Shown here piece after piece: positions 1-64,000 of a stretch of 64,000 bases of DNA. The notes under the pieces are model-generated. The model ran no database searches. It had not been told where the DNA came from and was given only the letters and a program-made list of their open reading frames with translations. Position numbers and translations under genes: made by a program. The DNA comes from Ideonella livida (GTDB taxonomy: Bacteria > Pseudomonadota > Gammaproteobacteria > Burkholderiales > Burkholderiaceae_C): the NCBI RefSeq assembly GCF_010499455.1, contig NZ_JAAGOH010000001.1:1-64000 (forward strand). Reading direction: 5' to 3'. Numbering within the stretch: the first letter of the stretch is position 1; each line of letters opens with the position of its first letter.

Positions 1-2877
1 GGCCGCGTCGTTGCCGGCGCCACCGGACACGGTGTCGTCGCCCGTGCCGCCGTCCACGGCGTCATCGCCTTCGCCGCCGCCAGCCGCGTCGTTGCCGGCG
101 CCACCGGACACGGTGTCGTCGCCCGTGCCGCCATCCACGGCGTCATCGCCTTCGCCGCCGTCGGCCGCGTCGTTGCCGGCGCCACCAGACACGGTGTCGT
201 CGCCCGTGCCGCCGTCCACGGCGTCATCGCCTTCGCCGCCGTCGGCCGCGTCGTTGCCGGCGCCACCGGACACGGTGTCGTCGCCCGTGCCGCCGTCCAC
301 GGCGTCATCGCCTTCGCCGCCGCCAGCCGCGTCGTTGCCGGCGCCACCGGACACGGTGTCGTCGCCCGTGTCGCCGTCCACGGCGTCATCGCCTTCGCCG
401 CCGTCGGCCGCGTCGTTGCCGGCACCGCCGGACACGGTGTCGTCGCCCGTGCCGCCGTCCACGGCGTCATCGCCTTCGCCGCCGCCAGCCGCGTCGTTGC
501 CGGCACCACCGGACACGGTGTCGTCGCCCGTGTCGCCGTCCACGGCGTCATCGCCTTCGCCGCCGTCGGCCGCGTCGTTGCCGGCGCCACCGGACACGGT
601 GTCGTCGCCCGTGCCGCCGTCCACCGCGTCATCGCCTTCGCCGCCTTCGGCCGCGTCGTTGCCGGCGCCACCAGACACGGTGTCGTCGCCCGTGCCGCCG
701 TCCACGGCGTCATCGCCTTCGCCGCCTTCGGCCGCGTCGTTGCCGGCGCCACCAGACACGGTGTCGTCGCCCGTGCCGCCGTCCACCGCGTCATCGCCAG
801 CGCCGCCGTCGGTGCTGTCGTCGCCTTCGCCACCGGCGGCGCTGTCATCGCCTTCGCCGCCGCTCACGGTGTCGTTGCCGGCACCGCCATCCACGGTGTC
901 GTCGCCCGTGCCGCCGTCCACCGCGTCATCGCCAGCGCCGCCGTCGGTGCTGTCATCGCCTTCGCCGCCGCTCACGGTGTCGTTGCCGGCACCGCCGTCC
1001 ACGGTGTCGTCGCCGACGCCGCCGTCGGTGGAGTCGTTGCCCGTACCGCCGCTGACGCTGTCGTCGCCTTCGTCGCCGGCCACGGTGTCGTCGCCGTCGC
1101 CGCCGGCCGAGCTGTCGTTGCCGGCGCCGCCGGCCACGGTGTCATTGCCCTGCCCGCCGTCCAGGGTGTCGCCACCACCACCACCGGCCACGGTATCTGA
1201 GGTCTGGCCGCCGGAGATGGGCGATTCGTCGACCAAGGCCACCTGGGCGTTGGCGGTGCCGAAGGTGCCGTTGAGCAGGTTGACGATGGTGAGGGTGACA
1301 GTGCCCTGGGCATCACGCACGGTGTTGCCGGTGATGGGGAGGCTGACCTCGACCGAGGTGCTGCCGGCGGGCACGGTGAGCTGCAGGGTGGTGCTGGCCA
1401 CGCGGGCGTCGCTGGACTCGACCTTCAGGGTGACGACCACCGGCTGGGTAGTGGCCGAGCTGAGGCTGACCAAAAAGCGCACCGGCCCGGCCTGCTCATC
1501 CACCCGGGCGCTGGGGGCCGACAGGTTGACGGCCGGGATGACGGTGGGCGTGGTCTCCGAGCCACCGCCAGTCCCGCCGGCGCTGGAGCCGCCCCCGGTG
1601 GTGGCGGTGCCGCCACCGGTGCTGCCAGTGCTGCCCGTGGTGGTGGTGGTAGTGCCCAGGGCACTGCCGCTGCCGGCGTTGCCGCCGCTGTTGAGGCCGC
1701 TGAAACTGCTGCTGGTCCCTGAGAAGGTGCCGCCACTGAGGCTGGCGCCGCCGGTCCCCCCCGTGCCGCCGGCGGCCGCGCCGGTGCCCGAGACGGCCGC
1801 CCCCGCGTCGGCACTGACCTGGCCGACCGCCGGGCCGCCGCGCGAGCCCTCGCCCCCCCGGACGCTGCCCGAGGTGCTGGTGCCGGTGCTGGCGTTGGCG
1901 CTGGCAGCATCGCCGCTGTTGCCGCCCTGGCTGGCAAAGAGGCTGGTGATGGGCTGGGTCTGCTCGCTGCGCGCGGTGGTGCCGCCAGTGGCCGGGGTGC
2001 CGGCGGCGGCCTCGGTGGCAGACGCACCGCCGCTGGTGCCCAGCACCAGGCCTTCACGCGGCACGTTCAGGGCTTGGCTGCCGGCATTGCCCACCAGGGT
2101 CACGCTGCCCGGCGCCTGCGCGCCCGAAGCCCCGGCGGCCAGGGTCAGCACGGTGGTTTCGCCGGTCTGGGCGTTGACGTTGACGCCGATACCGGTGCTC
2201 GTGCTGCGGAGCTGACCGGCGGGGGTGTCCAGGCTCAGGCGAGAGAGGGCTTCGCCCTGGGCGTCCAGGGCCACGGCGCCGGCCTCGACCTTGATGGCCA
2301 GCTGGCGGCCGCCACCGCCGGTACCCGCGTCGTTGAGGGCCACGCGGGCCTGCTCACCCAGGGCCAGCAAGGCACGTTGGCCCCCGTCGCTGAGCAGCTG
2401 CACCTTGACGGTGCCGCTGCCGGCCACCAGCACATCCCCCAACAGCAAGGCATCGCCCACCGAGACCGAGACCTCCGCACCGTTACGCAGGACCTTGGCC
2501 GCACCACTGGCCTCCTGCACCGTGCCCACCACGCGCGTGTCGGGCTGCGCGGGCGCCGCCGCGGGCGACGGCCCGGCCTGCGCCAGCAGCACCGGCGCCG
2601 CCCCGCTGTCGGCCTGGGCCAGCAGCTGCTGCAACTGCAGCGGGTCCAGCACGGCCTGCAGCTGCTGCAGGGCCTGCGGATCGTCCAGCACGTCCTGCAG
2701 GCGCACGGCCCGGCCGTCGGCCAGGCTCAGCAGCAGGTCGCCGCCGTCCGCCGACAGGCTGACGGCCTGGCTGAGGAGTTGTCCGAGGTCGGCTTGGTCG
2801 GCGGGGGCGGCGCCCGCGCCTGCGGTGGACGCTTCTTGACCAAAACCGAACTGCAGGGAGCTGGAACGTTGAGCCAT
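1..2877 (-). CDS. RTX-repeat surface/secreted protein with retention-module-like N-terminus (3' end cut by window edge)
   Basis: The reading frame is open from the ATG at 2877 to the window edge, 959 codons, with no C-terminus visible. Residues about 119-215 resemble the FecR-like retention module of LapA/BapA-type adhesins (VVGTVQEASGAAKVLRNG, then LLLGDVLVAGSGTVKV). Residues about 290-440 are a Gly/Ser/Thr linker, and residues about 448-551 look like a Calx-beta domain (ARVDEQAGPVRFLVSLSSAT). From about 562 to the edge there are some 40 RTX-type nonapeptides of the form GGxGDDxxx or GGxGNDxxx, which bind calcium after type I secretion. There is no Sec signal, as expected for a type I substrate whose signal lies at the C-terminus. 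Family knowledge suggests an exported, possibly cell-anchored adhesin. The C-terminus and any secretion genes lie outside the window. The gene follows a response regulator on the same strand across a 273-bp gap that contains a TTGACA-like hexamer but no convincing -10. Confidence 0.85.
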   Translation of the reverse strand, partial: MAQRSSSLQFGFGQEASTAGAGAAPADQADLGQLLSQAVSLSADGGDLLLSLADGRAVRLQDVLDDPQALQQLQAVLDPLQLQQLLAQADSGAAPVLLAQAGPSPAAAPAQPDTRVVGTVQEASGAAKVLRNGAEVSVSVGDALLLGDVLVAGSGTVKVQLLSDGGQRALLALGEQARVALNDAGTGGGGRQLAIKVEAGAVALDAQGEALSRLSLDTPAGQLRSTSTGIGVNVNAQTGETTVLTLAAGASGAQAPGSVTLVGNAGSQALNVPREGLVLGTSGGASATEAAAGTPATGGTTARSEQTQPITSLFASQGGNSGDAASANASTGTSTSGSVRGGEGSRGGPAVGQVSADAGAAVSGTGAAAGGTGGTGGASLSGGTFSGTSSSFSGLNSGGNAGSGSALGTTTTTTGSTGSTGGGTATTGGGSSAGGTGGGSETTPTVIPAVNLSAPSARVDEQAGPVRFLVSLSSATTQPVVVTLKVESSDARVASTTLQLTVPAGSTSVEVSLPITGNTVRDAQGTVTLTIVNLLNGTFGTANAQVALVDESPISGGQTSDTVAGGGGGDTLDGGQGNDTVAGGAGNDSSAGGDGDDTVAGDEGDDSVSGGTGNDSTDGGVGDDTVDGGAGNDTVSGGEGDDSTDGGAGDDAVDGGTGDDTVDGGAGNDTVSGGEGDDSAAGGEGDDSTDGGAGDDAVDGGTGDDTVSGGAGNDAAEGGEGDDAVDGGTGDDTVSGGAGNDAAEGGEGDDAVDGGTGDDTVSGGAGNDAADGGEGDDAVDGDTGDDTVSGGAGNDAAGGGEGDDAVDGGTGDDTVSGGAGNDAADGGEGDDAVDGDTGDDTVSGGAGNDAAGGGEGDDAVDGGTGDDTVSGGAGNDAADGGEGDDAVDGGTGDDTVSGGAGNDAADGGEGDDAVDGGTGDDTVSGGAGNDAAGGGEGDDAVDGGTGDDTVSGGAGNDAA
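5..814. repeat. 81-bp tandem repeat, ten copies, coding for RTX units
   Basis: Copies begin at 5, 86, 167, 248, 329, 410, 491, 572, 653 and 734, always 81 bp apart. They differ by only a few bases (for example accgg/accag, and gccagc against gtcggc), and the last copy diverges at its end. Each unit encodes 27 residues, three RTX nonapeptides such as GGAGNDAAEGGEGDD. The period is a multiple of three, so copy-number change keeps the frame. The homogeneity suggests recent expansion or gene conversion (inference). Repeats between 815 and about 1190 are older and more diverged. Confidence 0.95.
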
Positions 2878-3150
2878 GTTGCCTCTGGGTGGTGTCTGGG
2901 GGTGTCTCGGGGTGCGATGCGGGCAGGCACGGCCCTCCCGGGGCCATGACCAGCCAATACCCCACAGGCTAGGGGGCCTCTCCAGATCCAAGGCTGTCAA
3001 AACCTGACATTCCCCGGCGCTTCTCCACGGACCGTGCGGTTTGTGGCAGCCGAGCCCCTGTCGCAGGCGCTGGCGTTGCGGGCGATAGCGGCGGTGGGGG
3101 GGGCGGCCAGCCCCACCGTCATGGCTGGACTGCCGGGGAGCAGAAGGCCT

Positions 3151-3855
3151 TCAGGCCTGCCAGTCGCGCAGCGGGGCGGCGAAGGCGTAGCCCACGTTGC
3201 GCGCGCTGCGCAGCGGGCAGGGCAGATCGGGCAAGGTCTGCTCGATCTTGCGGCGCAGCCGGCTCATCAGCGTCTCCAGACGCCGGAAGTCGTAGTCGAA
3301 CTCCGGGTGGCCGATGGCCGCGGCCAGCTCGCCCCGGCGCACCGGCTCGGGGGCTGCGGCCATCAGGGATTTCATCAGCTGGAACTCGGTGGGGGTGAGC
3401 AGGATGCGCTCGCCCTGCGGCGGATACAGGGTGCTGGTCTGCAGGTCCAGCTGCCAGGTATCGGGCCGGGCCGGGGGTTCGGGCTGGCGGGCGCGGCGCC
3501 ACAGGCTGTGCACGACCGCGGCCAGCTCCCGGAAGTCCACCGGCTTGACCAGGTAGATGTCGGCCCCGCCCTGGAAGCCGGCGATGCGGTCCTCCACGCC
3601 CCCGCGCGCGGTCAACATGGCAATGCCCAGGCCGGGGTAGGCCTGACGCAGCCGGCGGGCGATGCTCAGGCCGTCCTCGCCGGGCAGGCCGATGTCGAGC
3701 AGGGCCACGTCCGGGGTGTGGCGCTCCAGCCATCGGCTCAGGGCCACGCCCTGGGAGAAGGCAGCCACCTCGAAGCCCTGCCGCTCGAGGTGGAAGCACA
3801 GCTCGTCGGAGAGGTCGGGGTTGTCCTCCACCAGCACGACCTTGACCGTGCTCAT
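3151..3855 (-). CDS. OmpR-type response regulator
   Basis: This is a 234-residue two-domain regulator. The receiver domain spans residues 1-120, with acidic pocket E10/D11, phospho-acceptor D54 in the motif LLDIGLPG, and the conserved Lys in YLVKPVD. The C-terminal third is a winged-helix DNA-binding domain, seen in LLTPTEFQLMKSLM and LETLMSRLRRKIEQ, and ends in NVGYAFAAP. The ATG at 3855 overlaps the stop of the sensor kinase gene by four bases (ATGA), so the two are translationally coupled and form a cognate pair. An upstream in-frame extension lies inside the kinase gene and was not used. The regulon is unknown; the RTX gene lies next downstream on the same strand and is a candidate target by position only. 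Confidence 0.9.
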   Translation of the reverse strand: MSTVKVVLVEDNPDLSDELCFHLERQGFEVAAFSQGVALSRWLERHTPDVALLDIGLPGEDGLSIARRLRQAYPGLGIAMLTARGGVEDRIAGFQGGADIYLVKPVDFRELAAVVHSLWRRARQPEPPARPDTWQLDLQTSTLYPPQGERILLTPTEFQLMKSLMAAAPEPVRRGELAAAIGHPEFDYDFRRLETLMSRLRRKIEQTLPDLPCPLRSARNVGYAFAAPLRDWQA

Positions 3856-5972
3856 GCCGCGGCCTCCGGGGGAGCCACGGCAGCCGCCGGCGGTTGCAGC
3901 GGCACCCACAGCTCCAGGCTGGCGCCCTGCCCGGCCACGGTGGGCAGCACCCGCACCGCCCCGGCGTGGCGCTCGGCAATCTGGCGCACCAGGTACAGGC
4001 CCAGGCCCAGGCCCGGGGCATCGCTGCCTTCGGCGGCGCGGTAGTACTTGCGAAAGACTTTCTCGTGGTCCTCGGGGTGGATGCCGGCGCCCTGGTCCAC
4101 CACCGTCCAGGCCACACCCGGGCGGCCCGGCCAGTCCAGGCGCCGCACAAACAGGCCCACCGGTCGGCCGGCCGGCGAGTACTTGAGCGCATTGCCCACC
4201 AGATTGCTCAGGGCCAGGCGCAGCATGCGCGCGTCACCCCGCACCGGCGGCAAGGCGTCCTCGGCATGCAGACTCACCCGGTGCTGGGCGTCCTCGCCCA
4301 GGTCGGCCAGCAAGGCCGCGGCCAAGGCCTGCGGGGCCAGCAGCTCCAGATCCTGCGACCACTGGCTGACGTCCAGCCGGTCGCGCTGCACCACCAAGTC
4401 CAGCAGGCTGCCCAGGCGCTGCAGGGCGCGGCCGATGCGCTCGTGGCGCCGCGCCCGCTCGCGCGGCATCTCGGCATCCAGCACGGCCAGGCTCTGCATG
4501 GAGGCGTCGATCACCGCCAGCGGGGTGCGCACCTCATGGGCGATCATGGCCAGCAGGTCCGACTTCTCCTCGCGCAGGCGCTGTTCGGACTCGCGCCGCT
4601 GTTCGGCCTGCGCGGCGCGCGCCTCCGCCTGCTGCCGCTGGCGGTGGGACTCCACCGCCCGCACCACCAAATGGGCCACCGCCACCACCACCAGCGACAG
4701 GTGGGACAGGGCGAAGGAGGCCTCGCTGAGTGCGCTGACCGGCCACCAGCCCAGCAGCACCACCGCGTTGAGCGCGGTGAGGGCCGAGGACAGGCCCATG
4801 AGCAGGGCCAGGCCTCGCATCACCCCACGCTGGCGCCAGGTCGCCATGCCGCCCAGCGCCCCGCTGAGCAGGGCCCCGGCCAGCAGGGCATGCATGACCC
4901 AGGGCGTGGGGTTGAAGGCCGGCTCCAGCGCCTGCAGCAGGGCCAGCCCCAGGAAGAGCCCTCCCATGGCCATGCCCGCGCGCCACATGCCCGGAAAGTC
5001 GCGGTGCGCCCCATAGACGATCCACTGCATCAACAGGCCCAGCGCAGCCGAGATGGGCACCCCCACCGCCACCAGGCGGTCGGCCCAGGGCGGCCCCAGC
5101 GGCAGCAGGTGCTGCAGGCTGCCGCTCACCCCCAGCCAGACCAGGCCGTCCACGGCGACAAAGGCCGCAAACAGCAGGTAGACCCGGGCGCGCAGCCCGG
5201 CAAAGCCCAGCAGCGCCCCCACCACCAGCAGCAGCGAGGCCCCCGTCACCGCACCGGCCAGCAGCTGCGCCGCCCCCAGCGCAGCCAGGCCCCGGTCGCG
5301 GGGCAGCAGGGTCACCGGCAATGACAGGGCGCTGCGGGACTGCACCCGCAGCAGCAGCACATGCACGCCGGGCTCGTCGAGCAGCAGCTCGAAACTGGGC
5401 ACCGCCAGCGGCAGCGCGCCCTGGGGCGCCACCCGGTCTCCGGCCACGCGCTCGGGTTCCCACTGTCCGCCGGGCCGCACATGCAGCAGGCGCACCTCAT
5501 CCAGGTAGCCGCGCGGCAGCTTGAGCCACCACACCGCCGGGGCCTCGGCGTCGCGCAGCAGGCGCAGCCGCAGCCACACCGGCCCGTCTTGGTAGCCCAG
5601 TGACACCACCCCCCGGGCCGGCCGCCAGGCCGGCGCCTGCGGCCCCAGCAGTGGCGCCGCATCGGCCTGCCCGGTGGGGTCGGCCCACCAAGACAGGGCC
5701 TGGGCCACTTCGACCGCCCCGCCGCCGTCGGCCTGCAGCGCCAGCACCGGCCCGGCCTCGCCCGCGGCCTGCGGCAGCGCCAGCCCCGTGGACGGGCCCG
5801 CCAGGCCCCGCGCGCCGGGCCCCTCCAGCAGCGCGCCGGCCCAGCGCACCCCCAGCAGGAACAACAGCAGGACCGCCAGACCGGCCCAGGCCGCCCACGG
5901 CGGCACCGCCGCCGGCGACCCTGGCGGATCCGCCAGCCGACCGTTCCCGCCTGCTGCTGCGCCCCTCATCAT
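3852..5972 (-). CDS. 7TMR-DISM sensor histidine kinase
   Basis: This is a 706-residue membrane sensor. One N-terminal membrane helix (about residues 20-40) is followed by a periplasmic DISM-type ligand domain containing QDGPVWLRLRLLRDAEAP. Seven closely spaced hydrophobic segments follow (about 228-435), then a short coiled coil rich in Gln, Arg and Glu (about 438-470). The kinase core has H479 in AHEVRTPLAV, the N-box LSNLVGNALKYS, and the G-box GLGLGLYLVRQIAERH. DISM periplasmic domains of this class usually bind small sugar- or carboxylate-type ligands, but the ligand here cannot be read. Two ATGs lie in tandem at 5972 and 5969. An open frame continues further upstream, but it runs antisense through yaeQ and is not credible. 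The gene is divergent from yaeQ. Confidence 0.88.
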   Translation of the reverse strand: MMRGAAAGGNGRLADPPGSPAAVPPWAAWAGLAVLLLFLLGVRWAGALLEGPGARGLAGPSTGLALPQAAGEAGPVLALQADGGGAVEVAQALSWWADPTGQADAAPLLGPQAPAWRPARGVVSLGYQDGPVWLRLRLLRDAEAPAVWWLKLPRGYLDEVRLLHVRPGGQWEPERVAGDRVAPQGALPLAVPSFELLLDEPGVHVLLLRVQSRSALSLPVTLLPRDRGLAALGAAQLLAGAVTGASLLLVVGALLGFAGLRARVYLLFAAFVAVDGLVWLGVSGSLQHLLPLGPPWADRLVAVGVPISAALGLLMQWIVYGAHRDFPGMWRAGMAMGGLFLGLALLQALEPAFNPTPWVMHALLAGALLSGALGGMATWRQRGVMRGLALLMGLSSALTALNAVVLLGWWPVSALSEASFALSHLSLVVVAVAHLVVRAVESHRQRQQAEARAAQAEQRRESEQRLREEKSDLLAMIAHEVRTPLAVIDASMQSLAVLDAEMPRERARRHERIGRALQRLGSLLDLVVQRDRLDVSQWSQDLELLAPQALAAALLADLGEDAQHRVSLHAEDALPPVRGDARMLRLALSNLVGNALKYSPAGRPVGLFVRRLDWPGRPGVAWTVVDQGAGIHPEDHEKVFRKYYRAAEGSDAPGLGLGLYLVRQIAERHAGAVRVLPTVAGQGASLELWVPLQPPAAAVAPPEAAA

Positions 5973-6089
5973 GAAAGTCACGATAGCAGCGGCCTGCCGC
6001 CGCTGGCTGACAATGCCTGACAGCCACGGCGCCGCCGTGAAAACCGTCCCAAGATGCCGGGCCCCGTGCCTGCCACCCCGAAAGCCCCC

Positions 6090-6653
6090 ATGGCCCTCAA
6101 GTCCACCATCTACAAGGCCCAGCTGCAGATCGCCGACATGGACCGGCACCTGTATGCCGACCACGCCCTCACGCTGGCCCTGCACCCCTCCGAGACCGAT
6201 GAACGCCTCATGATGCGGCTGCTGGCCTTTGCGCTGTGCGTGCCGGCCGACGACCTGCGGGGCCGCCTGGAGTTCGCCGGCGGCCTGTCCGACACCGACG
6301 AGCCCGACCTGTGGCAGAAGGACCTGACTGGCGACCTGGTGCAGTGGGTCGAGGTGGGCCAGCCCGACGACCGCCGCCTGGCCAAGGCCTGCGGCCGGGC
6401 CGAGGCCGTGCGCCTGTGGGCCTACGGCAGCAGCACCCCCATCTGGTGGCAGGGCCTGCAAGGCAAGGTGAGCCGGCTGGAGCGGTTGGAGGTGTGGCAG
6501 GTGCCCACCAGCAGCAGCAAGGAGCTGGCGGCCCTGGCGCAACGCAGCATGCAGCTGCAGATCACCGTGCAGGACGGCGGTATCTTTGTGGGCAATGGCC
6601 AGGACTCGGTCCACCTGGAACCGGTCTGCCTGAAGGCCCGCGGCCGGGCCTGA
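6090..6653 (+). CDS. yaeQ: YaeQ family protein
   Basis: This is a 187-residue protein of the YaeQ family, a compact fold related to PD-(D/E)XK nucleases whose cellular role is not settled. Family landmarks are the start MALKSTIYKAQLQIADMDRH, the segment HPSETDERLMMRLLAFAL, and DLTGDLVQWVEVGQPDDRRL. The length matches the usual ~180 residues. The ATG at 6090 was chosen because the family begins at ALKxTIYK; an alternative start twelve codons upstream adds only a Pro-rich leader. The gene is divergent from the sensor kinase and separated from the peptidase gene by 61 bp. Confidence 0.9.
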   Translation: MALKSTIYKAQLQIADMDRHLYADHALTLALHPSETDERLMMRLLAFALCVPADDLRGRLEFAGGLSDTDEPDLWQKDLTGDLVQWVEVGQPDDRRLAKACGRAEAVRLWAYGSSTPIWWQGLQGKVSRLERLEVWQVPTSSSKELAALAQRSMQLQITVQDGGIFVGNGQDSVHLEPVCLKARGRA

Positions 6654-6714
6654 GGGCGCAGCGGCCCCCCTCGAGCCCGCCAGGGCCTGCCCCCCGATGT
6701 CCGCAGGAAACCCG

Positions 6715-8997
6715 ATGCCCCCCCGCCAGCCCCACCTGCGCCATGGCGCATCCGCCGGGTGCCCGTCGGCCCCGCTCTTCACCCGCCGCCACTGGCTGGG
6801 CGCCACCGCGGCGCTGGGCCTGGGGGGAGCCGCCGGTGCCGCTGGATCCACCGAGGCCGTACCGGCCCCGGCCCCGGCCGCGTCGGCGCCTTCGCCGCTG
6901 CCCCCTGCCTGGCCGCAGACACCCGACCCCTGGCAGTGGCTGGAAACGGTGGAAGCCCCCCAGGCCCTGGACTGGGTGCGCGGACAGAACGCCCGCACCG
7001 AGGCCGCGCTGGCCCAGCCTCCGGCGCACGGCCCCACGCTGGGGGCACTGCAGGCGGAGTTCCTGGACATCCTGCACGACCGCCAGCGCATCCCCGCCGT
7101 GCAACGCAGCGGCGACCACGTCTACAACCTGTGGCAGGACGCCGAGCACCCCCGCGGCCTGTGGCGCCGCACCCGCGTGGAGGACTACGAACGGCCCGAA
7201 CCACGTTGGGAGCCCCTGCTCGACCTGGATCGCCTGGGGCGCGAGGACGGCACCGGCTGGGTCTGGAAGGGCGCCGCCCTGCGCGGGTCCCGGGCCCTGG
7301 TGTCGCTCTCCCGTGGCGGCGCCGACGCCCTGGTGGTGCGCGAGTTCGACCTGGCGCGCCGGGACTTCGTGCCCGACGGCTTTCGCCTGCCCGAGGCCAA
7401 GGGCGGCCTGGAATGGCTCGACGACGACCAGGTGCTGGTCTCCACCGACTTCGGCCCGGGCACGCTGACCACCTCTGGCTACCCGCGCCAGGTGCGTCTG
7501 TGGCGCCGCGGGCAACCCCTGGACCAGGCCCGCCTGCTGCACGAGGCGGCGGTGGACCATGTGGCCATCTCGTCGCGGGTGCAGCGCGCCGCGCACCGGC
7601 CGGTGGTGCTGCTGACGGTGCACACCGACTTCTTCCACGCCCGCAGCGCGCTGTGGTGGCCCGACCAGCCCCAGCGCCCTCCCCTGGCCCTGGACCTGCC
7701 TGACCACGCGGAGCCCCAGCTCTGGGGCGAGTGGCTGCTGCTGGAAACCCGCAAACCCTGGCGCACCGGTGGCCGCGACTGGCCCGCCGGCGTGCTGCTG
7801 GCCACCCCGCTGGCCGGGTGGCTGCAGGCCGGCCCCGACACGGCCGCTCCGGCCTGGCAAGCGGTGTTCGAGCCCAGTGCCCGCCGCTTCCTGGGCGACT
7901 GGGTGGCCACCGCCAGCCGCCTGGTGCTGCAGGTGCAGGACGACGTGGCCCACCGGCTGGAAGTGGCCCGTCCCGTGCCCCGCGGCGCCTGGCCCCTGCA
8001 GCGTCTGCCCCTGCCCCACCCCGGCAGCCTGCGGGTGCAGGCCCTGCGCGACCCCCAACTGCCCATGGCCCGCGACCGGCTGGCCGAGCAGCTGCTGGTG
8101 GAATACGTCGACTTCCTCACCCCCAACCAGCAGCTGCGCATCGGCAGCGACGGACGGGGGCGGCGCACCCTGCGCTCCCGGCGCAAGTTCTTTGACGCCC
8201 AGGGCCTGCAGGCCGAGCAGGCCTTCGCCCGCAGCGCCGACGGCACCCAGGTGCCCTACTTCCTGGTGGGCCCCCGCGACGGCCGGCCCCGCCCCACCCT
8301 GCTCTACGGCTACGGCGGCTTCCAGGTCAGCCAGGACCCCTTCTACTCCGCCGTGCGCGGCCGCGCCTGGTTGACCCAGGGGGGCCGCTTTGTGCTGGCC
8401 AACATCCGCGGTGGCGGCGAATACGGCCCGGCCTGGCACCAGGCGGCCCTCAAGACCCGGCGCCAGCGCGCCTTTGACGACTTCATCGCCGTGGCCGAGG
8501 ACCTGGTGCGCCGCGGCCTGACCACCCCGCGCCAGTTAGGCATCCAGGGCGGCAGCAACGGCGGCCTGCTGGTGGGCGCGGTCATGACACAGCGGCCCGA
8601 GCTGTTCAATGCCGTGATCTGCGAGGTGCCGCTGCTGGACATGCAGCGCTACCACCTGCTGCTGGCCGGCGCCAGCTGGGTGGGCGAGTACGGCCACCCC
8701 GACGACCCCGAAGAGGGCGCCGCGCTGCGCCGCTACAGCCCCTACCACCAGCTGCGCGCCGGCGTGGCCTACCCGCCCCTGCTGCTGCTGACGTCCACCC
8801 GGGACGACCGGGTGCACCCCGGCCATGCGCGCAAGATGGCCGCGCAGCTGCAAGCCCTGGGCCAGCCCGCCTGGCTGCATGAACGCCTGGAGGGCGGCCA
8901 CGCCGGCAGCGCCGACCCGGCACAGCTCGCCCACCAGCTTGCCCTGAGCTACAGCTTCCTCTGGCGCCACTTGGGCGGGCCGCCCGGCCCGCGCTGA
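6715..8997 (+). CDS. Tat-exported S9 prolyl-oligopeptidase-family serine peptidase
   Basis: The product has 760 residues. The N-terminus carries a twin-arginine export signal (LFTRRHWLGATAALGLGG) followed by an Ala/Pro-rich stretch, so the protein should be exported folded. Next comes the S9A N-terminal beta-propeller region, beginning DPWQWLETVEAPQALDWVRG. The C-terminal alpha/beta-hydrolase domain has nucleophile Ser614 in QGGSNGGLLVG, Asp in TSTRDDRVHPGHA, and His in EGGHAGSAD, a complete triad. The family cleaves short peptides after Pro or other residues (prolyl oligopeptidase, oligopeptidase B). ATG 6715 has AGGA seven bases upstream and is preferred to ATG 6697, which lacks a well-placed site. 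It is a tandem paralogue of the next gene. Confidence 0.9.
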   Translation: MPPRQPHLRHGASAGCPSAPLFTRRHWLGATAALGLGGAAGAAGSTEAVPAPAPAASAPSPLPPAWPQTPDPWQWLETVEAPQALDWVRGQNARTEAALAQPPAHGPTLGALQAEFLDILHDRQRIPAVQRSGDHVYNLWQDAEHPRGLWRRTRVEDYERPEPRWEPLLDLDRLGREDGTGWVWKGAALRGSRALVSLSRGGADALVVREFDLARRDFVPDGFRLPEAKGGLEWLDDDQVLVSTDFGPGTLTTSGYPRQVRLWRRGQPLDQARLLHEAAVDHVAISSRVQRAAHRPVVLLTVHTDFFHARSALWWPDQPQRPPLALDLPDHAEPQLWGEWLLLETRKPWRTGGRDWPAGVLLATPLAGWLQAGPDTAAPAWQAVFEPSARRFLGDWVATASRLVLQVQDDVAHRLEVARPVPRGAWPLQRLPLPHPGSLRVQALRDPQLPMARDRLAEQLLVEYVDFLTPNQQLRIGSDGRGRRTLRSRRKFFDAQGLQAEQAFARSADGTQVPYFLVGPRDGRPRPTLLYGYGGFQVSQDPFYSAVRGRAWLTQGGRFVLANIRGGGEYGPAWHQAALKTRRQRAFDDFIAVAEDLVRRGLTTPRQLGIQGGSNGGLLVGAVMTQRPELFNAVICEVPLLDMQRYHLLLAGASWVGEYGHPDDPEEGAALRRYSPYHQLRAGVAYPPLLLLTSTRDDRVHPGHARKMAAQLQALGQPAWLHERLEGGHAGSADPAQLAHQLALSYSFLWRHLGGPPGPR

Positions 8998-9053
8998 ACC
9001 CGCCCTGCGCTGCGACGTCCGCCCGCTGCCCTTTTCTTCCCTGCAAGGCCCCC

Positions 9054-11177
9054 ATGGACCCCCTCCTGCCCCTTCCCCTGGACCCCGCCGCCGAAGACCC
9101 CTGGCAATGGCTGGAGGCGCTGGACGCGCCCGAATCCCTGGACTGGGTGCGCCAGCGCAATGCCGCCTGCCGCCAGGCCCTGGCGCAGGACGAGGCCTTT
9201 GCCACGCGCCGCGCCGCGCTGCAAGCCGTGCTGGACGACCAGGCCCGCATCCCGGCGGTGGCGCGCTGCGGCGACTGGGTCTACAACTTCTGGCGCGACG
9301 CCGCCCACCCCCGCGGCCTGTGGCGGCGCGCCCCGGTGGGCGAGCACCTGCAGGCCGCCGACCCCGACTGGCAGCTGCTGCTGGACCTGGACGCATTGGC
9401 CGCCCAGGAGGGCGAGCCCTGGGTGTGGCACGGCGCCCTGCGCTGCGGTCCAGGCTCCGAGCGGGCCCTGGTGGAACTCTCCCGGGGTGGCGCCGACGCC
9501 GCGGTGCTGCGCGAATTCGACATGGCGAGCCGGCAGTTCCTGCCCCAGGGCTTCCAGCTGCCCGAAGCCAAGAGCCGCGTGGTCTGGTTGGACGAGGACC
9601 GTGTGCTGGTGGCCACCGACACCGGCCCGGGCAGCCTGACCGACTCGGGCTACCCGCGGCAGATCCGCTGCTGGACCCGCGGCACCCCACTGGACCAGGC
9701 GCCCTGCTGGCTGGCCGCCGACCCGCAGGACGTGGCCGCCCACGCCTGGGTGGACCACGGCGCGCAGCCCCCGCGTGTGGTGCTGGGCAGCGCGCCGGCC
9801 TTCTTCACCACCCGGGAGCACCTGTGGCACGACGGCCAAGCCCGCCCGGTGGACAAGCCCGAAAGCGCCGGCCTGGGCTTCTGGCACGGTTGGCTGCTGC
9901 TGCACTTGCGCGAGGACTGGTCCGTGGCTGGGCGGCAGTGGTCCGCCGGCAGCCTGCTGGCGGCTCCGGTGGAGGACTACCTGGCCGGCCGCCGCGACGG
10001 CCTGCAGGCGCTCTTCCAGCCCAGTCCCACCTGCGCCCTGCAGACCTGGGCTGGCACCGCGCAGCGCCTGGTGCTCACCCTGTCGGACCAGGTGACGCAC
10101 CGCGCCGAGATGCTCTGGCCTGCCGACCCGGGCCCGGCGGACGCCGCTCCCCTGCCCTGGCAGCGCCTGGCCCTGCCGCTGCCTGAGGGCGGCACCCTGG
10201 CGCTGCAGCCGCTGTACGACCCGCAGCTGGCCCACGACCCCTGGGCCGAGACGCTGCTGGTCACGGCCACCGGCTTCCTGACACCCGAGCGCCTCCTGGC
10301 CCTGGACCTGGACGCCGTGGCCGCCGGCCAAGGCGACGCCGCGCTGCGCCCGCTGCGCGCCCGGCCGGCCCATTTCGATGCCGACGGGCTGAGCGTGCAC
10401 CAAGCCCATGCCCGCTCGGCCGACGGGACGGCCGTGCCCTATTTCGTCATCGGCCCGGCATGGGACCCGGCCGGGGACGACCGGCCCTGCCTGCTGTACG
10501 GCTACGGCGGCTTTGAAGTCAGCCTGGAGCCCTGGTACCTGGGCGGCACCGGCCGGGCCTGGCTGTCGCAGGGCGGGCGCTTGGTGGTGGCCAACATCCG
10601 CGGCGGCGGCGAATTCGGCCCGGCCTGGCACCAAGCCGCGCTACGCGGGCAGCGCCAGCGCGCCTATGACGACTTCATCGCCGTGGCCGAGGACCTGCGA
10701 CGGCGCGGCCTGGCCGCGCCCGGCCGCCTGGGCATCCAAGGCGGCAGCAACGGTGGCCTGCTGGTCGGCGCGGTCATGGTGCAGCGGCCCGACCTCTTCG
10801 ATGCCGTGGTCTGCCAGGTGCCGCTACTGGACATGAAGCGCTACCACCGCCTGCTGGCCGGTGCCAGCTGGATGAGCGAATACGGCGACCCGGACGACCC
10901 AGCCGACTGGGCTTACCTCAGCCGGCTGAGCCCGTACCACAACCTGCGTCCGGGCGTGCGCTACCCGCCGCTGCTGCTCGTCACCTCCACACGGGACGAC
11001 CGGGTCCACCCGGCCCATGCCCGCAAGATGGCCGCCCGGATGCTGAGCCTGGGACAGCCCGTGCTCTACCACGAGCTGATGGAGGGCGGCCATGGCGGGG
11101 GCGCAGACAACGCGCAGATCGCCGACCGGCAGGCGCTGGAGTACGGTTTTCTCCTGCGCGTGCTGGGTCCGCGCTGA
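9054..11177 (+). CDS. Cytoplasmic S9 prolyl-oligopeptidase-family serine peptidase
   Basis: This 707-residue protein is collinear with the preceding peptidase from its first residues (DPWQWLEALDAPESLDWVRQ) but has no signal peptide, so it should stay in the cytoplasm. The propeller region is followed by the hydrolase domain, with Ser565 in QGGSNGGLLVG, Asp in TSTRDDRVHPAHA, and His in EGGHGGGAD. Shared landmarks with the neighbour (WRDAAHPRGLWRR here, WQDAEHPRGLWRR there, and YGYGGFEVS/YGYGGFQVS) indicate a tandem duplication. The start lies 56 bp after the upstream stop, so co-transcription is likely. Substrates cannot be told from sequence; small peptides are expected for the family. Confidence 0.9.
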   Translation: MDPLLPLPLDPAAEDPWQWLEALDAPESLDWVRQRNAACRQALAQDEAFATRRAALQAVLDDQARIPAVARCGDWVYNFWRDAAHPRGLWRRAPVGEHLQAADPDWQLLLDLDALAAQEGEPWVWHGALRCGPGSERALVELSRGGADAAVLREFDMASRQFLPQGFQLPEAKSRVVWLDEDRVLVATDTGPGSLTDSGYPRQIRCWTRGTPLDQAPCWLAADPQDVAAHAWVDHGAQPPRVVLGSAPAFFTTREHLWHDGQARPVDKPESAGLGFWHGWLLLHLREDWSVAGRQWSAGSLLAAPVEDYLAGRRDGLQALFQPSPTCALQTWAGTAQRLVLTLSDQVTHRAEMLWPADPGPADAAPLPWQRLALPLPEGGTLALQPLYDPQLAHDPWAETLLVTATGFLTPERLLALDLDAVAAGQGDAALRPLRARPAHFDADGLSVHQAHARSADGTAVPYFVIGPAWDPAGDDRPCLLYGYGGFEVSLEPWYLGGTGRAWLSQGGRLVVANIRGGGEFGPAWHQAALRGQRQRAYDDFIAVAEDLRRRGLAAPGRLGIQGGSNGGLLVGAVMVQRPDLFDAVVCQVPLLDMKRYHRLLAGASWMSEYGDPDDPADWAYLSRLSPYHNLRPGVRYPPLLLVTSTRDDRVHPAHARKMAARMLSLGQPVLYHELMEGGHGGGADNAQIADRQALEYGFLLRVLGPR

Positions 11178-11365
11178 CCTGGGCGGCGTCCTGCCGCGGC
11201 ACCACCGGCAGCGGTCACCAAACTGTCGCCTTTTTGACACAGGGGCCGGGTCCGGTCGCGCTGCAAGGCCTGCGGGCCGCGGCTAAGCTTGCAGGCAGGA
11301 GGTCGCTGCTGGGTCGGCACCTCCGCCCCGCCACAAGATTCATCCGCTGCCTGCGCTCCGCTCCC

Positions 11366-11674
11366 ATGTCCTACCTGCCGCCCGACGTGCCCTCTTCCGA
11401 ACGGCTCATCATCCACAACCGCGAAGCGTGCTGCTTCGAGACCGAGGTGGATGGCCTGCGCTGCGTGGCCGATTACCGCCTGGAGGGCGCGGTGATGGCG
11501 CTGACCCACACCGGCGTGCCCCGCGCCCTGGAAGGCCGCGGCATCGCCGCCCAGCTCATGACCGCCGCCCTGGACCACGCCCGCACCCAGGGCCTGAAGG
11601 TCCGCCCGGTCTGCAGCTATGCGGTGGTGTACATGCGCCGCCACCCTGAAACCCAGGACCTGCTGGCCGACTGA
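11366..11674 (+). CDS. Small GNAT-like N-acetyltransferase domain protein (YjdJ/NATD1 type)
   Basis: This is a 102-residue single-domain protein. It fits the short GCN5-like acetyltransferase family typified by YjdJ, with a beta-hairpin start (RLIIHNREACCFETEVDG), the acetyl-CoA loop region in ALEGRGIAAQLMTAALDHA, and the end VRPVCSYAVVYMRRHPE. The family motif GxGIAxxLMxxAL is clear. Substrate is unknown. ATG 11366 was preferred because the family begins just before this point; an earlier start at 11234 would add 44 atypical residues. The 188-bp gap upstream contains a possible promoter (CTGCAA at 11261, 17-bp spacer, TAAGCT at 11284), which is weak evidence. Confidence 0.75.
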   Translation: MSYLPPDVPSSERLIIHNREACCFETEVDGLRCVADYRLEGAVMALTHTGVPRALEGRGIAAQLMTAALDHARTQGLKVRPVCSYAVVYMRRHPETQDLLAD

Positions 11675-11728
11675 GCCGGGCGGCGGGCAACCGCCCGCTG
11701 CCCGCGCCGGCCCCCCCTCGGCTGCCCT

Positions 11729-12844
11729 TCAGCCCGGCCCCAGCGGCAGGAAGCGCGGCGCCGGCGCCGCCTCCACCCGCCCCTGGGCGTCACGTCTGAG
11801 GCTGCCCCGGGCCAGGTGGTGCGGATGGTCGGGTGCCTCCTCCAGCCCCAGCACCGGGGCAAAGCAGACGTCGCTGCCCTCCAGCAGTGCCTGCCAGTGC
11901 GTGCGCGGCCGCTGCGCAAACACAGCCGCCAGCCGGGCCTTGAGCGCCGGCCAGGCGGCGGTGTCGTGTTGGGCGGCCGGGTCCACATCGTCCAGCCCCA
12001 GACGCTGCAGCAGCTGGGCATAAAAGGGCGGCTCCAGCGCGCCCACGGTCACCCAACCGCCACAAGCACAGCGGTAGCTGTCGTAGAAGGGCGAATCGTG
12101 GAAAGGGCTGGGCCGGCCGTCCGCCCGCGCGCCCCCCAGCTGCCCGCCACCGTGGATCCAGTGGGCCAGCCCGCCCAGCATGCTGACCACGTCCACGATG
12201 GCCGCGTCCACCACCCGCCCAGGTCCGCCGGCCCGGGCGGCCAGCACCGCGCTGACCAGCCCGAAGGCCAGGCCCAGCGCACCGGCGGCGTCGCCCAGTA
12301 CCGTGGGCGGCACCTGGGGCGCCTGTGGGGCCGGCCGGCCCAGGCCCAGCAGCCCGGTGAGGGCCACATAGTTGAGGTCATGACCAGCGGCAGTGGCCAG
12401 CGGCCCCTGCTGACCCCAGCCGGTCATGCGGCCGTAGGCCAGCCGCGGATTCAGGGCGGCGCAATCGGCCGGGCCCAGGCCCAGGCGCTCCATCACGCCG
12501 GGGCGGTTGCCTTCAATCAGGGCGTCCACCTGCGCCACCAGGGCGCGGGCACGGGCCAGGCCCTCCGGGCGCTTGAGGTCCAGCACCTCCACCTGCTTGC
12601 CGCGGCGCAACGGGTTCTCGCCCGGTCCGCCCAGCTGCTCGGCCACCACGGCCGGCCCGGGCCGCACCAGCACCCGGACCTGTGCGCCCAGGTCGGCCAG
12701 CATGCGCCCGGCCAGGGGCCCCGGCCCCAGGCCCTCAAACTCCAGCACCTGCACGCCCGACAGCGGACGGCTGAGCGGCGTGCTGGCGGCCAGGGCCGCA
12801 GGCATGGGGGACAAGGGCGGCGGCGTGGAAAGGGCGATGGACAT
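11729..12844 (-). CDS. Class III CoA-transferase / alpha-methylacyl-CoA racemase-like protein
   Basis: This 371-residue product belongs to the CaiB/BaiF family. Landmarks are LSGVQVLEFEGLGPGPLAGRM at the N-terminus, the CoA-site region LRRGKQVEVLDLKRPEG, and GHDLNYVALTGLLGL. The Asp in that last motif aligns with the catalytic Asp of alpha-methylacyl-CoA racemase, which favours racemase (epimerising 2-methyl branched acyl-CoA) over CoA transfer. The C-terminal half has the small domain with DSPFYDSYRCACGGWVTVGA, also typical of the racemase group. ATG 12844 was chosen; an earlier alternative start at 12883 and a later ATG at 12805 are possible. It is convergent with the small acetyltransferase gene. 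Confidence 0.82.
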   Translation of the reverse strand: MSIALSTPPPLSPMPAALAASTPLSRPLSGVQVLEFEGLGPGPLAGRMLADLGAQVRVLVRPGPAVVAEQLGGPGENPLRRGKQVEVLDLKRPEGLARARALVAQVDALIEGNRPGVMERLGLGPADCAALNPRLAYGRMTGWGQQGPLATAAGHDLNYVALTGLLGLGRPAPQAPQVPPTVLGDAAGALGLAFGLVSAVLAARAGGPGRVVDAAIVDVVSMLGGLAHWIHGGGQLGGARADGRPSPFHDSPFYDSYRCACGGWVTVGALEPPFYAQLLQRLGLDDVDPAAQHDTAAWPALKARLAAVFAQRPRTHWQALLEGSDVCFAPVLGLEEAPDHPHHLARGSLRRDAQGRVEAAPAPRFLPLGPG

Positions 12845-12910
12845 GGCACGGTGGTGCAAGGCGCGCACGGGACGCGGACCCACCCACTGTGACCGCGCCA
12901 GGCACCGTCT

Positions 12911-13456
12911 TCAATCGGGCTTGACCCAGCTGAAGCCGCCCGCCACCTTGCGATCGCTGCTCTTGCGGGTGCGCAGCACGGCCTCAAAACCATCGCGGCC
13001 GCCGTTCAGGCTGGCTTTGACCAAGCTGGTGACGTCTTCCAAGGGATAGGGCGCCAGGTCGGGGCGGCAGGCCAGCAGGGCCTGGGCCAGCCGCTCGGGC
13101 GGGACCCCGGGGTGGGTGACGGCCGCCGTGACCACTGCGTCGAACAGGCCACTGCGGTGCCGGCAGATGGCCTGCAGTCGCCGCATGACCTCGCGCGGGT
13201 TGGGGGCCTGGCCCGGCGCCATCCAGACCAGGTCCAGGCGCTCGGCCTGCAGCTGGCCTTCGGCCAGCGCCAGCCGGGTGGCCAGGTACTCGATGTCGCC
13301 CGCGGCCATGGCCGCGGGCACGCCGTTCTCGGGCAGGCCGGCGTAGCGGTCAGCCTGCTGCCGGGCCACGCGGCCGGCCAGTTCGAACAGACGGTCGGCC
13401 TCCGCCTGCTGCTGGGCCGGCGTGAGGGATTTCAGGTCTTCATCGGCAAGGGGCAT
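12911..13456 (-). CDS. Unrecognised 181-residue soluble protein
   Basis: I do not recognise a family. The product is rich in Ala, Leu, Arg and Asp, has no signal peptide or membrane segment, and looks largely helical (LTPAQQQAEADRLFELAGRV, MAAGDIEYLATRLALAEG). The C-terminal part has a Lys/Arg patch (VLRTRKSSDRKVAGGF). The coding case rests on an ATG at 13456 with a good ribosome site (AAGGAAG about nine bases upstream), normal third-position GC bias, and a tight fit between neighbouring genes. It lies between the racemase-like gene and the quinone oxidoreductase on the same strand and may share a transcript with them. Confidence 0.65.
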   Translation of the reverse strand: MPLADEDLKSLTPAQQQAEADRLFELAGRVARQQADRYAGLPENGVPAAMAAGDIEYLATRLALAEGQLQAERLDLVWMAPGQAPNPREVMRRLQAICRHRSGLFDAVVTAAVTHPGVPPERLAQALLACRPDLAPYPLEDVTSLVKASLNGGRDGFEAVLRTRKSSDRKVAGGFSWVKPD

Positions 13457-13504
13457 CGCGGGCTTCCTTTCTCCATGGCGCCACGCCGCCCCTTCAGGGG
13501 CCCG

Positions 13505-14497
13505 TCAGGGCAGCAGCACGCTGCAGCCGGTGGTGGCACGGGCCTCCAGGTCACGGTGAGCCTGGGCCACCTGATCCAGCGGGTAGCGCTGGTCGATGCG
13601 CACGCTCACCGCGCCGGTCGTCACCATGGAGAAGAGGTCATCGGCCATCGCCTGGGTGCGCTCAAGGGTGGCGATGTGGGTGAACAGCGTCGGACGTGTG
13701 ACATAAAGTGAACCCTTGGCCGCCAGCAGGCCGATGTCCACCGGCGACACCTTGCCCGAGGCGTTGCCGTAGCTGGCGAGCAAACCGAAGGGCTGCAGGC
13801 AGTCCAGCGAGCGCATGAAGGTGTCGGCCCCCACCGAGTCGTAGACGGCCTTGACGCCGCGGCCGGACGTGATGGCCTTGACGCGGGCAACAAAGTCCTC
13901 GGTGCGGTAATTGATGGCGTGACTGGCGCCATGCTCCAGCGCCAGTTGGCATTTGGCGTCACTGCCGGCGGTGGCGATGAGCTGCAGGCCCATGGCCCGG
14001 GCCCACTGGCAGGCGATCAGGCCCACGCCCCCGGCGGCGGCGTGGAACAGGATGGCGTCGCCCGCCTGCAGCCCGCCCTGAGGCTGGGTCTGGCGCAGCA
14101 GGTATTGCACCGTCAGACCCTTGAGCATCATGGCCGCGCCGGTCTCAAAGGGTATGGCCTCGGGCAGGCGCACCACGCAGCGCGCGGGCATGACACGCCG
14201 CTCGCAGTAGCTGCCCGGCGGCATGCTGGCGTAGGCCGCACGGTCGCCCACGGCCAGGTGGCCCACGCCCTCGCCCACAGCCTCCACCACGCCCGCGCCT
14301 TCCATGCCCAGGGCCAGCGGCAGGGCGTTGGGGTACAGGCCGGTGCGCTGGTATACGTCAATGAAGTTCAGGCCGACCGCATGGTGGCGGATGCGGATCT
14401 CGCCCGGCCCGGGCTCGCCCACAGGCAGCTCCACGAGCTTCAGGTTCTCGGGTCCGCCAAAGGCGTCGATGCGCACGGTGCGGCTGCTCAGGGTCAT
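13505..14497 (-). CDS. qor: NADPH:quinone oxidoreductase (zinc-independent MDR family)
   Basis: This is a 330-residue medium-chain reductase. The order is an N-terminal GroES-like fold (VGLNFIDVYQRTGLYPNALP, then LGMEGAGVVEAVGEGV) and a Rossmann domain with the nucleotide motif AAAGGVGLIACQWARAMG. The family reduces quinones by one electron or acts on alpha,beta-unsaturated carbonyls using NADPH; zinc ligands are absent, as is normal for quinone oxidoreductases. GDRAAYASMPPGSYCERRV is close to the E. coli QorA signature. ATG 14497 has GGAG at the right distance, so a further-upstream in-frame start was rejected. The gene is divergent from the DMT transporter across about 100 bp. Confidence 0.9.
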   Translation of the reverse strand: MTLSSRTVRIDAFGGPENLKLVELPVGEPGPGEIRIRHHAVGLNFIDVYQRTGLYPNALPLALGMEGAGVVEAVGEGVGHLAVGDRAAYASMPPGSYCERRVMPARCVVRLPEAIPFETGAAMMLKGLTVQYLLRQTQPQGGLQAGDAILFHAAAGGVGLIACQWARAMGLQLIATAGSDAKCQLALEHGASHAINYRTEDFVARVKAITSGRGVKAVYDSVGADTFMRSLDCLQPFGLLASYGNASGKVSPVDIGLLAAKGSLYVTRPTLFTHIATLERTQAMADDLFSMVTTGAVSVRIDQRYPLDQVAQAHRDLEARATTGCSVLLP

Positions 14498-14598
14498 GTG
14501 GGAGTCTCCGGGGTTGTTGAGCGGGTGTTCAGGATCGCTGCGGTATCGTGCCAGCCTTTGGGTTGACGCGCACGTCAACCACCGCTTGCCCCCACACG

Positions 14599-15510
14599 AT
14601 GTCCCATCCCCTCACCCTGCGCCTGGCCCTGCTGCTCACCCTGCCCCCGCTGCTGTGGGCCGGCAACGCGGTCGTGGGCAAACTGGCCGTGGGCGCCATG
14701 CCCCCGGTGGCCATGAACTTCGTGCGCTGGAGCCTGGCGCTGCTGCTGCTGTGGCCGCTGGGCCGCGCCGCCTTCCGTGATCCGGGCGCCCTGCGCCTGC
14801 GCTGGAAGTACCTCAGCCTGCTGGGCTTGCTGGGCATGGGCAGCTACAACGCGCTGCAGTACATGGCGCTGCACACCTCCTCGCCGCTCAACGCCACACT
14901 CATCACCGCCAGCTCTCCGGTGTGGATGCTGGGCATCGGCGCGCTGTGCTACGGCCAGCGCCCGCGCGGCCGCGAGCTGCTGGGGGCGGGCCTGTCCCTG
15001 CTGGGGGTGTGCCTGGTGATCTCACGCGGCGAGCCGGCCGCCCTGCTGCGCCTGCAGTTCGTGCCGGGTGACCTGCTCATGCTGCTGGCCATCCTGACCT
15101 GGGCCTTTTACAGCTGGCTGCTGGCCCGCCCACCGGCGCACATGCAGCCCGGCCAGCGACCTGACTGGGACTGGGCCGGCTTCTTGGCCGTGCAAACGGC
15201 TTTTGGCCTGGCCTGGTGCGGGCTGAGTGCCGGCGTGGAGCTGGCCGTGAGCGACGCCCGCTGGCAGTGGTCGCCACAGGTGGTGCTGATCCTGCTCTAC
15301 GTCGCGGTGGGCCCGTCCCTGCTGGCCTACCGCGCCTGGGGACTGGGGGTGGCCACTGTCGGCCCCGCGGTGGCCAGCTTCTTCGTCAACCTCACGCCGG
15401 TGTTCGCGGCCATCCTCTCAGCCGCCCTGCTGGGCGAGGCCCCGCACTGGTATCACGCCGCCGCCTTCGGCCTGATCGTGGGCGGGATTGTGGTGTCGTC
15501 GAGGCGGTAA
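14599..15510 (+). CDS. EamA/DMT-family inner-membrane transporter
   Basis: This 303-residue protein has about ten hydrophobic segments arranged as two EamA repeats (first from LALLLTLPPLLWAGNAVVGK, second from DLLMLLAILTWAFYSWLLAR). The segment FFVNLTPVFAAILSAALLGE near the end is typical of drug/metabolite exporters of the RhaT/YdcZ-like group. Direction and substrate cannot be read. The ATG at 14599 starts directly before the first membrane segment. It lies 44 bp before dapC on the same strand, but the dapC group probably has its own promoter. Confidence 0.88.
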   Translation: MSHPLTLRLALLLTLPPLLWAGNAVVGKLAVGAMPPVAMNFVRWSLALLLLWPLGRAAFRDPGALRLRWKYLSLLGLLGMGSYNALQYMALHTSSPLNATLITASSPVWMLGIGALCYGQRPRGRELLGAGLSLLGVCLVISRGEPAALLRLQFVPGDLLMLLAILTWAFYSWLLARPPAHMQPGQRPDWDWAGFLAVQTAFGLAWCGLSAGVELAVSDARWQWSPQVVLILLYVAVGPSLLAYRAWGLGVATVGPAVASFFVNLTPVFAAILSAALLGEAPHWYHAAAFGLIVGGIVVSSRR

Positions 15511-15554
15511 GCCGCGCAGCACACCACCACGGTGGCAACGATAATGCCGCCCCC

Positions 15555-16754
15555 ATGAACCCCCTGCTCGGCACGCTCAACCCCTACCCGTTCGAACGCC
15601 TGCGCGAACTCACGCGCGGCATCACGCCCAATCCGGCGTTGCGGCCCATCAGCCTGGGCATTGGCGAGCCCAAGCACCCGGCGCCCAAGCTGGTGGAGGA
15701 GGCGCTGTGCGGCTCGCTCTCCGGGCTGGCGAGCTACCCGCCGACGATCGGTGAGCTGTCTTTGCGGCAGGCGGTGGCGGGCTGGGTCAAGCGCCGTTAC
15801 GACCTGGACCTGGACCCGGCCACCGAGGTGCTGCCGGTCAATGGCTCGCGCGAGGCGCTGTTCTCCCTGGCGCAAACGGTGCTGGACCCGGCCGAGCGCG
15901 ATGCGGTGGTGGTCTGCCCCAACCCGTTCTATCAGATCTATGAAGGTGCGGCCCTGCTGGGCGGCGCCCGTCCGGTGTTTGCCAACTCCGACCCGGCGCG
16001 CAACTTCGCCAACGACTGGCGCCAGATCGACGAGGCCACCTGGGCCAAGACCCGCCTGGTGTACGCCTGCTCGCCCGGCAACCCCACAGGCGCGGTGATG
16101 CCTCTGGACGAGTGGAAGCTGCTGTTCGAGCTGAGCGACCGCCACGGCTTTGTGATCGCCAGCGACGAGTGCTACTCGGAAATCTACTTCCGTGACGAAG
16201 CGCCGCTGGGTGGCCTGCAAGCTGCCAAGCTGCTGGGCCGGGACTTCACCAACCTGGTGATGTTGTCCAGCCTGTCCAAGCGCAGCAATGTGCCGGGCAT
16301 GCGCTCGGGCTTTGTGGCGGGTGATGCCAAGATCCTCAAGGCCTTCCTCCTCTACCGCACGTACCACGGCAGTGCCATGAGCCAGACGATCCAGAAGGCC
16401 AGCATCGCCGCCTGGAACGACGAGGCGCATGTGGTGGCCAACCGGGCCGAGTACCGCGCCAAGTTCGCCGCCGTCACGCCGCTGCTGGCCGAGGTGCTGG
16501 ACGTGCGCCTGCCCGACGCCGGCTTCTACCTCTGGGCGGGCGTGCCGGGGGGCGATGACGTCGACTTCAGCCTGAAACTGCTGGCTCAATACAATGTGGC
16601 GGTCCTGCCGGGCAGCCTGCTGGCCCGCCAGGCCCACGGCGCCAACCCCGGCGCCGGCCGGATCCGCATGGCGCTGGTGGCTGAACAGGCCGAGTGCCGC
16701 GAGGCGGCCGAACGCATCGTCGCCTTCACCCGCGCCTACGCCGCCGCCCTTTGA
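15555..16754 (+). CDS. dapC: Succinyldiaminopimelate transaminase
   Basis: This 399-residue class I aminotransferase depends on pyridoxal phosphate. It makes N-succinyl-LL-diaminopimelate from the keto precursor with glutamate as amino donor, in the succinylase branch of lysine and peptidoglycan precursor synthesis. Landmarks are LNPYPFERLRELTRG at the N-terminus, VNGSREALFSLAQTVLDP, CSPGNPTGAVMPLDEW, the PLP Lys in SSLSKRSNVPGMRSGF, and the substrate Arg region GAGRIRMALVAE. The assignment over other class I aminotransferases rests on the proteobacterial DapC-like sequence and on dapD lying 51 bp downstream. An upstream in-frame extension overlaps the DMT transporter gene and was discarded. 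Confidence 0.93.
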   Translation: MNPLLGTLNPYPFERLRELTRGITPNPALRPISLGIGEPKHPAPKLVEEALCGSLSGLASYPPTIGELSLRQAVAGWVKRRYDLDLDPATEVLPVNGSREALFSLAQTVLDPAERDAVVVCPNPFYQIYEGAALLGGARPVFANSDPARNFANDWRQIDEATWAKTRLVYACSPGNPTGAVMPLDEWKLLFELSDRHGFVIASDECYSEIYFRDEAPLGGLQAAKLLGRDFTNLVMLSSLSKRSNVPGMRSGFVAGDAKILKAFLLYRTYHGSAMSQTIQKASIAAWNDEAHVVANRAEYRAKFAAVTPLLAEVLDVRLPDAGFYLWAGVPGGDDVDFSLKLLAQYNVAVLPGSLLARQAHGANPGAGRIRMALVAEQAECREAAERIVAFTRAYAAAL

Positions 16755-16805
16755 CCCGGTGCGGCCTGCGCCGCATCCCCTCCCACCGCTTACACACCCC
16801 CGACC

Positions 16806-17636
16806 ATGAGCCAACAACTGCAAGCCATCATCGACGCCGCCTGGGAACAGCGCGCCACCCTGAACACCGCCACCCAGGGCGAGGTGCGCGAGGCCGTGGA
16901 CGCCGTGATCGCCGGCCTGAACAACGGCACCCTGCGCGTGGCCACCCGTGAAGGCGTGGGCCAGTGGACCGTGCACCAGTGGATCAAGAAGGCGGTGCTG
17001 CTGTCCTTCCGCCTGAACGACAACCGCCCGCTGGGCGCCGGTGACCTGACCTTCTTCGACAAGGTGGACACCAAGTTCTCGGGCATGGACGCCGCCGCGC
17101 TGGCCGCCATGGGCATCCGCGTGGTGCCGCCGGCCGTGGCCCGCCGCGGCAGCTACATCGCCAAGGGCGCCATCCTGATGCCCAGCTACGTGAACATCGG
17201 CGCCTACGTGGACGAAGGCACCATGGTCGACACCTGGGCCACCGTGGGCTCTTGCGCACAGATCGGCAAGGGCGTGCACCTGTCGGGCGGCGTGGGCATC
17301 GGCGGCGTGCTGGAGCCGCTTCAGGCCAACCCAACCATCATCGAGGACAACTGCTTCATCGGCGCCCGCTCCGAAGTCGTCGAGGGTGTGATCGTGGAAG
17401 AGAACTCGGTGCTGGGCATGGGCGTGTACATCGGCCAAAGCACCCCGATCTTCGACCGCGCCACCGGCGAGATCAGCTACGGCCGCGTGCCCTCGGGTTC
17501 GGTGGTGGTCAGCGGCAACCTGCCCAAGAAGACCGCCGCCGGCCAGGACTACAGCATGTACGCTGCGATCATCGTCAAGCGCGTGGACGCCCAGACCCGC
17601 AGCAAGACCAGCATCAACGAGCTGCTGCGCGACTGA
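16806..17636 (+). CDS. dapD: Tetrahydrodipicolinate N-succinyltransferase
   Basis: This 276-residue cytoplasmic trimeric enzyme transfers succinyl from succinyl-CoA to tetrahydrodipicolinate, the committed step of the succinylase lysine/DAP pathway. An alpha-helical N-terminal domain includes [20 protein letters not shown]. The left-handed beta-helix follows, with hexapeptide repeats from about residue 100 ([20 protein letters not shown], then [20 protein letters not shown]). Length and end ([12 protein letters not shown]) match the family. It is the second gene of the dapC-dapD-pilU-dapE set. Confidence 0.97.
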
Positions 17637-17679
17637 TCGCCGCCGCCCGCCCTCCAGACCGCACCGGGAGCCCCTGCCG

Positions 17680-18948
17680 ATGAGCCTGAACATGCAACGC
17701 GCGCTGACGCTCATGGCCGAGCGTGGCGCCTCCGACCTGTTCCTCTCGGCCAACGCCCCGGTGCTCATCAAGGTCAACGGCCAGATGGTGCCGGTGACCG
17801 ACCATGTGCTGCCGCCGATGATGCCCCGTGCCATGCTGGCCGAGGTGCTCACGCCGGTGCGCATGGAGGAGCTGGACCAGCAGGGCGAGCTGAACATGGG
17901 GATCTCCATCCCCAAGGTCGGCGTCTTCCGGATCTCGGCCTTCAAGCAGCGCAACACCATCGCGGCAGTGGTGCGCTGCATCCCCGTGCGTGTGCCCAGC
18001 CTGGACCACCTGCGCCTGCCGCCGGTGCTGCACCAGCTGGTACTGGAGAAGCGCGGCCTGATCCTGATGGTGGGCGCCACCGGCACCGGCAAGAGCACCA
18101 CCCTGGCGGCCATGCTGGAGCACCGCAACCAGACGCTCTCGGGCCATATCCTCACCATCGAGGACCCGATCGAGTTCCTGTTCGGCAACAAGCGCAGCAT
18201 CGTCAACCAGCGTGAGGTCGGCCGTGACACCGCCAGCCTGGGCATCGGCCTGAAGAACGCCATGCGCCAGGCGCCGGACGTGATCATGATCGGTGAGATC
18301 CGCGACCGCGAGACGATGACGGCCACCATCTCCTACGCGCTCTCCGGTCACCTGGTGATGGCCACGCTGCACGCCAACAACAGCTACCACGCCCTGGGCC
18401 GGGTGCTGTCCTTCTACCCGCCCGAGGCGCGGCCGCCGCTCCTGGCCGACCTGTCCTCGGCCCTCAAGGCGGTGGTGTCCCAGCGCCTGCTCAAGACACC
18501 CGACGGCGGCCGCACACCGGCGGTGGAGGTGCTGCTCAACACGCCGCTCGTGGCCGAGATGGTCGAGAAGGGCGACTTCAACAACGTCAAGGAGGCCATG
18601 GAGCGGTCCCTGGCCGAGGGTTCGCAGACCTTCGAGCAGGACCTGGCCCGCCTCATCAAGCAAGGCGTGGTGACCAAGGAGGAGGCACTGTCCCAGGCCG
18701 ACTCGCCCACCAACCTGCTCTGGCGTCTGCAGAACGACACCACACAGCAGTCGCGCGTCACCCCGCCCAAGCCCGAGCCCGACACCGCCACCTTCACCGA
18801 GATCGCCCTGGACGTGGTGCCACCCACCCCGCCGGCAGCCAACCTGACGACAGCGCCCGCCGGCACGCCCACCTTCAAGCGCTCGCCCGCGGGCACCGGC
18901 TTCAACCTCAACCCCGCTGCACCGGCCAAGCCCGGCGGCAGCCGCTGA
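17680..18948 (+). CDS. pilU: PilU-like type IV pilus retraction ATPase
   Basis: This 422-residue GspE/PilT-superfamily hexameric ATPase acts at the inner-membrane base of the type IV pilus. An N-terminal PAS-like domain ([20 protein letters not shown]) is followed by Walker [11 protein letters not shown], the Asp box [20 protein letters not shown], Walker [11 protein letters not shown] and the His box [13 protein letters not shown]. PilU is favoured over PilT because the PilT C-terminal motif AIRNLIRE is absent and because of the segment [18 protein letters not shown] followed by [14 protein letters not shown]. The last ~55 residues form a Pro/Thr-rich tail not needed for the fold. It sits inside a lysine-synthesis gene set with no other pilus gene in view. 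Confidence 0.88.
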
Positions 18949-19133
18949 AGGGGTCCCTCCGCCAAGCGCTCCCGGTCCCCGGGGCCCGCCACGCCGGCGG
19001 TCCCGTCCCCGCGCGGCGTCGTGTCGCCCTGAGCCCGCCGCCCCCTCTTTCTCCTCCCTGCGCCCAGCGCGCCGGCCCCGCCGGCCCCGGGCGATCCTCC
19101 ACCCCCCTGCGCCCGCCGCCTTCCGGTTGTTCC

Positions 19134-20291
19134 ATGTCCGACACCCTGCGCCTGCTTGAGGCCCTGATCGCCCGCCCTTCCGTGACGCCAGACGACCAGG
19201 GCTGCCAGGCGCTGATCCAAGAGCGGCTGGAGCCCCTGGGCTTCCAGTGTGAAACCCTGTGGTTCGGACCGGAGACCCTGCGGGTGCGCAACCTGTGGGC
19301 GGTGCTGGACGGTGGGCAACCCGGCCCCACCGTGGTCTTTGCCGGCCACACCGACGTGGTGCCCACCGGCCCGCTGACCCAGTGGCGCAGCGACCCCTTC
19401 GTGCCCAGCTACCGCGACGGCCGCCTCTATGGCCGCGGCGCCGCCGACATGAAAACCTCCCTGGCCGCCATGGTGGTGGCCACCGAGGGCTTCGCCCGCC
19501 AGCGGCCGGCCTTCGCCGGGCGCATCGCCTTCCTGCTCACCGCCGACGAGGAAGGTCCCTCGGTCGATGGCACCGTCAAGGTCGTCCAGGCCCTGCAGGC
19601 CCGGGGGGAGCCGCTGGACTGCTGCATCGTCGGCGAGCCCACCTCGGTCGAGAAGCTGGGCGACATGATCAAGAACGGCCGGCGCGGCTCGCTCTCGGGA
19701 CGGCTCACCATCACCGGCGTGCAGGGCCATGTGGCCTATCCGCACCTGGCCAAGAACCCGGTTCACCTGGCCGCACCGGCCCTGGCCGAGCTGGCGGCCA
19801 CGGTCTGGGACCAGGGCAACGAATACTTCCCGCCCACCACCTGGCAGGTCTCCAACATCCACGCCGGCACCGGCGCCACCAACGTCATCCCGGGTGAGAT
19901 GCTGGTGGACTTCAACTTCCGCTTCTCCACCGCCTCCACGCCCGAGGCGCTCAAAGCCCGCGTCGCCCGCGTGCTGGACCGCCACGAACTGCAATGGCGC
20001 ATCGATTGGACGCTGGGTGGCGAACCCTTCCTCACCCCAGTGGGGCCCCTGGTCACGGCCCTGCAGGAGGCCATCCACGCCCAGACCGGCCTGCACACCG
20101 AGCTGTCCACCACCGGTGGCACCTCCGACGGCCGCTTCATCGCCAAGGCCTGCCGCGAAGTGGTGGAGTTCGGCCCCGTCAACGCCAGCATCCACAAGAT
20201 CGACGAGCACGTGAACGTGGCCGATGTGGAGCCCCTGCAGGCCATCTACCGCGGCGTGCTGGACCGCCTGCTGCCGGCCACGGCGGCGTGA
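19134..20291 (+). CDS. dapE: Succinyl-diaminopimelate desuccinylase
   Basis: This 385-residue M20-family di-zinc hydrolase removes succinate from N-succinyl-LL-diaminopimelate to give LL-diaminopimelate. Metal and catalytic motifs are visible: His in [16 protein letters not shown], Asp in [15 protein letters not shown], and the Glu pair in [12 protein letters not shown]. The dimerisation domain lies in the middle ([20 protein letters not shown]), and the C-terminal His ligand is within [19 protein letters not shown]. Together with dapC and dapD it supplies the succinylase branch. The 185 bp before it hold no clear promoter or terminator. Confidence 0.97.
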
Positions 20292-20389
20292 GCCTGCCTC
20301 ACCCGCTGCAGACCGGCAGCCGTGGGCGTGCTCCTGAGCGCCGGGCCGTGCCGGTCCTGTCCTGACGCGTCTGTTTTCACGCCTTCCCC

Positions 20390-21304
20390 ATGAGCACCAC
20401 CCCCTTGATGACCGTCACCGCACTGGTTGAGCAGGCCGCCGAACGGCTGGACCAGGCCCAGGTGGCCTACGGCCACGGCACCACCAACGCCTTTGACGAG
20501 GCCGCCTGGCTGGTGCTGTGGGCCCTGCAGCACCCCCTGGACGCCCTGGACGATGTGGCCGAACAGCCCGTGGCCGAGGCCGACGCCGCCCGCGCCCTGG
20601 CCCTGGTGGACGAGCGCATCCGCAGCCGCCGCCCCGCCGCCTACCTGACCGGCGAAGCCTGGCTGCAAGGCGTGCCCTTCACCGTCGACGAGCGGGTCAT
20701 CGTGCCGCGCTCGCTCATTGCCGAGGTGCTGGCCGAAGGCCTGATCGACGCCTGGATCGACGTGGACGCCCTGGGCCCCCGAGCCCGCGTGCTGGACCTG
20801 TGCACCGGCAACGGCAGCCTGGCCGTGCTGTGCGCCATGGCCTGGCCACAGGCCCAGGTAAGCGCCGCCGACCTCTCTGCCGACGCCCTGGCCGTGGCCG
20901 CGCTCAACCTGCAGCGCCACGGGCTGACCGAACGCATCCGGCTGTACCCCGGTGACGGCCTGGCCGCCGTCGCGGGCCAGACCTTTGACCTCATCGTCTG
21001 CAACCCGCCCTACGTCAACGCCGGCAGCATGGCCGCCCTGCCGCCCGAATACCGGGCCGAGCCCGAGATGGCCCTCTGCGGCAACCGGGCCGGCGGCCAG
21101 GACGGCATGGACTTCATCCGCCCGCTGCTGGCCCAAGCCCCCGCCCACCTGAGCGAAGGCGGCCTGCTGGTGCTGGAGATCGGCCACGAGCGCGAATTCT
21201 TCGAGGCCGCCTTTCCCACGCTGGAAGTGCTCTGGCTGCCCTGCACCGCCGGCGACGACCAGGTGCTCCTGACCAGCCGCGAGGCCTTGCTGGCGCAGGC
21301 ATGA
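20390..21304 (+). CDS. prmB: Ribosomal protein L3 glutamine N5-methyltransferase
   Basis: This 304-residue enzyme uses S-adenosylmethionine to methylate a Gln side chain of ribosomal protein L3. An N-terminal helical domain includes AYLTGEAWLQGVPFTVDERV. The Rossmann core has motif I VLDLCTGNGSLAVLCAM and the catalytic NPPY in IVCNPPYVNAGSM. PrmB is preferred over PrmC because of VIVPRSLIAEVLAEG and because prmB commonly follows dapE in this group. Its last four bases overlap the start of the next gene (ATGA), so the two are coupled. Confidence 0.92.
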   Translation: MSTTPLMTVTALVEQAAERLDQAQVAYGHGTTNAFDEAAWLVLWALQHPLDALDDVAEQPVAEADAARALALVDERIRSRRPAAYLTGEAWLQGVPFTVDERVIVPRSLIAEVLAEGLIDAWIDVDALGPRARVLDLCTGNGSLAVLCAMAWPQAQVSAADLSADALAVAALNLQRHGLTERIRLYPGDGLAAVAGQTFDLIVCNPPYVNAGSMAALPPEYRAEPEMALCGNRAGGQDGMDFIRPLLAQAPAHLSEGGLLVLEIGHEREFFEAAFPTLEVLWLPCTAGDDQVLLTSREALLAQA

Positions 21305-22200
21305 GCCCGCCCACGCTCCCGGCGCTGGAACGCTTCCTGGCCGACTTCCATGACCGGGCGCCCGGCGGCACGCCGCGCGCCTTCGCCGGTCTGCCCGTCG
21401 CCCCCGTGGCCGGTGGCACCGGCCATGCCGACACCTACGACGCACTGCTGGACGCCTTGTGCACGGCCTGGCCCCAGCTGCCGCCGGGCCCGGTGCTGGA
21501 CCTGGCCTGCGGTGATGGCCACCTCCTGGCCCGCCTGCAGGAACGCCTTGACCCGGGCACGGCGGCAGGACGCCTGCTGCTGGGTGCAGACCTCAGCCGA
21601 GGCGAGCTGCAGGCCGCCCGTGCCGGCCTGGCCGGCGACGTGGGGCTCACCCAGGCCCGGGCCCAGCAGCTGCCTTGGGCAGATGGCAGCCTGGCGGCCG
21701 TCATCAGCCACATGGCGCTCATGCTGATGAGCCCACCCGAGGCGGTGGTGGCTGAACTGGCCCGTGTGCTGGCCCCGGGCGGACGCCTGCTGGCCCTACT
21801 GCCCCTGGCGCCGGCCCCGGGCGAGCCGCCGCCGCCGGTGTACCAAGCACTGGCAGCGGCCCTGCAAGCGGCACCACGCGCAACGCCGTGGGCAGAGGTG
21901 CGCTTCGAAGGTCGCCGCTGGCGGGACCCGCAGACGCTCACCCCCATGCTCGCGCCCGCCTTCGACGCGCTGCATTTCACCCCGCTGCGGGCCCACAGCC
22001 GCTGGACGCCTGAAGCCACCTGGGACTGGCTCACCGGCATGTACGACCTGCACCTGCATCCCCGTGCCGAAGCGCCCGGTGCCCGTGCACGCTGGCTGCT
22101 GGGCATTGCCCCTCACCTCGACGCCAACGGCCTGCTGCCGCTGGCCCACCACTTCCTCCTGGTCAGCGCCCGTGCGCGGCCCTTTGCTGAGCTGACATGA
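21301..22200 (+). CDS. Class I SAM-dependent methyltransferase, substrate unknown
   Basis: This is a 299-residue protein with a Rossmann methyltransferase core: motif I PVLDLACGDGHLLARLQE, motif II GADLSRGELQAARAG, and a UbiE-like later segment (ARVLAPGGRLLALLPLAP). The C-terminal half is family-specific and I do not recognise it. The gene overlaps prmB upstream and the ABC-F gene downstream, each by the four bases ATGA, so all three are probably one transcript. A role in translation-related modification is possible from context only. Confidence 0.82.
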   Translation: MSPPTLPALERFLADFHDRAPGGTPRAFAGLPVAPVAGGTGHADTYDALLDALCTAWPQLPPGPVLDLACGDGHLLARLQERLDPGTAAGRLLLGADLSRGELQAARAGLAGDVGLTQARAQQLPWADGSLAAVISHMALMLMSPPEAVVAELARVLAPGGRLLALLPLAPAPGEPPPPVYQALAAALQAAPRATPWAEVRFEGRRWRDPQTLTPMLAPAFDALHFTPLRAHSRWTPEATWDWLTGMYDLHLHPRAEAPGARARWLLGIAPHLDANGLLPLAHHFLLVSARARPFAELT

Positions 22201-24215
22201 TCCAGCTGAAGAACCTCACGCTGCGCCGCGGCGTCAAAGTGGTGCTTGAAGGCGCCACCGTCACCCTCAACCCCGGCGAGAGGGTCGGCCTGGTCGGCCG
22301 CAACGGCGCCGGCAAGTCCAGCTTGTTCGCCCTGCTGGCCGGCCGCCTGCATGCCGATGCCGGCGATTTCGACATCCCGGCCAAGTGGCGTCTGGGCGAG
22401 GTGGCCCAGCACATGCCCGAGGTGGACACCCCGGCCACCGCCTTCGTGCTGGAAGGCGACCTGCCCCTGATGGACGCCCAGGCGCAGCTGGCCGCCGCCG
22501 AGGCCGGGGACGACGGCGAAGCCATCGCCCTGGCCCACATGGCACTGGACGAGGCCGGCGTGTTCGACGCTCCGGCCCGTGCACAGACCCTGCTGCTGGG
22601 CTTGGGCTTCCGCACCGAACAGCTGGAGGCCCCGGTCAACAGCTTCTCGGGTGGCTGGCGCATGCGCCTGCAGCTGGCCCGGGCGCTGATGTGCCCCAGC
22701 GACCTGCTGCTGCTGGACGAACCGACCAACCACCTGGACCTGGACGCCCTGGTCTGGCTGGAAGGCTGGCTGCAGCGCTACGCCGGCACCCTGTTGGTCA
22801 TCAGCCACGACCGGGAGTTCCTGGACGCCATCACCAACGTCACCCTGCACCTGGACGAGGCCAAGCTGACCCGCTACGGCGGCAACTACACCCGCTTCGA
22901 AGAGATGCGCGCCGAGCGCATGGAGCAGCAGGCCGCGGCGTTTGCCAAGCAGCAAGACCGCATCGCCCACCTGCAGAAGTTCATCGACCGCTTCAAGGCC
23001 CAGGCCACCAAGGCCAAGCAGGCGCAGAGCCGCGTCAAGGCCCTGGCGCGCATGGAGAAGCTGGCACCCGTGCTTACCGCCAGCGACTTCAGCTTCGAGT
23101 TCCGCGAGCCCGTCAGCCTGCCCAACCCCATGCTGGCGATGCGCGACGTGCAGTGCGGCTACGTCGGCGCCAACGAGGACGGCAGCGACAAGCCCATCGT
23201 CCACGGCATCAGCCGCACCGTGCTGGCGGGCCAGCGCATCGGCATCCTGGGGGCCAACGGTCAGGGCAAGTCCACCGTGGTCAAGACCATCGCCCGCGCC
23301 CACCCGGCGCTGGCCGGCACGCTGACCGAAGGCAAGGGCCTCGCCATCGGCTACTTCGCCCAGCAGGAGATGGACCTGCTGCACGCCGACGACACCCCGC
23401 TGCAGCACATGGTGCGCCTGGCCAAGGCCAGCGCCGCGCACCTGGGCGGCGAGGGCCGCGAGCAGGACCTGCGCAACTTCCTGGGCCAGTTCCGCTTCAT
23501 GGACGACATGGTCCACCAGCCCATCGGCACCCTGTCGGGCGGCGAGAAGGCGCGCCTGGTGCTGGCCAGCCTGGTGTGGCAGCGCCCCAACCTGCTGCTG
23601 CTGGACGAGCCGACCAACCACCTGGACCTGCAGACCCGCGAGGCGCTGTCCATGGCGCTCAACGAGTTTGAAGGCTCGGTGATGCTGGTCAGCCACGACC
23701 GGGCCCTGCTGCGCGAGACCTGCGACGAGTTCTGGCTGGTGGCCGACGGCGCTCTCAAGCCCTTTGACGGCGACCTGGACGACTACCAGAAGTGGCTGCT
23801 GGAGCGCAGCCGCGAGGCGCAGCGCGCCCTCTCCGGCAAGGCGTCCGCCGCCAAATCCACCCCGGCCCCGGCCGCGGCGGCCGTGGTGTCGACCAGCGCT
23901 CCGGCCGCCGCGCCGGTGGCCGCCCCCAAGGCCGGTGGCCGTGAAGACCGCAAAGCTGCCGCCGCCGCCCGCCAGGCCTTGGCCGCCCGCACCCGCCCGC
24001 TGCGCCACGAGATCGCCCAGATCGACCAGCGCATGGAGAAGCTGGTCAAGGAGCGTGACCAGATCGAGGCCGACATCGTGGCCGGCAAGGTGGCTGGCCC
24101 CGACATGGCCGAGGCGGGCCGCCAGCTCAACCACATCGCGGCCGAGGTGGCGGCGATGGAGGAGCGCTGGCTGGAACTGCACGAGCAACTCGAAGCCATT
24201 GAGGCCGAGGGTTGA
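22197..24215 (+). CDS. ABC-F family ATPase, YheS-like
   Basis: This 672-residue soluble protein has two ABC domains in one chain and no membrane part, the ABC-F layout of ribosome-associated translation factors. Domain 1 has Walker A GRNGAGKSS, signature FSGGWRMRLQLARAL and Walker B LLLLDEPTNHLDL. The linker contains the ABC-F arm (FIDRFKAQATKAKQAQSRVK). Domain 2 has GANGQGKST, LSGGEKARLVLASL and a second LLLLDEPTNHLDL. An Ala/Pro-rich hinge and a C-terminal coiled coil (about residues 580-670) follow. The start MIQLKNLTLRRGVKVVLEGA resembles YheS more than Uup or EttA. It overlaps the upstream methyltransferase gene by four bases. Confidence 0.9.
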   Translation: MIQLKNLTLRRGVKVVLEGATVTLNPGERVGLVGRNGAGKSSLFALLAGRLHADAGDFDIPAKWRLGEVAQHMPEVDTPATAFVLEGDLPLMDAQAQLAAAEAGDDGEAIALAHMALDEAGVFDAPARAQTLLLGLGFRTEQLEAPVNSFSGGWRMRLQLARALMCPSDLLLLDEPTNHLDLDALVWLEGWLQRYAGTLLVISHDREFLDAITNVTLHLDEAKLTRYGGNYTRFEEMRAERMEQQAAAFAKQQDRIAHLQKFIDRFKAQATKAKQAQSRVKALARMEKLAPVLTASDFSFEFREPVSLPNPMLAMRDVQCGYVGANEDGSDKPIVHGISRTVLAGQRIGILGANGQGKSTVVKTIARAHPALAGTLTEGKGLAIGYFAQQEMDLLHADDTPLQHMVRLAKASAAHLGGEGREQDLRNFLGQFRFMDDMVHQPIGTLSGGEKARLVLASLVWQRPNLLLLDEPTNHLDLQTREALSMALNEFEGSVMLVSHDRALLRETCDEFWLVADGALKPFDGDLDDYQKWLLERSREAQRALSGKASAAKSTPAPAAAAVVSTSAPAAAPVAAPKAGGREDRKAAAAARQALAARTRPLRHEIAQIDQRMEKLVKERDQIEADIVAGKVAGPDMAEAGRQLNHIAAEVAAMEERWLELHEQLEAIEAEG

Positions 24216-24223
24216 GGCCCCAC

Positions 24224-24252
24224 CCCTCACCGGCCACCCCGCCCGGTGAGGG
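24224..24252 (+). terminator. Possible terminator hairpin after the ABC-F gene
   Basis: CCCTCACCGG (24224-24233) pairs perfectly with CCGGTGAGGG (24243-24252) across a nine-base loop. The hairpin begins nine bases after the stop codon. There is no T tract, so it may be a weak or Rho-assisted terminator. Confidence 0.5.
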
Positions 24253-24292
24253 GGCCGCACGGCCCATCCCCACTTGGTCAATGACCACATAG

Positions 24293-24319
24293 ATTGTGTG
24301 CAATTTAATTGCCCACAAT
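24293..24319. promoter_or_regulatory. OhrR operator before ohrR
   Basis: This 27-bp inverted repeat has 13-bp arms around a central T at 24306, with 12 of 13 positions matching. The core is GCAATTTAATTGC and the outer ends are ATTGTG and CACAAT. This agrees with the AATT-rich palindromes bound by OhrR repressors. It lies 10 bp before the ohrR ATG, so the repressor would sit over the promoter or transcript start. Autoregulation and control of ohr by read-through are inferred. Confidence 0.8.
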
Positions 24320-24329
24320 AATTCAGGCC

Positions 24330-24818
24330 ATGCATTCAACGCCCACCTCCACCGGCGACAGCACCGCCAGCTGGTTGGCGCTGGATCAGCAGTTGTGCTT
24401 TGCGCTGTACTCGGCCTCGCTGGCCATGACCAAGCTCTACAAGCCCCTGCTGGAACCGCTGGGCCTGACCTATCCCCAATACCTCGTGATGTTGGCGCTG
24501 TGGGAACAGGACGGCCTGGGCGTGAACCAGCTGGGCGAGCGGCTGTTCCTCGACAGCGGCACCCTGACCCCGCTGCTCAAGCGCCTGGAGACCCAGGGCT
24601 TGCTGCAGCGCCAACGCGACGCGACCGACGAGCGTCGCCTGCGCGTCACCCTCACCCTGCCCGGCCAAGCCCTGAAGGCCCAGGCCGAGGCCGTGCCTCG
24701 TGCTGTGGCTTGCGCTACTGCCTGCGAGTTGCATGAAATCGCCGCCCTCACGCAATCCCTGCAGGGATTGCGTCAGCGGCTCCTACGGGCCCAAGACGTT
24801 TCAAAGTCAGAAGCCTGA
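24330..24818 (+). CDS. ohrR: Organic hydroperoxide-sensing MarR-family repressor
   Basis: This 162-residue MarR-type winged-helix dimer carries the sensing cysteine at C23 in LDQQLCFALYSASLAMTK, the hallmark of OhrR. Organic peroxide oxidises this residue and releases the repressor from DNA. The recognition region is QLGERLFLDSGTLTPLLKRL and the wing is RDATDERRLRVTLT. A second Cys pair near residue 128-132 (VACATACELHE) could form the disulphide used by two-cysteine OhrR proteins. ATG 24330 was chosen over an upstream TTG that lies inside the operator. ohr follows 40 bp downstream. Confidence 0.93.
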   Translation: MHSTPTSTGDSTASWLALDQQLCFALYSASLAMTKLYKPLLEPLGLTYPQYLVMLALWEQDGLGVNQLGERLFLDSGTLTPLLKRLETQGLLQRQRDATDERRLRVTLTLPGQALKAQAEAVPRAVACATACELHEIAALTQSLQGLRQRLLRAQDVSKSEA

Positions 24819-24858
24819 TTTCCAACCCCGTCCGCCCCCCCCCACCAAGGAGACTCTC

Positions 24859-25293
24859 ATGGCCATCGACAAAGCCCTCTACACCGCCCGCGCCACGGCC
24901 ACCGGCGGCCGTGCCGGCACCGCCCAGTCCGACGACGGTGCACTGAACGTGGCCCTGTCCACCCCCGCCCAGCTGGGTGGCGCCGGCGGCCCGGGCACCA
25001 ACCCCGAGCAACTGTTCGCCGCCGGCTACTCGGCCTGCTTCATCGGCGCCATGAAGGCCGTCTCGGCCCGCCAGAAGATCGCCCTGCCGGCCGAGGTGAG
25101 CATCACCTCCGACGTGGCCATCGGCCCCTTGACCGGCAAGGCGGGCGCCTTCGGCATCTCGGTGGCCATGCAGATCAGCGTGCCGGGTATGGACCGCGCC
25201 GCGCTGGAAGCGCTGGTCGCGGCCGCGCACGAAGTGTGCCCCTACTCCAACGCCACCCGTGGCAATGTGGACGTGACCCTGACGGTGGTCTGA
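24859..25293 (+). CDS. ohr: Organic hydroperoxide reductase
   Basis: This 144-residue OsmC/Ohr-family thiol peroxidase reduces organic hydroperoxides to alcohols, usually recycled by lipoylated proteins. Both catalytic cysteines are present: C60 in AGYSACFIGAMK and C127 in HEVCPYSNATRGN, the second motif being typical of Ohr rather than OsmC. The activating Arg lies in TGGRAG. Start ATG 24859 has AAGGAGA just upstream. It lies directly after ohrR with no obvious terminator between, so induction by peroxide through ohrR is likely. Confidence 0.96.
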   Translation: MAIDKALYTARATATGGRAGTAQSDDGALNVALSTPAQLGGAGGPGTNPEQLFAAGYSACFIGAMKAVSARQKIALPAEVSITSDVAIGPLTGKAGAFGISVAMQISVPGMDRAALEALVAAAHEVCPYSNATRGNVDVTLTVV

Positions 25294-25302
25294 TCCCCCG
25301 GT

Positions 25303-25322
25303 GCCGGCGGCGGCCCGCCGGC
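25303..25322. terminator. Possible bidirectional hairpin between convergent ohr and asparaginase genes
   Basis: GCCGGCGG (25303-25310) pairs with CCGCCGGC (25315-25322) around a four-base loop. It lies in the 31-bp gap between two convergent genes. No T tract is present on either strand. Confidence 0.4.
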
Positions 25323-25324
25323 CC

Positions 25325-26290
25325 TCAGCCCCCCCGCGCCAGCGCCCGCAGCAACAGCTCGACCCGGGCCTTGGCCGGGGTGAGCGGGCCCGCCGAAGGC
25401 AGGGCCGAAGCCGGCTCGCCCACCACGCTGCCGCCCTGGCAGCGGCTGGCGCGCAGCACGCCCAGGCCACGGCCAAGCAGCCGCCGCCCCAGGTCTTCCA
25501 GCACTTGGTGCACAGTGCCGTTGCCAGTGCCCTCAATCACCACCCCCCGAACGTCGGCTGCCGTCAGCGCCGCCTCCAGGGCAGCCGCCCAGGCCGCGGA
25601 GCAGCCGGCGTGGCTGGGCAGCACCACCACCTCAGGCCAGGTGGAGGTGTCGACCGGCAGGCAGTCTAGGCCCAGCGCGGCCCCGGCCGGAGGCCAGCCC
25701 GCCAAGGGCAGCACCTGCCCTTCTTCGACCCGAGCCCACCAGGGCTGATCACCCGAGCCGAACGCATCCATCCGGTAAGGCTGCAGCTTGCGCACCCCCA
25801 GGGCACCATGCACCACGCCGGCCATCACCGCCATCACCCCACGCGCACCCGGCCAGGCCGCCAGCGTCACCGCATCCAACAGATTCTGCGGGCCGTCGGC
25901 CAGCAAGGCCGTGGCCGGTCGCATTGCTGCGGTGAGCACCACCGGCTTGCCGGGGGCCAGCACCCGGTGCAGGAACCAGGCCGTCTCCTCCAGGGTGTCG
26001 GTGCCGTGGGTGACCACCACCCCCGCCACCTCCGGCCGCGCCAGGTGGTAGGCCACCCGCCGCGCCAGGGCCCCCCAGGTGGCATGGTCCATGTCCTTGC
26101 TGTCGAGCTGCGCAACCTGCTCGGCCTGCAGGTCACGCCCAGCCAAACCGGGCACAGCCGCCACCAGGTCCTGCACGCCCACCTGGCCCGCCGTATAGCC
26201 CACGTTGTCACCCGCCACCGCCGACCGGCCGGCCATGGTGCCGCCCGTGCCCAGGATCACCACCTGGCCGGAATTCTTTTGCATTTGCAT
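25325..26290 (-). CDS. L-asparaginase
   Basis: This 321-residue protein belongs to the AnsA/AnsB asparaginase family, hydrolysing L-asparagine to aspartate and ammonia. Catalytic Thr motifs are GTGGTMAGRS near the N-terminus and VVTHGTDTLEETAWF. The substrate-binding Ser-Lys region is QLDSKDMDHATW. No signal peptide is visible, so the enzyme is probably cytoplasmic. Two in-frame ATGs start the gene (26290 and 26284). A LexA-like box lies only five bases before the first, and a TATTTT -10-like hexamer inside that box would give a very short leader. It is divergent from lexA. Confidence 0.9.
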   Translation of the reverse strand: MQMQKNSGQVVILGTGGTMAGRSAVAGDNVGYTAGQVGVQDLVAAVPGLAGRDLQAEQVAQLDSKDMDHATWGALARRVAYHLARPEVAGVVVTHGTDTLEETAWFLHRVLAPGKPVVLTAAMRPATALLADGPQNLLDAVTLAAWPGARGVMAVMAGVVHGALGVRKLQPYRMDAFGSGDQPWWARVEEGQVLPLAGWPPAGAALGLDCLPVDTSTWPEVVVLPSHAGCSAAWAAALEAALTAADVRGVVIEGTGNGTVHQVLEDLGRRLLGRGLGVLRASRCQGGSVVGEPASALPSAGPLTPAKARVELLLRALARGG

Positions 26291-26295
26291 GGGGT

Positions 26296-26330
26296 CTGGA
26301 TAAAAATACAGTAACTGGATAAACCTTCAG
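26296..26330. promoter_or_regulatory. Two tandem LexA (SOS) boxes between asparaginase and lexA
   Basis: Box 1 (26296-26311) reads CTGGATAAAAATACAG and box 2 (26315-26330) reads CTGGATAAACCTTCAG. Both have the CTG-N10-CAG frame of the gammaproteobacterial/betaproteobacterial LexA site and are spaced 19 bp start to start. Box 1 is the better match to CTGTATATATATACAG. A TTGCAT (26279-26284) with TAAAAA 16 bp later would be the lexA promoter, with box 1 over its -10. Box 2 ends five bases before the lexA ATG. Confidence 0.85.
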
Positions 26331-26335
26331 CCCGC

Positions 26336-27013
26336 ATGACCGAAAGCCCCAAACTCACCGCCCGCCAGCAGCAGATCCTGGATCTGGTGCAAAGCACCAT
26401 TGAGCGGACTGGCGCACCGCCCACCCGGGCCGAGATCGCCGCGGAACTGGGCTTCAGGTCGCCCAATGCCGCCGAGGAGCATCTTCAAGCCCTGGCCCGC
26501 AAGGGGGTCATCGAACTGGTCGGCGGCACCTCGCGGGGCATCCGGTTGCAGGGGGCCACTTTAAAGGCCCTCAACGAGACCCGGGGCCGGCAGTTCCCCC
26601 TGTCCCTGCCGGGCACCCAGGCGCTGGCCCTGCCCCTGGTGGGCCGGGTGGCCGCGGGGCACCCCATCCTGGCGCAGGAGAACATCGACGCCACCTACCA
26701 GGTGGAGGCCACGCTGTTTCCGCGCCGGCCCGACTACCTGCTGCGGGTCAAAGGCATGAGCATGCGCGATGCCGGCATCGTCGACGGCGACCTGCTGGCC
26801 GTGCAGCGCACGGCCGAGGCACGCAACGGCCAGATCGTGGTCGCACGCCTGGACGACGAGGTCACCGTCAAACGCCTGCAGCGCACCCGCCACGGGGTGG
26901 AACTGCTGCCTGAGAACCCGGATTTCCAGCCCATCGTGGTGCCCACTTCGCACCCCGAGTTCCACATTGAGGGCGTGGCGGTGGGCCTGCTGCGCCAGAA
27001 CATGCTGATCTGA
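26336..27013 (+). CDS. lexA: SOS repressor LexA
   Basis: This 225-residue repressor switches off DNA-damage genes until RecA filaments stimulate its self-cleavage. The N-terminal winged helix includes [20 protein letters not shown] and the recognition segment [20 protein letters not shown]. The cleavage bond is A107-G108 in GRVAAGHP. The protease domain has catalytic S142 in [10 protein letters not shown] and K179 in [10 protein letters not shown]. Length is at the longer end for the family owing to a longer linker. The two boxes upstream indicate autorepression. Confidence 0.97.
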
Positions 27014-27074
27014 GCCGGACGGCGCCCGGGCCTGCCAGCGCCCCAACCGCAGCGCAACGCGAGCGGGGTGGCCC

Positions 27075-28367
27075 TCAGCCCGGCTGCAGTCGGTCGCGCC
27101 GGCGCAATGCCGGAAACAGCCGGCACCAGGCCGCCACCACCGCCAGCGTGCCCACCCCGCCCAGCACGACGGAGCCCACGGGACCCAGCCAGGCGGCGGT
27201 GAGGCCGGACTCGAACTCTCCGAGCTGATTGCTGGCGCCGATGAACACCGAGTTGACCGCCGCCACCCGGCCGCGCATCTCGTCCGGTGTCTCCAGCTGC
27301 ACCAGCGATTGGCGGATCACCACGCTGACCATGTCGGCGCCGCCCGCCACCATCAGCGACACAAAGGCGGCCACCAAGCTGGTGGAGGCCGCAAAACCCA
27401 GGGTGGCCAGGCCATAGACCGCCACCCCAGCCAACAGCACCACACCGGCGCGGCGCTGCAAAGGGCGACGCGCCAGCCACAAACCCACGCCCACCGCGCC
27501 CAGGGCGGGCGCGGCGCGCAACAGGCCCAGTCCCTCGGGCCCGGTATGCAGGATGTCGCGGGCGAAGATGGGCAGCAGCGCGGTGGCGCCGCCCAGCAGC
27601 ACGGCAAACAGGTCCAGCGAGACGGCGCCCAGCAACACGGGGCGCTGGGCAATGAAACGCAGGCCCGCGGTCAGCCCCGTCCACCCTTCGGCAGGCCGGA
27701 CCGCCGGGCGGGCGCGGTGGCGGATGCGGCTGACGCCCCAGAGGGCGGCGCACAAAGCCGCGGCAGCCAGGCCATGCACCAAGCCGCCACCCCAGGCCAG
27801 GCCGGCGGCCGGGTCCGTGTGGCCGGCCAACCCCGCCAGCGTCGGGCCCAGGGCATAGAGCCCCCCGCCCACCGCCGGGCCCAGCACCGTGGCGGCCTGC
27901 ATGGTGGAGCTGCTGGCTGCCACGGCACGCGGCAGGACCGCGGCCGGCACCAAGGAGGGCAGCAGCGCCTGCAACGCCGGCATTTGCAGCGCACGGGCAC
28001 AGCCCAGCAGCACCGACACGGACCAGATCGCTCCGGCCCCCAGCCAGCCACCGGTGCTGGCCACCGCCAGCCACAGGGCGGCCAGGGCCTGCAACCCCAG
28101 GCTGATACCCAGGGCCAGACGCCGGTCATGGCGGTCCACCCACTGTCCAGCCGGCAGGGTGAGCAGCAGGGCGGGCAGGAACTGGGCCAGGCCCACCAGG
28201 CCCAGGTCCCAGGCGCTGCGGGTGAGCTCATACATTTGCCAGCCCAGGGCGACCATCAGCATCTGGTTGGCTGTGGTGCCTGCCACGCGGGCCAGCAGCA
28301 ATTGGCGGAAATCGTTCAGGTCGCGCAGGCGCAAGGACGGCGCGTCATCGGGCATCGGATCACTCAT
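27075..28367 (-). CDS. MFS transporter (DHA3/enterobactin-exporter-like)
   Basis: This 430-residue inner-membrane protein has about eleven or twelve hydrophobic segments. The MFS loop motif is present as GQWVDRHDRRLALGISL. The start (FRQLLLARVAGTTANQMLMV) and the segment SVVIRQSLVQLETPDEMRGR resemble the MFS_3 exporters of the EntS type. No siderophore or antibiotic genes are nearby, so the substrate is open. Its start lies 28 bp after the stop of the kinase-HDOD-GAF gene on the same strand, so co-transcription is plausible. Confidence 0.87.
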   Translation of the reverse strand: MSDPMPDDAPSLRLRDLNDFRQLLLARVAGTTANQMLMVALGWQMYELTRSAWDLGLVGLAQFLPALLLTLPAGQWVDRHDRRLALGISLGLQALAALWLAVASTGGWLGAGAIWSVSVLLGCARALQMPALQALLPSLVPAAVLPRAVAASSSTMQAATVLGPAVGGGLYALGPTLAGLAGHTDPAAGLAWGGGLVHGLAAAALCAALWGVSRIRHRARPAVRPAEGWTGLTAGLRFIAQRPVLLGAVSLDLFAVLLGGATALLPIFARDILHTGPEGLGLLRAAPALGAVGVGLWLARRPLQRRAGVVLLAGVAVYGLATLGFAASTSLVAAFVSLMVAGGADMVSVVIRQSLVQLETPDEMRGRVAAVNSVFIGASNQLGEFESGLTAAWLGPVGSVVLGGVGTLAVVAAWCRLFPALRRRDRLQPG

Positions 28368-28395
28368 CCGGCCCGAGCTTACGCGAGGCCGGCGC

Positions 28396-30906
28396 TCAGA
28401 CCGCCGTCTTGAAGGCCATCACGGCCTGGTTGCGCAGGGTCTTGAGCAGGTGCAGGTGGTTCTCGGCCAGCAGCAGGGGCTGGTCATGCTCGGCATAGAA
28501 GAGGGCAAAGGGCCGGGACTTGAGCATCAGGGGCAGCAGCAACAGGCCACGGGGTGCATCGGCCTGAGGCCACCAAGGCGGCAGGCGCCCACCGCCTGCG
28601 ACCAGGCTGTGCAGATCCTCCACCACCGTGTCCACGCCCTGCAGGCAGGCGTGGCTGAACAGGTCTGCGGGCTGGCCCAGGTCCACGTGGATACGCTGCT
28701 GCAGGCCGTCGCCACCGGCGCCCACATTGCTGCGCCCCAGCAGCTGGCCGCTGCGGGGGTCGCGAAGGCAGAACACGACCCGATCCAATCCCAGCCCCTG
28801 GTGCATGGTGTGCAGGATGAGCCCCAGCACCTCGTTGAGCTTGAAGCGGTCGGCAGACAGGGCAGTGGTCACCTCGACGATGCCGTGGTGCAGGCGCGCC
28901 AGGTCGTGCCCGCCAGCCAGTGCCGTGGACGTCATGGACGTCATGGGCGTTGCGGGCGCGGCGGACACCGGTCGCGGCAGACGCAGGGTCGGGGCGTCGG
29001 CCTCGGCGGCCGCCACCAGCCCCGCGCCGGCCACTGCAGTCCGCGGGCCGGTGACGTCGCCCCCCCGGGAACCGGTCGCGATGCGCCCTGCCCCGCCGGT
29101 GGCGGTGGTTCCCGCCGGCTTGGCAGGCCGAACCGGGGCCGTGGCGGCACCGCCCTCGGTGGGCAGCTTGAGCACCCGGCTCAACTCCGCATGGTGGGTG
29201 CGGGAGACCTGCAGGGCATCCCGCAGGTCTTCGGCCCCCAGGCCCAGCACGGCCAGGTAGGGGCTGCCCATCTGGAGCAGGCGCTCGGTATCGGACTGGC
29301 GCCCCTGCAACACCACCTGGCGCGCCAACTCCGACGCGGCACGGATGCGCCAGCGCATGGTCTCCGCCGGCGCCTCCAGGCGGCGGGTCGGCGGGTCGCC
29401 TTGGGGGCGGGAGAATGCATGGCGCAGGCCCTCGGGCAGCCCCCAGGAGCTGGTGACGGCCTGTCCGAGCTCATCCAGGCTGATGCCCAGCACGTCGCGC
29501 TCGATGTCCGGGGCGGGTTCGCCCAATGCCCCCGCACCACGCATCTCCAGGGCCAGCGCCTCCTGGGGCAGGTAGTAGCTCACCAGCATGCCACCCAGAT
29601 GCGACAGCATGCCGGCCAGGAAGGCTTCCTCGCGCTCACGTGCTCCGGGCGTGAGCTGGTCGGTGAGCACCGCTGTCAGCAACGCCTGGGCAAAGAGCTG
29701 GCGCATGCGTTGCGCCTGGTCCTGGTCGCCCATGTGCTCCAGCAGCAGCAGGGACAACGCCATGTTGCGGATGCCCGCAAAGCCGATGAGGGCCGCAGCC
29801 CGGGTCACGGTGCTGACCTCACCCCGTGCGCCGAAGCGGAAGTGCGCAGTGTTGGCCATGCGCAGCAGCTTCTGGGTCAGGGCCACGTCCTTGAGCACTT
29901 CAGCGGCCAGGCTCTGCAAGCTTTCCTTGTCCGACGTTGTGATGTGCTGGATGCGCACAATGGCGTCGGAAAGGGCAGGAAAGTCGCCCGCGTGGCGGAT
30001 GCGCCGCAACAGGAAGTCCACCGTGCCATGGGCATGGGGGGCGGCTGGCGCCGGCTGACGCCAGGTCCGCAGCGCCTGGCAGAGGCTTGCGGCATCGGGC
30101 CAGCGGTCCTCAGGGCGGCGTGCCACCGCGCGCAGCACCAGGCCGCGCAGCCGGTCGTCCACCGCCGGCGCGCCCTCCGGCCAGCCGATGTCCTCCCCCT
30201 GAACCCGCTGGAGGTAGCGCTGCGGGTCGCTCTCCTGAAGCAGCGCGCGTCCGGTGAGCAACCGCCCCAGCAGCATGCCGGCGGCGAACACGTCCATGGC
30301 GGCACTGGGCGCCTGGCCGGCGGCAGCCTCCGGGGAGAGGTAGCCGGCCGTGCCCATGACCTCACCGGTGCGGTGGTCACGACCCAGCCGCGCGGCAATG
30401 CCGAAGTCCATGACCCGACAGCGTCCGTCCTGACCCAGCAGGACATTGGAAGGCTTGAGGTCGCGATGGACCACCCCGGCGGCATGGGCCGCTTCCAAGG
30501 CTTCCAGCAGGGCGATGAGCAGGTCCACCGCCTCGGCCGCCGGCCAGCACGGCTGGCTGCGCAGCCGCTCGGCCAAGGTCTGGCCCCGCACCAGCTCCAT
30601 CACCATCACCGTGCGCTGCTGTTCCGGCGCAGCGGGATCAGGGGTCTGGAAGGCTTCATGCACGGTGACGATGCCCGGGTGGCTGACGGCGCCCATGACC
30701 CGCGCCTCGTCCAGCCACAGCGCCGCCGTCTGTTCGTCCTCGTCTTGGAGGATCTTGAGCGCGACCTCGCGCTCCAGGGTCGGGTCCCAGGCCGACCACA
30801 CCACCGCCTGGGCCCCGCGGCCCAGGACCTGCCGCAGTTCAAAACGCCCCACCCGATGGCCCGAACGGGGGACCGCGGCAGCCGGTGCAGCTCGCAGACT
30901 CAGCAT
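28396..30906 (-). CDS. Ser/Thr protein kinase fused to HDOD and GAF domains
   Basis: This 836-residue protein has three modules. Residues about 20-280 are a complete Hanks-type kinase: glycine loop VLGRGAQAVVW (G29, G31), VALK Lys51, catalytic loop VVHRDLKPSNVLL with D149 and N154, and DFG at 167-169. Residues about 300-500 are an HDOD domain, a metal-less HD-like signalling fold (LKDVALTQKLLRMANTAHFR, then HLGGMLVSYYLPQEALALEM). A Gly/Ala/Thr/Arg-rich linker leads to a C-terminal GAF-like sensor (about 680-836, VVFCLRDPRSGQLLGRSNVG). No membrane segment is seen, so it is cytoplasmic. GAGGAG precedes the ATG. It follows the pseudokinase-HDOD gene by 28 bp. Ligand and targets are unknown. Confidence 0.9.
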   Translation of the reverse strand: MLSLRAAPAAAVPRSGHRVGRFELRQVLGRGAQAVVWSAWDPTLEREVALKILQDEDEQTAALWLDEARVMGAVSHPGIVTVHEAFQTPDPAAPEQQRTVMVMELVRGQTLAERLRSQPCWPAAEAVDLLIALLEALEAAHAAGVVHRDLKPSNVLLGQDGRCRVMDFGIAARLGRDHRTGEVMGTAGYLSPEAAAGQAPSAAMDVFAAGMLLGRLLTGRALLQESDPQRYLQRVQGEDIGWPEGAPAVDDRLRGLVLRAVARRPEDRWPDAASLCQALRTWRQPAPAAPHAHGTVDFLLRRIRHAGDFPALSDAIVRIQHITTSDKESLQSLAAEVLKDVALTQKLLRMANTAHFRFGARGEVSTVTRAAALIGFAGIRNMALSLLLLEHMGDQDQAQRMRQLFAQALLTAVLTDQLTPGAREREEAFLAGMLSHLGGMLVSYYLPQEALALEMRGAGALGEPAPDIERDVLGISLDELGQAVTSSWGLPEGLRHAFSRPQGDPPTRRLEAPAETMRWRIRAASELARQVVLQGRQSDTERLLQMGSPYLAVLGLGAEDLRDALQVSRTHHAELSRVLKLPTEGGAATAPVRPAKPAGTTATGGAGRIATGSRGGDVTGPRTAVAGAGLVAAAEADAPTLRLPRPVSAAPATPMTSMTSTALAGGHDLARLHHGIVEVTTALSADRFKLNEVLGLILHTMHQGLGLDRVVFCLRDPRSGQLLGRSNVGAGGDGLQQRIHVDLGQPADLFSHACLQGVDTVVEDLHSLVAGGGRLPPWWPQADAPRGLLLLPLMLKSRPFALFYAEHDQPLLLAENHLHLLKTLRNQAVMAFKTAV

Positions 30907-30934
30907 GGAAGACTCCTCATCCGACTTGGCGGAT

Positions 30935-32875
30935 TCATGGTGTGGCCCCCCAGCGCCCGGAGGCGGTGCGGGCCAGCCTCAGGCTGGAAGGCCCCTGAGG
31001 AAGTGGGGGACTGGCACCGGCATCGCCCGCCGAACCGCCCGCCGCTCCCCCCGGGGCGGGCGGAGCCGTCTGCTGCGCCGACCCCGCTTCGCTCGCCATG
31101 CCTCTGGGCTCGCCGCCTGCAGGCCGACCCGCCGACGCCGAACGTTCGGCCTCCACGGCCGACTTCACGGCATCCTGCATGTCGGTGCCGGTCACCCCCA
31201 GGGCGCGGGCATAGCGCTGCACCACCGCCCGCACCGCCGGCTGCACGCGCCGCGGCGGCAGCGACAGGGCGTCGATCAACTCATTGGCGCAGCAACCCGC
31301 CACACGCAGGCTGTCCAGGTCAGACTCTGGCGTGCGCACCACAGCGCGCGGCCCGAAACGGGTCATCATGTGCAGCAGGCTCTCCGGCAAGCCCCAGTGC
31401 TGGGCCACCGCCAGCCCAAGCGCCTCGACGTCCACCCCCAGCACCGCATACGCGGCGGCCTCAGCCCCCATGCCAGGCTCGCCCGCGGCCCCGGCACCTT
31501 CATCAGGCTGGGTCAGGCGCCGGATCTGCGCCGCCTCCTCGGGGAAGTGGTACTGCACCACCAGGCGACCCAGGTTCTGCATCATCGCCACCAGGGTGAC
31601 CACCTCCGGGTCATAGCCCGCGGGCGCCAAGGCCACGGCCACCCGGGCCGCGCGCTGCACCCGCCGGATGAGCAGCATCATCTCGCGCGCCGCCTCTGCC
31701 GACAGCGGCCCCGGCCAGGGCCGCAGCGACAACGCGGCTTGACGCACCCCGTCCAAACCCACCATGGCAATGGCCCGGCGCAGCATCAGCACAGGGTCGT
31801 GCTCCCCCGCCCGGGCCTGGCGCGCCGCCAGGCCATTGACCTGCCGCAGCAACTCAAAACTCAGGGCCATGTCGCCCAGCACCAGGCTGGCGAGTTCGCC
31901 GGTTCGGCAGCGCTCCATCAAGGCCAGGCGCGCCACCTGGTCGGCCCCGCCCGGCATGGCCGGCAGCACGCCCACGCTGCGCAGTCGGTCGAGCACCAGC
32001 GCCAGGGGCCCGCCCTCCTGTCCGGCCACGGTCTTGAGCCAGCCCTCCAATGCCCGCTGCAGGGTGCGGGCGTTGCGGTAGCGCTGGCGCTCCTGGCGGT
32101 CGGTGGCGCGGTTGACGATGGCCCGCAAGGGGTCAGGCACAGCCCTGGGCACTGTCCAGGGCAGGCGCACGATGTCATTGCCCGCCGGCGGCATCCGGGC
32201 AATCACCCGCCCGGTGTCGGGTTCCTCCAGGGCAGGCTGCGCCGCCAGGGCCTGGTGCATCACCAACCCCAGCCCCAGCACGTCCGTGAGGGCTGCCCGG
32301 CGCACCGCTTGCAGCTCCTCCATCGCCCCCTGGCGGTGCCCGGGCCGCCAGCGGCCCGCGACCTCCAGGCCCAGAAGCGCTCCATGGCCTCCGTCGCGGC
32401 ACAGCAACATCCATGGCTGCACATCATGGTGCGCCACTCCCGCCTCATGGGCAAAGGCCAGCGCCTGCGCGGCGTGTGCCGCCCAGCGGGCCAAGTCCTG
32501 GGGATCCAGACCCTGCCGGCTGAACACCTCAGACCAGGTGACCCAAGGTCCGCGGTCGTACAGCACATAGGGACGCTGCTGGAAAGCGGCCGCCTCCACC
32601 ACCGGCAACAGGGCAGGATGGGAAAGGCGCGCCGCCCGCCGCACCGTCTGCAGCCACAGCGCCAGCTCATCCTCCGGCAAGGGCTCGCGCGGCAACGCCA
32701 GCAGACCCTCCTGCCCGGAGCGGTCGTCGATGACCAGCCAGACCATGGTGCGCTCGCTCTTGCCCAGCAGCCGCAGCAACTGAAAGCGGCTGAAGCGTCG
32801 GACCGCGCGCCCAGGCATGACCGCCACGGAGGCGGCCGTGGCCGAAGACGGGGGGCGGGACGGCTGATCAGGCAT
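30935..32875 (-). CDS. Pseudokinase-HDOD protein
   Basis: This 646-residue paralogue of the next gene lacks the GAF part. The kinase-like region (about 28-310) keeps the fold but has lost the chemistry. The glycine loop is LLGKSERTMVW, the VAIK lysine is missing (LLALPR, 58-63), the catalytic loop reads AHHDVQPWMLL (D151 kept, Asn replaced by M156), and the DFG Asp is gone (LLGLEVAGR, about 167-175). The HDOD domain follows (about 330-530, LGDMALSFELLRQVNGLAAR, then MMQNLGRLVVQYHFPEEAAQ). The C-terminus is a disordered Gly/Ala/Pro tail. ATG 32875 was preferred over an upstream TTG. A regulator or scaffold for the active kinase is the natural inference. Confidence 0.85.
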   Translation of the reverse strand: MPDQPSRPPSSATAASVAVMPGRAVRRFSRFQLLRLLGKSERTMVWLVIDDRSGQEGLLALPREPLPEDELALWLQTVRRAARLSHPALLPVVEAAAFQQRPYVLYDRGPWVTWSEVFSRQGLDPQDLARWAAHAAQALAFAHEAGVAHHDVQPWMLLCRDGGHGALLGLEVAGRWRPGHRQGAMEELQAVRRAALTDVLGLGLVMHQALAAQPALEEPDTGRVIARMPPAGNDIVRLPWTVPRAVPDPLRAIVNRATDRQERQRYRNARTLQRALEGWLKTVAGQEGGPLALVLDRLRSVGVLPAMPGGADQVARLALMERCRTGELASLVLGDMALSFELLRQVNGLAARQARAGEHDPVLMLRRAIAMVGLDGVRQAALSLRPWPGPLSAEAAREMMLLIRRVQRAARVAVALAPAGYDPEVVTLVAMMQNLGRLVVQYHFPEEAAQIRRLTQPDEGAGAAGEPGMGAEAAAYAVLGVDVEALGLAVAQHWGLPESLLHMMTRFGPRAVVRTPESDLDSLRVAGCCANELIDALSLPPRRVQPAVRAVVQRYARALGVTGTDMQDAVKSAVEAERSASAGRPAGGEPRGMASEAGSAQQTAPPAPGGAAGGSAGDAGASPPLPQGPSSLRLARTASGRWGATP

Positions 32876-33163
32876 GGTGGGGCGAGGCTGTGGCGTGATT
32901 GCACCTGCCGGCGCCCCTGAGGACTCCGGCAATCAGGGGCGGGATGACCTGCCATCTCCCGCTCCACCCAGGCGACCGGGGCGCGGTCCGGTCTGGCACT
33001 CCCGCCTCTGCAGCACGCCGGCGATGTCTGAGCCTTTATGTCAGAATTCCGAACAAGTCTTTCCCCGCAATTCGCGGTCCGGCAGACCCTCTCCGCCACT
33101 TCCTTCCTGGAGCGAGCGGTCCCCCGTCGCCCGATGCCCTGTGTCGACGCAACAGGAACCCCC

Positions 33164-33493
33164 ATGAGCAGCGAACTGATCAAGCATGTTTCCGACGCCT
33201 CCTTCGAGGCCGATGTCCTGAACGCCGACAAGCCCGTGCTGGTCGATTACTGGGCCGAGTGGTGCGGTCCTTGCAAACAGATCGCCCCGATCCTCGATGA
33301 CGCGGCCCAGGAGTTCGATGGCCGACTGCAGATCGCCAAAATGAACGTGGATGAGAACCGCGCCGTGCCGGCCAAGTTCGGCATCCGCGGCATCCCCACG
33401 CTGATGCTGTTCAAGGGTGGTCAATTGGCCGCCACCAAGGTGGGCGCCCTGTCCAAGGCGCAACTGGCCCAGTTCATCGAAGCTCACCTATAA
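33164..33493 (+). CDS. trxA: Thioredoxin 1
   Basis: This 109-residue cytoplasmic dithiol reductant has the active site WCGPC (C34, C37), buried D28 in VLVDYWAEW, and the cis-Pro loop [14 protein letters not shown]. Length and end ([11 protein letters not shown]) match canonical TrxA. ATG 33164 follows AGGA. An upstream in-frame extension is untypical and was discarded. It is divergent from the pseudokinase gene (288-bp gap, no clear promoter recognised) and precedes rho, a common order in betaproteobacteria. Confidence 0.97.
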
Positions 33494-33494
33494 T
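33489..33494 (+). promoter_or_regulatory. -10 hexamer of the likely rho promoter
   Basis: A perfect TATAAT spans the end of trxA; the trxA stop codon TAA (33491-33493) lies inside it. No good -35 is visible at the usual distance, so an activator or a relaxed -35 may be used. It would give rho a leader of about 300 nt. Confidence 0.55.
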
Positions 33495-33801
33495 CGCGGC
33501 TTGACGCCGTCAGGCAGCGGCGCCCGCCGCCGCCGACCCTGCAGATCGTTTTCTGCAGGCGTCCCGCCCGGCCCCGCCGGAGCCCTCGCCTTCAGAGCGT
33601 GCTCCGGTTTCCTGAACAGGCCGCGGCGCAGATCCCCAAGAGTCAATTCCAGGCTGCAGCAGCCGGTCCCTCCGACCGGTCCCAGGGCGGCTCGAGCGCG
33701 TGGTCCTGCGGTCCTCGTGCGCTGCGGCGCGCGATGTCCGTCGGTCTGCGGTGCTCCGGCAGGGGCAGCCCACACCGTGTGCCATCCGAGGATCCATCCC
33801 G
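33495..33801 (+). other. Long untranslated leader of rho
   Basis: This 307-bp stretch has no credible gene. It is C-rich and G-poor in its first half, contains a small hairpin (CCTGCAG, 33538-33544, with CTGCAGG, 33553-33559), and ends with GAGG 13 bases before the rho ATG. In E. coli the rho leader mediates autoregulation by Rho-dependent termination, and the C-rich composition here would suit the same control (inference). Confidence 0.5.
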
Positions 33802-35067
<1,266 letters not shown>

Positions 35068-35151
35068 TGGGAGGCCGAGGCGCCTGAGGGCGCCCCGTGC
35101 GGCCCGTCCCTGTGGGCCGCGGCAGGCTCACCCCAGGGGGCGAGCTTGCGC

Positions 35152-35157
35152 TACAAT
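35152..35157 (+). promoter_or_regulatory. -10 hexamer of the likely rpmE promoter
   Basis: TACAAT at 35152 lies 105 bp before the rpmE start, with no strong -35. Before it, two GC hairpins follow rho: GGCGCC with GGCGCC at 35079-35094, and GCGGCCC with GGGCCGC at 35099-35120. Neither has a T tract, so rho termination there is uncertain. Confidence 0.45.
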
Positions 35158-35256
35158 CTAAGGTTTTCCGCTGTCGGAAAGTGCGCATGGCATGGGGCCA
35201 GGCGTGGCTCCCGGCTCACCAGCGATGAAGGAAGGCGGCAACGCCTCTAAGAAGCC

Positions 35257-35514
35257 ATGAAAGACGGCATCCACCCGAACTACCGCGACGTCTGCTTCGT
35301 CGACCTGTCCAACGGTTTCAAGTTCGTGACGCGCTCCTGCGCTCCGACCAAGGAATCCATCAAGATGGAAGACGGCCGCGAGCTGCCGCTGTTCAAGCTG
35401 GAAACCACCAGCGAATCGCACCCCTTCTACACCGGTCAGCAAAAGAGCGTGGACACGCTGGGCGGCCGCGTCGAGAAGTTCCGCAACAAGTTCGCCCAGT
35501 TCAGCAAGAAGTGA
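35257..35514 (+). CDS. rpmE2: Large-subunit ribosomal protein L31, type B
   Basis: This 85-residue L31 begins [20 protein letters not shown] and includes [21 protein letters not shown]. It is the type B, zinc-free form: no CxxC pair is present, and the insert [20 protein letters not shown] is typical. In bacteria with both forms the type B paralogue is used in zinc shortage; whether a type A copy exists elsewhere cannot be seen. It follows rho, as in many betaproteobacteria, and is closed by a strong terminator. Confidence 0.96.
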
Positions 35515-35550
35515 ACTCGGCGGCGGTGGCCTGCGGCCACCACGGCGCAG

Positions 35551-35584
35551 ACAAGGGCAGCTTCGGCTGCCCTTGTTGTTTTCC
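35551..35584 (+). terminator. Strong intrinsic terminator after rpmE
   Basis: The perfect 11-bp stem ACAAGGGCAGC / GCTGCCCTTGT closes a TTCG tetraloop (35562-35565) and runs into TGTTTTCC. This is the best-formed terminator in the window. Confidence 0.92.
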
Positions 35585-35651
35585 GGGTGACGGCCGTTGC
35601 CCCACGGCGCAGGCCCAGTGGCTGCAGCCAGCTTGACTATCATCGCCCCCC

Positions 35652-37325
35652 GTGAACGCCCCCAATCCCGCCCTGGTGCCCGAACGTGCCGCCGCCCGGC
35701 TGCCCCGTCTGCCTCTGTGGCTGCTGTGCGCCGCTTACCTGGTGCCCGGCGTCATCGGCCGCGATCCCTGGCGCAACGCCGACGTCACCTCCTACGCGGT
35801 GATGCTGGGCCTGGCCGAAGGCCGGGCCTCGTGGTGGGCACCCACCCTGGGCGGATTGCCAGCAGACGCCGCCTGGCTGCCCCATTGGCTGGGGGCCTGG
35901 GCGATCCAGGGCGCGGGCGCCTGGCTGGGCCCGGACCTGGCCGTGCGCATTCCTTTCACAGCCCTGCTGGGCCTCACCTTGGCCCTGGTCTGGTACACCA
36001 CCTTCCACCTGGCCCGCACACCCGCCGCCCAGCCGGTGCGATTTGCTTTTGGGGGGGAAGCCCAGCCGGTGGACTATGCCCGCGCCCTGGCCGATGGCGC
36101 GTTGCTGGCGTTCATGGCCTGCCTGGGCCTGCTGCAGCTGGGCCACGAGACCACGCCAGAGCTGGTGCAGCTCAGCCTGGTGGCCTTGCTGTTCTGGGGT
36201 TTGGCGGCCGCGCCGCAGCAGCCGCGGTGGGCCTGGGCGGCGGTCCTGACGGCACCGCTGTTGCTGGCCTTGAGCGGCGCGCCCGCAGTGGGCCTGGGCC
36301 TGACCGGCGCCGCACTGCTGGCTTGCGGACTGTCTCACGCGGCAGACCGGCGCGCTTTGTGCGTGCCGCTGGCCCTGGCCTGGGTGGGCAGCGCGGGCCT
36401 GTCCTCCGTGGCCCACACCTGGGTCTGGCGTGTGGCTTTGCCCGACCAGGCCCATGAACTGCTCAGCCTGGTCACTCTCCTGGCCTGGTTCACCTGGCCG
36501 GTCTGGCCGCTGGCCGTCTGGACGATCTGGAAGTGGCGCCGGCAATGGCGGCAAGCGCACATCCTGCTGCCCTTGGCCATGGGACTGCCAGCCCTGCTGG
36601 CCTGCGTGGCCATGGGCGGCAGCGACCGGGCCCTGCTGCTGGCCCTGCCCGCCATGGCGGCCCTGACCGCCTTTGCGCTGCCCACGCTCAACCGCAGCGC
36701 CAGCGCCGCCATCGATTGGTTTTCGGTGTTCTTTTTCTCGCTGGCGGCGCTGGCGGTGTGGATCACCTACAGCTCGGTGCAGTGGCAGCTGCCGGCCAAG
36801 CCCCTGGCCAACATCATGCGGCTGGCGCCAGGTTTCAGCCCGAGCTTCAATGCCCTGGAGCTGGGGGCTGCCGTGCTGGCCACCGCCGCCTGGATCTACC
36901 TGGTGCGCTGGCGCACCGCGCGTCACCGGCATCCGCTGTGGAAGAGCCTGGTGCTACCCGCCTCGGGCGTGGCGCTGTCCTGGCTGCTCACCATGACGCT
37001 GCTGTTGCCGGTGCTGGACTACGCACGCAGCCCGCGGGCGGTCTTCAGCCAGGTGGTCCGCCACACCCAGGCTCAGGGTGGCTGCGTGCTGGCTGCCGCC
37101 CTGCCCCGCCCTCATCTGGCGGCGCTGGAGGTGTTCGGCCATCAGCCGGTGCAAGCCTTGGCCAGCTGGCAGGACATTCCTGCTGCGGCGCAGGCGCCCT
37201 GCGCCTCGCTGGTGCTGCAAACCCGGCAGCCCGCCCAGCCGCCGGTACTGGACGGATGGCGTCTGGCGGCGCGGGTGCGCCGGCCCACCGAGCGCAACGA
37301 GGTGACCTGGGTCTACACCCGCTGA
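35652..37325 (+). CDS. Multi-pass membrane protein, ArnT/PMT-like glycosyltransferase
   Basis: This 557-residue protein has ten or more hydrophobic segments. The opening (LLCAAYLVPGVIGRDPWRNAD) matches the GT-C glycosyltransferase pattern, where an acidic residue in the first periplasmic loop is catalytic (GRDPWRNAD here). A soluble C-terminal region of about 90 residues follows the last membrane segment (GGCVLAAALPRPHLAALEVF). The family moves sugars from polyprenyl-phosphate carriers onto lipids or proteins at the periplasmic face; the acceptor here is unknown. The start is GTG 35652. Its 3' end overlaps the convergent phoR gene by 13 bp. Confidence 0.75.
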   Translation: MNAPNPALVPERAAARLPRLPLWLLCAAYLVPGVIGRDPWRNADVTSYAVMLGLAEGRASWWAPTLGGLPADAAWLPHWLGAWAIQGAGAWLGPDLAVRIPFTALLGLTLALVWYTTFHLARTPAAQPVRFAFGGEAQPVDYARALADGALLAFMACLGLLQLGHETTPELVQLSLVALLFWGLAAAPQQPRWAWAAVLTAPLLLALSGAPAVGLGLTGAALLACGLSHAADRRALCVPLALAWVGSAGLSSVAHTWVWRVALPDQAHELLSLVTLLAWFTWPVWPLAVWTIWKWRRQWRQAHILLPLAMGLPALLACVAMGGSDRALLLALPAMAALTAFALPTLNRSASAAIDWFSVFFFSLAALAVWITYSSVQWQLPAKPLANIMRLAPGFSPSFNALELGAAVLATAAWIYLVRWRTARHRHPLWKSLVLPASGVALSWLLTMTLLLPVLDYARSPRAVFSQVVRHTQAQGGCVLAAALPRPHLAALEVFGHQPVQALASWQDIPAAAQAPCASLVLQTRQPAQPPVLDGWRLAARVRRPTERNEVTWVYTR

Positions 37326-38629
37326 TCGCGGCAGCGGTTGCCGGGGAGCAGGAGCTTGAACTCCGAGCCCTTGCCCAATTCGCTGCGCACCACCAGCTCG
37401 CCACCATGCCGCTGCACCACATGCTTGACAATGGACAGGCCCAGACCGGTGCCGCCGGTCTCGCGTGAGCGGCTGCTGTCGACCCGGTAGAAACGTTCGG
37501 TCAGGCGAGGCAGGTGCTCCGGGGCGATGCCGGGGCCGGTGTCCCGCACGGCCACCCACAAGCCACCTTCCGGCCGGCGCTGCGCGCTGACCGAAATCTC
37601 GCCGCCGGCCGGCGTGTAGCGCACCGCGTTGTTGACCAGGTTGACGATGGCGCTCTGCAGCTCGGCCTCGTTGCCGGCCACCTCCAGGTCCTCACCCCAG
37701 TCAAAGTGCAGGACATGCCGGCCGGCCGAGAGCCCCTGGGCTTCCGCCTGCACCGCCTCACCCAAGCGGGCCAGTGCCAGCCAGTGGTCAGACGGCGGCC
37801 GAGGACTGCCCTCCAGCCGGGCCAGGGCCAGCAGGTCGCCCACCAGGGCCTGCATGCGTTGGGTCTGCTGAGTCATGAGGCTGAGGACCCGGCCACGCTC
37901 GGCGTCGGACAGCGGCAGGTTGACCATGGTCTCGACAAAACCTGATAGGACGGTCAGCGGGGTCCGGATCTCATGCGAGACATTGGCCACGAAGTCGCGG
38001 CGCATGGCCTCGTTGCGTTCGCGCTCGGTGATGTCCTGGGTCAGGAGCAGGCGCTCGCCCTCGCCAAAGGCCCGCAAGGTGACCTGCAGCAGACCCGGCT
38101 GGCCCGGACGCTGGAAGGTCACCACCTGCTCGGTGGCGCCCTCATGCAGGGCCTGCACGAAGGTGGGGGCACGGACCAGGTTGGTGATGCGCTGCAGGCG
38201 GTCGCGCTCGCGGTCGAGGTTCAGATGCTCGGCCGCCACCAGGCTGCACCAAGTAATCTGCTCCTGGGCATCGATGAGCAGCACCCCATTGGGCGACGCC
38301 TCGATGGCCCTTAGAAAATGGGCCAGGTGGCTCTGGGCCTTGCGGATCTCCTGGTCCTGCTGCCGCAGGACACGCTCGGTACGCAGGGCTACGCCCCCCC
38401 AGAAGCCACTCTCCAGCGGCGCGCTGCCCTGGGGCTCACGGCTGATCCAGCGCAGCACCAGGTAGCCGCGCCAGGCATCCAGCCCGACGAGCAAACCCAG
38501 CGGCAGGGCCACCCCGACCAGGGCGCCCACCAAGGTCAAGCCGGCCCAGCGCCCCAGGAAGAAGCCCGCCAGCGCACCCAGCGAGCAGGCCACGGTGACG
38601 CTGAGCAAGCGCGAGAAGATCCAGAACAT
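37313..38629 (-). CDS. phoR: Phosphate regulon sensor kinase PhoR
   Basis: This 438-residue membrane kinase signals phosphate limitation to PhoB through contact with PstB and PhoU. Two membrane segments near the N-terminus (within residues 5-55) are followed by a PAS domain (about 105-200, ASPNGVLLIDAQEQITWCS). The kinase core has H219 in NVSHEIRTPLTVLSGFVET, N-box IVNLVNNAVRYTPAGG, and G-box GGTGLGLSIVKHVVQRHGG. ATG 38629 was chosen by alignment to the PhoR start. It is last in the minus-strand series pstSCAB-phoU-phoB-phoR, 100 bp after phoB, and overlaps the convergent glycosyltransferase-like gene. Confidence 0.95.
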   Translation of the reverse strand: MFWIFSRLLSVTVACSLGALAGFFLGRWAGLTLVGALVGVALPLGLLVGLDAWRGYLVLRWISREPQGSAPLESGFWGGVALRTERVLRQQDQEIRKAQSHLAHFLRAIEASPNGVLLIDAQEQITWCSLVAAEHLNLDRERDRLQRITNLVRAPTFVQALHEGATEQVVTFQRPGQPGLLQVTLRAFGEGERLLLTQDITERERNEAMRRDFVANVSHEIRTPLTVLSGFVETMVNLPLSDAERGRVLSLMTQQTQRMQALVGDLLALARLEGSPRPPSDHWLALARLGEAVQAEAQGLSAGRHVLHFDWGEDLEVAGNEAELQSAIVNLVNNAVRYTPAGGEISVSAQRRPEGGLWVAVRDTGPGIAPEHLPRLTERFYRVDSSRSRETGGTGLGLSIVKHVVQRHGGELVVRSELGKGSEFKLLLPGNRCRDQRV

Positions 38630-38729
38630 GAGGTGGAGAGTGGACCGCGGCGACGCCGCATTGAAGGGAAGAAATGCGCGGCCCGGCGGCGCCACCAGGC
38701 CGCAGGCTCTCGGACCGGCGGGCGATGGC

Positions 38730-39428
38730 TCAGGCCGTCTGCGGGAACTGCTGGGTCAGGCGGTAACCCGCGCCGCGCACGGTCTCGATCATCTGGGCGC
38801 ATTGGGCGGGCTGCAGCGCCTCGCGCAGCCGCTTGACATGCACATCCACCGTGCGCTCTTCAATGAAGACGTGATCCCCCCAGACGCGGTCCAGCAGCTG
38901 GGCCCGGCTGTGGACCCGCTCGGGATGGCTCAGGAAGAAGTGCAGCAGGCGGAACTCGGTGGGACCGAGCTTGAGCTCGGTTCCTGCCCGGCTGACGCGG
39001 CGCGTGGTGGGGTCCAGGCGCAATCCGGCCACCTCCACCGCAGCGTCCAGCGCCTCAGGCAGGCGGCGCCGCAGCAAGGCGCGGATGCGGGCCAGCAACT
39101 CCTGGGTGGAGAAGGGCTTGGTGAGGTAGTCGTCCGCACCAGCGTCCAGGCCCGCCACCTTGTCGGCTTCATCGGCCCGGGCGGTGAGCATGATGATGGG
39201 CAGGTCACGGGTGCGCGAATCGGCGCGCCAGCGGCGGGCCAATGCCACGCCCGACTGCCCCGGCAGCATCCAGTCCAGAAGCACGAGGTCGGGCAGCACG
39301 CCGTCCACGGCCACGCTGGCTTGGTCGGCGGTTTCCGCCAGGGTCACGTCGAAGCCGGCATGCCTGAGGTTGATGGCGATCAGTTCCGCGATGGCGGATT
39401 CGTCCTCGACGACGAGCACGAGCGGCAT
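38730..39428 (-). CDS. phoB: Phosphate regulon response regulator PhoB
   Basis: This 232-residue OmpR-type regulator has a receiver domain with E8/D9, D52 in LVLLDWMLPGQSG and K104 in YLTKPF. The winged-helix domain contains LGPTEFRLLHFFLSHPERVH and the recognition helix region ERTVDVHVKRLREALQP. RTVDVHVKRLR is the classic PhoB DNA-contact signature. It should bind the Pho box upstream of pstS in this window. It lies 23 bp after phoU. Confidence 0.97.
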   Translation of the reverse strand: MPLVLVVEDESAIAELIAINLRHAGFDVTLAETADQASVAVDGVLPDLVLLDWMLPGQSGVALARRWRADSRTRDLPIIMLTARADEADKVAGLDAGADDYLTKPFSTQELLARIRALLRRRLPEALDAAVEVAGLRLDPTTRRVSRAGTELKLGPTEFRLLHFFLSHPERVHSRAQLLDRVWGDHVFIEERTVDVHVKRLREALQPAQCAQMIETVRGAGYRLTQQFPQTA

Positions 39429-39451
39429 GGTCTTCTCCTGGGGCGTAGGGG

Positions 39452-40165
39452 TCAGCTGCGGCGGGTGGCGATGGACTCCACCGCCTCCACCGGGTTGTGG
39501 CGCACGTCGGTGCCCTTGACCACGTAGATGATCTGCTCGGCCAGGTTCTTGGCATGGTCGCCCACGCGCTCGATGGCCTTGGCCATGAAGATCAGGTCGA
39601 TGCTGGCGGAGATGGTGCGCGGGTCTTCCATCATGTAGGTGATGAGCTTGCGCATCAGGCCATCGAACTCGGCGTCGATCTGGTTGTCCTGCTTGATGAT
39701 CTCCACCGCCTGGTTCACATCCAGGCGGGCGAAGGCGTCCAGCGCCTTGCGCAGCGAGGCCACGGCCAACTGGGCCTCGAACTCCAGGTCACTGACCGGC
39801 AGACGCAGGCGGCCGAACACTCCGGTGTTGAGCAGGTGCTGCACGGTGCGCGCGATGCGGGCGGCCTCGTCCCCCACGCGCTCCAGGTTGCCGATGGTCT
39901 TGGAGATGGCGATGAGCAGGCGCAGGTCACGCGCGGTGGGCTGGCGACGGGCGATGATCGCCGAGAGGTCGGCATCGATGTCCACCTCCATCTGGTTGAC
40001 CCGTCCTTCCGCGGCGATGACCTGCGCCGCGGTCTCGCCGCTGGAGTGGGCCAGCGCGTACAGGGCCTGGGCCACCTGGGCTTCGACCAGCCCGCCCATT
40101 TCGAGCACGCGGGTGGAGACGCCGCTGAGCTCGGCGTCGAACTGGGTGGAGAGGTGCTTGTCCAT
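39452..40165 (-). CDS. phoU: Phosphate signalling protein PhoU
   Basis: This 237-residue all-helical cytoplasmic protein couples the Pst transporter to PhoR and keeps the regulon off when phosphate is plentiful. Both PhoU repeats are visible: LRLLIAISKTIGNLERVGDE in the first and IDLIFMAKAIERVGDHAKN in the second. The acidic ERVGDEA/ERVGDHA motifs bind metal in the family. ATG 40165 is the canonical start (MDKHLSTQFD). It lies between pstB and phoB. Confidence 0.96.
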   Translation of the reverse strand: MDKHLSTQFDAELSGVSTRVLEMGGLVEAQVAQALYALAHSSGETAAQVIAAEGRVNQMEVDIDADLSAIIARRQPTARDLRLLIAISKTIGNLERVGDEAARIARTVQHLLNTGVFGRLRLPVSDLEFEAQLAVASLRKALDAFARLDVNQAVEIIKQDNQIDAEFDGLMRKLITYMMEDPRTISASIDLIFMAKAIERVGDHAKNLAEQIIYVVKGTDVRHNPVEAVESIATRRS

Positions 40166-40206
40166 GGGATGACTGGGTTGGGGGTGGAGGCGGAAGTCCG
40201 CAGGCA

Positions 40207-41004
40207 TCAGCCGAAGCGGCCGGTGATGTAGTCCTCGGTTTCTTTCCGCAGGGGCTTCATGAAGATGTCGCGGGTGGCACCGTATTCGATCAACTCGCCC
40301 AGGTACATGTAGGCCACATAGTCAGAGACGCGTGCCGCCTGCTGCATGTTGTGGGTCACGATCAGGATGGTGACCTTCTTCTTGAGTTCGGTGACCAGCT
40401 CTTCGATGGAGCCGGTGGCGATGGGGTCCAGCGCCGAGGTCGGCTCGTCAAACAGGATGATCTCGGGATCGGTGGCCAGGGCGCGTGCGATGCACAGGCG
40501 CTGCTGCTGGCCACCCGAGAGGTTGACCGCAGACTCATCCAAACGGTCGCGCACTTCCTCCCAGAGGGCGCCGCCCTTGAGCGCGGCCTCGACCTTGTCT
40601 TCGATATAGGTGCGGTTGCGCTCGCCGCGCACGCGCAGGCCGTAGGCCACGTTCTCAAAGATGGTCTTGGGGAAGGGGTTGGGCTTCTGGAAGACCATGG
40701 AGATGCGCATGCGCACCTCGATGGGGTCGACCTGGTGGTCCAGCAGGTTCACCGCATCGGGGAGCAGCTGGATCGTGCCGTCATAGCGGTGACCGGGATA
40801 GAGGTCGTGCATGCGGTTGAAACAGCGCAGGAAGGTGCTCTTGCCACAGCCCGACGGGCCGATCAGGGCCGTCACCCGGTTCTCATACACCGGCATCGAA
40901 ATGCCCTTCAAGGCCTTGAAGGCGCCGTAGTAGAAGTCCAGGGCCTTGGCCTCGGCCTTCAAGGGCGGCGGATTGTTCGGCAGGGTGATGGTGGAGGTGG
41001 TCAT
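40207..41004 (-). CDS. pstB: Phosphate ABC transporter ATP-binding protein
   Basis: This 265-residue ATPase powers phosphate import by the Pst complex. It has Walker [22 protein letters not shown]-loop [20 protein letters not shown], signature [17 protein letters not shown] and Walker [18 protein letters not shown]. The segment [19 protein letters not shown] is PstB-specific. Normal length and intact. Confidence 0.98.
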
Positions 41005-41053
41005 GGAGCTGCTCGGGAGAAGTCGTTGCGGAGGCGGGTGGCGCGAAGGCCTC

Positions 41054-42019
41054 TCACCACTTGATGTTCTTGCGCAGGCGGTAGCGCAGCCAGATCGCCA
41101 GGGCGTTCATGCCCACGGTCATGAAGACCAGCACGAAGCTGGCGGCGGCCGCGTTCTGGTGAAAGGCCGGGTCCGGACGCGAGGTCCAGTTGAAGATCTG
41201 GATCGGCATCACAGTGAAACCGGAGAAGGCCCAGTCGAACAGGCCGGCCGGCGGGTCACCCATGAACGGGGCCGGCGGCAGGAAGGCGATGAAGGTCAGA
41301 GCGCCAATGGTGATGATGGGAGCGGTCTCGCCAATGGCCCGGGCCATGCCGATGATCACGCCGGTCAGGATGCCGGGCATGCCGTAGGGCACCAGGTGAT
41401 GGCTGACCACCTGCCACTGCGAGGCGCCACAGCCGTAGGCGGCCTCTCGGATGTGCTGCGGGATGGCGCGCAGGGCTTCCCGGGTGGTCACGATCACGAT
41501 GGGCAGGATCAGCAGGGCCAGCGTCAGACCGGCCGACAGGATGCTCTGGCCCAGGCCGAAGGTGTAGACGAACAGGCCCAGGGCCAGCAGGCCATACACG
41601 ATCGAAGGCACGCCGGCGAGGTTGGTGATGTTGATCTCGATGACGTCAGTCACCCAGTTCTTGCGGGCGTACTCTTCCAGGTAGATTGCCCCTGCAATGC
41701 CCACCGGCACGGCGATCAGCGCCGTGACGGTCATCACCAGCAGCGAACCCACCCATGCCGACAGGATGCCGGCCTGCCCGGCGCGGCGCGACGGAAAGTT
41801 CGTGAAGAACTCGCTGTTCAGGCGCGGGATGCCATCCAGGGCCATGCCGGTGAACAGTGCAGCCAAGGTCAGGATGCCGATGGCCAGGGCCAGCAGGCCC
41901 AGCGTGGCAAACAGCACGTCGTAGCGCTTGGCCGCGCGGATCAGGGCGCGCATCTCCTCGGCATTGAGGGTGCTGCGCCGGGCGGCCACAGGAGCCGTGG
42001 TCTTGGGGGACGGGGTCAT
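41054..42019 (-). CDS. pstA: Phosphate ABC transporter permease PstA
   Basis: This 321-residue permease has about six membrane segments, the first from [20 protein letters not shown]. The ABC coupling loop is in [20 protein letters not shown], which docks on PstB. It pairs with PstC to form the phosphate channel. It starts one base after the pstC stop and precedes pstB by 49 bp, one operon. Confidence 0.96.
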
Positions 42020-42020
42020 G

Positions 42021-42980
42021 TCAATAGGCCTCGCGGAACTTGCGGCGCATCCAGTAGCCCAGCATGTTGAAGCTCAGGGTGAGCATCATCAGCGTCAGGC
42101 CGGCGGCGAAGATGGTCTGGTAGCCCACCGAACCATGGGGCAGGTCGCCCAGGGCCACCTGCACGATGAAGGAGGTGATGGTGGCGGCCGGCTCGGTCGG
42201 GTCCAGCGTCAGGTTGGGCTGCATGCCGGCGGCCACCGCCAGGATCATGGTCTCGCCCACGGCTCGGGAGATACCCAGGATATAGGCCGAGGCGATGCCC
42301 GAGAACGCGGCGGGCACTACCACCTTCACGGCGGTCTGCAGCCGGGTGGCCCCCATGGCGTAGGAGCCTTCGCGCAGGCTCATGGGCACCGCACGCATCG
42401 CATCCTCGGACAGCGAGGACACGTAGGGAATGATCATGATGCCCATGACCAGGCCGGCCGACAGCACGTTAAAACCCGGCAGCTCCGGCATCAGGCGCTG
42501 CAGCATCGGTGTGACGAACAGCAGGGCGAAGTAGCCGTAGATGATGGTCGGCACCCCGGAGAGCAGCTCCAGGATGGGCTTGAGCGTCTCACGGGTACGG
42601 TGGCCGGCGAACTCCGAGAGGTAGATCGCGATGATGGTGCCCAGCGGGATGGCAATGAGCAGCGCCACGCCGGAACTGCTCAAGGTGCCGGCCAGCAGCA
42701 CACGGATGCCGAAGTGCGCATCCTCGAACAGCGGGGTCCACTGGTCATCGGTGATGAAGTCCCACACGGAGACGTGGCTGAAGAAGGCCAGGCTCTCCTT
42801 GAGCAGGATGTAGACGATGCCGACCGTGGTGAACACCGAGACGCAGGCCGCCAGCAGCAGCACAGCCTCGATGGCGCGTTCGCGGCGCTTGCGACGCGCC
42901 TTGGCCAGCGCCAGTTCAGCCAGTCGGGCCTCGCCCGTGGACCCCAGGATGGGGGCCGGAGCGGCGGTGGTGGAGCTCAT
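42021..42980 (-). CDS. pstC: Phosphate ABC transporter permease PstC
   Basis: This 319-residue permease has about six membrane segments (first from AIEAVLLLAACVSVFTTVGI) and the coupling loop SEDAMRAVPMSLREGSYAMG. The segment IYLSEFAGHRTRETLKPILE is typical of PstC. ATG 42980 is preferred; an in-frame GTG at 43001 would add seven residues. It follows pstS by 59 bp, with a hairpin between that could lower its expression relative to pstS. Confidence 0.95.
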   Translation of the reverse strand: MSSTTAAPAPILGSTGEARLAELALAKARRKRRERAIEAVLLLAACVSVFTTVGIVYILLKESLAFFSHVSVWDFITDDQWTPLFEDAHFGIRVLLAGTLSSSGVALLIAIPLGTIIAIYLSEFAGHRTRETLKPILELLSGVPTIIYGYFALLFVTPMLQRLMPELPGFNVLSAGLVMGIMIIPYVSSLSEDAMRAVPMSLREGSYAMGATRLQTAVKVVVPAAFSGIASAYILGISRAVGETMILAVAAGMQPNLTLDPTEPAATITSFIVQVALGDLPHGSVGYQTIFAAGLTLMMLTLSFNMLGYWMRRKFREAY

Positions 42981-43011
42981 GTCTGGGGTTTCTTTCTGCA
43001 CGGTCGGTCAG

Positions 43012-43031
43012 GGGAGGGTCTGCGCCCTCCC
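43012..43031 (-). other. Intercistronic hairpin between pstS and pstC
   Basis: GGGAGGG (43012-43018) pairs with CCCTCCC (43025-43031) around a six-base loop, eight bases after pstS. There is no T tract. Such hairpins often protect upstream binding-protein mRNA from decay, which would fit the higher need for PstS (inference). Confidence 0.5.
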
Positions 43032-43039
43032 GGGCCTCA

Positions 43040-44035
<996 letters not shown>

Positions 44036-44119
44036 GGAAAGGCCTCTATCAGGAGGAAAGTGGACGATGGGTGCGCCGTCCGCGCCACGCCGCCAGGACA
44101 CTTGGCAGCACATGCGGTC

Positions 44120-44153
44120 AGCTTAGGAAGTCGCCATGACAGCTTTGTGACAC
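44120..44153 (-). promoter_or_regulatory. Pho box and -10 of the pst operon
   Basis: On the minus strand GTGTCAC and CTGTCAT are separated by four bases (AAAG), the 7-4-7 pattern of a PhoB site (44136-44153). A -10-like TAAGCT (44120-44125) begins ten bases downstream, the usual distance in PhoB-dependent promoters that lack a -35. Further TGTCA half-sites continue upstream to about 44185. Confidence 0.85.
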
Positions 44154-44223
44154 TGTCATATGACACCGTCACATAAGGTGTCGATGGCGTGCGGGTCAAA
44201 CAGGGATTGCAGGGGTAGTCGGC

Positions 44224-44547
44224 TCAACGGGCCAGCTGGCACAGGCGGCCCTGCACCTTGTCGTGGTGGAACAGCGCCAGGCCGTCCGCCCCTTCGGTGA
44301 CCAGGCGGTAGCCCTCACCGGTGTACACACCCTGCGCGCTGCGCGCCAGCTCGGCCGAACCATGGAGGGCACGCACCCGCACCGAGCTGCCGTCTTCCTG
44401 GAAACGGGCCTGGAAGGTCTTGCCGTCTTCGCAGTTCACACGGCCGAACTGGCCGGCGGCAAAACCCGCCGGCAGGGTGGGCGCGCTGCTGCAGGCCACC
44501 AGGCCCAGGACGGAGGCGAGGCAGGCAAAGGCAAGGAAGGATTTCAC
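44224..44547 (-). CDS. Small lipoprotein of unknown function
   Basis: This 107-residue protein has a type II signal (VKSFLAFACLASVLGLVACS) with lipobox LVAC, so the mature part is anchored by Cys and about 90 residues long. The mature domain includes FGRVNCEDGKTFQARFQEDG and ends GRLCQLAR; its two cysteines may pair. It resembles small MliC-like lipoproteins in size and in the CxDGxxF pattern, but I cannot assign it. The start is GTG 44547, supported by GGAG nine bases upstream and by the signal peptide. Repeated ACATGAC elements lie upstream. Confidence 0.75.
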   Translation of the reverse strand: MKSFLAFACLASVLGLVACSSAPTLPAGFAAGQFGRVNCEDGKTFQARFQEDGSSVRVRALHGSAELARSAQGVYTGEGYRLVTEGADGLALFHHDKVQGRLCQLAR

Positions 44548-44590
44548 GGTCTTACTCCAAGTGGATCGGGATGCCGCCAGTGTTGCGACC

Positions 44591-44632
44591 GCACATGACA
44601 CGTCTGTGAATCACATGACGGCGTCACATGAC
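44591..44632. repeat. Three ACATGAC elements upstream of the lipoprotein gene
   Basis: ACATGAC occurs at 44593, 44613 and 44626. The last lies in GTCACATGAC (44623-44632), an almost palindromic element matching GTCATATGAC (44155-44164) near the pstS Pho box. Spacings of 20 and 13 bp are not the 11-bp PhoB register. This is probably a regulatory site, factor unknown. Confidence 0.45.
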
Positions 44633-44666
44633 CGCGTCACGCCCCTGCCCTCACGTGTCGGTCATC

Positions 44667-45572
44667 TCAAGCGCGACGCACGCCACCCTTGGTGGCCTCG
44701 TGCTGGGCCACAACACGCCGGGCCAGCACCATCAGCGACTGGGCGATGCGGTCGGTGGTGGTGGCGATCTGCGGCAGGCGCTGGCCGTCCTTGGCCAGGC
44801 CATCCTCGCCCAACGCAGCGCTGAACAGGATCCACTGGTGGCGCACCAGCTCCAACTCCTCCTGCATGGCCGGGCTGCGCTGGCTCAGGCCCGAGACGGA
44901 CTCCAGCGCCGAGCGGAACTCCACCAGGGTCTGGCGCGCATCCACGCGCAGCGCCTCAGTGCGCTGCCCCCGCGCGGCGGCAAAGTTGAGCTTGCCCACG
45001 CGCAGCACCATGGCGGCGGCGCGGGTGAGCAGGTCCACCGTGGAGGCCGTGCCGGTGTCCACAAACTCGTTGGACAGGCCGGTGTTGACGAAGCTGAGTT
45101 GAGCCGCCAGGGCTTCGCTGCTCTGGTAGCACTCTTCCAGGTCACGCGGGCTGAGCTGACCCAGCGGCTTGCCAGCCAAGGCAAGCAAGCTGAACGCGCC
45201 GTCGCCCACACGGGCCAGCTGACCCTTGCGGCGGGCGCTCAGGCTGGCGTCGGCGGTCAGGGAGGAAATGGCCGCCTCGGCGCGACTGCGCTCGCGCAGC
45301 AGTTCACCGGCGGCACGCTCGGCGTCGGCGCCAGCCACACGCTCAAATTGCAGCTTGGCCAGACGCTCGACCGCCACCCGCAACTCGGCGGCCGACATCA
45401 GGGCAGCACTGCTCTGGGCGGCTGCGGGCGCGGCGGATGCCGCCACGGCACAAGCCAGAGCCAGCAGCGCCTGCCGCCATCCCTTCAGGTGCGGGCCGGA
45501 GGTGGCGCCACGGACAGGACGCGGGCGCGCCCCGGACACGGTGGCAAGGAAGGAAGGCTTGAAATCTCGCAT
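44667..45572 (-). CDS. Exported protein with PilJ-type (type IV pili MCP) N-terminal domains
   Basis: This 301-residue protein has a long basic leader and then a Sec signal (QALLALACAVAASAAPAAAQ). The remainder is helical and matches the pattern of the PilJ N-terminal sensing domain (AALMSAAELRVAVERLAKLQ, then NFAAARGQRTEALRVDARQT). There is no membrane anchor after the signal and no methyl-accepting cytoplasmic domain, so it is probably periplasmic. ATG 45572 was used; GTG 45581 is three codons upstream. It lies between the lipoprotein gene and glmM on the same strand. Function is open. Confidence 0.72.
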   Translation of the reverse strand: MRDFKPSFLATVSGARPRPVRGATSGPHLKGWRQALLALACAVAASAAPAAAQSSAALMSAAELRVAVERLAKLQFERVAGADAERAAGELLRERSRAEAAISSLTADASLSARRKGQLARVGDGAFSLLALAGKPLGQLSPRDLEECYQSSEALAAQLSFVNTGLSNEFVDTGTASTVDLLTRAAAMVLRVGKLNFAAARGQRTEALRVDARQTLVEFRSALESVSGLSQRSPAMQEELELVRHQWILFSAALGEDGLAKDGQRLPQIATTTDRIAQSLMVLARRVVAQHEATKGGVRRA

Positions 45573-45659
45573 GGTGTGCACCCCAACTGGACGGGGCGCA
45601 CTCTAGCGACGGGGCGTGACAAATTCACGAATCCGGCCCGCCTCTGTGACCACAGGCAT

Positions 45660-47000
45660 TCAGCCCTGGGCCAAACCCGCCAAGTGTTGGGCATGTGCGC
45701 GGGCCTGCTCAGCATCTTGTGCCTCGACCATCACCCGCAACACCGGCTCGGTGCCGGAGGGCCGGATCAGCACACGCCCGGCCGCCCCGAGCGACGCCTG
45801 TACCGCCTGGGTGCCGGCCACCAGCGCTGCGTTCTCGGTCCAGGGCCGCCGGTGGGTCAGCCTGACGTTGAGCATGACCTGCGGGAACAGCTGCACGCCC
45901 CGCAGCAGGCCCTCGCCCAGCGGCTGACCACTGCGCTGCACCGCCTGCAGCACCTGCAAGGCGCTGATGATGCCGTCACCCGTGCTGTGGCGGTCCAGGG
46001 CAAGCAAGTGCCCGGAGCTCTCGCCGCCCAGCACCCAGCCGCGGGCGCCCAGCTCCTCCAGCACATAGCGGTCACCCACCTTGGCGCGCACCAGGTCGAT
46101 GCCGCGACCACGCAACGCCGCCTCCACCGCCACATTGGTCATCAGGGTGCCCACCACGCCAGGCACCACCTCGCCCTGGGCCTGACGGTCAGCCGCCAGG
46201 GCCAGCAGCAGCTCGTCACCATTGAACAGGCGGCCCTGACCATCCACCAACTGCAGCCGGTCGGCATCGCCATCCAGCGCCACGCCAAAGTCGGCGCGGT
46301 GGGCGCGGACCGCCTCCACCAGCGCGCCCGGCGACGTGGCCCCCACGCCGTCGTTGATGTTCATGCCGTCCGGCTGGCAACCGATGGACACCACCTCGGC
46401 ACCGAGCTCATGGAACACCGCCGGCGCCACCTGATAGGCCGCGCCGTGCGCCGCATCCACCACCAGCTTCAGGCCCTTGAGCGTCATCTCGCCACTGACG
46501 GTGCTTTTACAGAACTCGACATACCGGCCCTGCGCATCGCTCAATCGGCGTGCACGGCCGAGCTGTGCCGAGTCCACCCAGTCGCAGGCCTCGGCCAAGG
46601 CCTCTTCCACCGCCAGTTCCCAGGCATCGGGGAGCTTCTCACCCCGGGCCGAGAAGAACTTGATGCCGTTGTCCGCAAAGGCATTGTGAGAGGCGCTGAT
46701 GACGACACCCAGGTCCAGCCGCAACGCCCGGGTGAGGTAGGCCACGCCAGGCGTGGGCAACGGACCGGTCAGCAGCACATTCACCCCCGCCGAGGCAAAA
46801 CCGGCCTCCAGCGCGCTCTCCAGCATGTAACCGGAGATGCGGGTGTCCTTGCCGATGAGCACCGTCGGCCGCCGTCCCTGCGCGTCACGCAGCAACACCC
46901 GGGCCACGGCATGTCCCAGGCGGAGCACAAAGTCCGGGGTGATGGGGGCCTGGCCCACCGTGCCGCGGATGCCATCGGTGCCAAAGTACTTGCGAGTCAT
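45660..47000 (-). CDS. glmM: Phosphoglucosamine mutase
   Basis: This 446-residue cytoplasmic enzyme turns glucosamine-6-phosphate into glucosamine-1-phosphate for peptidoglycan and LPS. Landmarks are the start [20 protein letters not shown], the phosphoserine loop [18 protein letters not shown], the metal loop [13 protein letters not shown], the sugar loop [19 protein letters not shown], and the phosphate loop [15 protein letters not shown]. Length is standard. It follows folP, the conserved ftsH-folP-glmM order. Confidence 0.97.
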
Positions 47001-47074
47001 GTCAGGGCTTTCTTCGAAGGCGCGGTGAGGGCCCACATCGGCCACCGCGCCACATCAGTTCCAGGGACCGGAAA

Positions 47075-47899
47075 TCAGGCCAGGCCGGCGGCGCGCCAGA
47101 CCTTCAAGGCATCCGCCGTCGCGGCCACGTCGTGCACCCGCACCACACGGGCCCCCCGCGCCACCGCCGCCAGGGCCGCCGCCACACTGGGCACCAACCG
47201 ATCCTGCACCGGCCGCCCCGTGATCTGCCCAAGCGTACCCTTGCGGGACCACCCCACCAGCAGCGGTCGGCCCAACGCCAGCAGTTGGGCCTGCTCGCGA
47301 AACAGGGTGAGGTTGTGGTCCAGCGTCTTGCCGAAGCCGTAGCCGGGATCCAGGACGATCGCCTCCGGCGACACGCCCGCCTGCACGACCGCGTTCAGGC
47401 GGGCCGCCAGGAAGGCCTCCACCTCCTGTGTGACGACCTCATAGCGCGGCGCCTGCTGCATGGTGGCGGGCTCGCCTTGCATGTGCATCAGGCAGATACC
47501 GGTGCCGGGGTAGCGCAGCACCGCGTCCAGCGCGCCTGGCCACTGCAGCGCACGGACGTCGTTGATGATGTCCACCCCCTCGGACAGCACGGCCGCGATG
47601 ACCTCCGGACGGCTGGTGTCCACCGAGACCGGCACCCCCAACCGCACGGCTGCCCGCACGACCGGCATCACCCGGTCCAGTTCCTCTTGCAACGGCGGCA
47701 TGGCCGCCCCGGGTCGGGTCGATTCGCCACCGATGTCCAGTAGGTCGGCCCCCTCTTCCACCAACTGCGCGCAGCGGGCGCCCAGGGCGGCAGCCGCGTG
47801 CCGGCCACCGTCAGAGAAAGAGTCGGGGGTCGCGTTGACGATGCCCATCACCCGGGGCGTGGACAGGTCGATCAGGAAACGGCGGGTCTGCCAATGCAT
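47075..47899 (-). CDS. folP: Dihydropteroate synthase
   Basis: This 274-residue TIM-barrel enzyme joins p-aminobenzoate to the pterin diphosphate in folate synthesis and is the sulphonamide target. Motifs are GIVNATPDSFSDGGRH, DIGGESTRPGAAMP, INDVRALQW, and GWSRKGTLGQITGRPV. The Lys and Arg of the last two segments are the pterin and sulphonamide contacts of the family. It lies between ftsH (hairpin between) and glmM. Confidence 0.97.
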   Translation of the reverse strand: MHWQTRRFLIDLSTPRVMGIVNATPDSFSDGGRHAAAALGARCAQLVEEGADLLDIGGESTRPGAAMPPLQEELDRVMPVVRAAVRLGVPVSVDTSRPEVIAAVLSEGVDIINDVRALQWPGALDAVLRYPGTGICLMHMQGEPATMQQAPRYEVVTQEVEAFLAARLNAVVQAGVSPEAIVLDPGYGFGKTLDHNLTLFREQAQLLALGRPLLVGWSRKGTLGQITGRPVQDRLVPSVAAALAAVARGARVVRVHDVAATADALKVWRAAGLA

Positions 47900-47930
47900 G
47901 GTGACGGTGGTGGTGGCGAGGGGGAGGAAT

Positions 47931-47954
47931 GCAAACGGGGCCCGAAGGCCCCGT
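47931..47954 (-). terminator. Probable terminator between ftsH and folP
   Basis: On the minus strand ACGGGGCC and GGCCCCGT form an 8-bp stem around TTCG, followed by TTTGCATT. The T run is short, so some read-through into folP is likely. Confidence 0.6.
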
Positions 47955-47972
47955 GCTGGCGAAAAAGTCGCC

Positions 47973-49877
47973 TCAGGCCGCCGCGGCGGCGCCGTCGGTG
48001 CTCACAGGCGGAGTCGGGCCATTGCCCCCACGCTGCGACGACGGCGACCAGTCCTTGGGCGGACGCGGCGGCTTGCCATTCATGATGTCGTCAATCTGCT
48101 CGCTGTCGATGGTTTCCCACTCCAGCAGCGCCTTGGCCATCGCGTGCATCTTGTCCTGATGCTCCTCGATGTGGTGGCGCGCGATGGCGTACTGCTCATC
48201 GATGATCTTGCGGATCACCGCGTCCACCTTGCGCATGGTCTCTTCGGACATGCTGGTGGTCTTGGTGACCGAGCGACCGAGAAACACCTCGCCCTCGTTT
48301 TCGGCGTAGACCATCGGGCCAAGCTCATCGGTCATACCGTAGCGGGTGACCATGTCGCGGGCAATCTGGGTGGCCCGCTCGAAATCGTTGCTGGCGCCGG
48401 TGGTCATCTGGTTCATGAACACCTCTTCGGCGATGCGCCCACCGAACAGCACCGAGATGGTCGAGAGCATGCGCTCCTTGTCCATGCTGTAGCGATCACC
48501 CTCCGGCAGTTGCATCGTCACGCCCAGCGCACGTCCACGCGGGATCACGGTGACCTTGTGCACCGGATCGGTCTTGGGCATCAGGCGTGCCACCAAGGCA
48601 TGGCCGGCCTCGTGGTAGGCGGTGTTCTTGCGTTCTTCCTCGGGCATGACCATGGACTTGCGCTCAGGCCCCATCATGATCTTGTCCTTGGCCTTCTCAA
48701 AGTCGACCATTTCCACCACCCGGCCATTGCGCCGGGCGGCGAACAGGGCCGCCTCGTTGACCAGGTTGGCCAGGTCAGCACCAGAGAAGCCAGGCGTGCC
48801 CCGCGCCAGGATGTCGGCACGGATGTCCTGACCCACCGGCACCTTGCGCATGTGCACGCCCAGGATCTGCTCGCGGCCGCGCACATCCGGCAGGGTCACA
48901 TAGACCTGCCGGTCGAAACGGCCGGGACGCAGCAGGGCCGGATCTAGGATGTCAGGACGGTTGGTGGCCGCCATCACGATCACGCCCAGGTTGGTCTCGA
49001 AGCCGTCCATCTCGACCAGCATCTGGTTGAGGGTTTGCTCGCGCTCGTCGTTGCCGCCGCCCAGGCCGGCACCACGGTGGCGACCGACTGCGTCGATTTC
49101 GTCGACGAAGATGATGCAGGGGGCGCTCTTCTTGGCCTGCTCGAACATGTCGCGCACTCGGGCTGCCCCCACGCCGACGAACATTTCGACGAAGTCCGAG
49201 CCCGAGATGCTGAAGAACGGCACCTTGGCCTCACCGGCGATGGCCTTGGCCAGCAGCGTCTTACCGGTACCCGGCGGGCCGACCAGCAGCACGCCGCGCG
49301 GGATGCGACCGCCGAGCTTCTGGAACTTCTGCGGATCTTTCAGGAAATCGACCAGTTCCTTGACCTCTTCCTTGGCCTCGTCGCAGCCGGCGACGTCGGC
49401 GAAGGTGGTCGAGTTGTTGGCCTCGTCCAGCATGCGGGCCTTGCTCTTGCCGAAGCTGAACGCCCCGCCCTTGCCGCCACCCTGCATTTGGCGCATGAAA
49501 TAGATCCACACGCCGATGAGCAACAGCATCGGCCCCCAGGACAGCAGCAGGCTCTGCAAGAGGCCCGGCTCCTCGCGGGCACGCACGTCAAAGCGCACGC
49601 CGTTGCTGATCAGGTCGCCGGTCAGGCCGCGATCAAGGAAGGTGCCGGTGGTGCGGATGCGGCCGCCGTCACTGGTTTCAGCGGCGATCTCGACGCTGCC
49701 AGGCCCTTCCTGGATGGTCACGTTCTTGATGCGCTTGTTGCGCACCATCTCCAGGAACTCTGAATAACCGACTTGCTGGCCGCCAACCGCGGTGCGGTCG
49801 AACTGCTTGAATACGGTGAACAGCACCAGGGCGATCACCAGCCAAACGGCGACTTTGGACATCCAGGGATTGTTCAC
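47973..49877 (-). CDS. ftsH: ATP-dependent zinc metalloprotease FtsH
   Basis: This 634-residue inner-membrane protease degrades misfolded membrane proteins and short-lived regulators. Two membrane segments flank a periplasmic domain ([17 protein letters not shown], and [18 protein letters not shown]). The AAA domain has Walker A GPPGTGKT at 200-207, Walker [13 protein letters not shown] and the SRH region [20 protein letters not shown]. The zinc site is HEAGH at 422-426. The start is GTG 49877 with AAAGGAG five bases upstream. A short hairpin (GGTCCC/GGGACC, 49921-49935) lies in the leader and a TAGAAT (49968-49973) may be the -10. Confidence 0.97.
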
Positions 49878-50049
49878 CGTGGCTCCTTTGCTTCGTACAT
49901 GGGCATCGATGTTGGCTGCCGGTCCCGGCGGGACCAGCCAGTCTCCACTTCAGCGTAGATGCGGGCGATTCTAAGCAACTCAATACCCCCCTTCAGAAAG
50001 GCGGCTTGACGGCCGCTTGGGGCGGTGCTCTGGGGTTTTCGGAAAGAGA

Positions 50050-50724
50050 TCATGTCCGCTTGAGACCCATGCCGACCAGAAAGGTTTCGGATGAGCGGTC
50101 TCTTGACGACTTGGGCTTGTGGACCTTGACCACCCGGAAATGCTGACGGAACAGGCGCACAAGCTCCTCGTAGGCACCGCCATGGAACACCTTGGCCACC
50201 AAGGCGCCGTCGCTGCGCAGGTGGCCGATGGCGAAGTCCACGGCCAGCTCCACCAGGTTGGCGATACGCGCCGCATCGGTGTCGCCGATGCCCGACAGGT
50301 TGGGCGCCATGTCCGACACCACCAGGTCGACCGCACGGCCACCCAGCGCCTGCTCCAGTTCGGCCAGCACGGCGTCCTCGCGGAAGTCGCCCTGTATGAA
50401 CTGCACGCCCTCGATGGGCTCCATCTCAAGCAGGTCCAGCGCAATCAGCGTGCCCTCCAGCTCGCCGGAGGCCGCCCCCCCGGCGCCTGCCACCTTGGGC
50501 GCAAAACGGCGCCTCAGGTACTGGCTCCATGCCCCCGGGGCGGAGCCCAGATCCACCACGACCTGCCCCGGCCGAACCAGGTGGAACACCTCGTCGAGCT
50601 CCTTGAGCTTGTAGGCCGCACGGGCCCGGAATCCCTCCTTCTGCGCCAGGCGCACCCAGGGATCGGTGACGTGGTCGTGCAGCCACGCCTTGTTGACCTT
50701 CTTGCTCTTGGTGTTGACTTTCAT
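50050..50724 (-). CDS. rlmE: 23S rRNA 2'-O-methyltransferase (U2552)
   Basis: This 224-residue RrmJ/FtsJ enzyme methylates U2552 of 23S rRNA using S-adenosylmethionine. The start [20 protein letters not shown] leads to catalytic Lys in [15 protein letters not shown], the SAM site [15 protein letters not shown], Asp in [14 protein letters not shown], and Lys in [16 protein letters not shown]. The segment [13 protein letters not shown] closes the fold. There is an Ala/Gly insert ([14 protein letters not shown]). It lies upstream of ftsH, 172 bp apart, and diverges from yhbY across 21 bp. Confidence 0.96.
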
Positions 50725-50760
50725 GCTAGCGGGGATAATACGGCGATGCCTGCCATTCAA
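50714..50760. promoter_or_regulatory. Overlapping divergent promoters of rlmE and yhbY
   Basis: The 21-bp gap holds GGGATAATACGG. GATAAT (50734-50739) faces yhbY, and its complement gives TATTAT (50740-50735) facing rlmE. TTGACT (50714) lies before the first and TTGAAT (50760-50755) before the second, each with a short 14-bp spacer. The predicted transcript starts fall at, or about four bases before, the two start codons. Confidence 0.55.
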
Positions 50761-51222
50761 TTGACACCCGCCGAGCGCAAGGCGAAGCGGAGTGAAGCCC
50801 ATCATCTCAACCCGGTCGTCCTCATCGGGGCCGACGGCCTGACCGAGGCCGTGAAAAAGGAGACCGACGCCGCGCTCAAGGCCCACGGCCTCATCAAGCT
50901 GCGCGTCTTCTCCGACGACCGCACCGCCCGCGAGGCGATGATGAATACCCTGGCCGAAGAACTCGACGCCGCGGCGGTCCAGCACATCGGCAAGCTGCTG
51001 GTGCTTTGGCGCCCGGTGCCGGAGAAGGCCGAGGAGGCCGGCGCGCCGCGCGGCAGTGCCCCCAAGACCTTCAAGGTGGTGAAGTACAACAACAACGGTA
51101 CCGGCCGGCCCACCATTTCCAAGGTCACCGTGTTCGGCAACCAGCGCCTGACCGCCGGCGGCAACGTCAAGCGCGCCAAGACGCGCACGGTGAGCACCAA
51201 GAAGCGTTCCCAAGACCGCTGA
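50746..51222 (+). CDS. yhbY: YhbY family RNA-binding protein
   Basis: This 158-residue protein has a CRM (CRS1-YhbY) domain in residues 5-100 ([40 protein letters not shown], and LIKLRV). E. coli YhbY binds precursor large ribosomal subunits. The domain's GxxG loop is here [11 protein letters not shown] basic C-terminal tail ([18 protein letters not shown]) extends past the ~97-residue E. coli form. The divergent pairing with rlmE, also a large-subunit factor, is common in betaproteobacteria. No good ribosome site precedes the ATG. Confidence 0.92.
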
Positions 51223-51232
51223 CACCGGGGAA

Positions 51233-51252
51233 GGCACGGCACCGGCCGTGCC
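51233..51252. terminator. Hairpin between convergent yhbY and DUF4149 genes
   Basis: GGCACGGC (51233-51240) and GCCGTGCC (51245-51252) form a perfect 8-bp stem with an ACCG loop, ten bases after yhbY. No T tract follows. Confidence 0.45.
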
Positions 51253-51351
51253 GCTCTCCGCCGAGAAACCGGCCGCCCACAGGCGGCTGCTCCCACATCA
51301 GGGTCGGCGCTTGCCCGGAGAACTCACACGCGTCCCCGCAGCCGGCCGCGT

Positions 51352-51855
51352 TCAACGTGGCGGCGTCCAAGCCAGACGCAGGGCATGCACGCTCACCAGC
51401 ACCGACTTGAGCGCGAACAGCCCAAAGCTGAGCGCATGCAGCTGGCCGAAACTCAAGGGCGTGGACTGACCCGCCTTGGCCATGGCCAGCCAGGGCTGGA
51501 GCACGTAGTAGCCCACCACGGTGCAGGCGATGGCACCAAGGGCCAGCCCCATGCCCAGGGAGAAACCACTGCCCTGACCGGCCTGCGCGCGATCGGCCGC
51601 CAGACGCCGCTCCAAGACCAGCATCAATACGCCCAGCAGCAACCCAAGCGCAGCCTCACGCTGGAAGATGTGGGCCACCACAGCGCCGGCCATCGGCCTG
51701 TCCAGCGTGGCAAATGGCGCCGGCGTTCCCAGGAACGCCACCGACCATAGGGCCCCGGCCCACAGGCCTGGCAACACGCGCCGGACCACATCCAGCCCAC
51801 GCGGCAGATGCACCGGCACGGCCGGCACCGAAGGGTTGTCGTCGGGTCGGGACAT
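51352..51855 (-). CDS. DUF4149 membrane protein
   Basis: This 167-residue protein has four hydrophobic segments (for example LPGLWAGALWSVAFLGTPAP and GMGLALGAIACTVVGYYVL). The layout and the motifs GxWAGxLW and LHALSFGLFALKSVLV fit the DUF4149 family of unknown function. It lies 29 bp after greA on the same strand and convergent with yhbY. Co-transcription with greA is likely. Confidence 0.8.
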   Translation of the reverse strand: MSRPDDNPSVPAVPVHLPRGLDVVRRVLPGLWAGALWSVAFLGTPAPFATLDRPMAGAVVAHIFQREAALGLLLGVLMLVLERRLAADRAQAGQGSGFSLGMGLALGAIACTVVGYYVLQPWLAMAKAGQSTPLSFGQLHALSFGLFALKSVLVSVHALRLAWTPPR

Positions 51856-51884
51856 GGCCGTGCCGTGTGTGTCGCCAGCCCGCT

Positions 51885-52361
51885 TCAGCGGTAGTGGATG
51901 CCGACGATCTCGTAGTGGCGCAGGCCACCCGGCGCCTTCACCTCGGCCACATCACCCTCCTCCTTGCCGATCAGGGCACGGGCGATGGGCGAGCTGATGG
52001 ACACCAGGCCCAGCTTCAGGTCGGCCTCGTCGTCGCCGACGATCTGGTACGTGACGCGGTTGCCAGTGTCCTCATCCTCCAGGTCCACCGTGGCGCCGAA
52101 CACCACCTTACCCCCCGCATCCAATGCGGCAGGGTCAATGATCTTGGCCGCTGAGAGCTTGCCCTCGATCTCCAGGATGCGGCCCTCGATGAAGCCCTGC
52201 TTGTCCTTGGCGGCCTCGTACTCGGCGTTCTCCGACAGGTCGCCCTGGGCACGCGCCTCGGCAATGGCCTGAATGACCGCGTGGCGCTCGACGGTCTTGA
52301 GCCGGTGCAGCTCTTCCTTGAGCTTTTCGGCGCCGCGCTTGGTCAGGGGAATGGTGCTCAT
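51885..52361 (-). CDS. greA: Transcription elongation factor GreA
   Basis: This 158-residue factor enters the RNA polymerase secondary channel and stimulates cleavage of backtracked RNA. The N-terminal coiled coil ([20 protein letters not shown]) carries the acidic tip in [20 protein letters not shown]. The C-terminal FKBP-like domain includes [23 protein letters not shown] 52361 is the family start ([10 protein letters not shown]). A terminator-like hairpin with a T tract ends just 11 bases upstream, and no ribosome site is visible. Confidence 0.97.
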
Positions 52362-52371
52362 GTCGTGTGCA

Positions 52372-52406
52372 GAAAAATGAAAACGCGCCACGGATCGTGG
52401 CGCGTT
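52372..52406 (-). terminator. Intrinsic terminator between carB and greA
   Basis: On the minus strand AACGCGCCACG and CGTGGCGCGTT form a perfect 11-bp stem with a three-base loop, followed by TTTTCATTTTTC. It should stop transcripts coming from carB. Its 3' end lies 11 bases before the greA ATG, so it also falls inside any greA leader. Confidence 0.88.
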
Positions 52407-52491
52407 GCGATGGAACCCGACTCCGCACCCAAGATGCGGAATCGGAAAACGGCGCGGAGTTTAAGGCATTTGCCCTGCGCCCACAGCCGGG

Positions 52492-55746
<3,255 letters not shown>

Positions 55747-55787
55747 GGTTTTCGAGTGTGTGGTCGGTCAGGAGCGGCGGGGCCGGT

Positions 55788-56429
55788 TCATTCGAGGCTG
55801 GCGGTGGCCAGCTTGGCGCCAAAGCCGATGAACATGGCGCCGACCCCGGAGCTCATCGCGCTGGCCGTGCGGCGGTGTGCGCGGAAGGCCTGGGCCAGGC
55901 GAGCGCCCGCGAAGATCAGCACCGACAGGTACAGGGCGCTGCAGATCTGGGCGATCAGGCCGAGCGCCAGAAAGGTGAGTCCGGGATGCGGGTAGGCCGG
56001 ATCCACGAACTGGATGAAGAACGACACGAAGAACAGGATGGCCTTGGGATTGAGCAGGCTGATGACCAGGGCCTTGCGGAAGGGCTGGGCCAGGTCCTGG
56101 TGGCTGACCCTCTGCTCCACCACCTCGGCGCGCCAGCGCTTGACCGCGCCGCGCAGCAGCTGCAGGCCAACCCAGAACAGGTAGCCGGCCCCCACCACCT
56201 TGACCACCATGAACAGCGCCGGCAGTGCCTTGAGCACCGAGGCAGCCCCCAGGGCGGCCAGGGTCATCAACACCGCATCCCCCACAAACACGCCGCAGGC
56301 GCCGGCATAGCCGGAGCGCACGCCCCGCTGGGCGGCGACCGACAGCACGAACAGTGAGTTCGGCCCCGGCAGCAGCACGATGGCGATGGTGCCCAGCAGA
56401 TAGGTCCAGGGGTCGGTGATGCCGAACAT
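55788..56429 (-). CDS. LysE/RhtB-family amino-acid exporter (LeuE-like)
   Basis: This 213-residue inner-membrane protein has about six hydrophobic segments. The start (MFGITDPWTYLLGTIAIVLL) and the signature PGPNSLFVLSVAAQRGVRSG place it in the LysE/RhtB exporter family, with SLLNPKAILFFVSFFIQFVD typical of LeuE. Substrates in the family are neutral or basic amino acids. It sits between carA (25-bp gap) and carB (41-bp gap) on the same strand, so it is almost surely in the car operon. Confidence 0.9.
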   Translation of the reverse strand: MFGITDPWTYLLGTIAIVLLPGPNSLFVLSVAAQRGVRSGYAGACGVFVGDAVLMTLAALGAASVLKALPALFMVVKVVGAGYLFWVGLQLLRGAVKRWRAEVVEQRVSHQDLAQPFRKALVISLLNPKAILFFVSFFIQFVDPAYPHPGLTFLALGLIAQICSALYLSVLIFAGARLAQAFRAHRRTASAMSSGVGAMFIGFGAKLATASLE

Positions 56430-56454
56430 GGAGGTGTCCTTCGGTGACGCCCGC

Positions 56455-57624
56455 TCAGGCCTTCTGGGCCGTCTTCTGGGCCGTCATCAGGTCGATGAAA
56501 CGGTCGAACAGGTAGGCGATGTCGTGCGGGCCGGGGGAGGCTTCCGGATGGCCCTGGAAGCAGAACGCCGGCTTGTCGGTGCGGGCCAGACCCTGCAGCG
56601 TGCCGTCGAACAGGCTGATGTGGGTGGCGCGCAGGTTGGCTGGCAGCGACTCGGCGTCCACCGCAAAACCGTGGTTCTGGCTGGTGATCGACACGCGGCC
56701 GTTGTCCAGGTCCTTGACCGGATGGTTGCCACCGTGGTGGCCGAACTTCATCTTGAAGGTCTTGGCGCCCGAGGCCAGGGCCATGATCTGGTGACCCAGG
56801 CAGATGCCGAAGGTCGGGATACCGGTCTCGATCAGCGTCTTGGCCGCCGCGATGGCGTAGTCGCAAGGTTGCGGATCGCCAGGGCCGTTGGACAGGAAGA
56901 TGCCGTCCGGGTTGTGCTGGAGCACCTCGGCAGCGGGCGTCTTGGCCGGCACCACGGTGACCTTGCAGCCCCGCTCAGCCAGCATGCGCAGGATGTTGCG
57001 CTTGACGCCGAAGTCATAGGCCACCACATGGAACTTGGGCGCGGTCTGTGTGCCGTAGCCGCTGCCCAGCTTCCACTCGGTCTCGGTCCAGACGAAGGAC
57101 TCGGCCGAAGTGACGACCTGCGCCAGGTCCTGGCCGGCCATGTTGGGCGCGGCCTGTGCCTTGGCGATGGCGTCGGCCACATCGGCGGCGCTCACCACAT
57201 GGCCCTCGGCGAAGGTGGCGATGCAGCCGCTTTGCGCGCCCGTCGTGCGCAGCACGCGGGTCAGCCGGCGGGTGTCGATGTCGGCAATGGCCACCGTGCC
57301 CTCGGCCTTCAGGTAGTCCGAAAGGGACTGCGACTGACGGAAGTTCGACACGCGGACCGGCAGGTCCTTGATGATCAAGCCAGCGGCATGGACTTTGGCA
57401 GCCTCGACATCCTCGGCGTTCACACCGTAGTTACCGATGTGCGGATACGTCAGGGTGACGATCTGCCGGCAGTACGACGGGTCGGTGAGGATTTCTTGGT
57501 AGCCGGTGAGTGCGGTGTTGAACACCACTTCACCGACCGTATGACCGGCTGCGCCGATCGAGGTGCCGGAAAAGACCGTGCCGTCTGCGAGTGCCAAGAT
57601 TGCGGGGGCTGAGACGGGCAGCAA
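56455..57624 (-). CDS. carA: Carbamoyl-phosphate synthase small subunit (TTG start)
   Basis: This 389-residue glutaminase releases ammonia for CarB. The N-terminal domain starts [18 protein letters not shown] and contains [20 protein letters not shown]. The class I amidotransferase domain has the nucleophile Cys in [13 protein letters not shown] and the His-Glu end in [15 protein letters not shown]. The preferred start is TTG 57624, with GGAG seven bases upstream and family-length agreement. ATG 57681 would add 19 atypical residues. The 267-bp leader contains CATAAT (57758-57763) as a possible -10. Confidence 0.95.
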
Positions 57625-57891
57625 AGGAAGACTCCGGTGTTTGCGCGCCCAACCCGTCACCAACGACTGCCGATGAAACATCTGCAGGCTGGCTCGGCAA
57701 GGAGAGTTCGGAAGACGAGGACTCGCTGGGCGGCTTTTGTTTGGGGTAAACCCGCTGATTATGGCATGAAAAAGACAGTCATGCCCAATCCCGCTTGCTT
57801 GTCACCGGTCTTTCTGTGCAGGCGCGCCTGCCTTCACGCTTGCCGGCGCTCCGCGACGGGCGGGCCGCTTGGCACCCGCCCACGCCACCCC

Positions 57892-60246
57892 TCAGCCGTG
57901 GCGCCGCAGCGCCTTGACCGCCAGCAGCAGGCGCTCCGGCGTGGCCGGCGCCACCAGCGGCACCTGACGGTTGCCGGGAGCGGCCGCCCCCACCGCGTCC
58001 TTGAGCGCGAAGAAGGCGCTCAGCGCCAGCATCAGCGGCGGCTCGCCCGTGGCCTTGGTGCGGTAGGGCGTGGGCTTGACGTTGCGGCCATCGAACAGCG
58101 TGACATGGAAGTCCTCGGGCACATCCGAGGCCACCGGGATCTTGTAGGTGCTGGGGCCGTGGGTGAGCAGCTTGCCCTTGGCGTCCCATAGGCACTCCTC
58201 CATCGTCAACCAGCCCATGCCCTGGATGTAGCCGCCTTCAATCTGGCCACGGTCCAGGGCTGGGTTGATGGACTGACCCACGTCATGCACGGCATCCACC
58301 TTCAGCAGGCGCCATTCGCCGGTCAGCAGGTCCAGTTCCACCTCGCTGACCGAGGCCCCGTAGCAGTAGTAGTAGAAGGCACGCCCCTGCAGCTTGGCGG
58401 GGTCGTAGCCAATCTCGGGGGTACGGTAGAAGCCCGTTTGACTCAGGCCCACGCGCGAGGCCCAGGCCTTGCTGGCCAGGGTCTTGAAGTCGAGGTACCC
58501 CCCCGCCGGGCTGTTGACCCCGTCGTTGGCAAACACCACCTCCTCCGGCGTGCAGCCCAGGGCCTCGGCGGCCACCGGGGTCAGCCGGGCGCGTAACTGC
58601 TCGCAGGCGTTGCGGGTAGCGGCGCCGTTCAGGTCAAAGCCGCTGGAGGCGGCGGTGGCCGAGGCATTGGGCACCTTGAGCGTGTCGGTCGCGGTCACGC
58701 GCACGCGCTTGACGCTGATGCCCAACTCGTCGGCCGTCAGCTGGGCGATCTTGGTGTTCAGGCCCTGACCCATCTCCGTGCCACCGTGGTTCACCGCCAC
58801 GGAGCCGTCGTTGAAGATGTTGACCAAGGCGCCCGCCTGGTTCAGCAAGGTGGCCGTGAAGCTGATGCCGAACTTCAAGGGCGTGATGGCCAGCCCGCGT
58901 TTGCGGGTGGCGTGGGCGGCATTGAAGGCTGCCACCTCGGCGCGGCGGGCGCGGTAGCCGGCCTGCTCTTCCACCTGGGCCAGCACCTGGTCGCCCACCC
59001 AGTCCTCGATCTTCTGGCCATACTGGGTGGTCAGCGTGGCGGGGTCGGCACTCTCGTGGTAGAGGTTGGCGCGGCGCACGTCCAGCGGGTCCCGGCCCAG
59101 GTGGCGGGCGATCTCGTCGATCACCGTCTCGATGGCGAACATGCCTTGCGGGCCACCAAAACCACGGAAGGCGGTGCTGCTCTGGGTGTTGGTCTTGCAA
59201 CGGTGCCCCACGGCGCGCACGTTCGGCACGTAGTACGCGTTGTCGATGTGCAGCAGGGCCCGGTCGTTGACCGGTCCGGAGTAGTCGATGCTGTAGCCGC
59301 AGCGCGAAGCCAGCATCAGGTCCAGACCCTGGATGCGGCCGTCCGCATCAAAGCCCACGTCGTAGTCGATGCGGAAGTCGTGACGCTTGCCGGTGATGGT
59401 CATGTCGTCATCACGGCCCACGCGCAGCTTGATCGGCTTCTTCAGCAGGAAGGCCGCCAGCGCGGCGCTCTGCGAAAAGATGCTGGCGTTGCCTTCCTTG
59501 CCGCCAAAGCCACCGCCCATGCGCCGGCAGATGACCTCCACATCCTTGGTGCTCAGGTTGAGCGCCGCCGCGGCTTCCTTCTGGTTGCCCTCGGGGTGCT
59601 GGCTGCTGGTGTAGAGGGTGAGCTGGCCATCCTCGCGCGGAACGGCGTAGGTGATGTGGCCTTCGAGGTAAAACTGTTCCTGCTGGCCGGTGCGGGTGCT
59701 GCCCTTCAGACGGTGCGGCGCAGCAGCCAGCGCAGCATCCGGGTCACCGCGCAGCACGGTCTTGCTGGGCATCACAAAGCTTTGCGCCTCCAGGGCCTGC
59801 TCGATGGTGAGCACCGGCGGCAAGGCCTCGATGTTCAGCTTGGCCTTGCGGGCGGCCTCGCGGGCGTAGACCATCTCTCGCGCCACCACCACCGCCACCG
59901 GCTGGCCGATGAACTGCACCACATCCGGTGCCAGGAAGGGGTCGTCGTGGACGATGGGGCCGCAGTTGTTCTCGCCCGGGATGTCCTGGGCGGTGAAGAC
60001 GGCCACCACGCCGTGCTCGGCCAGCAGGGCAGCCTTGTCCACGCCGTTGTGGGGGCCCAGCAGCTTGCCGTGAGCCACTGGCGAGGTCACCAGGGCCGCG
60101 TACAGCGTGCCACGCAGCTCGGGGATGTCGTCGGTGAAAGTGGCCTCACCGGTGACGTGCAACACGGCAGACTCGTGCGGCAGTTCGGTGCCCGAGACCG
60201 CAGTGGACGCCGGGCGCAGGGAGTTCAGGGCTTGGGGCGCGTTCAT
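57892..60246 (-). CDS. xdhB: Xanthine dehydrogenase molybdenum-binding subunit
   Basis: This 784-residue subunit carries the molybdopterin cofactor and oxidises hypoxanthine to xanthine and urate. Landmarks are LPHESAVLHVTGEATFTDDI near the start, GGGFGGKEGNASIFSQSAAL, FRGFGGPQGMFAIETVIDE, and the active-site Glu in TKATGEPPLMLALSAFFALK. The order and length match bacterial XdhB proteins. It overlaps xdhA by four bases (ATGA). No xdhC insertion chaperone follows in this window. Confidence 0.96.
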   Translation of the reverse strand: MNAPQALNSLRPASTAVSGTELPHESAVLHVTGEATFTDDIPELRGTLYAALVTSPVAHGKLLGPHNGVDKAALLAEHGVVAVFTAQDIPGENNCGPIVHDDPFLAPDVVQFIGQPVAVVVAREMVYAREAARKAKLNIEALPPVLTIEQALEAQSFVMPSKTVLRGDPDAALAAAPHRLKGSTRTGQQEQFYLEGHITYAVPREDGQLTLYTSSQHPEGNQKEAAAALNLSTKDVEVICRRMGGGFGGKEGNASIFSQSAALAAFLLKKPIKLRVGRDDDMTITGKRHDFRIDYDVGFDADGRIQGLDLMLASRCGYSIDYSGPVNDRALLHIDNAYYVPNVRAVGHRCKTNTQSSTAFRGFGGPQGMFAIETVIDEIARHLGRDPLDVRRANLYHESADPATLTTQYGQKIEDWVGDQVLAQVEEQAGYRARRAEVAAFNAAHATRKRGLAITPLKFGISFTATLLNQAGALVNIFNDGSVAVNHGGTEMGQGLNTKIAQLTADELGISVKRVRVTATDTLKVPNASATAASSGFDLNGAATRNACEQLRARLTPVAAEALGCTPEEVVFANDGVNSPAGGYLDFKTLASKAWASRVGLSQTGFYRTPEIGYDPAKLQGRAFYYYCYGASVSEVELDLLTGEWRLLKVDAVHDVGQSINPALDRGQIEGGYIQGMGWLTMEECLWDAKGKLLTHGPSTYKIPVASDVPEDFHVTLFDGRNVKPTPYRTKATGEPPLMLALSAFFALKDAVGAAAPGNRQVPLVAPATPERLLLAVKALRRHG

Positions 60247-61721
60247 GCCAGGGCTGCCTCTTCACGGTCGATGAAACGGAGAACCAGATTGCGGGCCACC
60301 AGCGAACGGTAGGCCCAGCTGCCACGCAGGCCGTCACGCGCCGGGAAAACGCTGGCGACCACGGCATCCACTTCGGCGGCGGTCAGGCTGGCGGCCTCAC
60401 GGCCTTCCAGCAGCGCCTCCAGCGCCGGCACGCGCTGCGGCCACGGCGTGACGCCGTTGACGGCCAGGCGCACACCACGCAGCCGGCCATCCTGCACCTG
60501 GTAGCGCATGGCGGCGCACAGCGCGGAGATATCCTGGTCAAAGCGCTTGCTCACCTTGTGGGCGCGCAGTTGCTGGCCGGCGGCCGGGCGCGGCAGGTTC
60601 ACCGCCTCGATGAACTCACCCGTCTGCAGCACGTTCTGCTTCATGCCGGTGTAGAAGGCATCCAGCGGCACGGTGCGGGTCTTGGCGCCCTGGCGCAGCA
60701 CCAGGCTGGCATCCAGGGCCATCAGCACCGGCATGCTGTCGCCGATGGGCGAACCGTTGGCGATGTTGCCGGCCAGGGTGGCCGTGGCACGCACCGGCGG
60801 GGAGCCAAAGCGTCGCAGCACCTCGGCAAAGGCCGGCCACTCGGAAGCGACCCAGCGCATCACATCCTCCAGCGGCACGGCGGCGCCGATGCGCCAGGCA
60901 GAGGCAGAGGTCTGCACGGTCTTGAGCTCGGCCACCTGGCCCAGGTAGATCAGGTGCTCAGGACGCAGGAACTGCTTGTTGACCTTCAGACCAATCTCGG
61001 TGGAGCCCGCCACCAAGGTGGCCTCCGGGTGCTCAGCCAGCGCCTGCTGCAGCTCGGCCAGGTTGCAGGGCGAGACAAAGCTGCTGCCCTTGCGGGTGCG
61101 CACCACCGGCTGAACCACCAAGTCACCGTCAAGCGAGTAGGTGGAGGTGCTCGGCCGCTGAATTTCACGCAACAAAGGCACATCGGCGGCGTCGTCCAGC
61201 TTCAAGGCGTCCGCCCCCGCCGCCGAGGCCTGCAGCGCCGCGTCCACGATGGGCCGGTAGCCCGTGCAGCGGCACAGATTGCCCTGCAGCGCGTCGTTGA
61301 CCTGGGCCCGGCTGGGCTGGGGCAGCACCTGCATCAGTCCGGTCAGGGCCATGACGATGCCCGGGGTGCAGAAGCCGCACTGGGAGCCGTGGCAACCCAC
61401 CATGGCGTCTTGCACCGGGTGCAGGCTGCCGTCAGGGCGGCGCAGGCTCTCCACCGTCTTCAGGCTCTTGCCGTCCAGGGTGGGCAGCAGCTGCATGCAG
61501 GCGTTGACCGGGCGGTAGTCCACGCCCTCGCCCGCCGCGTCCAGTTCGCCCACCAGCACCACACAGGCGCCGCAATCGCCTTCGGCACAACCTTCCTTGG
61601 TGCCGGTGCGGTGCTGGTGCTCGCGCAGGAAATCGAGCACGGTGGTGGTGCGGCGCAGGCCGCGGGCCTCGACGATCTGGCCGTCGAGCACGAGGCGTAC
61701 GGTGTTGGTGACCTGGGTCAT
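60243..61721 (-). CDS. xdhA: Xanthine dehydrogenase iron-sulphur/FAD subunit
   Basis: This 492-residue subunit passes electrons from the molybdenum site to NAD. The first [2Fe-2S] domain has GCAEGDCGAC, and the second has CGFCTPGIVMAL and NLCRCTGYRPIVDAALQA. The FAD domain contains LVAGSTEIGLKVNKQ and TATLAGNIANGSPIGDSMP, and the CO-dehydrogenase-like C-terminal domain follows. ATG 61721 was chosen by family start (TNTVRLVLDGQIVEARGL); a longer open frame upstream crosses puuD antisense and was dropped. A GATAAT (61806-61811) and an 8-bp hairpin (TGGCGCCC/GGGCGCCA, 61779-61799) lie upstream. Confidence 0.96.
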   Translation of the reverse strand: MTQVTNTVRLVLDGQIVEARGLRRTTTVLDFLREHQHRTGTKEGCAEGDCGACVVLVGELDAAGEGVDYRPVNACMQLLPTLDGKSLKTVESLRRPDGSLHPVQDAMVGCHGSQCGFCTPGIVMALTGLMQVLPQPSRAQVNDALQGNLCRCTGYRPIVDAALQASAAGADALKLDDAADVPLLREIQRPSTSTYSLDGDLVVQPVVRTRKGSSFVSPCNLAELQQALAEHPEATLVAGSTEIGLKVNKQFLRPEHLIYLGQVAELKTVQTSASAWRIGAAVPLEDVMRWVASEWPAFAEVLRRFGSPPVRATATLAGNIANGSPIGDSMPVLMALDASLVLRQGAKTRTVPLDAFYTGMKQNVLQTGEFIEAVNLPRPAAGQQLRAHKVSKRFDQDISALCAAMRYQVQDGRLRGVRLAVNGVTPWPQRVPALEALLEGREAASLTAAEVDAVVASVFPARDGLRGSWAYRSLVARNLVLRFIDREEAALA

Positions 61722-61885
61722 GGGGTGGGATCCGCAAGGGCGCCGCCGGAGACGACCAGGGCGCGGGGAAACGACGAATGGCGCCCGAACAGGGCGCCAG
61801 CGGGGATTATCGGCGCGCCAAGCGCCGGGTGAAACGGGCACGGCCACGGGACTGCACCGGCACGCCCAGCCGCGCCCCGCCGGCC

Positions 61886-63088
61886 TCAGGGGCCTTTGGC
61901 GCCGGCTTCGAACCAGCGGCCCAGCAAAGCCCGCTCGTCCTCGGTGATCTGGGTGGCGTTGTTGAGCGGCATGGCGCGGGCCACCACCACCTGCTGGTGG
62001 ATCTGCGCTGCATGCTGGGCGATCAAGGCTGGCGTATGCAACGCCACCCCCTTGTTGGCCAGCTCGGCGTTGTGGCAAGCCTGGCAGCGCTGAGCCACCA
62101 CCGCCTGGACCTGGGCGAAGGTCGGCGCCCCGGCGGGCGCGGCGGGCACACCCAAACGCGCCCACGGCGCCGCCAGGACCAGCGCCAGCCACAGCGGCGC
62201 CACGCCGGCCACCGCCCAGCCCCAGGGCGCCGGCTGACCCTTCATGTGGGTCTTGTGGCGGGCCACAAAGAAGTGGCGGATCAACGCCCCGGCCAGCATC
62301 ACCAACACCAGCAGCAACCAGTTCCAGCGGTGGCTGAACAGCATGCTGTAGTGGTTGCTGAGCATGGCCACCAGCACCGGCAGGGTGAAATAGGTGTTGT
62401 GCACGCTGCGCTGCTTGCCACGCTTGCCGTGCACCGGATCCACCGGCTGGCCAGCCATCATGGCCGCCACCACCTTGCGCTGGCCCGGGATGATCCAGAA
62501 GAACACATTGGCGCTCATGGCCGTGGCCATCATGGCGCCCACCAACAGGAAGGCGGCCCGCCCGGCAAAGAGCTGGCAAGCCAGCCAGGACGCCAGCACG
62601 ATGAAGCCCAACACCAGCAGACCCACCTTGCGGTCGGCCTCCGGGCCCGCCCCGAACAGGCGGCAAATGCCGTCGTACACCAGCCAGAAGGCCACCAGGA
62701 AGCCCAAGGCGCCCGCCACCGCCCCCATGGGGCTCCAGGCGTAGACACTCTTGTCGATCAGGAAGGTGCCCGCATTGAACAGGTACAGCACCGTGAACAG
62801 CGCAAAGCCCGAGAGCCAGGTGGAATAGCTCTCCCAGTAGAACCAGTGCAGCTCGGTGTGGATCTTCTTGGGCGCCACCATGTACTTCTGCGGGTTGTAG
62901 AAGCCCCCACCATGCACCGCCCACAGCGCGCCATCCACGCCCTTTTCCAGCAGATCGGGCGATTTGGGCCGGATGAGGTGGTTGTCCAGCCACACAAAGT
63001 AGAAGGACGAGCCCACCCAGGCGATGGCGGTGATGACATGCAGCCAGCGCAGCAGCAGGTTGGCCCAGTCCAGCAGATAGGTTTCCAT
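61886..63088 (-). CDS. puuD: Membrane urate hydroxylase with C-terminal cytochrome c domain
   Basis: This 400-residue PuuD-type urate oxidase converts urate to 5-hydroxyisourate. About eight membrane segments (first LLRWLHVITAIAWVGSSFYF) contain conserved His residues for the family. The C-terminal domain (about 320-400) has the haem motif CQACH in VVAQRCQACHNAELANKG and a later Met ligand candidate in ARAMPLNNATQ. Electrons should pass to the respiratory chain rather than to oxygen. It lies between uraH and xdhA, in pathway order. Confidence 0.94.
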   Translation of the reverse strand: METYLLDWANLLLRWLHVITAIAWVGSSFYFVWLDNHLIRPKSPDLLEKGVDGALWAVHGGGFYNPQKYMVAPKKIHTELHWFYWESYSTWLSGFALFTVLYLFNAGTFLIDKSVYAWSPMGAVAGALGFLVAFWLVYDGICRLFGAGPEADRKVGLLVLGFIVLASWLACQLFAGRAAFLLVGAMMATAMSANVFFWIIPGQRKVVAAMMAGQPVDPVHGKRGKQRSVHNTYFTLPVLVAMLSNHYSMLFSHRWNWLLLVLVMLAGALIRHFFVARHKTHMKGQPAPWGWAVAGVAPLWLALVLAAPWARLGVPAAPAGAPTFAQVQAVVAQRCQACHNAELANKGVALHTPALIAQHAAQIHQQVVVARAMPLNNATQITEDERALLGRWFEAGAKGP

Positions 63089-63257
63089 GGTTCAGCCCCT
63101 TGGGGCACGGCCCCGGCGGTTGGGGCGCTCACCACAGCGGGCGCTGTGAGCGTCAAAGTCACATCGGTCGCGCTGTGGCCGGATGACCCCGGCCTCTGGG
63201 CCCACGGCGACCTGTCGTTGCTCAAAAGACGGCCCGGCGACACCGGACCGGCGGCGC

Positions 63258-63611
63258 TCAACTGCCGCGGTAGGTGGAGTACGACCAGGGGCTGGCCAGC
63301 AGTGGCACATGGTAGTGCGCCGCCGCATCGGCCAGACCGAAGTCCAGCGGCACCTCATCGAGGAAGGGCGGCTCCGGCAGCACCACGCCGCGGGCGCGGA
63401 AATAGGCCGCCACGGCAAACACCAGGCGGTAGCGCCCGGGCTGGAAGGTCTCGCCCTCCAGCAGCGGACCGTCAGCGCGTCCATCCGCATTGAGCTGGAT
63501 CTGGCGCAGGCACTGCGCCCCCCCGGGCTGCAGGCGGTACAGCGTCACCGCCATGCCGGCGGCAGGACAACCGTTCATCGTGTCAAGCACGTGGGTGGTG
63601 AGTCGGCCCAT
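63258..63611 (-). CDS. uraH: 5-hydroxyisourate hydrolase
   Basis: This 117-residue transthyretin-like protein opens 5-hydroxyisourate, the PuuD product, to OHCU. Motifs are LTTHVLDTMNGCPAAGM at the start, GRYRLVFAVAAYFRARGV in the middle, HYHVPLLASPWSYSTYRGS at the end (YRGS is diagnostic). It has no periplasmic signal. It is first of the minus-strand purine set, facing the GntR-family gene. A hairpin (CACAGC/GCTGTG, 63133-63148) lies between it and puuD. Confidence 0.97.
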   Translation of the reverse strand: MGRLTTHVLDTMNGCPAAGMAVTLYRLQPGGAQCLRQIQLNADGRADGPLLEGETFQPGRYRLVFAVAAYFRARGVVLPEPPFLDEVPLDFGLADAAAHYHVPLLASPWSYSTYRGS

Positions 63612-63672
63612 GGGCGATCCAAGCTCCGCAACGCCGCCGGCTCCCGCAGCCAGCTCCCGGACGTTCCGTCAA

Positions 63673-63760
63673 AGTGTATACAGTTTGGTGTACCCGACGC
63701 AACGAGGCCTTGCCGTCCCTGGAACACCGCTTGCGCGGCCCGAAAATTACTGTATACACT
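63673..63760. promoter_or_regulatory. Twin inverted operators and mirror-image promoters between uraH and the GntR gene
   Basis: AGTGTATACAGT (63673-63684) and its exact reverse complement ACTGTATACACT (63749-63760) are 76 bp apart centre to centre. Each overlaps a -10: TTGCGT-N16-TATACA toward uraH (63702 down to 63675) and TTGCGC-N16-TATACA toward the regulator (63731-63758). GTATAC-cored palindromes suit FadR-class GntR repressors. Binding and a shared repressor loop are inferred. Confidence 0.78.
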
Positions 63761-63790
63761 GAAGAACACAGCACTCCAGATTTCAGACCC

Positions 63791-64000
63791 ATGGCCCGCC
63801 GCCCCGCCCCCGCCACCCCCATCGCCCCACTTCCCCCAGAGGGGGTGGACGGTGGCGATGGCATGGAGGGCCCCGAGGCCGCCGGCATCCGCCCGTCGGA
63901 GGCCACCACCACCGCCCGGATCGTGGCCTCGGTCACTGCGGCCATCGTCGAGCGGCGTCTGATGCCCGGCACTCGGCTGGTGGAGCAGCAGATCGCCGAC
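63791..64000 (+). CDS. GntR-family transcriptional regulator (3' end cut by window edge)
   Basis: Only 70 codons are in the window. After a low-complexity Pro/Gly N-terminus, residues about 40-70 (TTTARIVASVTAAIVERRLM, then PGTRLVEQQIAD) match the start of the GntR winged helix, most like the FadR/VanR class. Family members bind small acids and repress adjacent catabolic genes. Position and the twin operators suggest it controls uraH-puuD-xdhAB and itself. The effector domain is outside the window. Confidence 0.82.
   Translation, partial: MARRPAPATPIAPLPPEGVDGGDGMEGPEAAGIRPSEATTTARIVASVTAAIVERRLMPGTRLVEQQIAD

Follow-up and report, generated by a model that had tools for sequence, protein, structure and literature searches.

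Among bacterial Ser/Thr kinases of the PknB/Stk1 type, PknB has a transmembrane segment and PASTA domains. Bacterial pseudokinases have been reviewed, and the sections of that review used here describe a phosphorylation-dependent adaptor mechanism for the MviN pseudokinase domain of M. tuberculosis, and an ActPs3 family that is mainly actinobacterial, often has a transmembrane region and has all three motifs degraded (PMC12599244). In the same sections, DLHK pseudokinases keep the HRD Asp and the Asn at the end of the catalytic loop and are often linked to helicase/DNA2 domains; in GLW pseudokinases, GLW replaces HRD; in DYD pseudokinases, which have a DYD motif, Arg replaces the VAIK Lys; and CP1 pseudokinases are linked to a COG3899 domain (PMC12599244). 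An HDOD-linked pseudokinase family is absent from the review, whose main text contains 0 occurrences of HDOD, and the combination of a pseudokinase with HDOD was not found in the open-licence literature. The HDOD proteins SadB, GsmR and HdpA are described, in the part of the source used here, as lacking phosphodiesterase activity; the same source reports that SadB binds c-di-GMP and takes part in the control of motility, and says that how HDOD works mechanistically has yet to be established (PMC6543031).

The window analysed here, a stretch of 64,000 nucleotides from Ideonella livida, contains two adjacent genes for a pseudokinase-HDOD protein (PSK) and a kinase-HDOD-GAF protein (KIN). Like the pseudokinase domain of MviN (Rv3910; PDB 3uqc), a member of the ActPs3 family, PSK is predicted to have a kinase fold without the VAIK Lys or DFG; unlike ActPs3, it retains H149 and D151, carries a fused HDOD domain and adjoins the gene of a predicted active sister kinase. 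KIN resembles PknB/Stk1-type kinases in its catalytic motifs, to which it adds HDOD and a GAF-like domain. Both share HDOD with SadB, GsmR and HdpA, which have other architectures (YbaK-like plus HDOD in SadB). Kinase-HDOD-GAF proteins from other families of the order and class have the same layout and 22–31% identity to PSK.

Gene layout and domain architecture

The common kinase-plus-HDOD layout of the two genes, proposed in an earlier note on this DNA, was borne out: both open reading frames are present (Table 1), and both proteins exceed the Pfam cut-off of 22.9 for HDOD (PF08668), with 113.8 bits (E=9.5e-33) for KIN and 61.2 bits (E=1.3e-16) for PSK. KIN further matches Pkinase (4.6e-42), PknB (2.3e-36) and GAF_2 (1.8e-5). 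Its C-terminus scores below the Pfam cut-offs for GAF_2 (25.4 versus 28.6 bits) and GAF (19.2 versus 22.4); the relatives L098, L105 and L106 pass, and region 671–836 was modelled at a pLDDT of about 88–98. Over 19-residue stretches, hydrophobicity peaks at 1.79 in KIN and at 2.14 in the neighbouring MFS protein, which indicates no clear transmembrane segment in KIN.

Table 1. Features of the PSK-KIN locus, in window coordinates or protein residues
Feature	Position	Strand	Remark
PSK gene, 646 aa	30935..32875	-	open reading frame present
PSK pseudokinase domain	residues about 29-284		kinase fold
PSK HDOD	residues 304-505		by Pfam
PSK C-terminal part	helices to 583; tail 584-646		AlphaFold2 model; tail of low confidence
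PSK catalytic-loop region, residues 148-160	32396..32434	-	computed from residue numbers
ATGA at PSK stop	30935..30938	-	window sequence
KIN gene, 836 aa	28396..30906	-	open reading frame present
KIN Ser/Thr kinase domain	residues about 20-285		
KIN HDOD	residues 310-498		by Pfam
KIN linker	residues about 586-664		structure model, low confidence
KIN GAF-like domain	residues 690-832		
MFS transporter gene, downstream of KIN	27075..28367	-	

The kinase domain of PSK is more remote. Its Pkinase match (E=0.0013, 18.6 bits) lies below the Pfam cut-off of 31.7, and it matches PknB weakly (best E=3.6e-7). When 49 aligned PSKs were searched against Pfam, 47 matched Pkinase at E up to 0.01 and all 49 matched HDOD; the families retrieved were HDOD, two kinase families and a single LRV_2 match. 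The AlphaFold2 model of PSK (pLDDT 87.7) matches PknB, PknA and the pseudokinase domain of Rv3910 (MviN) in the PDB. The PknB matches, the Pkinase matches of the relatives and the model thus independently support the kinase relationship of PSK.

Among the 50 structural matches listed, the target-normalised TM-score is highest (0.73) for Rv3910/MviN (3uqc_D), which ranks 47 by E-value. This likeness, and the 63-residue tail of the window PSK, which contains Ser and Thr, would suit an MviN-like adaptor whose C-terminal tail is phosphorylated by KIN and recruits another protein. However, the tail is not conserved, varying from 0 to 74 residues (median 23) and containing at least one Ser or Thr in 111 of 124 PSKs, so that tail phosphorylation is unlikely as a family mechanism and we give an adaptor of this kind very little credence.

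Catalytic residues

Motif states were counted after near-copies had been removed, leaving 124 PSKs and 121 KINs (103 paired with a PSK and 18 not); this set excludes the PSKs of L075 and L085, whose genes are split, as well as the fragments L068_PSK2 and L075_KIN2. The glycine loop, K51, HRD (147–149) and DFG (167–169) are all present in the window KIN, as the earlier note had read them. K51, E67, H147, R148, D149, K151, N154, D167, F168, G169, P192 and E193 are kept in all 103 paired KINs, the window included. KIN therefore has the sequence features of an active bacterial Ser/Thr kinase, namely the Lys, the alpha-C Glu, HRD, the loop Lys and Asn, and DFG, and is predicted to be one.

For PSK, the same note had claimed retention of D151 and loss of the VAIK lysine, the catalytic-loop Asn, DFG and the glycine loop. 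All but the last were confirmed in full: D151 is kept, A60 replaces the lysine, M156 the Asn and G169-L170-E171 the DFG. The glycine loop is only partly lost, since 108 of 124 PSKs, that of the window included, have its first glycine (G38); S40 takes the place of the second, and there is no Gly at T43 either, where KIN has Ala. Homologues retaining the VAIK lysine or the DFG aspartate were sought, and neither residue occurs in any of the 124 PSKs. The lysine position holds mostly Val (49), Ala (24), Thr (20), Cys (12), Met (8), Leu (5) or Ser (4), which covers 122 of the 124, and the DFG-Asp position holds Gly (107), Ala (16) or Pro (1). The catalytic loop has a conserved H149-x-D151-x-Q153, with H149 in 122 and D151 in 121 PSKs; its canonical Lys and Asn are lost, the Asn being present in 4/124. 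Judged by these residues, PSKs are pseudokinases as a family; with its modelled kinase fold and motif loss, PSK has the hallmarks of a bacterial Ser/Thr pseudokinase. Among 39 distinct kinase-HDOD-GAF proteins outside the PSKs, drawn from other families of the order and class except for L213, which belongs to the same family as the window, the VAIK Lys and the HRD Asp are present in all 39 and the DFG Asp in 38. Tandem copies of such proteins occur at five other loci (L223–L227); both copies keep the Lys and both Asp in four, and one copy lacks the DFG Asp at L227.

These counts set PSK apart from the families as described in the review sections cited above (PMC12599244). The degradation of all motifs that marks ActPs3 is not seen, the HRD Asp being present in 121/124. 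DLHK membership is at odds with the rarity of the loop Asn and with HDOD as partner domain, and GLW membership with the retained H149 and D151. As to DYD, the Lys position is mostly V/A/T/C and the DFG position Gly, Ala or Pro; as to CP1, the 49 PSKs searched show only the Pfam families listed above.

PSKs also share constraints absent from KIN: K/R39 (122 of 124), R63 (123), P62 (121), S40 (117), Q153 (114) and G169 (107). The predicted pocket thus has its own conserved signature. One reading is that PSK still binds nucleotide or catalyses another reaction, with a basic glycine-loop residue (K/R39), R63 for the VAIK lysine, and H149-x-D151-x-Q153. The review sections offer precedents in POMK, with its glycine-loop lysine, and in the metal-free ATP binding of ULK4-like proteins (PMC12599244). 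Nevertheless, the DFG Asp is lost in 124/124, E171 is kept in 63/124 and the loop Asn in 4/124, and the conserved residues may be structural; we regard this reading as improbable. It also seems rather unlikely that the set K/R39, S40, P62, R63, H149-x-D151-x-Q153 and G169 serves metal-site-free binding of a nucleotide or small signal, or a non-kinase reaction. If it did, PSK would be a ligand-sensing pseudokinase that drives an HDOD output, and the active kinase would be an accessory that PSK can do without; in such a bacterial kinase/pseudokinase pair the pseudokinase would be the senior partner.

In the HDOD domains of both proteins, the doublet at the alignment column that we take to be the HD pair reads mostly QN, and no HD was found there among the classes covering 119/124 PSKs and 109/121 KINs. 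Within these classes, the His-Asp metal-binding pair of HD phosphohydrolases and HD-GYP proteins thus appears to be absent.

Distribution, origin and selection

PSK was found in at least 51 of 150 sampled genomes of the window's family, and in one GTDB family only; at most 8 candidates per genome were scored in the family sample and at most 4 in the wider searches, which makes these counts lower bounds. In a tree of 72 chosen rows, built from HDOD only with the degenerate kinase domain left out, 23 PSKs form one clade with bootstrap/SH-aLRT support of 100/100. PSK would have a single origin, probably through duplication of a gene for a kinase-HDOD-GAF protein.

The loss of catalytic motifs, the presence in 51 of 150 genomes as a lower bound and the split of PSK in 2/50 loci (L075 and L085) could suggest a decaying, non-functional paralogue. 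Against this, dN/dS over the pseudokinase region is 0.053–0.376 in 18 close pairs, the new signature is conserved, and PSK is a single open frame in 48/50 loci and in all 80 named loci, the best 80 of 284 relatives in GTDB r220. The HDOD of PSK (0.037–0.302) and KIN, where present (15 pairs), give similar dN/dS values. By these ratios PSK is under purifying selection; we rejected a relic on this basis and consider decay scarcely credible.

Pairing with and absence of KIN

The earlier note had paired the two genes, and their adjacency is conserved in related genomes: KIN adjoins PSK in 71/79 testable loci among the named ones (best 80 of 284 relatives; L157, L162 and L171, with KIN in pieces, count as adjacent, and L170 is not counted) and in 37/51 PSK genomes of the family sample. 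Many genomes share the pair as well as the two motif states, which is more than chance would give. The genes lie 28 bp apart in the window, where the ATG at the PSK stop lies in a different frame from KIN; the KIN start is at 30906, preceded by AGGAG. A 4-bp overlap between the end of PSK and the start of KIN occurs in 36 of the 70 pairs scored among the same best 80 relatives, KIN-type frames under 400 bits being left out (20 ATGA, 13 GTGA and 3 TTGA; 16 of the 36 rest on GTG or TTG starts picked by a simple rule). Since they run head to tail and often overlap, the genes are probably co-transcribed and often translationally coupled.

PSK also occurs by itself. No adjacent KIN was found at 21/122 non-redundant PSK loci, a count without L162, where KIN is in poor pieces, and L170, where the contig ends; on the tree this corresponds to 15 changes of state, which are not losses as such and come from a FastTree reconstruction with long branches. 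Some of these loci belong to Ideonella, as in Ideonella oryzae. When 14 KIN-less genomes were searched whole with all candidates scored, no other full-length kinase-HDOD-GAF protein was found. Conversely, intact KIN-type proteins stand without a PSK beside them at 15/18 loci. All this weighs against a PSK that lacks an independent role and serves mainly to activate or inhibit KIN allosterically, a reading that the conserved adjacency, the 4-bp overlaps and the catalytic integrity of the paired KINs (103/103) would favour. Given the 21 loci and the 14 genomes, PSK probably does more than tune KIN.

Co-divergence bears on the same question. An excess of PSK-KIN co-divergence over the neighbour gene ARNT was sought in 36 loci and not found, a further point against a mere tuner and also one against the reading favoured below, in which the two proteins associate: the PSK-KIN correlation was 0.67 for the kinase domains, versus 0.78 and 0.71 with ARNT, and 0.79 for the HDOD domains, versus 0.79 and 0.77. 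Alignment A2 was made without L162, and A3 without L157, L158, L171 and L194. Yet KIN-less PSKs diverge somewhat faster (HDOD ratio p=0.005, kinase ratio p=0.086; 10 versus 36 loci, uncorrected for relatedness), with a weak relaxation signal led by L086 and L081. This fits a partial dependence on KIN and is what a tuner would show; overall, we find a tuner without its own role possible but doubtful.

Proposed roles of PSK and KIN

We favour, at a probability of roughly one half, a reading in which PSK is a non-phosphotransferring scaffold or sensor with a role of its own and KIN a frequent but dispensable partner. PSK would be a fixed, functional pseudokinase-HDOD protein: key catalytic residues are lost in the relatives examined, yet the protein is conserved, sometimes without KIN, hence probably a scaffold or a binding sensor acting through its rebuilt pocket and conserved C-lobe. 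The two proteins most likely associate through their kinase domains, their HDOD domains or both; the GAF-like domain of KIN would gate a conventional Ser/Thr kinase, and the state of PSK would be passed on to its HDOD output domain. Since PSK persists at loci that lack KIN, the lasting function is likely that of PSK itself, whether as an adaptor, a sensor or a target for other kinases, with KIN as an added input. Of the regulatory pair that the earlier note proposed, a predicted true kinase next to its pseudokinase paralogue stands, whereas a role as tuner only is disfavoured by the KIN-less loci and the lack of excess co-divergence.

The family provides natural controls, namely pseudokinases with an active sister and without a sister (both within Ideonella) and sisters without a pseudokinase. 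Whether the pseudokinase acts via the paired kinase or alone, and the role of HDOD downstream, are therefore directly testable.

Genomic surroundings

An MFS exporter had been suggested as a possible member of the unit. Its gene does lie 28 bp downstream of KIN, but we rejected its membership, as an MFS neighbour occurs in 9 of the 80 named loci (best 80 of 284 relatives), those of the nine nearest relatives; in four of the nine, KIN is absent and the MFS gene directly follows PSK. Two of the nine are not named Ideonella, and the Ideonella-named record L155 has no MFS match. The neighbourhood of the loci includes trxA, rho, dnaX and recR, and about one locus in four also has addAB-like genes; this set was weighed as a possible pointer to DNA repair. 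The genome also holds other possible partners, with 12 matches to Pkinase and 4 to PP2C.

Catalytic residues and constraint

Kinase motifs were scored in a non-redundant set of 124 homologues of the pseudokinase-HDOD protein (PSK) and in its kinase-HDOD-GAF sister (KIN). The VAIK lysine and the DFG aspartate were kept in 0/124 PSKs and the catalytic-loop asparagine in 4/124, whereas the lysine, alpha-C glutamate, HRD, loop lysine and asparagine, DFG and APE Pro-Glu were intact in 103/103 paired KINs. The division drawn in the earlier note, with motifs kept in KIN and lost in PSK, thus extends to the family, and the search for PSK homologues retaining the lysine or DFG aspartate returned none among the 124. 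PSKs do retain the HRD histidine (122/124) and aspartate (121/124), the alpha-F aspartate (122/124) and the alpha-I arginine (124/124). With the lysine and DFG aspartate absent throughout, PSKs are fixed as pseudokinases. At KIN-type loci without PSK, the lysine and both aspartates were intact in 15 of 18, the exceptions being L098, L105 and L106.

PSK has also gained constraints of its own: K/R39 (122/124), R63 (123/124), P62 (121/124), S40 (117/124), Q153 (114/124) and G169 (107/124) are PSK-specific, KIN having a variable or the canonical residue there. The dN/dS of the PSK kinase region (0.053-0.376; 18 close pairs, NG86 counting method) is comparable to the values for HDOD and for KIN, and the kinase-fold domain is maintained. 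Mean column identity among PSKs was 0.42 in the pseudo-activation segment, compared with 0.71 from alpha-F to alpha-I and 0.70 in HDOD.

Domain architecture and genomic context

The two genes are 28 bp apart in the window. KIN has kinase and HDOD domains and a GAF-like domain that scores below the Pfam cut-off; in PSK, Pfam recovered HDOD, the kinase domain being too degenerate to reach the cut-off. A kinase fold in PSK is nonetheless supported by sequence matches to PknB, by Pkinase matches (E <= 0.01) in 47 of 49 aligned PSKs and by a confident structural model (pLDDT 87.7, pTM 0.83), which matched the structures of PknB, PknA and the Rv3910 pseudokinase domain. The adjoining kinase-plus-HDOD layout noticed at the outset is thereby borne out. 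The whole-protein KIN model is less certain (pTM 0.52), with pLDDT < 50 at HDOD residues 309-313 and 341-365. The HDOD doublet is mostly QN in both proteins, and the most hydrophobic segments of KIN (score 1.79) and PSK (1.67) fell short of that in the MFS transporter control (2.14).

Coordinates of the genes and loci discussed
Feature	Position	Strand	Description
PSK gene	30935-32875	minus	646 aa; upstream of KIN
KIN gene	28396-30906	minus	836 aa; downstream of PSK
PSK-KIN neighbourhood	25325-35067		trxA-rho to MFS-lexA-asparaginase
L127	823-6926	that of PSK	AddAB-like genes
L098	7066-9351		degenerate kinase-HDOD-GAF protein
G000:C21	42534-43850		PP2C and kinase-domain matches
G000:C12	29250-30059		kinase-domain match

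The pair sits between trxA-rho and the MFS-lexA-asparaginase stretch, as in the nearest relatives; L137 has lexA and asparaginase there and no MFS match. At L127, genes for a PD-(D/E)XK nuclease and a UvrD-type helicase lie between trxA and PSK. Among 80 loci, similar nuclease and helicase frames occurred in 20 and 21, and dnaX-like and recR-like frames followed the pair in 30 and 21, one example of each kind of neighbour having been named by Pfam.

Distribution

PSK matches at E <= 1e-10 were found in 77 of 150 genomes sampled from the window's GTDB family, and reading of the loci gave a PSK-class gene in at least 51, the window included. KIN lies directly downstream in 37 of these and is absent there in 14. 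When those 14 genomes were searched, no further full-length protein of kinase-HDOD-GAF type turned up, the closest candidate being an HDOD-GAF protein in G033 (555-aa open frame, GAF just under the Pfam cut-off). A further 17 genomes held 18 KIN-type loci (L089-L106) with no PSK among the candidates scored. GTDB r220 yielded 284 stretches with relatives. The best 80 of the 284 came from Ideonella, Rubrivivax, Aquabacterium, Aquincola, Rhizobacter, Piscinibacter, Roseateles and one Vitreoscilla assembly, the rest being labelled only Burkholderiaceae, Burkholderiales, Betaproteobacteria or Pseudomonadota; 79 of these loci could be tested for adjacency, and KIN adjoins PSK in 71. Adjacency is therefore conserved in related genomes.

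Wider searches drew 300 genomes from the order and 274 from the class, both samples including a few family members. Relatives beyond the family share 22-31% identity and are mostly of KIN length. In 39 distinct rows from these searches (one, L213, from the window's family), the VAIK lysine and HRD aspartate were kept in 39 and the DFG aspartate in 38, the loop lysine being replaced by Ser, Asn, Thr or Arg in 14. These searches scored four candidates per genome, which makes restriction of PSK to one GTDB family no more than probable. Tandem kinase-HDOD-GAF genes are also seen in other families (L223-L227), with the lysine and both aspartates kept by both copies at four of five loci; one L227 copy, which runs off its contig, has Asn for the DFG aspartate. 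Tandem pairing seems older or recurrent.

Origin of the pseudokinase

In a tree built from HDOD alone, with 72 selected rows (23 PSK, 29 family KIN-type, 20 from other families), PSKs formed a single clade (100/100; bootstrap not fully settled), with the L098 protein as sister (98/94). Its kinase domain scores 83 bits, yet lacks the VAIK lysine and HRD aspartate, a degeneracy described independently; L098 is possibly an early form that kept GAF. Because this sister bears GAF, a kinase-HDOD-GAF ancestor with later GAF loss is suggested, tentatively, as L098 is a long branch. At KIN 37/PSK 46, Trp occurs in 124/124 PSKs and 102/103 paired KINs, whereas the 38 distinct other-family rows have Tyr (34), Phe (3) or Leu (1) there, which fits a duplication within this lineage. 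In the KIN-type proteins of L105, L106 and L107 (the last in G033), the kinase domain is degenerate or missing, yet HDOD is kept together with a GAF or GAF-like domain; HDOD-GAF may therefore be the most needed part of such proteins.

Coupling and proposed mechanism

The earlier note took the two proteins for a regulatory pair, and the evidence is divided. Besides the adjacency, PSK and KIN overlap by 4 bp in 36 of 70 scored pairs (20 ATGA, 13 GTGA, 3 TTGA), and in the remaining 34 the gap is <= 60 bp in 29. In the window, the ATGA at the PSK stop does not lie in KIN's reading frame; the KIN start is at 30906, after AGGAG. Against an obligate pair, 21 of 122 non-redundant PSKs have no adjacent KIN, whose presence changes state 15 times in a FastTree phylogeny; its well-supported branches alone force 10 or more of these changes. 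The count is of changes in either direction, of which loss of KIN would be the simplest reading. The MFS gene directly follows PSK in Ideonella oryzae, I. benzenivorans, Ideonella sp. B508-1 and Ideonella MAG2. PSK-KIN distances showed no excess correlation, being no more correlated than those of either with the neighbour ARNT, and KIN-less PSKs diverge somewhat faster. The earlier note's reading is supported in part: the genes are frequently adjacent, and PSK is probably not solely a tuner of KIN.

No report of an HDOD-linked kinase/pseudokinase pair was found among the titles and abstract openings listed from the open-licence literature. The main text of PMC12599244 does not contain the word HDOD, and PSK fits none of its descriptions of ActPs3, DLHK, GLW, DYD and CP1. 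HDOD proteins are reported to act in c-di-GMP and motility control, by a mechanism not established (PMC6543031); EAL-HDOD proteins are also treated in PMC6416229.

From sequence, KIN is probably a Ser/Thr kinase gated by its GAF-like domain, and PSK is predicted to be barred from the canonical kinase mechanism. PSK retains the C-lobe core and carries a new pocket signature; we favour its being a scaffold or sensor, which would associate with KIN where KIN is present and signal through HDOD to a putative output, with a putative ligand. Where KIN is absent, PSK could serve other kinases, since the genome holds 12 kinase-domain and 4 PP2C matches. At the C21 locus, PP2C and kinase-domain matches fall in open frames of equal length (642 aa), perhaps a single phosphatase-kinase fusion; the C12 match has two internal stop codons and is possibly a pseudogene.
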